27,153 nucleotides of DNA, from the IMG/VR virus record IMGVR_UViG_3300036401_000008, positions 1 to 27,153 of that record; one strand, given 5' to 3'. Positions within the stretch are counted from its first letter, which is position 1, and every line of letters begins with the position of its first letter. Source of the stretch: a virus. Position numbers and translations under genes: made by a program. Shown here piece after piece: positions 1 through 27,153 of the stretch. The notes beneath the pieces are model-generated. The model made no database searches and was not told where the DNA came from. It saw only the letters and a list, made by a program, of their open reading frames with translations.

Positions 1-524
1 CCGTTCTTGAAGACGAGAAATGTATTGCCGTTGCGAACGACTGCAAAATGGTTCCACACATTGTACTGAAGCGCGCCGCAATTAACGCCGCTGGCAATGT
101 CCCATGTACTGTTGTTGCTCGACATGTAAACGAGCCAGTTGCCAGCACTTGAATAGCCAAGAAGGAACGCCTGTGGATTGGTGTCGGCACTTCGCCTCAC
201 AAAACAAGATTGATCGGAGGCGGCAGTCCTGTACTCCCACCAATCGATTGTAAAATTGCCGCTACCAAAATCAAAGTCGGTGCTATTCGGCATGAACAGA
301 TAGCTGCCGCCCGGCAGATACATCGAGCCAGCGCCAACCTTGCTGGTGGCACTGATCTGCGTCGTGCCGTATGGAGTGCCAACACGCCGCTGCGTCGCGC
401 CTATTCCCTTGTTGAGAAAGGTGCCGTCGTCAAACGACAGCAGCAGTGTGGTGTAGCCGTCGTTGCCGGTGGGACTGCCACCGGACGCGCTCATGCCAAG
501 CGAGGGATTGACCCCCGACAGCAT
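1..524 (-). CDS. LamG / concanavalin A-like fibre protein, 3' end outside window
   Basis: The reading frame is open from an ATG at 524 to the left edge (174 codons seen), so the C-terminus is missing. The ATG overlaps the stop of the preceding fibre gene as TAATG, which suggests translational coupling. After a Gly/Ser-rich start, residues around 60-174 look like a LamG / concanavalin A-like jelly roll: a PGGSYLFMPNSTDFDFGSGN stretch, then FTIDWWEY, then WNHFAVVRNGNTFLVFKNG. The pattern of small-residue strand, 'DFGSGNFTIDWW' and 'WNHFAVVRNG' is typical of LamG-like domains in phage fibre proteins, which usually bind glycans. As the last visible gene of the fibre module it probably encodes a receptor-binding or fibre-tip protein. 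The fold call is from pattern only and the specific ligand is unknown. Confidence 0.8.
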   Translation of the reverse strand, partial: MLSGVNPSLGMSASGGSPTGNDGYTTLLLSFDDGTFLNKGIGATQRRVGTPYGTTQISATSKVGAGSMYLPGGSYLFMPNSTDFDFGSGNFTIDWWEYRTAASDQSCFVRRSADTNPQAFLLGYSSAGNWLVYMSSNNSTWDIASGVNCGALQYNVWNHFAVVRNGNTFLVFKN

Positions 525-1168
525 TACCGGAAGTCCGGCTGGAACGAACAGAAGGCCAGATTGATACCGGCAAAATACGAATATGAGATGGCGTCCCTGG
601 CGCCGTTAGCCGACAGCGTTGGCTTGACGCCGCCGGGGAAGATCCACTGGTTGCCCCACGTCGTGATCGAGGCCCCGGCGGCGTTGGCGAAGAGATAGAT
701 CAGCCCCTTCTGCGATTTCACGTTGACCGGGTTTGCCAGGGTGCGGCCAGCCGCCGTGACCGACACGGAAAAGTCTATGCCGGTGGAAAAGTCGCAAGTG
801 ATCGTCCCGCTGGTATCCACGATCGTGACGGGACCAGCCGCGCTCCACAGCGTGCCGCTGGTGACCATCCTGGATTGCGGATTGTTGGACAGATACTCCG
901 CCAGCGTTGCTGCCGTGACAGCGGACGCTGCAGCTCTCGTCGTGTCGGTCGGATGGACGTGATCTTCTCTGGAGTACTTGATCGAGCTGCCGGGCAATGC
1001 CGGTGAGGCGTTGATGAGCGGCAGCGCCACTGAGGCATCGAGTGTGCCAGAGCTGCCGCCGTAGGTTGTCCACTTCTCGCCATCCCAGGTGTAGACCGGA
1101 AGCCCTGGAGTGGGCGTGGCCGGAAACTTTTGGCCTACGACAGGAGCGGCTGGAAAATCAAAGGCCAT
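524..1168 (-). CDS. Tail fibre protein sharing an N-terminal module with the collagen-like fibre
   Basis: A 214-residue protein. Residues 1-38 (MAFDFPAAP...[13 protein letters not shown]) closely match the N-terminus of the collagen-like fibre at 3272-4795, so the two are probably attached to the virion or to each other in the same way. Residues 65-73 carry the fibre motif YSREDHVHP, which occurs twice in the collagen-like protein and contains an HxH that could bind metal. The C-terminal part, about residues 100-214, is Gly/Thr/Ser-rich and beta-like (SGTITCDFSTG, GLIYLFANAAG, WGNQWIFPGG), as in fibre head domains. A GAGGTG ribosome binding site lies just before the ATG. I infer a short fibre or fibre-associated adhesin; the shaft-like repeat seen in its larger relative is missing. 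Confidence 0.85.
   Translation of the reverse strand: MAFDFPAAPVVGQKFPATPTPGLPVYTWDGEKWTTYGGSSGTLDASVALPLINASPALPGSSIKYSREDHVHPTDTTRAAASAVTAATLAEYLSNNPQSRMVTSGTLWSAAGPVTIVDTSGTITCDFSTGIDFSVSVTAAGRTLANPVNVKSQKGLIYLFANAAGASITTWGNQWIFPGGVKPTLSANGARDAISYSYFAGINLAFCSFQPDFR
1055..1168 (-). repeat. N-terminal fibre attachment module, copy 2
   Basis: This is the second copy of the 38-residue module, in the short fibre gene. DNA similarity to 4682-4795 is visible over most of its length, strongest at the two ends. Confidence 0.85.
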
Positions 1169-1171
1169 AGC

Positions 1172-1474
1172 TCACCTCAACAGTCTGCTGCGTTGGACGT
1201 TGGCTGCCGCCGTTATCTGAGTGGCGGCGGATGTCATCTCGTTTCGGAAGCTTTCGATGGCGGCGCCATTGCCCCTGGTAACTTGGGCATTCTCGACCAG
1301 CAGCAGCGGCAAGAAACTCACGGCGCAGCCCCAGTGGTCGATGTCCTTGGTCGATTGCGGATCTTTGCCGCGAAGCAACTGCCACCAGGGACACTTGTGG
1401 CAGACCTCGCTCATGTCCTTCCGGTGCAGCGGGCAGACCAGACCGGGTTCAGCGTGCGGGATCTGCGCCATCAT
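1172..1474 (-). CDS. Small conserved phage protein with a cysteine cluster
   Basis: A 100-residue protein. Four cysteines (C14, C25, C28, C50) and H17 lie in the first half (CPLHRKDMSEVCHKCPWW, then HWGC), suggesting a bound metal ion or cluster. A hydrophobic stretch FLPLLLVENAQ (about 54-64) and an amphipathic helix (GAAIESFRNEM) follow. Proteins of this look are, from memory, common near fibre genes of podoviruses but lack a defined function. The start is ambiguous between tandem ATGs at 1474 and 1471; both overlap the stop of the upstream gene and an AGGA sequence lies just upstream. It could be a fibre assembly factor, or be coupled to the nearby Fe-dependent enzymes; neither is shown by the sequence. 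Confidence 0.8.
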   Translation of the reverse strand: MMAQIPHAEPGLVCPLHRKDMSEVCHKCPWWQLLRGKDPQSTKDIDHWGCAVSFLPLLLVENAQVTRGNGAAIESFRNEMTSAATQITAAANVQRSRLLR

Positions 1475-1797
1475 TGTTTTCCTAGTGCCGGTGGCGCCCT
1501 GCGGCGCGGGTCTAGTGGATGGTACGGGTCATCCGGCCTCTCCTCCGGTGGAGGGGGAGCCGCCGCTTCCCAGGCATCGAGCAGCCACTGGTATGGCGCA
1601 AAGCTGTCGATCTCGATGTTGGGTTCTCGGAGGTTGTCATAGGGATCCTCATCGACAAACTCGATGACGCCCTTGTGCTTCTCCTCGCTCCACTGGATGG
1701 CGTGGATGGTGTGGTCAACCTCGGTGCAGTCAACGCTGCGGCCTACGCCGTCAACGAACACCATGTTGTCAGACGGGATTACTGTTGCCGTTTTCAT
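1471..1797 (-). CDS. Small conserved phage protein of the fibre module, possible assembly factor
   Basis: A 108-residue protein starting at an ATG that overlaps the 3' end of the cupin gene by 29 bases. The N-terminal half has the pattern MVFVDGVGRSVDCTEVDHTI, then HAIQWSE, then IEFVDEDPY, and later PYQWLLDAWEAA. This arrangement (a short 'VDG.G..VDC' segment, 'HAIQW', and a terminal 'PY...LDAWE' helix) recurs in small proteins encoded near phage fibre genes, where a role in fibre assembly is suspected. The C-terminal 30 residues are Pro/Arg-rich and probably disordered. I do not know a proven function. Confidence 0.8.
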   Translation of the reverse strand: MKTATVIPSDNMVFVDGVGRSVDCTEVDHTIHAIQWSEEKHKGVIEFVDEDPYDNLREPNIEIDSFAPYQWLLDAWEAAAPPPPEERPDDPYHPLDPRRRAPPALGKQ

Positions 1798-2107
1798 GCT
1801 CCGGTTCCTTGGCTAGCTTCTTGGTGATGTGTACCGTTCGCGCATTGTCTTCGAGGCCTATGATCTCGTGCGGAAAGCCAGCGAAAGTATCAAGCACGGT
1901 GCCGCTCTCGTGTATGCCGTTCTCCACGGCGCCGTTCTCCATTATGATCCTGATCAGTACGCGCCCTCTGGCAACGATGATGATATGAGACGTTGCATCA
2001 TCGTGATTGTGCATCGGCAAGCAGTCACCCGCCTTTTGATAGTCGTACATCAGCAACTGTAGGTCGCCTATCTTGGCTCCGTTGATGACCGGCATGCCCA
2101 TACTCAT
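1769..2107 (-). CDS. Small cupin-domain protein
   Basis: A 112-residue single-domain cupin. Motif 1 is at residues 33-50 (HNHDDATSH...ARG) and motif 2 at about 74-92 (TFAGFPHEIIGLEDNAR). Candidate metal ligands are H33, H35 and H80. The glutamate usual in motif 1 is absent and H41 may replace it. The ATG at 2107 is preferred over the in-frame GTG at 2134 because it overlaps the oxygenase stop as TAATG and has GGAG about 8 nt upstream. Coupling directly behind a 2OG-Fe(II) oxygenase suggests the two work together, for example in modifying a fibre protein. Small cupins also occur in phages without such a partner, so a separate role, sugar-related or structural, remains possible. Confidence 0.85.
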   Translation of the reverse strand: MSMGMPVINGAKIGDLQLLMYDYQKAGDCLPMHNHDDATSHIIIVARGRVLIRIIMENGAVENGIHESGTVLDTFAGFPHEIIGLEDNARTVHITKKLAKEPEHENGNSNPV

Positions 2108-2676
2108 TAGCGCAACTCCGGTCCCGCCACCCACATAACGAGTGATCGCCGCACACCTTTCGTCACCGGCCTCACCTCGTGAACGATCTCAGAGCGAAAG
2201 AACGTCGCCATGCCCCGCATACGCGGCATGGTAACTGGTGTGAGGTTGTGCGGGTACAGCCACAACTCGCCGCCCTCGTAGTCTTCAGGTTTCGACAACT
2301 GCAGGCTCATGCTCAGCTTGCGGTGATGATCGGTGTACTTGCCGTATGTACAGTCTGCATGAGAGCAGTAGCGGCCACCGTCGTATTCGGTCAGTTGTAG
2401 GTTTTCGATGGTCGTTAACTCCAGGTGGAAGTGCTTGTTGACTTGGTAGACCGCATCATCGAGAGCGGTGTAGAGCCACTCAATCTCAGGCTTAGGCATC
2501 AACCAATCGATTGTGCTGTCCCTCTGCTCAGGATTAACCTTGCCAGCGTCAACCTTGCCAGCGTGTTTATTGTCGCTCCACAGCGCATCAATCTTGTCCA
2601 ACTCCTCCGCAGCGAACACTTCAGACGAAGCAACCCACGCTTGGCGCGGATACGTTTGTAGCTTCCACATAGACAT
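2107..2676 (-). CDS. 2OG-Fe(II) oxygenase, prolyl 4-hydroxylase-like
   Basis: A 189-residue protein with the full signature of the prolyl 4-hydroxylase branch of 2-oxoglutarate/Fe(II) dioxygenases: iron ligands H106-x-D108 (YCSHADCTYG) and H166 (IVHEVRPV), and the 2OG-binding arginine R176 in KGVRRSLVMWV. Supporting blocks are LSMSLQLS (121-128) and YEGGELWLYP (133-142). Such enzymes hydroxylate proline or other side chains, using O2 and 2-oxoglutarate and releasing succinate and CO2. It has no signal peptide, so it would act in the host cytoplasm during infection. It directly follows two collagen-like genes, which are the obvious candidate substrates. The ribosome binding site is weak, so translation probably depends on coupling to the preceding gene, whose stop is 2 nt away. 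A five-residue tandem duplication (AGKVDAGKV) lies at residues 39-47. Confidence 0.9.
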   Translation of the reverse strand: MSMWKLQTYPRQAWVASSEVFAAEELDKIDALWSDNKHAGKVDAGKVNPEQRDSTIDWLMPKPEIEWLYTALDDAVYQVNKHFHLELTTIENLQLTEYDGGRYCSHADCTYGKYTDHHRKLSMSLQLSKPEDYEGGELWLYPHNLTPVTMPRMRGMATFFRSEIVHEVRPVTKGVRRSLVMWVAGPELR

Positions 2677-2678
2677 GT

Positions 2679-3272
2679 TCAGCTTGTCGTCACTTGCACG
2701 TAGCCAGGACTACCGGCACTTCCAGGACTACCCCAACCGCCAGTGCCACCAGGACTGCCTGGATTGCCATTCTGAATTGGCACACCAGGGCTTGTATGCC
2801 AGTAACCAGGGGCACCTGCTGCACCGGCAGCACCATACATGCCAGCAGCTCCAGCAGTGCCAGCAGCGCCTACAACAACGCTGACACCTGTGCGTGGTTG
2901 AAGCGTGCTGCTGCTGCGTTGATACGTTGCGGTACCGGCAGCTTGGAATGATGATGCACCACCAGGACCACCAGCACCGCCTGGGCCACCAGCACCTCCT
3001 GCACCGCCACATCCGGGAGGAACATAGTATGCCGCCATACCCGGCCAGTACTGACAATTAGCGGGCGTCCACACGCCAACTCCGCAAGAGCAGTTGTAAA
3101 ATATAGGATAGCTACCGGGTGTCCCGGGTGACCCGGGTGATCCTGGTGTTCCAGATGATCCTGGTGTGCCGTTCACAACATTGGCGGCGACGGCACGATA
3201 ATTATTCGGCACGATAAATGACGCAGGGCCATTGATCATGCTTGTCCCAGTTATGATGGCGAAGCCTCTCAT
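2679..3272 (-). CDS. Gly-X-Y-rich collagen-like structural protein
   Basis: A 197-residue protein built from four short Gly-X-Y blocks at about residues 35-55, 89-106, 135-158 and 169-192, separated by non-repetitive segments. Within the blocks I count twelve prolines, all at Y (GTP, GSP, GGP, GAP, GNP) and none at X. Four cysteines (C61, C63, C73, C88) sit in the segment between blocks 1 and 2, ending next to block 2. The N-terminus ([19 protein letters not shown]) is non-repetitive. The gene overlaps the collagen-like fibre gene as TGATG and is followed 2 nt later by the prolyl-hydroxylase-like gene. It could be a collagen-like triple helix or, because the blocks are very Gly-rich, a polyglycine-II sandwich like the tips of T-even gp38 adhesins. 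A fibre-tip role is inferred. Confidence 0.8.
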   Translation of the reverse strand: MRGFAIITGTSMINGPASFIVPNNYRAVAANVVNGTPGSSGTPGSPGSPGTPGSYPIFYNCSCGVGVWTPANCQYWPGMAAYYVPPGCGGAGGAGGPGGAGGPGGASSFQAAGTATYQRSSSTLQPRTGVSVVVGAAGTAGAAGMYGAAGAAGAPGYWHTSPGVPIQNGNPGSPGGTGGWGSPGSAGSPGYVQVTTS

Positions 3273-4795
3273 CAGCCCAGGCTCGCGTTGACCGCCACAA
3301 GTTGCAGCAGTGTGTGGGTTGCATCAAAGACAGAATAGCTCATCACGCTCCACTTGTTGGCGATGGTGCCGATAGTGAACGCCGTATCACCGTCGCAGCA
3401 GTAGCCGTTCGATGTCAGACCGCTGAGCGTGCGGCTGCCGGTGGCGTCCTGTTTGATGGCGATCAGCCCATCGGTGCCGACAACCGGCGTCTGCAAATAG
3501 CCAAGGGTGCGATTGCCGCCCATTGAGTTAAGCCTGAAGTTGCGGCCAATTCCCCCACTTGAACCGCCCGGCACAACAATGGTGGCGGCGTCCGTCAGCA
3601 ATACCCATGAGGTGTCGGGCGGAGGCGGCACGTTGGCGGCAACCTTGGCGTCCACATACTGCTTGGTTGCGGCGTGAAGAAGCGCCGTGGGATCTGCACC
3701 CAGCGTTAAAAAACCGGACATGGTATCGCCGGTCTTGCTCACGAAATTGTTGATGTCGGGCTGCGGGCAGGCGACAATCCACTGGCCGGGCGGGCCGGAC
3801 GGGTCAATGTAAAACACATAAAGCAGCCCGCTATCACTCTCCCACCAAAGCGTGCCGGGCAGCGGATTGGCCGGGGCAACGTCCATGATGACAATGCCGG
3901 AACCACCCGTGGTTTTGTCATCGACATATTTTTTGGTGGCGCTGTGCAAATCTATTGTTGGTGCGCCGGACAGCGTCAGCAGGCCGGTCATGACGCCACC
4001 GGACTTGGCGACCAGCGAGGTGTCGCTGGGGTGAACGTGGTCTTCCCGCGAATAGGCTGTCGCGGCGCCCGGCGCAGCCACTCCGTTCATCACCGGGTTG
4101 ACGGTGCTGGGCGCCAGACCAAGGTTGGCGCGGGCAGTGGCGTAATTTGTCAAACCGGCAAGGTTCTCCGACTTGAGCATGTCACCGGAGCCGGAACCGG
4201 CTGGTCCGGTTGCTCCGGTGGGTCCGGTAGGTCCAGGGCTGCCCTGTGGCCCGGGGGGTCCGGTCAATCCAAGGGGTCCGGTCTGCCCAGGCACCCCCTG
4301 GTCACCCGGGTCACCCTTGTCCCCCTTGTCGCCCTTGACGCCCTGCGCCCCAGTCGATCCAGAGGGGCCAGCAGCGCCGGTCGAGCCGGATGCCCCGACT
4401 GGCCCCTGGGGTCCAGGCGGTCCTGGAGGCCCAACGGCGCCAGCAGGCCCAGGCCCGCCAGACATATCAACGTATCGCTTGGTGGCCGCCTGCAAATCCA
4501 ATGATGGATCGCTAGCCAATTCCAGCACGCCGGTCATGACGCCGCCAGACAGGGCCAGCCGTGACGTGTCGCTGGGGTGGATATGATCCTCTCTGGAGAA
4601 CTGAAACGAGATGCCCGGCAGGCCCGGCGTTTGATCCATTAGCGGGATAAGCAAACCGGCGGCGCCGGGCGCCGCCACGATGCCGCCATAAGTCGTCCAC
4701 TTCTCGCCGTCCCAGGTGTACTGGGGCACACCGGATATTCCCGGCGAGGGATACCTGTCTCCGATTGCTGGCGATGCCGGAAAATCGAAGGCCAT
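3272..4795 (-). CDS. Collagen-like tail fibre protein
   Basis: A 507-residue modular fibre. Order: N-terminal module (1-38) shared with the fibre at 524-1168; [12 protein letters not shown] motif (67-78); fibre repeat SGGVMTG...RYVD (83-110); 29 uninterrupted Gly-X-Y triplets (116-202) including [15 protein letters not shown]; a second [12 protein letters not shown] (249-260); two more fibre repeats (265-292, 355-382) flanking a [13 protein letters not shown] module (315-327) also found in the 410-residue fibre; then a beta-rich C-terminal head (395-507). Collagen-like shafts form trimeric stalks in several phages, and the KGD triplets resemble the charge pairs that stabilise bacterial collagens. 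It probably forms a trimeric fibre with a receptor-binding head. It has six Y-position prolines and precedes a prolyl-hydroxylase-like gene. Confidence 0.93.
3650..3733 (-). repeat. Fibre repeat module, copy 5
   Basis: It encodes TGDTMSG...KQYVD (residues 355-382) of the collagen-like fibre. The unit is (T/S)G(D/G)xMTGxLxLxxxPTxxLxAATKxYVD. Confidence 0.85.
3920..4003 (-). repeat. Fibre repeat module, copy 4
   Basis: It encodes SGGVMTG...KKYVD (residues 265-292) of the collagen-like fibre, directly after a [12 protein letters not shown] motif. Confidence 0.85.
4190..4450 (-). repeat. Collagen-like Gly-X-Y tract, 29 triplets
   Basis: This segment encodes residues 116-202 of the fibre as unbroken Gly-X-Y triplets. 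Proline is at X in twelve triplets and at Y in six (GPP three times, GDP, GVP, GSP). The DNA shows the corresponding 9-base quasi-repeats rich in GGTCC/GGCCC. Such tracts can change length by slippage in multiples of 9 bases without breaking the frame. Confidence 0.95.
4466..4549 (-). repeat. Fibre repeat module, copy 3
   Basis: It encodes SGGVMTG...KRYVD (residues 83-110) of the collagen-like fibre, immediately before the collagen-like tract and after a [12 protein letters not shown] motif. Confidence 0.85.
4682..4795 (-). repeat. N-terminal fibre attachment module, copy 1
   Basis: It encodes residues 1-38 of the collagen-like fibre and is clearly paralogous to the first 38 codons of the fibre at 524-1168; the identical peptide [10 protein letters not shown] closes both. 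Conservation of only the N-terminus with diverged remainders is the usual sign of a shared virion-attachment domain. Confidence 0.85.
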
Positions 4796-4799
4796 CTGA

Positions 4800-6032
4800 T
4801 CAACTCTTCTTCGCGAGAATTAGATCAACGTACTGAACCTGGAGCGCGACTGAGTGAGCGTGCGGCTGACCGCCAGCGCCCCCAGCAACGCCAGAGGTGA
4901 GCGCCGGGCAGTCAATGGTGTAGAGCGCGGTAGAGTACACAAAGTATCCCCAGATGCCGCCAGGGTTGTTCTCCTCGAACACGCCATACGGAATGGTATG
5001 CTTGTGTTCGGCCATCTGCGACGAGGCCAGTGTGGCGCCGCTCGTTGCGTTCTGACTGAACACAGACGAGAACGGCGTGGCGCCGCCAGCGCCACCACCC
5101 GCAGTGCTGACGATGCGAAGCGCCTTGTCGTGATGCGTGGTGACCTGGACCCATCCGGTTGGCGCTGCCGCCTGATAGAACGGCAGCGTGGTGTCGGTCG
5201 GAAACGGCGGCGGGACGACGATGGAGGCGATAGCAGCGGCAATGTGATCGTCTACATATTTCTTGCTGACTGCCTCGTCATCGAACGTCGGCGGTTCATG
5301 CACATGCAGCGGTCCGGTCATGCTGTCGCCGCTGCGCAGCACCAGCGTGCTGATGTCGGGCTGTGGACAGGCGATAACCCACTGCGGCGGACCGTTCAGA
5401 TCATTGTATCGGACATAAAGTAGTCCGGAGTCTGTATCCCACCAAAGCGTGTTATCGCGTGCTGCCGCAGGCGCCCCGTCTGATGTCTGCAATATTGTAT
5501 CGGCGTATTGCTTGGGCACAGCTTGCAGCGTGCCGGTCGGATCACCGGACAGCGTCAGCAGGCCGGTCATGGTGTCACCGGCCTTCAGAACGAACATCGA
5601 TGACTGATTGAGAACCCACGTCGTCCAGACGCCGCCAATCTTCATGCGGACATAGACGGGACCGTTTGGATCGGTCAGGTCGCGGGCCTCGATAATAATC
5701 GCGCCTGGAGATGCCCAGTAGGCGATGCCAGCAAAGGCGTGGTTGGCGACGGGTGCATTGGTGGCGAGGATGTCTGAATAGAACGAGCCAGCCATCCACG
5801 AATAGCTGTCGTAGTTGTCGATATGCTGGAGCATCTTCTCGGCGGATAGATTATTCAGGGCGCCGTCTGCGGTCGACGCACCCGTGCCACCAGCAACGAT
5901 AGGCCGTGGCGTGTTCAGATCCCGCTCAACGTCATGAACGAAAGAGTTGTACTTCTCGCTCTCAATCGTCGTGTCTGGAATGCCCTCGGTGCCGAGAGGT
6001 ATGTGATAAATGTTTGAGCCGTCGCGTGGCAT
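4800..6032 (-). CDS. Tail fibre with collar-type C-terminal domain
   Basis: A 410-residue fibre. The N-terminus ([17 protein letters not shown]) probably attaches to the tail; then come a GGTGAST motif (48-54), a beta-rich domain (about 75-148, [12 protein letters not shown]...[11 protein letters not shown]), two fibre repeats of the (S/A)GD(T/S)MTG...YVD type (151-178, 234-261), a [13 protein letters not shown] module (195-207), and a collar-like C-terminal domain (285-410: [14 protein letters not shown], then HKH 343-345, HAH 391-393, ending [11 protein letters not shown]). Two HxH motifs at the C-terminus resemble the metal-binding HxH of T4-type fibre tips. It is first in the fibre module, right after the ejection proteins, and is likely the tail-proximal fibre to which the collagen-like fibre docks. 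The start has AGGGGG upstream. Confidence 0.9.
5250..5333 (-). repeat. Fibre repeat module, copy 2
   Basis: It encodes SGDSMTG...KKYVD (residues 234-261) of the collar-type fibre. Confidence 0.8.
5499..5582 (-). repeat. Fibre repeat module, copy 1
   Basis: It encodes AGDTMTG...KQYAD (residues 151-178) of the collar-type fibre; the same unit as the three copies in the collagen-like fibre. Confidence 0.85.
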
Positions 6033-6040
6033 GTCGCCCC

Positions 6041-8149
6041 CTATTCCGGTAGCCGGTATTTGCCGGTCCAGGGGACATAGCCCCGTCGTCCTAAATTGTA
6101 CTGCGCGATGCGGTCAGCGATTTGTGTCACCTCGGGGCTTTCTTTTGCCAACAGCACCTTGGCGATAGCATCGCGCTGACTTTCGCTTTGCCCCTTCGAG
6201 GCGCGAAGACCAAACTCGTAAGCGTTGCGGATGAAGCCGCCAGGGTTGCCGTGTGCGGCATTAGTTATCATGCCGACGACTTCGCCGCCTGCCGGTGCCG
6301 ACGCCATGTCGGCGAGGTTCTCGGCGGTCGCTGGGCCACCCAGCGCCGCCTTCGAGGTGCGCTGCATTTCCTCTTCGCGATTAAGGAATTTTCGGAGCTG
6401 ATCGGGCTGCTCCACGCCCTTAATTACCTGACGCGGCCCCTGGTACAGCGACAGCCGGTCCAGCTCTGCTTCACCCTTCGGGGATTTCTCTCGCAGGATG
6501 CCGGGATAGTTGCCGGTCTTTTCCAATGGCTCGCGCACTGCATCGGCGTAGCCAATGCGGACGCCCTGCTGTTCGGTTGGCGGCATTCCCTCAAATGCAC
6601 GAAGCGTGTCGTCTGGCCGCCCCCGTGTCACCATCTCGCGTCCGGTTTGAACCGCATCCTTCACCGCCATTGGGCCAGCGAACTCTCGCCTTGCCTCGGC
6701 GTAGGCCGGGTTCATGGCGTCGACTTGTTCCAGCAGCCGGTTCTTCATGCCGACGAGAGCAGCGCCACGATTGGTCATTTTGCCGGTGATTGCGTCAGTC
6801 TCTTTTTCAATCAGCCCGTCCAGCCCCACTTTGAGAGTGTGGATGGTCTTCATGTTCGGTACGCCGCTGATGATCGGATCGCCAGCCTTGTCAAAGCCAG
6901 TAATCGCCGCTTCCTCTGGATTAAACGGCGTGCCGGTCCCGGCATTCCTGATGCGCTGGACAGCGACGCCTTCTCTGATGCCAGCCTTGGCCTCCGGCGT
7001 CGTGAAAATATCTTTCATGACGTCATTCCAGACCGGGTAACCGGGGTTCATGGACTTTTCATAAAGCGGGCCAGCGTTGGTCTCGGCCTGCTGTACCAGC
7101 CCCTCCTGCGCGGCCTTCGCAGTGGTCGGCGCACCAAGCGCCTTGCCTACCTCGCTGCCGACACGATACGGCATGCCAAGGTCGCGGGTTGTCAGCGCCT
7201 CAGTGACACGCTCGCGTGCCGGTCCAGGCTGCTTGGCGACACCGGCAAGGCCGCGCTGGCCTTCCTTGCCGATTGCATCCGCTATCGTGTACCCAGTCTG
7301 CCCAGAGGCATGAGCGTCGGCAACCTTCTGGAGGACTTGCTCCATCGTCTGGCCGCTGTCGCGAGCCATCTTCTCGACTTGCTCGATGGAGACGTTGTCA
7401 GCGGCGCGCAGCCGTGACATCTGCAAGATCCTGCCACCCCAGTTGAGGACAGGCGCAACAGCCGGAAGCACAGCCGCCAAACCACCGCCCAGGACGCCAC
7501 CCATCTTGGCATGAGCAATGCGCTCTTCGGCGGTGTTGCCTTCGCCAGCGCCAGCAGCGCCGCCAAAGCCAATGCCCTTTACAACATTCAGGCCGTACTG
7601 ACGGGCCGCCTCTTCACCCTTTGTTGCTCCAGCCAGGGCCGTGGCCCTGGGGCCGCCAAACACGCCAGCGCCGCTGGACAGGCCGCCGGTCAGTTCAGCG
7701 GCGCCACCCCAAAAGCCCTTGGTACTTTCGCGGGTCTTTCCCGCGTACAGGTCGGACAACGCCTTGGCGTAGTTATAGCCCTCGCCAATATCGGTGGTGC
7801 CGTGCCGGTACATCTCGATGGGCGTCGAAAGCGCAGCCAGCCCCTCGTCGGTCCAGTTCATGCCGGAGCCAAGACCGGCCCGCGTGGTGTAGTCGGACAC
7901 CCCACCTAGCGGGGCGCCTGCCTTCAGGGCGCGATCATATGTCTCGGTGGCAGCCTGCTGATACTTGTCGGGCGGGGGCGCTACAGGCGCCTGTGGCGGC
8001 GCCACGCGAAACTGCGCCCAGGCGTCCGGCTGCCCTGGCGCTGGCACCACAGTCGGCGGCTGGTCGCGCATGTCCGGCGACATCGTTGCCGGAGCTGGCA
8101 AACGAGGGTCGCGGAATTGTGCCCAGGGATCTTCGCCGTCTGCCATCAT
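6041..8149 (-). CDS. Internal virion / ejection protein with duplicated WAQF motif
   Basis: A 702-residue protein ending the run of large internal proteins. Residues 7-15 (DPWAQFRDP) and 42-51 (DAWAQFRVAP) are a duplicated short motif in an otherwise Pro/Ala-rich, probably disordered N-terminus. A Gly/Ala-rich hydrophobic region (about 145-250, including GIGFGGAAGAG and MGGVLGGGLAAVLPAVAPVL) could insert in a membrane, as expected of DNA-ejection proteins of podoviruses. The rest is helical and charged. Near the C-terminus QRDAIAKVL (658-666) matches a motif shared with the scaffold and other virion proteins. Two in-frame ATGs (8149, 8146) overlap the upstream stop; AGGAG is 6 nt before the second, so 8146 may be the true start. 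The ejection role is inferred from position, size and composition. Confidence 0.8.
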   Translation of the reverse strand: MMADGEDPWAQFRDPRLPAPATMSPDMRDQPPTVVPAPGQPDAWAQFRVAPPQAPVAPPPDKYQQAATETYDRALKAGAPLGGVSDYTTRAGLGSGMNWTDEGLAALSTPIEMYRHGTTDIGEGYNYAKALSDLYAGKTRESTKGFWGGAAELTGGLSSGAGVFGGPRATALAGATKGEEAARQYGLNVVKGIGFGGAAGAGEGNTAEERIAHAKMGGVLGGGLAAVLPAVAPVLNWGGRILQMSRLRAADNVSIEQVEKMARDSGQTMEQVLQKVADAHASGQTGYTIADAIGKEGQRGLAGVAKQPGPARERVTEALTTRDLGMPYRVGSEVGKALGAPTTAKAAQEGLVQQAETNAGPLYEKSMNPGYPVWNDVMKDIFTTPEAKAGIREGVAVQRIRNAGTGTPFNPEEAAITGFDKAGDPIISGVPNMKTIHTLKVGLDGLIEKETDAITGKMTNRGAALVGMKNRLLEQVDAMNPAYAEARREFAGPMAVKDAVQTGREMVTRGRPDDTLRAFEGMPPTEQQGVRIGYADAVREPLEKTGNYPGILREKSPKGEAELDRLSLYQGPRQVIKGVEQPDQLRKFLNREEEMQRTSKAALGGPATAENLADMASAPAGGEVVGMITNAAHGNPGGFIRNAYEFGLRASKGQSESQRDAIAKVLLAKESPEVTQIADRIAQYNLGRRGYVPWTGKYRLPE

Positions 8150-11130
8150 TGGCTCCTAGGGACGGTGCCGATATTGCCATCAGGCAAAACAATCCGGCGG
8201 CCCGGCGGCAGCTTCATTGCGTCCGCCGGGGTAGCCACCCTCTCGGGCGGCTTAGCCTGTTCTTTTGCGTAGTCCTCCTTGGCGTAGGCGTCGGTCAGGC
8301 TCTTGACGATTGCCATGCCTTGCGTGCCCACCGTGCTGCCGACGGCATCAACCATGTTGTGGCGTCGCTGCGACTTGATGCGGAGATCCTCGTCGGTGTC
8401 GCCAAGTCGCGGGATGAATGGCGGCAGATTGCGCATTGCTTCTGATGGCGAAACGGCGGCGCCGCTCACTCGCGTCAGGAAGCCCGCACCCCAGTTGCCG
8501 AGAGCGTCTTCTGACGTGTGATAGTCCTGCGAGGTAAGCGTGCGTCCGACTATCGGAATGTTTGCCTTGGCGACTTGCTCTGGATCGGTCAGCGCCTTGC
8601 CGTAGCCGAGATTGTCGACCGTCTGGAGGTCGGCCTTGCTCCGCATGACAAACTCGACGCCCTTCTGCTGCTCCGCCGACATCTGTGGCTGCGGCGAGCC
8701 CGGCGCGAGCTTGTACTCAGTAGCCCCTGGCGGACGCTCATAACGTGCGCCCTGGCTTTCGAACTTGTCTGGATCATTGATCTTCTTTTGCAGCTCTTGG
8801 ATGCGAAGCGCGGCTTCTTGTTTTGCCTGATCACGCGGAGTGCCGGTCTTGTAGATCTTCTCTTCGAGATCAGCCTGGGCATTTTGAATATCCACCCTTA
8901 GCTTCGCGATATCGAGCGGGGCCTTGGTCGCAGTTGCCTGCTTGATCTCGGTATCGATGCGATCATTGAGTTGCTTGATGGTGCGATCCGGTGCTTCGCG
9001 AGTAAACTTCGCGTACTCTTTGTTGTATTCCAACCAGCCATCGCGCCGGTTGATGTAGTCAGCTTGGTTCTGCTGCTCGCGCTCCTTGCGGTAGCCTTCC
9101 TCGGTGTCAAACACCGACTTGTAATAGGCCCGCGTTCCCTCGGTGATGTTCGGGTTGTTCATGATCTGCATAGCGTTAGCCTGCGCCTTCGACAGACCAA
9201 GCTGAGCGGGGCGTACCGGAGCCGGTCCCGGCGGTTGCATTTCCTGCTCCGACGCGGGCGGGATCGGTGCCCGCGACGGCGGCATGTCAGGCGCGGGCTT
9301 GATGCCTTGCGAGGTGTCCTGCGAAGGCGGCGGTGCCTGCGCTGCCTGCGGTGCCTGCGGCGACGGGAACATGCCGACATCGGGCCGGAAGCCCGGCGCA
9401 AGCTGGGCGGTAGGCCCGGCGAGCGGCGGTACGTCGCTAGCCGTAGGCGGCCCAGAGGTCGTCGGGGACGGTGAAGTCCCCGCTTGGGTAGGGTCCGGCG
9501 GTGGTGGCGGCACCTCCGGGGCCGGTTGTGGCTGGCCGACGAGGCCTTTGGTGATGGCGTCGCGGCGCTCCGCCGCCGACGTCTCCAGGCCGCCCAGCGC
9601 GCCCATGGGCTGCAACCCAGGCTGCGGCGCATCGGACAGCACGGGAGCGCCACCGCGACCGTCCAGCGAGGCCGTGGCGCGGAATGGCGAGCCGGGCTGG
9701 CGACCGCCGCCCTTGACCAGCTCCAGCAACCTGGCGTCGGAGCCTTGTGGCTGCTCCTCAGCAGCCGGGGCCTGTGGCGTCTCGTTCTGCGCCAGCAGCG
9801 CCATGGTTACGGCGTCGCGAGGGTCGGGTTGTCCGGGTGAGGGTTGTGCCCCCGCGACGCTTGCGCCACCGCCTCTTCCACCTCCAGGGCTATTGACGGC
9901 AACGCCTTCAGTGCCGGGCTCAGCGCCAACATCCCGCGCCAGCCGGTTCATGTAGTCCTGGCCGTATTTCGCGACCGTCAGGCGGCCATGCGCGTCGGTG
10001 GCACCAAGATTGTACATGCCTCGGTCGCCGCCATACCAATTGCGCGCCGCGCCTTCCTCGCCGTACTTCTTGACGGCGTCGCCGAACTGCTGGCGAAACT
10101 GAATGTGTTGCGCGTTGGGATTATTGAGAAACTCCTGCGGCGTCATCTTGTAGCCAAGCGCCGCCTGGGTGCGTTCCGGGATTTCGTTGCTCATCACCTG
10201 AAACTTGCCGAGAGCGTTGCCGCCCTTAGTGGCAATGCCAACTTCGCCATACGGATTGCGCGATCCGCCGCTCTCGATCCCGGAAATGGCGCGTTCCCGC
10301 GCCTGCATCCTCGGGTCGTCCATCGGGCCGACAAACGGCCCTGGACCCGGCACTGGTCGCTCTTCCGGCACTTCCGGCACCAGCGGCTCCTCCTGAGAGG
10401 TCATCGCCACTCGCTGCTCGTTGCCGGTAGGCGGCGTGAACGCCGTAGTGCTGATCAGATCCCGGTCGGCAAACTGCGATCCCGGCGTGTACGGCGGCGC
10501 GACGCTCTCGGTTGCTGGCGGCCCGGTATCCGGCGCAGCCGCCACCGTCTGCGGCGCGATGCGTTCTGTCGCCACTGCCCTGGCTGGCCCGGGAGCTGGC
10601 GGCGGCATGAAGCGGTCCGCCACGGCAGCGTTGCCGGTCGCTGGTTGGATCGGTGGCGCAGGCGGTCGCATGTCAGCGGTCACCGGCCACGGTGGCACGA
10701 ATGTGGCGTTGGGATTGCCCTGCGGTTCAGCGGAAGACTGCGGTGCCGGTGCTGACGCTGGTGCTGGCGCTGGTGCTGGTGCTGGTGCTGGTGCTGTAGG
10801 AGCCCTTGGTGTCGCGTATGGCGAGGTCACCGGAGCTGGAGCGGGCACTTCCTGCTGAACACTTGGCGTGTAGGTGCCCGGCACCTGTGGCAGCTTGGCT
10901 TCGGCGGCCTTCTGCTGCGCCGCCATCCTGGCCAGCATGAAGTCATGCACACCCTCGTTGAAGCTTTCGCCGAGATAGGTCAGGCCCTCGCCCTTGTTCT
11001 TAGGAAACGGCTTCTGCTTGCTGGCCAAGGCTGCAGCAATAGCGCGGCGCTGCTGCAGCTCTTGGGCGTTGAGCCCGGTGTTGCCGCCCCAGATAAACTG
11101 ACTTGGGATCAGATCTTCTGCGCCTGCCAT
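8146..11130 (-). CDS. Large ejection protein with lytic transglycosylase domain
   Basis: A 994-residue protein. The N-terminal 70 residues are helical and include QQRRAIAAAL; residues 82-270 are Pro/Ala-rich with an (AP)n run near 113-128. Residues about 275-400 form an SLT-like lytic transglycosylase domain: RAISGIESGGSRNPYG with the catalytic glutamate at E286, then ALGKFQVM and the helical GEEGAARNWYGGDRGMYN. Such domains cleave peptidoglycan glycan strands so that DNA can cross the cell wall, as in T7 gp16. Further Pro-rich segments contain PRDAVTMAL (437-445) and ERRDAITKGL (521-530). The last third has a charged coiled-coil-like part (about 690-800) and a conserved-looking C-terminal domain. 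It sits between two other ejection-type genes and was probably assembled from a catalytic domain plus long disordered linkers. Confidence 0.88.
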   Translation of the reverse strand: MAGAEDLIPSQFIWGGNTGLNAQELQQRRAIAAALASKQKPFPKNKGEGLTYLGESFNEGVHDFMLARMAAQQKAAEAKLPQVPGTYTPSVQQEVPAPAPVTSPYATPRAPTAPAPAPAPAPAPASAPAPQSSAEPQGNPNATFVPPWPVTADMRPPAPPIQPATGNAAVADRFMPPPAPGPARAVATERIAPQTVAAAPDTGPPATESVAPPYTPGSQFADRDLISTTAFTPPTGNEQRVAMTSQEEPLVPEVPEERPVPGPGPFVGPMDDPRMQARERAISGIESGGSRNPYGEVGIATKGGNALGKFQVMSNEIPERTQAALGYKMTPQEFLNNPNAQHIQFRQQFGDAVKKYGEEGAARNWYGGDRGMYNLGATDAHGRLTVAKYGQDYMNRLARDVGAEPGTEGVAVNSPGGGRGGGASVAGAQPSPGQPDPRDAVTMALLAQNETPQAPAAEEQPQGSDARLLELVKGGGRQPGSPFRATASLDGRGGAPVLSDAPQPGLQPMGALGGLETSAAERRDAITKGLVGQPQPAPEVPPPPPDPTQAGTSPSPTTSGPPTASDVPPLAGPTAQLAPGFRPDVGMFPSPQAPQAAQAPPPSQDTSQGIKPAPDMPPSRAPIPPASEQEMQPPGPAPVRPAQLGLSKAQANAMQIMNNPNITEGTRAYYKSVFDTEEGYRKEREQQNQADYINRRDGWLEYNKEYAKFTREAPDRTIKQLNDRIDTEIKQATATKAPLDIAKLRVDIQNAQADLEEKIYKTGTPRDQAKQEAALRIQELQKKINDPDKFESQGARYERPPGATEYKLAPGSPQPQMSAEQQKGVEFVMRSKADLQTVDNLGYGKALTDPEQVAKANIPIVGRTLTSQDYHTSEDALGNWGAGFLTRVSGAAVSPSEAMRNLPPFIPRLGDTDEDLRIKSQRRHNMVDAVGSTVGTQGMAIVKSLTDAYAKEDYAKEQAKPPERVATPADAMKLPPGRRIVLPDGNIGTVPRSQ
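10747..10796 (-). repeat. Hexanucleotide microsatellite encoding Ala-Pro repeats
   Basis: About eight near-perfect copies of a GCTGGT-type hexamer on the plus strand encode the Ala-Pro run of the transglycosylase-bearing protein. The unit is six bases, so copy-number change would keep the frame and only alter linker length. Confidence 0.85.
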
Positions 11131-11131
11131 G

Positions 11132-12625
11132 TTATGCAGCCCTCAAAATGTTGCCCATGACCATGCCGTGGTCGAGGTACTTGATGCCGCCGCGTTCGGT
11201 GACCGCCTCTGGGATGATCTTCTCGACATCCTGCGCCATCGGGCCAATGTGCCGTGTCGAGTTTGGATCGCGCTTGAAGCTGTAGGAGTAGATCGGCAGC
11301 TCATCGTGATCGGCCTCCTGCGGACGCAGGATCGAGCCGGGCTGGTCGTGATCGGCGTCAGCGACCGCTGACGGGTGAGCGAACACCGTGCCAATCTTTT
11401 TGATGTTCTCCTTCTCGCGGCGGTCCGACATCCCCATCATGCCCATGCCGCCCTTCAACAGGCCGCCAGCGAGGCCGTAGATGCCCGCCATCTGCTGTTG
11501 ATAGTTTTGGTTCTGCTGCTGATAGATCGACATGTCCTGGCTGAAGCGATTGTTGATCAGGCCAGCGACATCGGTGGTCGGGATCTGGTTGTTCGGCGTG
11601 TTGACGAAATTCGGGTTGCTGATCTGCGAACCGCTGATCAGCGAGGAGATCTCGTTGATGGGCTGATTGCGCAGCGCATACTGCTCATTCATGTACTGGT
11701 TGCGCGCCATGTTCTGCGCGTTGAAGCTGGTCTGCGCCTGCGCCACCTGGGCGGCGAGACCGGCGTTGCCGAAGTCGGCCCGGCCTGCTGCCTGCTGGTA
11801 GTTCTGGCTCTGCGCCTGATTGGCGAATGTGCCAATGCCCTGCTGCTCGTTGTAGGCCTGCTGCTGCGCTTGGTTCTGGAAGCCCGCCTTCTGGGCCGCC
11901 ATGTCCATCATGCGCTGCTGCTCGCTACCGGCCTGACCGACAGCGGCGAAGCGGGCGTCGTTGGCCTGCCGATTGTAGTTGTCCATCGCCGACGTGTAGG
12001 CCTGCGAGCCGTAGCGGATGCCCTGGTCGGCGAGCTGCTGAGTAATGCCCTGCTTCTCGATGGCGAGCTGCGGGTTCATCCGCGCCATCAGGCTGTCCTC
12101 GACCCGCTGCCGATCGGCGCTGAAGTTGTCGGACGGCCCGTAGGTCTGCGTTACAGAGTTGGGATCGCCGTAGCCGCTGGCGAAGCTGCTCTGCTGGCTG
12201 CCGACATCGCCGAATGTCGTCGCCGCCTTGGGGACGCCGCTGATCTGATTTGGATCGGCAGCGGCTGGCGCACCCGACAGATCGATGTCTTTCGACAGCA
12301 GATTACCCAGCCGGGCGCTCTGGGTATTGGCCAGCCCGGCCATGTTGAACTTGCTGGCGTCAGTCTGGTCCTTGATGGCCTGCTGCTGCTCAGACAGCGT
12401 CTGCGTCGCCGTGAAGGTCGGAATGTTGATGTGCGTGCCGGTATACGGATCGGTCCAGTCGTAATTGCCGGTCACGTCGTAGTTCAGCGACCCATCCGGC
12501 GTGATCTGGTTGGTGTTGTTCAGGAACGCATTGCTGATCGCCGTCGCGACATTGGTGGATGTCGAGGCCGCAGCAGTCTGTCGAGGATCTGGTGCTGGAG
12601 GCGGTGACGGTGCCGACTTACCCAT
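11132..12625 (-). CDS. Virion protein with C-terminal S74 intramolecular chaperone
   Basis: A 497-residue protein. The N-terminus is Pro/Ser/Thr-rich; residues 150-340 are Gln/Asn/Ala-rich and helical; a Gly/Met hydrophobic stretch (about 380-399, GIYGLAGGLLKGGMGMMGM) precedes the last domain. Residues 400-497 match the peptidase S74 / intramolecular chaperone family: SDRREKENIKKI with the serine at 400 and lysine at 405, then LPIYSYSFK, HIGPMAQDVEKIIPEAV and GIKYLDHGM. This family trimerises beta-helical fibres and then cuts itself off just before the serine. Here it is attached to a protein lying among ejection-type genes rather than a classic fibre. It may assist trimer formation of a tail needle or internal protein. 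Its TAA stop is 1 nt before the next ATG. Confidence 0.85.
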   Translation of the reverse strand: MGKSAPSPPPAPDPRQTAAASTSTNVATAISNAFLNNTNQITPDGSLNYDVTGNYDWTDPYTGTHINIPTFTATQTLSEQQQAIKDQTDASKFNMAGLANTQSARLGNLLSKDIDLSGAPAAADPNQISGVPKAATTFGDVGSQQSSFASGYGDPNSVTQTYGPSDNFSADRQRVEDSLMARMNPQLAIEKQGITQQLADQGIRYGSQAYTSAMDNYNRQANDARFAAVGQAGSEQQRMMDMAAQKAGFQNQAQQQAYNEQQGIGTFANQAQSQNYQQAAGRADFGNAGLAAQVAQAQTSFNAQNMARNQYMNEQYALRNQPINEISSLISGSQISNPNFVNTPNNQIPTTDVAGLINNRFSQDMSIYQQQNQNYQQQMAGIYGLAGGLLKGGMGMMGMSDRREKENIKKIGTVFAHPSAVADADHDQPGSILRPQEADHDELPIYSYSFKRDPNSTRHIGPMAQDVEKIIPEAVTERGGIKYLDHGMVMGNILRAA

Positions 12626-13087
12626 CTAGTAATTCCCTGGATTGACCCCTGGCGGCAGCAGCTGCTGTGCGAGCGGTGTGGGCGCGACATTTGGCGCACC
12701 GGGTTGCGGCCCTGCTGGCATTGGCGTGCCCGGTGTTGGAAGCATTCCGCCGCCCGGTGGCGGGGTCAGCGCCGTCGGCGCCATACCGGCCTGACCCGGC
12801 ATGCCCGGTGGCTGCATCCCAGGCATGGCGTTGGCTGCACCCATGCTGGCGCCCGGCGGCGGCATGCTTGGCCCGGCCAGATTATTCGGCGGACGCGACA
12901 GCGCCGGGTTTGGCTGCATCTGGCCGCCCTGCTGCCCCAGACCCGGCGGCACTTGTGTGCGCGGCGGCGGGTTGGCGACGTTCATCAGCGCCTGAGTGAT
13001 GGCGTTGCGCTGCATCCCGGCTGGGTTGGCGGGGCCTGTCGAAGGCGCCGTGGCGCCCACCCCCATCGGATTGGAATAGTCGATCAT
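12626..13087 (-). CDS. Pro/Met/Gly-rich small virion-associated protein
   Basis: A 153-residue protein with no recognised fold. After an N-terminal segment containing QRNAITQALMNVANPPP (26-42) it consists of Pro/Gly/Met/Gln-rich low complexity (for example MPGMQPPGMPGQAGM), ending in LAQQLLPPGVNPGNY. The only helix-like part is the (R)NAI motif shared with the scaffold and internal proteins. It overlaps the acetyltransferase gene as ATGA, has GGAGG 7 nt before the ATG, and its stop directly abuts the next ATG. Likely a flexible virion or assembly protein, perhaps brought into the capsid by its N-terminal motif; this is inference. Confidence 0.8.
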   Translation of the reverse strand: MIDYSNPMGVGATAPSTGPANPAGMQRNAITQALMNVANPPPRTQVPPGLGQQGGQMQPNPALSRPPNNLAGPSMPPPGASMGAANAMPGMQPPGMPGQAGMAPTALTPPPGGGMLPTPGTPMPAGPQPGAPNVAPTPLAQQLLPPGVNPGNY

Positions 13088-13560
13088 GCGGCATCCTCCA
13101 GCTCGGCATCAGTCTCGTGGTGCCGGTATCGCTTGTTGACCTTGTTCTCGCACCAGTCCTCGTAGGTGAGCAGGCACAGCACGCCGTCCTTGTCGCGGCC
13201 AAACATGCGCGGCACCTTGACGAACGTGTAATTGAAGGCAGCGAGCTGGCGCAGCAGGCGCTCATTCTCGATGGGCACCCGCATCAACGTCATCTGCACG
13301 CCGCACTGGATGAACGGATAGCGATACACTCGCGCCAGCGTCTCGCGGGTCAGCCATCTGGCGTCGACAGCAGCGCCGCTCATTTCGATCAGTCCGGCCT
13401 CGGCGTCGTAGTTGTGGTAGACCATGCCGCCTATCAGGGCGCCGTCGCGCATCACGCCAATGGCAGTGGCGTCGAGCGGGAAGCCCCGACGACAGTGCGG
13501 GATCATCTGCGCCACAAAACCGGCGACCAGCTGATCGGCTCCATACAGATACGTCAGCAT
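13084..13560 (-). CDS. GNAT-family N-acetyltransferase-like protein
   Basis: A 158-residue protein with the strand-helix pattern of GNAT acetyltransferases: TAIGVMRDGALIGGMVYHNY (beta 2-3), IEMSGAAVDARWLTRETL (beta 4 and helix 3), MTLMRVPIENERLLRQLAAFNYTFVKVPRMFG (the C-terminal half that contacts acetyl-CoA, with the usual 'N..........LGF/FNY' arrangement). These enzymes move an acetyl group from acetyl-CoA to an amine. The canonical R/Q-x-x-G-x-G/A loop is not clear, so activity is unproven. GNAT-like genes are found among structural genes of many podoviruses; substrate and purpose are unknown. It overlaps the next gene as ATGA, so it is expressed with the virion genes. Confidence 0.8.
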   Translation of the reverse strand: MLTYLYGADQLVAGFVAQMIPHCRRGFPLDATAIGVMRDGALIGGMVYHNYDAEAGLIEMSGAAVDARWLTRETLARVYRYPFIQCGVQMTLMRVPIENERLLRQLAAFNYTFVKVPRMFGRDKDGVLCLLTYEDWCENKVNKRYRHHETDAELEDAA

Positions 13561-13562
13561 TG

Positions 13563-14069
13563 TCAGCCCCAGATGTTTGGCGGCGGCGGTCGCGCTGCCA
13601 CAGCTGCTGATGCCGCCTGATTAGCGGCCACCCGTGCCGCAATGGCGTTGCGGCGTGCGTCCAGATCGTACTTGCCGCCCTGCGCCCAGATCCGCAGCGC
13701 CTCCGGGTCGACCGTGCCGCGCTTGTCGCCGTAGCTCTGATTGACCGGCAGTGGCCCGCCGTAGACGCCATCGCCCCGCGTCATCTGCGTTGGGTCCATG
13801 TACTCGCCGGGCATCCGCGAGGCCTCGACGGTGTCGCGGCCAATGTGATGACCGGCGGTCCAGTCGGCGACGGCCTTCTCCGACGGCGCCCAGCCATGAA
13901 CGTAGCCGGGCGCAAACAGCCCACCCATCGCGCCAACTGGGTCATAGTTCTGGTAGACGCTGTTCGATTGCGGCGGAGGCGCGTTCGGGTCAACCGGCAG
14001 CGCCGCAGGGTCTACTGCGGGATCGACCGGGACCGCCGGGATCTCTGGTATCGCTGGCGCTGAAGCCAT
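13563..14069 (-). CDS. Small Pro-rich virion-associated protein of unknown function
   Basis: A 168-residue protein. An N-terminal Pro/Ala/Val/Asp-rich stretch (about 1-35) is followed by a central part with aromatic residues (YQNYDPVGAMGGLFAPGYVHGW) and a C-terminal helix with DARRNAIAARVAANQAA (137-153), then Pro-rich PPPPNIWG. The ATG at 14069 is chosen over an in-frame TTG at 14075 because AGGAG lies 6 nt before the ATG. It follows the gp10-like gene and precedes the acetyltransferase. The RRNAI motif links it to the scaffold and internal proteins. No function is recognised. Confidence 0.78.
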   Translation of the reverse strand: MASAPAIPEIPAVPVDPAVDPAALPVDPNAPPPQSNSVYQNYDPVGAMGGLFAPGYVHGWAPSEKAVADWTAGHHIGRDTVEASRMPGEYMDPTQMTRGDGVYGGPLPVNQSYGDKRGTVDPEALRIWAQGGKYDLDARRNAIAARVAANQAASAAVAARPPPPNIWG

Positions 14070-14078
14070 AGCCAACTC

Positions 14079-15728
14079 CTAGACGTTTACGCCAAGACGC
14101 TCGAAGGTTGCGCTGATCGAAATCAGCTCCACCACTGGTGTGGCGTGCTGCGCCACGGTCACCTGACAGATCGGCGCGTGCGAGAACCCGGTCTCGCCGA
14201 TCGACACCCAGCCAGTGTTGCGCACCACGGGCGCAAACAACGCCGCCGCCTGATCCCACAGCGCGTGCCCTAATGGCGGATCTGTTCCCCACAGCCCCTG
14301 GTCCCACACGTCTGGGATGCCAGGATCAGGACCGGCCTGTGGCGGGATCGGGATCTTGACGACGTAGTCGGTGCATGCCGAAAGCTGCGGGACGAACGGC
14401 TGGCCGGGCACCGACGAGAACGTAGCGCGGGCCTGATGCCAGACCACGGTGGCTGCAGTCTGCTGAAACATCTCCCAGCCGCCCACCATGACAGCGGTGT
14501 ACGGATACTGGTTGTCGTCGTAGCCGGTGCGGTTGGCCTCCATGATCTTGCCGGTCTGAGTGCCGAAGAACATGCGACCGTGCAGATAGATCCAGCACAG
14601 CGCGTCCCATCCAGTGATACGACCCCAGGCGCCTGTGGCGCTGTTGGCGACGCCAACATACTGCTTGCCCTCCGGGCCGCCCGGCCACGTCGTGATGACG
14701 CCACCCCACTCGTCCCACTTCTTCATCTGCCAGGGAAACGTATTGCGTGTGGTCACCATGTCCCGCCATGTGGACTTGATGTTGCGGGTCAGGCTGGCGA
14801 GGTCGAGCTGGTCCTGCGTCTTGGTAATAGCCTGAGATACCGGAACGATGCCGTCGACCGTCGCTATCAGCAGATCGCCGCCGATCGACATGTGGGCGTT
14901 CTGCCCCATCGGCTTGCTGATCTGGTAGCGGCCCTCTTGCCGCCAGTTGGTGGCCACCGACGGGTCACCGCCACTGAATATGAGCAGCTCACCCTGGTCG
15001 GTAGCGAAGACGCATTTGTCGTCGGTGCCGTCGCCTGCATCTATTGACCATGTCGCGCCAAACAGCAGCTTACCGCCCCTGGTGGCGGCGCCGGACAGCG
15101 GGATCATCAGCAGCGCGCCCTGGATAGCATTGAGGGGCAGATACCAAGCGTTCATCGATTGGTATTCGATGAAGAACAGCCGGTTGCGATACTTCCAGAC
15201 ATAGACGAGATCCCGGCCATGCTCGACGGCGCTGTCTATCGGGCCGTTGATCTCGTCATTGGTCAGCTTAGTCCACGTCGTACCGTCAAACCGCAGCGGC
15301 GGGTCGCCACCGCTGTCAGTCACCGCGACCATCCAGTCGCCGCCCTGATTGGACAGTTGGGTGGCGGAATAGTTTCCTGACGACATCCCGGCCACGACCT
15401 CCTGCGGGAAGCCCGACACCGACACGTCGTAAAGCTTGCTCTGATTGGCGGCGAAGATCTTGTCGTTGCCGTAGGAGATGTATTCAAAACCAGAGATGAC
15501 CGGCTCGACCTCGGGCAACTGTGCCCACCGCACACTGCCACCACGCAACTTGACTCCGCGCAGTGTCGGCACCCAGTTGTCCAGACGAATGGCGCCGCCC
15601 GGCTGCATGTAGGTAAAGTTCTCGCTCTCGATGATGCCGCGTGTTGGCGCCGGGAACGTCATGGTCTGATAGTGCTGCGCCACCTCCGGCTGCACCGGCA
15701 CCCGTTTAAAGGCTTGATGTCCACTCAT
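14079..15728 (-). CDS. P22 gp10-like tail hub / DNA stabilisation protein
   Basis: A 549-residue protein resembling the gp10 'packaged DNA stabilisation' family of P22-like podoviruses, which closes the portal-adaptor channel and links to fibres or needle. N-terminal region: MTFPAPTRGIIESENFTYMQPGGAIRLDNWVP, with the recurring 'GAI.LDNW.P' pattern of this family. The middle is repetitive beta strands, as in a propeller (SGFEYISYGNDKIFAANQSKLYDV, GKLLFGATWSIDAGDG, GQNAHMSIGGDLLIATVDGI, GGVITTWPG, YVGVANSATGAWGRITGWDALC). It overlaps the gp4-like gene by 4 bases (ATGA), with no clear ribosome binding site, so translation is probably coupled. Its position after the adaptor is as in P22. Confidence 0.85.
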   Translation of the reverse strand: MSGHQAFKRVPVQPEVAQHYQTMTFPAPTRGIIESENFTYMQPGGAIRLDNWVPTLRGVKLRGGSVRWAQLPEVEPVISGFEYISYGNDKIFAANQSKLYDVSVSGFPQEVVAGMSSGNYSATQLSNQGGDWMVAVTDSGGDPPLRFDGTTWTKLTNDEINGPIDSAVEHGRDLVYVWKYRNRLFFIEYQSMNAWYLPLNAIQGALLMIPLSGAATRGGKLLFGATWSIDAGDGTDDKCVFATDQGELLIFSGGDPSVATNWRQEGRYQISKPMGQNAHMSIGGDLLIATVDGIVPVSQAITKTQDQLDLASLTRNIKSTWRDMVTTRNTFPWQMKKWDEWGGVITTWPGGPEGKQYVGVANSATGAWGRITGWDALCWIYLHGRMFFGTQTGKIMEANRTGYDDNQYPYTAVMVGGWEMFQQTAATVVWHQARATFSSVPGQPFVPQLSACTDYVVKIPIPPQAGPDPGIPDVWDQGLWGTDPPLGHALWDQAAALFAPVVRNTGWVSIGETGFSHAPICQVTVAQHATPVVELISISATFERLGVNV

Positions 15729-16432
15729 GGCGTCGGCACCGGCCAGGGATAGGAAACTCCAGCACTGACCGAGATCGGCGACCGTCCGGCGATGATCGGC
15801 GCGGGCTTGTCACCGCCCATCACCATCAGCAGCGCGTCGCCGTATGTCCCCATATCTTCGGCATACGGCGACCCCTTCTGAGCCTTCCACTGCCAAATCA
15901 TGCCCAGCTTGTGGATACGATCGCCCAGGATGAAGCTGTCACCGTCATCGAGAAACGTGTCGCCAACGCCACCGGAAAACAGCTTGATGCAGTTCTTCTG
16001 GAGGTACGGAAACGACGCCGTTTCAGCGGTGCCAAGCACTGGGACGATATGCATCTGGCCGCCCATCATCGTCCACTCGCCACGGCTGTCGCTGTAGTTC
16101 CTGGCGCGACGGTTCGTCCACTCGTCAACGTCAGGAACGAAACGCATCGGCGCCACCAGAGTGGAAGAACGCCAGACGTTGGACGACAGCAGCATGCGCC
16201 TAAAGTCGGTAGGTAAGGTCCAGGCCGTGGTGACGCCGTCGCCGGTAACCACTGCGTTCTTGGTCAGTTGTGTCCACTCACGGGTGTCGTAGGCGATCTT
16301 CTGCGCCACCTCGTTGGCCAGCGTCAGCATCTCCGACATGGTTCGGTTGGTGCTGATTGCCGAGAACACCGACGGCGGTATCGCCACGCCGACGGTTAGG
16401 CAGACATCCTTGACCACCGACAGTAACGACAT
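15725..16432 (-). CDS. P22 gp4-like head-to-tail adaptor
   Basis: A 235-residue protein. It has the helical start (SLLSVVKDVCLTVGV, then MLTLANEVAQKIAYDTREWTQLTK), the TAWTLPTDFRRMLLSSNVW segment and the C-terminal WKAQKGSPYAEDMGTYGDAL seen in head-completion proteins of the P22 gp4 type, which form the ring beneath the portal. P22 gp4 itself is shorter (about 166 residues), so this belongs to the longer podoviral variants with an inserted beta domain (about 90-170). It overlaps the upstream gene as TGATG and the next as ATGA. Adaptor function is inferred from these patterns and from being between coat and gp10-like genes. Confidence 0.85.
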   Translation of the reverse strand: MSLLSVVKDVCLTVGVAIPPSVFSAISTNRTMSEMLTLANEVAQKIAYDTREWTQLTKNAVVTGDGVTTAWTLPTDFRRMLLSSNVWRSSTLVAPMRFVPDVDEWTNRRARNYSDSRGEWTMMGGQMHIVPVLGTAETASFPYLQKNCIKLFSGGVGDTFLDDGDSFILGDRIHKLGMIWQWKAQKGSPYAEDMGTYGDALLMVMGGDKPAPIIAGRSPISVSAGVSYPWPVPTP

Positions 16433-17148
16433 CAGGCAACTTTCTGCTGGGCCTCGTTAGCCATTCGCACCAGGGTCTTGCGGTTCAGCGAGCCATGCGG
16501 CGCGTGGCCGGTATTAGTCTTAATGAAGTCGCGCAGCATCTCCGGCGTCATGTGGTCGAACGGCCCGCCAGTCCTTTCGCCGTCCTTGTCGGACATGTCG
16601 GCGAGGGCTTTGGCATCGTCTTCGAGGATCTGATTGCGTGCCCGCAGCGCCTCCAGCTCCGCCAGCACCTCGGCGGTCGGTGCGCCAAGCTTGGCTTCGG
16701 CGATGAACTCGATGGCCTTGTTCTTCAGGTCGCGGCCATACGACCCCAGGTTCTTCAGCTCCTGGCCGTCGACATGGGCGAGCGCCTCGGCGGTGTAGAT
16801 GTTGAGCGCCCGCAACTCGGCCCGGCGAGCCTCGGTGAGGAACGGCACATGCGTGAGCGGCGTGCCGCTCTTGGTCTGCATGGTGTGTTCCTTGAATTGC
16901 CGGTACTGGCGGGGAAATCGTTCGGCGTAGGTGATCGCGATCTGCTCCTGCGTCGCGTCATCGTTGCCCCAGTGCGAGAAAGCCAGCGCCGGGAAAACTG
17001 AAACATTGCGTGATCCGGCGAAGCGGATCTCGCAGATCTCCATGTCGTCGTAGATCGGACGGCCTTCCTTGACGGAGCGGCCCTCGTTCTTGACGGCGTG
17101 ATGCTTGAACAGCGCAACGATGGTGCTGTCTGGATCTCTGGTAGCCAT
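16432..17148 (-). CDS. Capsid-adjacent conserved phage protein
   Basis: A 238-residue protein. An N-terminal part (MATRDPDSTIVALFKHHAVKNEGRSVKEG...FAGSRNVSVFPA) is followed by a central helical part (QIAITYAERFPRQYRQFKEH), then LTEARRAELRALNIYTAEALA and LKNLGSYGRDLKNKAIEFI, which resembles a helix-hairpin-helix-like unit, then a coiled coil (LAELEALRARNQILEDDAKAL) and a C-terminal helical domain. Genes with this content are often found just after the coat gene in podoviruses; the function is not known to me. The ATG at 17148 is preferred, with GGAG about 9 nt upstream, over a start at 17229 that would read through the hairpin region. Confidence 0.82.
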   Translation of the reverse strand: MATRDPDSTIVALFKHHAVKNEGRSVKEGRPIYDDMEICEIRFAGSRNVSVFPALAFSHWGNDDATQEQIAITYAERFPRQYRQFKEHTMQTKSGTPLTHVPFLTEARRAELRALNIYTAEALAHVDGQELKNLGSYGRDLKNKAIEFIAEAKLGAPTAEVLAELEALRARNQILEDDAKALADMSDKDGERTGGPFDHMTPEMLRDFIKTNTGHAPHGSLNRKTLVRMANEAQQKVA

Positions 17149-17185
17149 TGACGATGTCTCCGTCTGAGGGAATGTGAAAGCAAGC

Positions 17186-17224
17186 GAGAGGCCGCCTGCG
17201 TGTTGGGGACGTTGACGGCCTCTC
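17186..17224 (-). terminator. Hairpin after the major capsid gene, possible attenuator
   Basis: A perfect 9-bp inverted repeat (GAGAGGCCG with CGGCCTCTC) enclosing a 21-nt loop lies 17 nt after the capsid stop codon. On the transcribed strand it is followed by GCTTGCTTTCAC, which is only weakly T-rich, so it is not a strong intrinsic terminator. It may partially attenuate transcription or protect the 3' end of the capsid message. Confidence 0.4.
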
Positions 17225-17241
17225 AACAACCTGGAGGGTTT

Positions 17242-18261
17242 CTAGGCCGCCGGGTTGCTGTCGTAGAAGCGCCAGTTGAACATCGGATTGACCTGGGTCA
17301 GCTCACCCATCCACCCGATAAACTGCGCAATGGCGTCCTTATCAATTGGCATTTGGCCTTCGCCCTCGAACAGCTTGTCGAAGTTTCTGTTCGGGTGATA
17401 GCGAATGCGCAACGTGTCGGTGTCGATGCCAAAGGTCGTATTGGCAGGCATGTTTGAGCCAATGCCGCCATCGAGGACGATCTCCGCCCGCTTGCCGCCG
17501 CCGATATACTCCAGCGACGAGAACCCCAACTTACCGAGAGAAGTCTCGTTGGTTTGCCGCTGGATCGCCACGGTGGCCGCGTCGTAGGCCGCGTAGTGTT
17601 CCGGCGACATGATCAGCACGTCGGCGTGGTCCTTGCCGCGTGACTGTTTTCCCATCACCACGCTGAGCATCGGCCTGACGGTGGTGGCATTGACCTGGGT
17701 GCCAAGTGCCGGAGCCATGCTCTGGGCGTCGTAGGCCTTGGTCTGCCAGATCACGTTGGCACGATCGATGCCGCCGTACAGGCCGGAGTTGGTGACGATG
17801 GGGATTGCGGTGGCGAGCCCGGTGAGCTGCTTGCCGCCGTTGGCGGTGCCGTCGCTGTAGATGGCGGCGTCCATGGCGTCTTCGAGGGCGCGTTCGGCGG
17901 CCTCGATGTAGCTGTCGTAGACGTCCATCAGCTGGCTTTCGCCTTCGTTGTTCAAGATCTCCTGCATGGAGAGGATGACGGGCACCACGACCATCTTCGG
18001 ATCGAAGTAAGCGTCATTGAACAGATCGATGGCTGGGTTGAGCAGCTGATCGTAGCCGCTGTACCACTGCGGGACGTTCTTCGCGATCTGCAGGGTCTGG
18101 CGAATGCGCGGACCAGAGTAGGTCTGCCACAAGCCTTTCCGGCGCAGCACCGAGAGCAGTGCGTTGTTGTTGGAGACGAGATCCTGATAGCTGGAGGAGC
18201 GATCCTCCAGCGTCATCGACAAGATTTGCTGATAGGCAGCATTAGCGTTGATGTTAGGCAT
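17242..18261 (-). CDS. Major capsid protein
   Basis: A 339-residue protein with the features of podoviral coat proteins of the HK97-like fold: an N-terminal helical region (MPNINANAAYQQILSMTLED...LRRKGLWQTY), a long strand and spine helix (VVVPVILSMQEILNNEG...YDSYIEAAERALEDAMDAAIYSDGT), followed by GLATAIP, then a MGKQSRGKDHADVLIMSP segment and a C-terminal YIGGGKRAEIVLDGGIG...FNWRFYDSNPAA. The 'ALEDAMDAAIYSDGTANGGKQLTGL' type sequence is a strong coat signature. It lies directly after the scaffold gene. The ribosome binding site is weak for a highly expressed gene. The only sizeable intergenic gap of the window follows it. Confidence 0.93.
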   Translation of the reverse strand: MPNINANAAYQQILSMTLEDRSSSYQDLVSNNNALLSVLRRKGLWQTYSGPRIRQTLQIAKNVPQWYSGYDQLLNPAIDLFNDAYFDPKMVVVPVILSMQEILNNEGESQLMDVYDSYIEAAERALEDAMDAAIYSDGTANGGKQLTGLATAIPIVTNSGLYGGIDRANVIWQTKAYDAQSMAPALGTQVNATTVRPMLSVVMGKQSRGKDHADVLIMSPEHYAAYDAATVAIQRQTNETSLGKLGFSSLEYIGGGKRAEIVLDGGIGSNMPANTTFGIDTDTLRIRYHPNRNFDKLFEGEGQMPIDKDAIAQFIGWMGELTQVNPMFNWRFYDSNPAA

Positions 18262-18276
18262 GGCATGTCCGGTCTG

Positions 18277-19506
18277 TTAGACGCTGCCATTCACCCGCTT
18301 CATCGCGTTCTGGATGGCGTCGCGTCGGCCAATCTTGATGTCGCTCTTGCGTGGCTGGCCGTTTGAGGGTCCGCCGGATGGTGCGCCAGAGATCGACTTG
18401 TTTGATCGGGTCTGAGCCGGTGTGCCGGTGCGGGTCTGAGCCGCTTGAGGTGGTCGGAGGCGATAGGCGCGCTGGTATGCAGTCTCGAGATCAAACCCTA
18501 GCTGCACTTCCTGCTCTATCAAGTCCCCCAGTTCATCGAACCCTGGATGCGCGTCGGCGAACTGGTCGACGGCGGACCGGGTGTTCGTGAAGACCTTCTC
18601 ATGGTGCATCTGTTGCACGTTTTGCGCAAGTGAGGCGACCATCTGGTGCAGCTGGCCAATCTGCTGGCTCTGCGCCTGCTGGCCATTCTGCGCCTGCACC
18701 ATTTTGTGCTGATCGGGGGTCTGATTGAGAATGTGATAAGCGACGTCGCGCAGCCCAATCTTGTGGCCGTCGCGGGTCGTCAGGTTCAGATTGTTGACGA
18801 TGACGTCGAGGCCGCCGACAAGATCTGACCGCAGCTTTTGCTCCATCCCGACATAATTGGTCAGCGCCCGCTGCAGCGTGGTGCCCTGCTGAGACGCCAT
18901 CTGGTGGAAGTTGCGGATGGTGTTCATCTCGTCGTGGTCGCCGCGATACTTGCGATAGGCGCCCTCGAACTCCTGCTGCATGCGGTGAACTTCGCCGCGC
19001 ACGCTCTCCGGCGCCGCCGCCCACTCCTGCTTGCCGCGCTCCGACATGCGCTGCGGCGGATCGCGGTATGGCGTGCCTTCCGGCAACTGGCGCGCTGGCT
19101 GGCCGGGCTGCTGCGCCTGCCCTGGCGCACGCTGCTCGCCGGGCTGCTGCTGCGCATCGGGCGGCCTAGCGAACCGGCCCTGCTCCCTATGCTGTTGTAA
19201 AACCTTGGGTTTTTCCTTCTCCATCGCCTCGGGCGGATTGTTGTCACCCATGCCGCGTTTGGCGGTCTTCGGCTTGTCGTCGGTGTTGGCCTTGTCGAAG
19301 GCCCGCTTGATGGCATCGCGCCGGTTGTCTGCCTTGCCGTGGCCACGATCGGCTTCGCCGGGTGGCTTCTCCGGCGCCTGCGATCCCAGCGGTGCGGGAG
19401 CGTTGGTCGGGTTCTGATTGATCACCACTTCGTTGGAAGCTGGTGCTGGTGCGGAAGGCGTGGATGCTGGTGCTGGTGTCGGTTGACTAATACCTACGTC
19501 TGACAT
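18277..19506 (-). CDS. Scaffolding protein
   Basis: A 409-residue protein before the coat gene, with the composition of a scaffold: a Pro/Ala/Gln-rich disordered N-terminus (1-130), an amphipathic helical middle (about 165-325, including GKQEWAAAPESVRGEVHRMQQEFEG broken over several helices and many Gln), and a basic C-terminus ending RRDAIQNAMKRVNGSV. A basic C-terminal helix is the coat-binding part in P22-type scaffolds. The same RRDAI motif is also near the N-terminus (62-70, RRDAIKRAF). PDAHPGFDELGDLIE-like text near 315-335 resembles the 'HPGFDEL' region of other phage scaffolds. It would build the procapsid and leave or be cut before packaging. Confidence 0.88.
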   Translation of the reverse strand: MSDVGISQPTPAPASTPSAPAPASNEVVINQNPTNAPAPLGSQAPEKPPGEADRGHGKADNRRDAIKRAFDKANTDDKPKTAKRGMGDNNPPEAMEKEKPKVLQQHREQGRFARPPDAQQQPGEQRAPGQAQQPGQPARQLPEGTPYRDPPQRMSERGKQEWAAAPESVRGEVHRMQQEFEGAYRKYRGDHDEMNTIRNFHQMASQQGTTLQRALTNYVGMEQKLRSDLVGGLDVIVNNLNLTTRDGHKIGLRDVAYHILNQTPDQHKMVQAQNGQQAQSQQIGQLHQMVASLAQNVQQMHHEKVFTNTRSAVDQFADAHPGFDELGDLIEQEVQLGFDLETAYQRAYRLRPPQAAQTRTGTPAQTRSNKSISGAPSGGPSNGQPRKSDIKIGRRDAIQNAMKRVNGSV

Positions 19507-19509
19507 GGG

Positions 19510-19836
19510 CTACCCCCTGGTGTGGGGCCGGTGACCGGCCTGATACATTTCGACGGCTTTCTTGATGGTCTGCCTACGCGCCGACTTCACCACCTTGTCT
19601 GCGGTGGCACGCACTTTCGGCTTAGGCTTCTCGGTGCCGACTTCAGTAAGGCCCAACGACTTACCGACAGCTCTGTATTGAGATTTTGACGTGTAGAAGC
19701 GCCCGTCGACCTGTTCGGTCTCGGGCATGATGTCTGATATAACGTGAGGACATGGCAGTGATGAGCGCGCCGGAGGTGTTAGCTCCCGCCTGACGCGCCA
19801 CCGTCCTGGTTCAATCTCGATCAGTTCTAGTGCCAC
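19510..19836 (-). CDS. Small conserved phage protein upstream of scaffold
   Basis: A 108-residue protein with a GTG start. The N-terminal pattern ELIEIEPGRWRVRRE...LPCPHVISD and the middle DGRFYTSKSQYRAVGKSLGLTEVG recur in small proteins that lie between portal and capsid genes of podoviruses; no function is established to my knowledge. The C-terminus contains ARRQTIKKAVEMYQ (86-99), a weak relative of the RRDAI motif in the scaffold. Its stop is 3 nt before the scaffold ATG, with AGGGGG between, so the two are probably co-translated. A capsid assembly role is inferred from position. Confidence 0.8.
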   Translation of the reverse strand: MALELIEIEPGRWRVRRELTPPARSSLPCPHVISDIMPETEQVDGRFYTSKSQYRAVGKSLGLTEVGTEKPKPKVRATADKVVKSARRQTIKKAVEMYQAGHRPHTRG

Positions 19837-19839
19837 GCG

Positions 19840-19855
19840 CCTCTAATATCAGAGG
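19840..19855 (-). promoter_or_regulatory. Short inverted repeat over the ribosome binding site of the next gene
   Basis: CCTCT-AATATC-AGAGG is a 5-bp inverted repeat in the 49-nt gap 19837-19885. One arm contains the AGAGG that serves as the ribosome binding site for the GTG at 19836. It could limit initiation. The stem is short and may be chance. Confidence 0.25.
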
Positions 19856-19885
19856 TGCGGTGGCTAACACTACTGCGTAGGTCTT

Positions 19886-20200
19886 TTACTTGCGCTTCTT
19901 TGCAGACCGCTCGTCGTCATCGTCGTCGTGCTTGGTCTGACCGGGCCGCGCTCCAGGCTGCCCTGGCTTTGACCCAGGCTGTTGCCCAGGCTGCTGTCCA
20001 GGGTTCGGATTGGGCTGCCCAGGGTTCTGGCCAGGATGCTGACCCGGCTGGTTTGGCTGGTTCTGTGCCTGCGCCTGCGTCTGCGTCTGCGCAGTGTTCG
20101 AACCCGGCGGCTCGTTGATGCTCTGCAGATCCGGCGGGTGGTTCGGCGACAAGCCCTGCTTGTCGCTGTGGGCCTGATCCTGGTCTTGCTTCTGGTTCAT
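19886..20200 (-). CDS. Low-complexity protein with SINEP motif and PGQ repeats
   Basis: A 104-residue protein with no fold. Residues 1-26 are Gln/Asp-rich, SINEPPGS is at 27-34, residues 35-50 are Gln/Ala/Thr-rich, residues 53-90 are PGQx repeats of roughly four residues (QPGQHPGQNPGQ, GQQPGQQPG), and the end is five Asp followed by a basic SAKKRK tail. The motif is shared with the two genes before it. The ATG overlaps the preceding gene as ATGA. It may be a flexible, multivalent tether in the virion; the sequence shows only the motif and composition. Confidence 0.72.
   Translation of the reverse strand: MNQKQDQDQAHSDKQGLSPNHPPDLQSINEPPGSNTAQTQTQAQAQNQPNQPGQHPGQNPGQPNPNPGQQPGQQPGSKPGQPGARPGQTKHDDDDDERSAKKRK
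20099..20122 (-). repeat. SINEPPGS motif copy A
   Basis: It encodes SINEPPGS, residues 27-34 of the 104-residue protein. A 20-base core (20100-20119) is identical to 20312-20331. Confidence 0.9.
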
Positions 20201-20403
20201 TTGTGCTTCCTTGGCTTTCCGTTCCCATTACGCTTTGCCTTCGTGGGCTTTGCGGCCCGCGCCCGTGGCTTGGCCTTGACGCTCTTGCGTCGCGGCTTTG
20301 GCGCCACCTCTGAACCCGGCGGCTCGTTGATACTCGGCAGCGCCCCTTCGGGGAGCTGCATTTGCTGCGCAGGCTGCGCAGGCTGTACTTGCGGGTCACC
20401 CAT
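20197..20403 (-). CDS. Small protein with SINEP motif and basic tail
   Basis: A 68-residue protein. A Pro/Gln-rich N-terminus (PQVQPAQPAQQMQ) leads to SINEPPGS at residues 24-31, followed by a strongly basic tail (about 37-68, PRRKSVKAKPRARAAKPTKAK and onward), which could bind DNA or acidic surfaces. An in-frame TTG at 20439 would give a longer form, but the ATG at 20403 has AGAGGTG about 6 nt upstream and is preferred. Its stop overlaps the next ATG as ATGA. No known family. Confidence 0.7.
   Translation of the reverse strand: MGDPQVQPAQPAQQMQLPEGALPSINEPPGSEVAPKPRRKSVKAKPRARAAKPTKAKRNGNGKPRKHK
20311..20334 (-). repeat. SINEPPGS motif copy B
   Basis: It encodes SINEPPGS, residues 24-31 of the 68-residue protein. 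It shares a 20-base identical core with copy A; the serine codons differ (AGT against AGC, TCA against TCG). Confidence 0.9.
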
Positions 20404-20435
20404 GTTTTCACCTCTGTGCGCGTGATGCGCAGCGG

Positions 20436-20837
20436 TCAACGTCTGGATGATGATTTGGTTGTGTCGCCCTCTGGCGCATTGAAAGTAAATTCCACCTCGT
20501 TGGACATTACGTCAGCATTCCTGACCGCGACCGGCACAACGTCTGGCCCGTGCCACACGCTCATGTCGATGGCGGTCGACAGTCGCCCGTCGTCCTCTAG
20601 CGTCGTCGGCTCGTCGTAGTCGGCGAACACAATGATGCTGCCGGTAAAGAAGTTGGTGCCAGAGACATAGATGCGGAAGCCCGCACTGCCCAACACACAT
20701 TTGCTAGGCTCCAGGCCTGCCACTGTCGGCTTGGGGATGTCGCCCGCTGGAAACTTTCCAGGCTCGTTGATGCTGCGCGGCGTAACCATGGAGGTTCGCC
20801 CGGGTCCAGTCGGTTCATTGATGCTCTTGATGCCCAT
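20436..20837 (-). CDS. IPT/TIG-like protein with two SINEP motifs
   Basis: A 133-residue protein. The first 30 residues hold SINEP twice (5-9 and 22-26) in a Pro/Gly-rich context. Residues 36-120 fit an IPT/TIG immunoglobulin-like domain: PTVAGLEPSKCVLGSAGFRIYVSGTNFFTGSIIVFA, then the closing strands VVPVAVRNADVMSNEVEFTF. Such domains are common on phage surfaces as decorations. The C-terminus is hydrophilic. The gene overlaps the preceding TIG gene as TAATG. I infer a virion surface or decoration protein; whether it sits on the head or the tail is unknown. Confidence 0.78.
   Translation of the reverse strand: MGIKSINEPTGPGRTSMVTPRSINEPGKFPAGDIPKPTVAGLEPSKCVLGSAGFRIYVSGTNFFTGSIIVFADYDEPTTLEDDGRLSTAIDMSVWHGPDVVPVAVRNADVMSNEVEFTFNAPEGDTTKSSSRR
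20760..20774 (-). repeat. SINEP motif copy C
   Basis: It encodes SINEP, residues 22-26 of the 133-residue TIG-like protein, followed by GKFP rather than PG. Confidence 0.85.
20811..20825 (-). repeat. SINEP motif copy D
   Basis: It encodes SINEP, residues 5-9 of the same protein. Asn and Glu use AAT and GAA where the other three copies use AAC and GAG, so the peptide is kept while codons vary. Confidence 0.85.
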
Positions 20838-21397
20838 TAGGTGAATGTCCAGTTGGAGACAGCTGTCGACACGCCGCCGGTCATGACGGTGACGACCTGT
20901 GTGCCTGCGGTCGCCTTCTTCGGCGCATTGGCGACGGTGAGCGACGTCGCCGAAACCCAGACCGTGCTTTGCGGGTTGCCATTGATGTAGACCTGGGAGG
21001 CCCGGGTAAAGCCGGTGCCGGTGACGGTGAGCGCCACGTTGCCGGGGCCAGACGCTGGCGAGGCTGGCGCAAGCCCGGTGATGGTCGCCGCCGCCGAACC
21101 GTTCAGCGACGAGGCGTGCGAGGCGTTCGGTGTCGCGGTGAAGTTGCCGAGATCCGACACAGTAACGGTCGGAGCGTAGGAGAGGCTGCCCGGCGCGGTG
21201 TACACCACCTCGGTGCCTGCGCCCTCGGAGGGGTTGCCGCCTGCGCTTGGCGCAGCGAACGCCGTCAGCGTGCCAGCCGTGCCGTCATCGATCGGCGTCA
21301 GGCCTGCGGTGGTCGGCGGTCGCATGCCGACTTGCCCGGTGAAGTTGGTTGGCGGTGTCGGGCCGTCCGGCGTCACTGTCAGTGGTGATTGAGCCAT
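20837..21397 (-). CDS. IPT/TIG-domain protein, possible capsid decoration
   Basis: A 186-residue protein. The N-terminal half is Pro/Thr/Gly-rich (TPDGPTPPTNFTGQVG) and beta-like (TEVVYTAPGSLSYAPTVTVSDLGNF). Residues about 107-186 form an IPT/TIG domain: ATITGLAPASPASGPGNVAL, then TVTGTGFTRASQVYINGN, ending TQVVTVMTGGVSTAVSNWTF. TIG domains have an immunoglobulin-like fold and occur on phage virions as decorations or adhesins. Its ATG has AGGAG 6 nt upstream. It is followed by a second TIG-like gene in TAATG overlap, so the two are probably made together. Confidence 0.85.
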   Translation of the reverse strand: MAQSPLTVTPDGPTPPTNFTGQVGMRPPTTAGLTPIDDGTAGTLTAFAAPSAGGNPSEGAGTEVVYTAPGSLSYAPTVTVSDLGNFTATPNASHASSLNGSAAATITGLAPASPASGPGNVALTVTGTGFTRASQVYINGNPQSTVWVSATSLTVANAPKKATAGTQVVTVMTGGVSTAVSNWTFT

Positions 21398-21406
21398 GGT
21401 CGTCTC

Positions 21407-22969
21407 CTACTGTTGATAATTGTCCTGGGCGGCCAGTGCGCCAAACCCTGGCGCTGCTGCAGCACTCCCCCACAGCTTTGGGTTCCTGTACATCCATTCG
21501 GAAATGCTGTCGGCAACACGCGGCGTCACAAGCTGCGTCCTGGGTAACCCTACCGGCATTCGCGACGAATAGTAATCGGGACGTTCGGCTACTTTTACCG
21601 GGTCGCCATACTTCATCAAATTGGCGTGCAGGTCCGGTCCAGCAACATGCCAGGGCACAGATCCGCCAAATGTCCTCGGCTCACCACGAGCAGCGACCGC
21701 TGTTGGATATGTCGAATGCAACGATTGCTCGACACGACCAAGCCCCGGCTCGAACGGCGAGATGGTGAGCCCAACAGATCCCGTTGGCGTGTTGCGCAGA
21801 TGCGGATTGGTAATAGCGTAACGCAACTCACCGAGATCAGGGAAGCCAGCGTCTCGCGCCACCTCACTGTCCATTGCCTTCACCACTCTGCCGCGCTCAG
21901 TACCTGTTGCCGTGTTGCTGAGCCAATCGTGCAGCTTTGGCGAACGCCAGCCAGGAAAGCCTTCAACGCCCTCCATCGCCTTATTGATGAATGATGCGCC
22001 AGCGTTTGATATGCTGGACTGCCGGGCGAGATCGTAGGCCGGTAACGCCATCTGCTTCGAGCTGTCCACAGAATGCTTAGCCATGGCCTGATACATCAGC
22101 ACCGGCTCACGGCCACGCGCCAGCACCTCGTTGCCCAGGTTAATCAGACCAGACGTCTGCGGCGAGGCGTTAGCCCACATACGCCGTGCATCTTCTGACA
22201 TCCCGGCTATTGGTTTGTCGGCCTGCGAGAACGCATAGTCGGCGCCGCCCTCCATCGGCTGCGGACGTGTCAGCTTGGTGCCGCCGACGCTTTGCAGCAC
22301 ACCGCCTGCTGTACTGCGGTCACCAGCAGCAAAGATCAGCTCCTTGCCAATCAGCGACTGTGGATCGATCACCGGACGCTCGAACTTCGGCTCACCAGTG
22401 ATCTGATATTCCATCTCGTTCACTGGCTTGCCGGTGCGCAAGCCGGAGAAGCCGTGAAATTTATCGGTCTTCAAAAATGGTGAGCCCTCGTTGTACTTCA
22501 CGATGTTGGTGGCGACACTTGGCGTGTTCCCAGCCTGCCCTGGCTCAAACCCGGCGAGCGTATCGCGGCTTCGCCCCACCCTGCCGCCAGCCATACCCAG
22601 CGCGCCCTCCGGCGCTAAACCAAACCCAGCACCCGTGACATTGAACGCCGTACCAGCCGCGTAGTCCGCTGCTGCGCGACGCGGGTCATAGTCGGTACTC
22701 TGCTCTGTCGCGCCCTGCGTTGCCGGAAACTCATTGGCGGAGTAGTCGGCCATGGTCTGCATCAGACCACGCGCCTTATTGACCGGCTGCGTTACCAGCG
22801 CGTTCACCACCGGACCGACGATCTGCCCTGGCGCTTCAGTGCGCCCACCTGTCGGCTGCACCGACTGACGGGTGCGGGCCGCGAACGCCTCGAAGGCGTC
22901 CTGCGCCGCCTGCTGCTCGTCCAGCGGATAGCTGTCGGTAGCGGCCAAGCTGCCCATCTGGTCAGGCAT
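21407..22969 (-). CDS. Unrecognised 520-residue protein between portal and capsid genes
   Basis: I do not recognise this protein. Residues 1-60 are helical (LDEQQAAQDAFEAFAARTRQ), followed by LVTQPVNKARGLMQTMADYSANE. The centre has a mixed alpha/beta look (GKELIFAAGDRSTAGGVLQSVGG; ADYAFSQADKPIAGMSEDARRMWANA), then LGNEVLARGREPVLMYQAMAKHSVDSSKQMALPAYDLAR split over helices, and ELRYAITNPHLRNTPTGSVGLTI. It ends with a Gly/Ala segment (WGSAAAAPGFGALAAQDN). The length and the helix-rich start suit an internal virion or cargo protein, or an enzyme carried in the head. It has GGGAGG about 10 nt before the ATG. Its position before the scaffold rather than with the other internal proteins is unusual. 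Confidence 0.8.
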   Translation of the reverse strand: MPDQMGSLAATDSYPLDEQQAAQDAFEAFAARTRQSVQPTGGRTEAPGQIVGPVVNALVTQPVNKARGLMQTMADYSANEFPATQGATEQSTDYDPRRAAADYAAGTAFNVTGAGFGLAPEGALGMAGGRVGRSRDTLAGFEPGQAGNTPSVATNIVKYNEGSPFLKTDKFHGFSGLRTGKPVNEMEYQITGEPKFERPVIDPQSLIGKELIFAAGDRSTAGGVLQSVGGTKLTRPQPMEGGADYAFSQADKPIAGMSEDARRMWANASPQTSGLINLGNEVLARGREPVLMYQAMAKHSVDSSKQMALPAYDLARQSSISNAGASFINKAMEGVEGFPGWRSPKLHDWLSNTATGTERGRVVKAMDSEVARDAGFPDLGELRYAITNPHLRNTPTGSVGLTISPFEPGLGRVEQSLHSTYPTAVAARGEPRTFGGSVPWHVAGPDLHANLMKYGDPVKVAERPDYYSSRMPVGLPRTQLVTPRVADSISEWMYRNPKLWGSAAAAPGFGALAAQDNYQQ

Positions 22970-22972
22970 CGA

Positions 22973-23497
22973 CTACATTCCTCCCAAGATCATCTTGTCG
23001 AGGTCATCCTTGCTAAGGCCACTGAGATCATCAGACGGTGACAGGCCATAATGATCCTGCAAAGCCTGATTGGCGTCACGCTCCGCCTTGCGTTCGGCAA
23101 TCTCGCCGCCTTCCCGCTGGGTCAGATAATCGGTGAACTTGTCGACCGGCGTCGCCTGCAACGGATGCGGCATTGGCGGCGAGCCCTGCAGGCGCTCGTC
23201 CAGCGATTGCGAGAAGCCGTACTTGTCGGGCTGGCGGAATGTCATATCGCCAGCGCCACGCTGCATCTGCATGGCCTGCTCCATCACGTCGGACCAGCTG
23301 CTCGGTGCCTGTTGGGCACCCTCAACAATGACTGGCTCCTGCGTCTGGAAGCTGTGCGGGCCGGTTGGCCGCCGGTCTTCGATGTTCGTCGAGATGGCGG
23401 GCATCCTGGCCAGCGCCTGCTGCTCCAGGCCGCCAGTGATCGGCAGCGCATACTGGTCGCGCCGCGCCAGATTGCCCATCACCCATCTGCCGGGCAT
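22973..23497 (-). CDS. Unrecognised 174-residue protein after the portal
   Basis: It starts in TGATG overlap with the portal stop. The N-terminus (RWVMGNLARRDQYALPITGGLEQQALARMP) is followed by a polar middle with DVMEQAMQMQRGAG and FRQPDKYGFSQSLDERLQG, then a charged helix (FTDYLTQREGGEIAERKAERDANQALQDHYG) and a C-terminal LSPSDDLSGLSKDDLDKMILGGM. Charged and helical, it could be an assembly factor or a small internal protein. No family is recognised; coupling to the portal implies a structural or assembly role. Confidence 0.78.
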   Translation of the reverse strand: MPGRWVMGNLARRDQYALPITGGLEQQALARMPAISTNIEDRRPTGPHSFQTQEPVIVEGAQQAPSSWSDVMEQAMQMQRGAGDMTFRQPDKYGFSQSLDERLQGSPPMPHPLQATPVDKFTDYLTQREGGEIAERKAERDANQALQDHYGLSPSDDLSGLSKDDLDKMILGGM

Positions 23498-25830
23498 CAG
23501 TGCCCTCCGCTGCCGTTGGGTCCAAACCCGTTCTGCAGCTTCAGCGCCGCCGCAGCCGACGCATGCTGCGCCTTCTCGGCGTTCTGTGCCCGCTGGTCTA
23601 TCGCCTTCTGCATGTCGGCGCTGGCCTTGAAGCGGGCGATCTCCATCTCCTGCGCCTTGCCCGCCATGTCGGCTTGGTGCGCCTCGCGGCTCTCCATCGC
23701 CTTCTGGTTCTGCACCGCGATCTTGGCTTGGTCGGACTGGATCGTGCCCTGCTGCTTGCTCTGCGCGATCTGGATCTGAGTGCTCAGCTCCATCTGCTTG
23801 TGATCGTCGGCCTGCTTCATCTTGGCCGCCTCCAGCGCACCGTCCTGCTGGTTCTTCGTCATCGCCGCCTGCTGCTTCATGTTCTCGATCTGCAGCGCGG
23901 TCTTGGCGTTGATCTGGGCCGGGTTGTTGTCCTGCTGCGGCTGCTGACCCTTCTGCTCCATCTGCTGGACGAGGTCATCGATAGCGCCATCGAGCGTGCG
24001 ACCGGCGCGGTATGGCGCGACTGCGAACTTCAGCAGCTCACCGCAGAACGATGCGGTCTGCGGCTCCGCCGTGATCATCATCGACAATTGCTGGAGCAGC
24101 GGACCTAGCACCGAGATGAACTCGCCACGGCGTTTCTTCTCCGCGTTCTCGTCCTGCTGGATCGTGCTGTCCGTTTCGATGTCCAGCACGAATGATTTGG
24201 TACGACTGCCCTTGATGAACTGAAGCACCTGTTCGATGGTCGGCTTTTGCGCCAGCTTCTGGATCGCGTGGTTGGCACCTTCCTGCACCTGTTGAAATTG
24301 CTGCATGGCCTGCTGGGCCGCCTGCGGGTTCTGCTGACCCATCTGCTGGATCTGCGGTGACTGCATCAGCATCTGCGCCTGCTGTTGCTGCTGCTGCATC
24401 TGCTGCTGGATCTTCTCGATCTGCTTTCGGATCAGATCCTGGGTCGGCAGCTGGGTCTGCGACATCGCGATGATGGTTTCAGGCTTGAACTTCTCGGTGA
24501 TGATCTCGGCGGTGATCTCCACCATGTCGCGGGCGACGCGCACCATCTCACGCTGTTTGTCGCGCACGCGAACAGAGCCATAGTCGGTCTTCAGCTCCTG
24601 GGCGCCCAGCGTCTCGTTGGGATCGGTCTCGCCGCGCATGATGTCGGACAGGCCGGTGATGGCGTAGATGTCATCAATGACTTGCTTGCGCAGCGCCACC
24701 AGCGCCGTGATGGTCTGCGCGATCATGTCGATCGGCAGCCAGATGATGACTTCCTTGCTGCCGCCGAAGGCCGCCCAGTTGCTGATGGGGACGAGTACTC
24801 GTCCCGGCGTCTTGATCTTGATGGCGGCCTGGATAGCGTCGCTCAACTCGGCACCGCCAGCCGGGTAGAAGCCCTTGACCTCCAGCGCATCACTGAGCGC
24901 ATGAATGCGGCCCGTCAGCGTGTTGATCTCATCGAGCTGGTCCTGGTACTGCAGCGCGTCCGGCACCGGCACCAGTGAGCCACGCTGCGTCGTGCCGTAG
25001 GCGGGCTTCGGGCAAGGGAAATAGTTTTGCAAGTCGAGGTGCGGATCGTCCTCGTCCAGGATGTCTTCGCAGCCCTTGGCGACCCAGATCACCCGCTCGC
25101 TGTTCTTGTCCCAGATCTCCCAGAACTTGGCGCGCTCGCGGTTGTCGGCGCCGCCAACGGAGCGGCTCTCCTTGTCGACGCTGTACTCGGCCTTCTGGTA
25201 TTCGTCGCCGCTGCTGTCGTGGAAACGCTTGCGGGCCTGCGTCCTGGTCAGGTAGCTCGCGCCAGCCACCCACCACACCTCGGTCCAATTGCGTGAGATG
25301 CTGTGCAGGAAGTCGCGCCTATTCTTGAACTCCAGGCAGACCTTCTCGTGCGAGTGATAGGTGTCGGCGTCGTCGTCCTTCTCTTCGTACCGGCACCACG
25401 GCACGCCGCGACCGTTCAGCGCCAGATCGTCGCGCACCAGGATCATGATGTCATCGATGCGGGCCAGATCGAACGCCACGATACAGCACCGCTCGATTAT
25501 CTCGGATGACTGCTGCGGCACCGGACGCCGGTCCTTGAACTTGGGGACGACGACCGGGATCGGCGGCTTGGCGTAGATGCTGGGCTTGATGACTTCCATG
25601 TTCGCCCAAAACATTTGAAACTGTTTGTCGCGGGCGAGGCCGGTCAGCCGGTCCAGGCTGGCATACAGCTTGTCGATCTTGTCGCAGTGATCGTTCCAAT
25701 TCTTGTAGGCGTCTTCGCTCTCCTCCAGGATGTTCAGCCACGCCTTGGCTGATCCCTTGGGCTGCGCCGCTGGCGTGTACTCCAGATCGTCGTGGCGAAG
25801 ATCCTCATCGTTCGGTTTGTCTTCAGCCAT
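23497..25830 (-). CDS. Portal protein
   Basis: A 777-residue protein of P22 gp1-like size and style. The N-terminal helical region (about 25-90, AWLNILEESEDAYKNWNDHCDKIDKLYA) is followed by FQMFWANMEVIKPSIYAKPPIPVVVPKFKDR, a segment typical of podoviral portals. The stem and crown follow (GVPWCRYEE, LPIDMIAQTITALVALRKQVIDDIYAITGLSDIMRGETDPNETLGAQELK across 365-420). Residues 470-520 are extremely Gln-rich (QQQMQQQQQQAQ). The C-terminal 150 residues are a long helical Gln/Lys/Ala region, as in the portal barrel. Twelve copies would form the DNA entry vertex. ATG 25830 has GGGTGG upstream and overlaps the preceding small gene by 8 bases. Confidence 0.92.
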   Translation of the reverse strand: MAEDKPNDEDLRHDDLEYTPAAQPKGSAKAWLNILEESEDAYKNWNDHCDKIDKLYASLDRLTGLARDKQFQMFWANMEVIKPSIYAKPPIPVVVPKFKDRRPVPQQSSEIIERCCIVAFDLARIDDIMILVRDDLALNGRGVPWCRYEEKDDDADTYHSHEKVCLEFKNRRDFLHSISRNWTEVWWVAGASYLTRTQARKRFHDSSGDEYQKAEYSVDKESRSVGGADNRERAKFWEIWDKNSERVIWVAKGCEDILDEDDPHLDLQNYFPCPKPAYGTTQRGSLVPVPDALQYQDQLDEINTLTGRIHALSDALEVKGFYPAGGAELSDAIQAAIKIKTPGRVLVPISNWAAFGGSKEVIIWLPIDMIAQTITALVALRKQVIDDIYAITGLSDIMRGETDPNETLGAQELKTDYGSVRVRDKQREMVRVARDMVEITAEIITEKFKPETIIAMSQTQLPTQDLIRKQIEKIQQQMQQQQQQAQMLMQSPQIQQMGQQNPQAAQQAMQQFQQVQEGANHAIQKLAQKPTIEQVLQFIKGSRTKSFVLDIETDSTIQQDENAEKKRRGEFISVLGPLLQQLSMMITAEPQTASFCGELLKFAVAPYRAGRTLDGAIDDLVQQMEQKGQQPQQDNNPAQINAKTALQIENMKQQAAMTKNQQDGALEAAKMKQADDHKQMELSTQIQIAQSKQQGTIQSDQAKIAVQNQKAMESREAHQADMAGKAQEMEIARFKASADMQKAIDQRAQNAEKAQHASAAAALKLQNGFGPNGSGGH

Positions 25831-25981
25831 GGTGCGCCACCCAATAGTCCCGGTTTACATCGCCTTCCCGGCAGAACGAGAACCATCGCTGCAAGTCGTG
25901 ATCGATCATCGCATACAAAGGTATAGGCCGCCCCAACCGACACCGCGCCTTCCAGCGTCGCAGCGATGTCCGCTTCCGCAT
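25823..25981 (-). CDS. Tiny basic protein between terminase and portal
   Basis: A 52-residue protein starting with an ATG that overlaps the preceding stop as TGATG and ending 8 bases inside the portal gene. It is strongly basic at the N-terminus (MRKRTSLRRWKARCRLGR) and ends VNRDYWVAHHG. Without it there would be a 150-base hole in an otherwise gapless operon, which supports its being real. No family is recognised. It has no strong ribosome binding site, so it would rely on coupling. Confidence 0.6.
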   Translation of the reverse strand: MRKRTSLRRWKARCRLGRPIPLYAMIDHDLQRWFSFCREGDVNRDYWVAHHG

Positions 25982-26235
25982 CACTTCACCACGCGAACTG
26001 TGCGCTCCTCTTTTTCCTTCGCCTCTCGTCTGGCTTCGCTGAGACAATGCTCCACCATCTCCAACGCATGCATCAACTTTCGGGCGCTCTTCTTACAATT
26101 GTATGTGGATGAGCCATGATCACTGAATAGGATCGAGAACTTCAAATCGGCCACCTCCAGCTCAAGCTTGGCCAGATGCTCAACAACATCCATTAAATAA
26201 CTTGCCGTCGTTACGTTAACTGTCTTGTCACTCAC
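25981..26235 (-). CDS. Small helical protein after terminase large subunit
   Basis: An 84-residue protein from a GTG that overlaps the terminase stop as GTGA; GGAGGG lies 8 nt before the GTG, which decides the start over a later ATG at 26193. The core is helical with heptad-like leucines (MDVVEHLAKLELEVADLKF) and a charged C-terminal helix (HCLSEARREAKEKEERTVRVVK). Two cysteines are present. Function unknown; it may be a small regulator or a packaging accessory. Confidence 0.72.
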   Translation of the reverse strand: MSDKTVNVTTASYLMDVVEHLAKLELEVADLKFSILFSDHGSSTYNCKKSARKLMHALEMVEHCLSEARREAKEKEERTVRVVK

Positions 26236-27153
26236 AGCTGCAACCCTCCACGACGTGGCTCCGGCGGTGGCGGGATTATCCAGCCCTCCTGCTTCGGCAC
26301 CACAACTTCACGGATCTTCGCGCCCTTCCAAGCCAGCGCCAGATAGCGAAAGGAGGCCGCCGGATGTGCTGTCCAGTCGTGAACGTCACTGGCTCTGAAG
26401 GCCTTCTTCTCATCATCCCATTCTCTTCTGTATTGTTCCAGCGCCGCAATGCCTGTTTCCTCGGTGCGGGTGTGAAACACGCACAGCGGCAGCAGCCTGC
26501 GCGCCGCGTTGATGCCGTCCTGGAACGAGGCGAACGTCACCAGCATCGGGTTCAGGCGGAAGCCCTGCATGGTCTCGACGCGGGTCTTGCCGGAGCCCCA
26601 CTCCTTCACCTTGGCATCGTGCGGCACATAGTCGGTGCCGTGCTTCCAGCCGTACTTGGCGCAACGCTGCTCGATCACCTCGGCGAAATGCTCGACACCG
26701 ACGCCACTCGCCGCGTAGTGATCGAGCAGCACGACCTGGGCGCCCTGGGTCTGGAAGAACCAGATCGAGGTGTCGTCGGTGACGCCAATGTCCCAGGCGC
26801 AATCGACTGGCTCTGCCGGGTCAGCCTCGACCTCCAGCACGCGGCCCTCGTTGCGCACTTGCGCCATCTCCAGCGCGAAGTACGCGCCCAGGATCGCAGC
26901 GTTCCAGTCGCAGAAGTACTCCTGGCGATATTGCGCGGTGCCGACGTCGACACCGTACAGCGCCTGATACTCCCTTAAGGTTTCGGCAAGAGCTTCTGCG
27001 CTGACTGCGCCGGTATCTTCGGCGGTGAGCAACTCGGCGAACCACTCGCGTGACTGAGTGGCATGGTGAAACATTTCGAGCGCATGATTGCGTCCCCGGG
27101 GAGTAGAGATGAACGTCGCCCAGCCGTTGTTCTCTTCGACCATGGGCCGGTGG
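26232..27153 (-). CDS. terL: Terminase large subunit, 5' end outside window
   Basis: The frame is open to the right edge, so only the last part (about 306 residues) is seen; residues HRPMVEENNGWATFISTPRG at the edge include the ATPase coupling motif FISTPRGRN (motif III). The nuclease domain follows: YRQEYFCDWNAAILGAYF, then the acidic motif CAWDIGVTDDTSIWFF, where an aspartate is expected to bind metal, and VPHDAKVKEWG with another conserved aspartate, before the C-terminal FRYLALAWKG and a Pro/Arg tail. Terminase large subunit pumps DNA into the procapsid through the portal and cuts the concatemer. The small subunit is not in the window and is probably upstream. Confidence 0.93.
   Translation of the reverse strand, partial: HRPMVEENNGWATFISTPRGRNHALEMFHHATQSREWFAELLTAEDTGAVSAEALAETLREYQALYGVDVGTAQYRQEYFCDWNAAILGAYFALEMAQVRNEGRVLEVEADPAEPVDCAWDIGVTDDTSIWFFQTQGAQVVLLDHYAASGVGVEHFAEVIEQRCAKYGWKHGTDYVPHDAKVKEWGSGKTRVETMQGFRLNPMLVTFASFQDGINAARRLLPLCVFHTRTEETGIAALEQYRREWDDEKKAFRASDVHDWTAHPAASFRYLALAWKGAKIREVVVPKQEGWIIPPPPEPRRGGLQL

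Follow-up and report, generated by a model that had tools for sequence, protein, structure and literature searches.

Two short peptides recur in variable proteins encoded between portal and scaffold in a group of uncultured soil phages

The interval between the portal and scaffold genes of the phage IMGVR_UViG_3300036401_000008 (IMG/VR) and its relatives encodes two short recurrent peptides, SINEP(PGS) and MGxLAxxDxY. Both are almost exclusive to this place and occur in proteins with no other detectable similarity, in segments predicted to be flexible. On balance, we regard the block as a modular virion-head accessory locus with exchangeable genes, whose products probably use the two peptides for docking.

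Gene order and content of the interval

The analysed window is a stretch of 27,153 nt from this record. All genes from portal to scaffold are encoded on the minus strand, with seven open reading frames (ORFs) in between; proteins encoded between portal and TIG1 are referred to as slot A.

23497..25830, minus strand: portal protein, left border of the block (PHROG 12082, E 3.9e-181)
22973..23497, minus strand: g174, slot A accessory protein with an N-terminal tag; no PHROG or Pfam match
21407..22969, minus strand: g520, slot A accessory protein with tags at both ends
20837..21397, minus strand: g186 (TIG1), TIG domain in the C-terminal part (PF01833, E 3.7e-07)
20436..20837, minus strand: g133 (TIG2), with SINEP twice, a TIG domain at residues 31-120 and a short basic end
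20197..20403 (ATG) or from TTG at 20439, minus strand: g80, SINEPPGS followed by a Lys/Arg-rich tail
19886..20200, minus strand: g104, low-complexity protein with SINEPPGS and C-terminal ERSAKKRK
19510..19836, minus strand: g108, small core protein (PHROG 21669, E 5.3e-08)
18277..19506, minus strand: scaffold-type protein, right border (PHROG 25516 'virion structural protein', E 2.2e-16), its scaffold role being suggested by position
17242-18261, minus strand: major capsid protein (MCP)

The original prediction had placed seven genes at 19510-23497, and both the coordinates and the gene number are correct. Its description of the block as translationally coupled throughout is overstated, as the eight junctions from portal to scaffold measure -1, 3, 9, -1, 32, -4, 49 and 3 nt (the 32-nt value assumes that g80 starts at its ATG). 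The block ORFs have a third-position GC of 0.65-0.80, and L003 and L004, two near-identical records, retain all seven genes intact. The two genes predicted to be TIG-like differ in their matches to PF01833: g186 scores 30.5 bits, above the gathering score of 20.9, whereas g133 stays below it with 14.1 bits and is assigned by its modelled fold, a TIG domain with EBF3, EBF1 and CAMTA1 as best Foldseek matches (E from 3.8e-05).

In the P22-type order, scaffold directly follows portal; the phage's own relatives provide a better baseline. We compared 56 non-redundant complete intervals, those of the window and of 55 related IMG/VR phages, with genes called by a simple dynamic-programming script; some of these calls, rich in Arg, are probably spurious, yet still counted within the 351 and the 78 proteins given below. 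The intervals range from 1.4 to 9.8 kb. Genes for g108 and TIG-domain proteins, including the g186 family, are present in 56/56, and the remaining content varies: the g520 family occurs in 15 intervals, a g80-like HMM match in 11 (g80 relatives are found in L020, L027, L033 and L046), g174 in two (the window and L049; the nine loci with HMM matches to g174 are mostly near-copies) and g104 in the window's interval only. These counts bear out the idea of an accessory block of variable content and rule out that it is gained or lost whole. A fixed set of these seven genes across all relatives, which would have made them ordinary core genes, was looked for and is not what the 56 intervals show.

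In every interval examined, g108 precedes scaffold. Homologues are encoded by RHph_I3_18, which also has the closest named portal match (48%), by ppBjS10J-1 and Mwe-JY13 and, more weakly, by Mx8 (p46). Among named phages, the closest relatives have Rhizobium and Bradyrhizobium as hosts. The core head module of Mx8 and its relatives has the same order of portal, g108-like, scaffold-like and MCP genes, but in Mx8 no gene separates portal from the g108-like gene. As this portal-g108-scaffold-MCP arrangement is the minimum seen among relatives, g108 belongs to the core and the accessory genes number six, not seven. Scans of genome contigs with MCP and portal for a prophage or host yielded no relative, and a tblastn search of phage records with the TIG2 protein of L139 found no isolated phage with TIG2.

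The MGxLAxxDxY tag and the slot A proteins

MGxLAxxDxY, a second repeated peptide absent from the original prediction, occurs once in g174 and twice in g520, once at each end.

23450..23479, minus strand: MGNLARRDQY, g174 residues 7-16
22928..22957, minus strand: MGSLAATDSY, g520 residues 5-14
21416..21445, minus strand: FGALAAQDNY, g520 residues 509-518, two residues from the end

We counted 138 sites in slot A and 1 elsewhere (2.19 Mb; near-identical records included), and an exact scan of IMG/VR for one DNA-level form of the tag gave matches almost only in this block. Among slot A proteins of at least 150 amino acids, 50 of 78 carry the tag N- and/or C-terminally, whereas shuffling predicts 0.35 (C) and 0.63 (N); the other 28 are untagged, and a stricter pattern is missing from 17/56 intervals. 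Of 195 other interval proteins, 0 and 1 are tagged at an end, and of 203 core ORFs none is tagged at the C-terminal end.

Single-linkage clustering places 44 of the 50 tagged proteins in one cluster, so that conservation of the tag may partly reflect ordinary homology. With the tag masked, no cross-group similarity at E <1e-3 is detected between g174, g520, the L020 protein, the ADP-ribosyltransferase (ART) proteins and L027. Slot A thus shows the T4-type feature of a short peptide common to otherwise unrelated proteins, albeit with most of them in a single loose cluster.

Relatives' slot A proteins include ART-like members that bear terminal MGxLAxxDxY. At E 0.01 or better, 6/76 match ART-PolyVal (the curated cut-off is exceeded by L098 but not reached by L053 and L116) and 3/76 match LPD23; the metallopeptidase-like DUF6782 is also among the effector-type domains. 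The window's g174 and g520 match none of these three, and a search for polyvalent effector domains in both proteins returned no Pfam family (g520 also as its identical copy in L003). The model of g520 has a disordered N-terminal third and a folded domain at about 180-500, where residues about 190-450 mostly reach a pLDDT of about 90 or above. In the models, both peptides, MGxLAxxDxY and SINEP, fall in low-confidence, unstructured parts. Foldseek gave nothing for this fold at E 0.001. A second structural comparison listed ten YTH-domain rows (Z 4.8-6.8) and a McrB N-domain (3.9), values below the trustworthy range that we treat as a lead only.

The SINEP peptide and readings of both motifs

SINEP(PGS) is encoded in 56/56 intervals, by TIG2, by small basic proteins and by one GH43 protein (L148), which bears it near its start; in L078, L086 and L090 the peptide lies in other ORFs, departing from the TIG2 pattern. 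In the window, where it had been noticed in two proteins, there are in fact four copies, spread over three proteins; g133 has two of these, both N-terminal.

20811..20825, minus strand: copy 1, g133 residues 5-9
20760..20774, minus strand: copy 2, g133 residues 22-26
20320..20334, minus strand: copy 3, in g80
20108..20122, minus strand: copy 4, in g104

Copy 2 is aligned in all 39 selected TIG2 rows, which were chosen for having NEP, so that invariance at N, E and P results partly from selection. Across 92 loci, 95 motif sites lie inside the interval and 0 outside (about 0.93 Mb), counts that take in near-identical records, unlike the de-duplicated 56 intervals, and that score as inside everything past the portal in the 39 loci without a scaffold match. 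All 30 records of 37-46 kb match, with 46 sites versus 1 for the reversed pattern; one of these sites is off-block (G012:13527, Thr). An exact IMG/VR scan for one DNA-level form of SINEPPG retrieved 98 stretches; 91 of them were new loci, and 85 of these carry this group's head genes. SINEP is also the top 5-mer recurring in at least two different ORFs per interval (11/56; the next independent 5-mer reaches 5). A text-only literature search for the exact strings SINEPPGS and MGALAAQD found no mention of either. A basic end, defined as at least three K/R/H in the last six residues, is present in 61/68 SINEP ORFs versus 38/351 other interval ORFs, leaving seven SINEP proteins without one.

Both peptides could instead be conserved ends of two old families in an ordinary variable decoration or accessory locus, structural or needed for folding while the families gain and lose middle domains, and hence not transferable tags. 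We consider this rather doubtful. Clustering agrees with it, as 45 SINEP proteins join one TIG cluster besides the tagged slot A cluster described above, and of 11 one-TIG intervals, 9 encode a SINEP protein lacking a TIG domain directly downstream of TIG1, which also counts in favour of docking tags. Such proteins stand at the expected TIG2 place and may be shortened TIG2 genes. It accounts less well for four copies in three adjacent window genes, where the peptide is kept and the rest cannot be aligned, and for tags on GH43 and ART proteins.

The basic ends also fit SINEP proteins that organise DNA inside the head, SINEP facing the inner shell or scaffold and the Lys/Arg-rich tail the packaged DNA; T4 internal proteins are thought to bind packaged DNA. 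Weak Rho_N-like ends in L101 and L129 point the same way, but these matches are below cut-off (one at E 0.03) and a TIG or GH43 domain has no obvious use within the head, which makes this role unlikely. Lower still we rate docking of SINEP on TIG1 rather than on the capsid, with TIG1 as an adaptor into which SINEP proteins plug: TIG1 and SINEP occur together in all 56 intervals, with adjacent genes, and are both absent from three named outgroup loci (L091-L093), but co-occurrence is not contact.

A prohead protease processing site is very improbable and was rejected: INE followed by P resembles the I/L-x-E preference of T4 gp21 and nothing else speaks for it, whereas no prohead protease family was found in the block proteins or in 32 ORFs of the relative G006 (42.7 kb), and P after E is invariant in the selected TIG2 rows. 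We likewise reject, as the least probable reading, conservation of the stretch as DNA (a regulatory site or recombination hot spot): Ser is AGC in 45/64 distinct contexts versus 36% in core genes, but the peptide is written with five Ser codons (AGC, AGT, TCG, TCC and TCA), four for Pro and two each for Asn, Glu and Ile, in proportions near core-gene usage with the amino acids fixed, and no copy lies on the other strand or off-block in the 92 loci. SINEP is therefore conserved at the protein rather than the DNA level.

Known systems and a proposed docking mechanism

The T4 head targeting sequence (CTS) of the internal proteins and Alt is likewise a short peptide common to otherwise different proteins. 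The peptide here differs from it, sits at either or both ends and has SINEP beside it as a second class, and no prohead protease was found in G006. T4 Alt, an ADP-ribosyltransferase, is carried in the phage head and injected (PMC5512222); here, ART-like proteins bear MGxLAxxDxY. Polyvalent proteins also place effector-type domains in genes beside virion genes, although the available text of Iyer et al. 2017 does not describe a terminal tag on them. In T5 pb10, a domain at the N terminus binds the capsid and an Ig-like domain is exposed to the solvent (PMC5292684). Like pb10 and T4 Hoc, the TIG2-type proteins are small and combine a candidate capsid-side segment with an Ig-type domain; Hoc entries give weak structural matches (E 1.1e-3 and 1.3e-2). 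In contrast to pb10, which binds by a folded helical domain, the candidate anchor is a five-residue motif that is predicted to be unstructured and also occurs without an Ig domain.

The suggestion that the block encodes capsid decoration and an internal cargo is retained as the best reading on the strength of domain types. TIG, SINEP-tagged GH43, LamG-type and BNR-type proteins suit surface proteins, and ART-PolyVal-like proteins with terminal tags suit head cargo. For SINEP the indications conflict: GH43 and LamG domains argue for the outside, histone-like Lys tails and weak Rho_N matches for the inside, in contact with DNA. We infer that the peptides are two virion-docking tags, one for head cargo and one for capsid-associated accessory proteins; presence in the virion, the side occupied by each tag, binding partners and function are part of this proposal.

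In such a mechanism, the accessory locus would be an insertion with portal on one side and the g108-scaffold-MCP core on the other, and the short address peptides on its products would be what makes its genes exchangeable. Slot A proteins would be docked to a head-assembly component by MGxLAxxDxY at either or both of their flexible ends, and may then be packaged with the DNA and delivered along with it. Proteins encoded downstream of TIG1 would have SINEP(PGS) within a flexible stretch, mostly combined with a basic C terminus, and attach as decoration or cement to the capsid or else to TIG1, some bringing along a TIG or glycan-active domain and others no domain at all. A full two-address loading system in one operon is a tentative extension: MGxLAxxDxY would take effectors into the head, from which they would be injected, and SINEP would take display or cement proteins to the capsid.

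How phages choose accessory proteins for their particle is known for few systems. The two peptides mark, by position, two exchangeable protein sets in a large group of uncultured soil phages. If they are tags, any gene in these slots could be predicted to encode a particle protein, unknown proteins could be catalogued by the tag they bear, and the peptides may help to load chosen proteins into harmless phage shells. Should the two-address reading be true, these phages would re-equip their particle through the exchange of entire genes, while the core genes on either side stay fixed.

Gene content of the portal-to-scaffold interval

The window makes up the whole IMG/VR virus record of 27,153 bases, and its minus strand carries in order a large terminase, an 84-aa ORF, the portal, seven small-to-medium ORFs, a scaffold-type protein and the major capsid protein (MCP).

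Block ORFs in order, minus strand: g174, g520, g186 (TIG1), g133 (TIG2), g80, g104, g108

The original prediction had these genes translationally coupled throughout. Because the successive portal-to-scaffold junctions measure -1, 3, 9, -1, 32, -4, 49 and 3 nt, coupling is common but not continuous.

Portal searches yielded the related loci L002-L090 in IMG/VR, plus the three named phages L091-L093, and HMMs built in this analysis located the genes for portal, TIG, g108, scaffold and MCP in each. With loci from a motif scan added, 85 complete intervals were de-duplicated to 59, namely 56 of the TIG clade (window included) and three named outgroups. HMM matches to g108, TIG1-type and TIG2-type genes are found in 56 of 56 TIG-clade intervals, with at least two TIG genes in 45 and one in 11. 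The g520 family is present in 15 intervals, g174 in two (the window and L049) and g104 in one; g80-like matches in 11 come from a low-complexity query, and this count is indicative only. Interval length ranges from 1,420 to 9,845 bases (median about 4.6 kb). All seven block genes are also present in L003 and L004, which are near-identical records. In Mx8, the portal, g108-like, scaffold-like and MCP genes are consecutive. By the gene counts and the Mx8 arrangement, the block is not gained or lost as a unit; it is a hot spot whose genes are exchanged one by one around a fixed core.

The SINEP peptide and its carriers

The pentapeptide SINEP occurs four times in the window, in g133 (two copies), g80 and g104. 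Across 92 loci read in six frames, the pattern [STA][IVL]NEP has 95 sites inside the interval versus none in about 0.93 Mb outside, all sequence downstream of the portal being taken as inside in 39 loci without a scaffold match. The pattern is present in all 50 complete TIG-bearing intervals of this set; among the 56 de-duplicated intervals, SINEP is found once in 36, twice in 15, three times in 4 and four times in the window. A SINEP-type DNA pattern matched all 30 records of 37-46 kb, with 46 matches versus one for the reversed pattern; one of the 46 lies off the block (G012:13527, Thr codon, other strand), and those at the record starts G011:219 and G007:3125 were assigned to it by inference only. 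When IMG/VR was scanned for exact SINEPPG encoded with an AGY serine codon, 98 stretches matched; 91 were new loci, of which 85 carry genes of this phage group and six (L105, L121, L142, L144, L145 and L173) do not. In 82 of the 85 the site has the portal on its upstream side and/or g108, scaffold or MCP on its downstream side; in the other three, TIG genes are the sole neighbours. SINEP codons vary synonymously (64 distinct contexts); S, N, E and P are fixed except for one Ala, and I is replaced by Val in five. In an open k-mer count, SINEP ranked first among the 5-mers that recur in different ORFs within an interval (11 of 56).

TIG2 proteins form the majority of SINEP ORFs, and an alignment of 39 rows selected for NEP shows a flexible N-terminal part, SINEP, the TIG domain and a basic end. 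In the predicted g133 model, residues 31-120 form the TIG domain (pLDDT about 93-96 per block) and the SINEP region is unstructured (pLDDT 52-65); the model's nearest solved folds are the TIG domains of EBF3, EBF1 and CAMTA1. In 9 of 11 single-TIG intervals, the next gene encodes a SINEP protein of 51-113 aa without TIG. At least three K/R/H residues stand among the last six in 61 of 68 SINEP ORFs versus 38 of 351 other ORFs of the 56 intervals. A 591-aa protein of L148 with a GH43 match (E 9.8e-11) carries SINEP ten residues in and has no basic end. The SINEP proteins L101:4585-4971 (+) and L129:5701-6024 (-) have a Rho_N-like end (E 0.034 and 0.028, below cut-off).

The MGxLAxxDxY peptide and slot A

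A second peptide, MGxLAxxDxY, came to light because slot A proteins of relatives (those encoded between portal and TIG1) start alike. It occupies residues 7-16 of g174 and both ends of g520 (residues 5-14 and 509-518). A relaxed pattern has 138 sites between portal and TIG1 versus one elsewhere (2.19 Mb, six frames, near-copies included); the latter lies in L043, a locus that yielded no TIG gene and whose border was placed by a distance rule. Among 78 slot A ORFs of at least 150 aa, the peptide is at the C-end in 37, the N-end in 37, both in 24 and either in 50, the shuffled-end expectation being 0.35 (C-end) and 0.63 (N-end). Other interval proteins have it in 0 (C-end) and 1 (N-end) of 195, and core ORFs at the C-end in 0 of 203. 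In IMG/VR, 25 stretches match MGALAAQDxY exactly; all 15 new loci place it downstream of the portal and/or upstream of TIG1, including three with no TIG gene in reach, placed from the portal side only. Of the other ten, nine are among the slot A sites of the relaxed-pattern search, and the locus of the tenth (L160) contains no portal.

With the peptide masked, no cross-group similarity at E <1e-3 was detected among g174, g520, the L020 DUF7178 protein, the ADP-ribosyltransferase (ART) proteins and the 739-aa protein of L027. Under looser clustering of protein middles, a single chain takes in 44 of the 50 tagged proteins, so shared ancestry, on this clustering, accounts for part of the pattern.

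The predicted g520 model has both copies in its low-confidence termini and is folded over about residues 180-500, for which Foldseek gave no match at E 0.001. This part of g520 (21407-22969, minus strand) aligns weakly (Z 4.8-6.8) to YTH-domain chains in 10 of 11 rows, the remaining one being the McrB N-domain; the alignment offers a lead towards a fold that reads modified bases.

Pfam matches among 76 slot A proteins comprise DUF7178 in 7, ART-PolyVal in 6, LPD23 in 3, and one each to an amidase, a metallopeptidase-like family and others; the curated cut-off is passed by the ART match of L098 and missed by those of L053 and L116. The 33 slot B/C proteins include Laminin_G_3 in two and one each of GH43, sortilin/BNR, HutD and Acb2/Tad1 hairpin. 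The last is encoded in a relative's same interval at L152:8765-9016 (+) (PF24729, E 1.3e-11), and by eye L013:8244-8465 and L134:8397-8645 resemble it; members of this family are cyclic-nucleotide sponges against CBASS.

A third module, about 60 residues long and reading GMPVVTVASGGLPVV..PVTEA.NG.G.AVTKV..GMPVVFV, is either a protein by itself or the opening part of a larger one, and the gene after the portal in Microcystis phage Mwe-JY13 has a similar start. Several untagged slot A proteins have a common C-terminal pattern ending RW or KW (for example QPG.M.FGR.V....RW), perhaps another end signal.

Proteins with the third module
L020:14994-15197
L153:6288-6470 (-)
L078:14093-15001
L086:15806-17599
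L148:5139-5888
also L092:2343-3254

Untagged slot A proteins ending RW or KW
L152:4026-7139
L082:14324-17434
L169:3211-5877
L005:9293-10462
L080:7366-8289
L098:11110-11967 (-)
L073:13487-14839

Proposed roles of the tagged proteins

With the sequence pattern itself plain, we infer virion presence, docking partners and inside or outside location as follows: MGxLAxxDxY would be a docking tag for cargo, and SINEP one for capsid-associated proteins, each on a head component. The GH43 and LamG proteins suggest that SINEP proteins are outside, and the basic tails of SINEP proteins suggest contact with DNA or with a capsid surface that is acidic. Another candidate partner for SINEP is TIG1, because the two are found together in all 56 intervals.

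Docking tags of this kind would resemble T4 head targeting in that one short peptide recurs on several proteins; as cleavage and packaging are here hypothetical, the tags are not assigned to that system. The tagged proteins would likewise work as Ig-type decoration does (pb10, Hoc), but capsid binding is here a proposal, so they are not counted as members. Passages of PMC5512222 describe T4 Alt, an ART, as packaged and presume the same of polyvalent phage proteins. Within the literature covered, exact-string text searches for the two peptides found no paper.

Elsewhere in the window, three adjoining minus-strand genes encode a 2OG-Fe(II) oxygenase (PF13640, E 6.1e-14) and two proteins carrying collagen-type repeats, one matching PF01391 at E 5.1e-14 and the other, below cut-off, at E 2.2e-04.

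2107-2676, minus strand
2679-3272, minus strand
3272-4795, minus strand

The oxygenase may be a phage enzyme hydroxylating the phage's own collagen-like fibre.

Follow-up and report, generated by a model that had tools for sequence, protein, structure and literature searches.

The peptide SINEP recurs in small proteins encoded beside the head genes of a large clade of uncultivated viruses. Across the sequences compared, its five residues are fixed and it stays linked to the TIG protein gp186 and to the head genes, even as the protein around it changes. On this comparative evidence, S-[I, rarely L/V]-N-E-P, often extended to SINEPPGS, is probably a clade-specific docking motif, which would load exchangeable accessory proteins onto a shared partner on the head. 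A preliminary description had noted the peptide in three consecutive genes of one virus; that observation is correct and holds far more widely. We found no mention of the motif in the literature searched.

The window, i.e. the whole stretch of DNA analysed, is a virus record of 27,153 bases with its head-gene block on the minus strand (Table 1). In a scan of all six frames, SINEP occurs just four times, each time on the minus strand and in the coding frame of one of three adjacent genes, compared with 0.0035 expected by composition in the 8,689 residues of the window's proteins. Their places and residue numbers agree with the preliminary description, given an ATG start at 20403 for the middle gene (68 residues). 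The alternative TTG-started reading of 80 residues (20197-20439) is probably too long, since relatives share a similar M-x-GDP start. Also as described are the SINEPPGS extension in the basic and PGQ-rich proteins, the codon differences between copies read from the window sequence (AAT/GAA against AAC/GAG; AGT against AGC), and a run of 20 bases common to two copies, ATCAACGAGCCGCCGGGTTC. The spacing of 17 residues between copies 1 and 2 is preserved in many relatives. Neither the three SINEP carriers nor gp186 has a match in PHROGs.

Table 1. Head-gene block and SINEP copies in the window.
Feature	Position	Strand	Remarks
Large-terminase-like gene	26232-27152	-	Named by place and order in relatives; no match in Pfam
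Portal protein, phrog_12082	23497..25830	-	Assigned by PHROGs
174-residue protein and 520-residue protein		-	In the head-gene block with portal and gp186
gp186, 186-residue TIG protein	20837..21397	-	Conserved MAQS.LTVTP..PTPPTN arm and TIG domain
TIG133, 133 residues	20436..20837	-	Disordered N-terminal arm with two SINEP; C-terminal IPT/TIG (Ig-like) domain
SINEP copy 1	20811..20825	-	TIG133 residues 5-9; AGC ATC AAT GAA CCG
SINEP copy 2	20760..20774	-	TIG133 residues 22-26; AGC ATC AAC GAG CCT
68-residue SINEPPGS protein	20197..20403	-	Lys/Arg-rich tail; ATG start at 20403
SINEPPGS copy 3	20311..20334 (SINEP 20320-20334)	-	68-residue basic protein, residues 24-31; SINEP codons AGT ATC AAC GAG CCG
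104-residue PGQ-rich SINEPPGS protein	19886..20200	-	DDDDDE..KKRK end
SINEPPGS copy 4	20099..20122 (SINEP 20108-20122)	-	104-residue PGQ-rich protein, residues 27-34; SINEP codons AGC ATC AAC GAG CCG
phrog_21669 protein	19510..19836	-	Directly downstream of the SINEP genes
Scaffold-like protein, phrog_25516	18277..19506	-	Annotated as virion structural protein; candidate partner
Major head (coat) protein, phrog_9953	17242..18261	-	Candidate partner

The motif pattern played no part in the fetching of relatives. Scanning with the coat protein gave at least 80 loci, and a scan with a distant coat protein at least 80, partly overlapping with the first; six further loci came from a search with TIG133. 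Restricting these to non-redundant loci with the whole portal-to-scaffold stretch left 30 complete intervals, at most three of which (L003, L005, L007) stem from the TIG133 search. Exact SINEP is found once or more in all but one of the 30; the exception, L212, has SLNEP. Distinct exact copies in these intervals total 48, against an expectation of 0.013, and single-mismatch neighbours are nearly missing (SLNEP three times, SVNEP once, and four singletons). An independently chosen set, 55 distinct loci selected by gp186 and having enough downstream sequence, gave the same picture: 53 have SINEP, two have SVNEP and none has neither. Here, 82 of 84 motif copies fall within the first 1.5 kb downstream of gp186, and antisense copies number zero. 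Each of the 24 records of 40-45 kb carries one to three copies of the pattern, and the reversed-pattern control gave zero. SINEP is also the most re-used 5-mer of the region, occurring in 19 mutually dissimilar contexts (seven for the next unrelated 5-mer). Among the relatives that keep these genes, none has lost the motif; all have it in exact or near-exact form.

Outside the clade, matches look like chance. A scan of viral sequences for SINEPPGS matched 91 stretches in which serine is encoded by AGY and 17 in which it is encoded by TCN. Of the matches examined, all except four (L099, L190, L197 and L202) could be tied to the clade through the coat, scaffold, portal or an identical carrier; these four lack a coat match and were taken as chance. 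Across bacterial and archaeal genomes totalling 257 Gb, the AGY form of the pattern occurs at 15 scattered places. These matches fall in scattered taxa and mostly in short frames, and we took them as the chance level. Five related isolates (RHph_I3_18, ppBjS10J-1, Mwe-JY13, Mx8 and BUCT555) gave no SINEP in the coding frames read, and a single intergenic pattern match in BUCT555 was put down to chance. Using tblastn, TIG133 has no match in phage isolates, and gp186 has none among 50,697 phage isolate records; we found no isolate of the SINEP clade. Rhizobium phage RHph_I3_18, Mx8 and related isolates do have homologous coat and portal proteins (for RHph, 59% and 48%, respectively), but no gp186 match, and the coding frames examined in them contain no SINEP protein. 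A protein resembling phrog_21669, as judged by eye, is found at the same place in the SINEP-less phages RHph_I3_18 and ppBjS10J-1.

We collected 136 distinct reading frames carrying the motif, the N-termini of which are guesses. A TIG domain is present in 82 of them, and in 114 of 114 copies the motif is N-terminal of this domain. Among other carriers are proteins with extended Lys-rich tails, with a Rho_N/HeH-like domain (weak Pfam match, 0.034) or with acidic-basic tails, and peptides of 29 residues. The motif lies anywhere from residue 3 to well over 100, is often internal, and is present in one or two copies per protein. Its surroundings have a disorder propensity (TOP-IDP) of 0.293, compared with 0.122 in the other proteins of the region. 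A basic C-terminus (three or more Lys/Arg among the final ten residues) is seen in 118/136 carriers, and the very last residue is basic in 82% of carriers versus 11-19% of other proteins; in TIG133, a short basic end follows the TIG domain. As a short conserved peptide that occurs in non-homologous contexts and lies within disordered sequence, SINEP resembles a protein short linear motif (SLiM) in these two respects.

AlphaFold2 (20 sequences) predicts a confident Ig-like β-fold for residues 38-120 of TIG133. The pLDDT is low over most of residues 1-30, so that both motifs would lie in a floppy arm. The best Foldseek matches are ordinary TIG domains in the PDB (E = 5.6e-5). In Pfam, the TIG133 protein of the window scores below the cut-off for IPT/TIG (PF01833; 0.049), whereas relatives score above it (1.5e-9 and 5e-7). 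When TIG133-type proteins were retrieved with a TIG-domain profile, which was built from SINEP carriers but from the TIG columns only, S[ILV]NEP was present in 24/24; the gp186-type proteins retrieved with it separated cleanly, 30/30 being free of SINEP. One carrier, of 591-631 residues, bears both SINEP and SINQP in the arm, and its C-terminal half matches GH43 in Pfam (1.2e-10). It is encoded between portal and scaffold (L135:5890-7662; also L186, L187 and L188) and represents one phage type only, seen in three near-identical contigs.

Among the genes of the block, gp186 stands out. Proteins of this type are encoded in all 30 complete intervals, nearly always directly upstream of the SINEP genes, and none of the 30 contains SINEP itself; S[IV]NEP is nearby in 55/55 of the gp186-selected loci. 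AlphaFold2 predicts a confident TIG domain behind a floppy, highly conserved arm. The structure matches of this domain are ordinary TIG domains, and a gp186 profile found no match among PDB sequences. Because gp186 is nearly always directly upstream, is found in this clade only and is itself free of the motif, it is the leading candidate for the receptor. We favour gp186 or the coat protein as the putative receptor; the scaffold is possible. Docking to the capsid or portal, as put forward in the preliminary description, remains an inference, and the data point to the adjacent gp186 as a further candidate partner that it had not named. The co-occurrence of gp186 and SINEP throughout the clade could also be simple co-inheritance. 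That SINEP might dock onto the gp186 TIG domain by β-augmentation is a thought only. The gp186 arm itself (residues 1-30, MAQS.LTVTP..PTPPTN) is conserved across 38 gp186 proteins despite its predicted disorder, and is possibly a second docking peptide.

How might such a motif work? SINEP, located in the disordered arm of small accessory proteins encoded beside the head genes, would bind to one conserved, multi-copy partner on the prohead or virion head. One to three different proteins per genome would then be loaded onto the particle via the same socket, delivering TIG, DNA-binding-like, basic or enzymatic parts. The basic C-terminal tails may provide a second binding end, for nucleic acid or the cell surface. 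We lean towards the outer surface of the head as the location of this cargo, since it is mostly Ig-like and in one case includes a glycoside hydrolase family 43 domain, and because of the position of the genes in the head gene block. A more far-reaching version, to which we give slightly less than even credence, is a plug-in code of one invariant tag and one head socket, by which each lineage would mount its own unrelated proteins (Ig-like, DNA-binding or glycosidase) and accessories would evolve as interchangeable modules. If docking is indeed the function, SINEP would be a natural, genetically portable tag of 5-8 residues for loading proteins onto a phage head, kept across a large uncultivated clade with cargo that ranges from Ig-like domains and Lys-rich tails to a protein containing a glycosidase domain. 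Small genes next to the capsid genes that otherwise look like orphans would then form part of one system and could be annotated by the rule of S[IL]NEP next to gp186, and peptide pull-downs would make the receptor testable.

Several known systems invite comparison. The internal proteins of phage T4 are diverse and share only a capsid targeting sequence (CTS), which sends them to the head core (PMC3012670). Like the CTS, SINEP is a short peptide that is the sole common part of diverse, small, exchangeable phage proteins; unlike the CTS, it has a different sequence, is often internal rather than N-terminal, occurs once or twice per protein and is attached to mostly Ig-like cargo. T5 pb10 is a small protein consisting of an N-terminal capsid-binding part, a proline-rich linker and a C-terminal Ig-like domain (PMC5292684), an order matched by the arm and Ig-like domain of TIG133. 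However, the anchor of pb10 is a folded α-helical domain rather than a five-residue peptide, and is carried by one gene. T4 Hoc has a conserved capsid-binding element that carries variable Ig-like domains (PMC10385173). The Hoc anchor is a folded C-terminal domain, and Hoc is not known to have a peptide tag shared by several proteins. For SINEP carriers, gene position and Ig-like fold are no more than suggestive of binding to the outer capsid surface in the manner of pb10 or Hoc. The best explanation by analogy is that SINEP works like the head-targeting and decoration anchors of T4 CTS, pb10 and Hoc, yet belongs to none of these groups, as its position and sequence differ and common ancestry was not found.

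The T4 comparison also suggests the strongest alternative. SINEP may be an internal packaging tag, bound by the scaffold or the inner coat surface in the prohead, that carries small proteins, often basic ones, into the head together with the DNA and is functionally like the CTS. The logic of diverse proteins sharing only a targeting peptide would be the same as in T4 (PMC3012670), and the basic C-terminal tails, the Lys-rich and Rho_N/HeH-like cargo and the location of the genes shortly before the scaffold all agree with it; the basic tails and the HeH/Rho_N-like cargo in fact fit an internal, DNA-associated location as well as they fit an external one. On the other hand, cargo of the Ig-like and GH43 kinds is harder to explain inside a head, the motif, unlike the T4 CTS, is often internal in the protein, and a search of 10 records found neither an S78 nor a Clp-type prohead protease (the search for S77 had no positive control). 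On balance, we consider an internal tag unlikely, though deserving of serious attention.

We give considerably less weight to the idea that the carriers dock to a conserved bacterial partner, for instance a surface or replication factor, instead of the virion. The peptide alone cannot tell the partner, and small disordered phage proteins often target their hosts. Against this stand the close linkage of the motif to gp186 and the head-gene block and the chance-like scatter of bacterial SINEPPGS matches, which argues that no widespread host peptide of exactly this sequence is being mimicked.

A maturation protease cleavage site is very improbable: I-N-E bears a superficial likeness to [LI]-x-E, the consensus of the T4 prohead protease, but most proteases would be blocked by the fixed proline after the glutamate, the 10 records showed neither an S78 nor a Clp-type enzyme, and TIG133 would have two tandem sites 17 residues apart.

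Hardly any credence, finally, can be given to the notion that the motif reflects an element in the DNA or RNA, or a mini-duplication in which the peptide has no function, with the 15-24 bp sequence itself being conserved or copied. We analysed codons and flanks in 41 contexts that do not resemble each other, taken from loci that had been fetched through their similarity to TIG133 or the coat, without the motif pattern. Serine counts from an AGY-selected set were replaced by those from this pattern-free set, the query having biased the former. The contexts were picked as exact SINEP, and constancy of the residues in them therefore follows from that choice; a fair test is provided by the counts per locus and per domain given above. 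Bases within the motif are more alike than codon usage predicts (0.862 vs 0.78 ± 0.011), and two of the window copies share the 20 bases mentioned above, both of which speak for this reading. However, there is synonymous variation at all five codons, with serine spread over both codon families (AGC 30, AGT 4, TCN 7), the motif is always in the sense direction and in open frames, and near-miss peptides are almost absent; conservation of the DNA without codon variation was not seen in relatives. The DNA/RNA-element reading is thus largely refuted. The flanks, both upstream and downstream, agree with each other at 30-32% of bases and 9-13% of residues, which is near the level of unrelated sequences. 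That the flanks are unrelated while serine uses both codon families argues that selection acts on the peptide, and together with near-universal retention this part of the preliminary description is strongly supported. Given the excess likeness of the motif DNA, some copies go back to duplication or exchange, as suspected in the preliminary description. Selection on the peptide and partial duplication are both true at once.

Some further features of these genomes deserve mention. The longer carriers of L152, L159, L166, L224 and L237 have common disordered modules upstream of SINEP, namely DLEDITGNPGHR.V.P.APA.SIN (with a SIN-x-P variant) and TRDNV.P.IPS..GIVDP.SLGM. A second repeated short motif occurs near the SINEP genes, in proteins of 47-87 residues made of G-x-P-V-x-x-V units (MGMPVVTVAAGGMPVVDVT...GLPVTEAANGKGVAVTKV); these are encoded in the portal-scaffold intervals of L017, L081, L225, L246 and L224, and at L254:2343-3254. 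In Microcystis phage Mwe-JY13 and in L224, similar units head a longer protein. Elsewhere in the window, a 2OG-Fe(II) oxygenase (2107-2676; Pfam, 6.1e-14) adjoins two collagen-like G-x-y proteins (2679-3272 and 3272-4795; Pfam Collagen, 2.2e-4 and 5.1e-14), and is perhaps a phage prolyl hydroxylase acting on the phage's own collagen-like fibres. A protein of 497 residues (11132-12625) has a C-terminal Peptidase_S74 (intramolecular chaperone) domain (5.6e-12).
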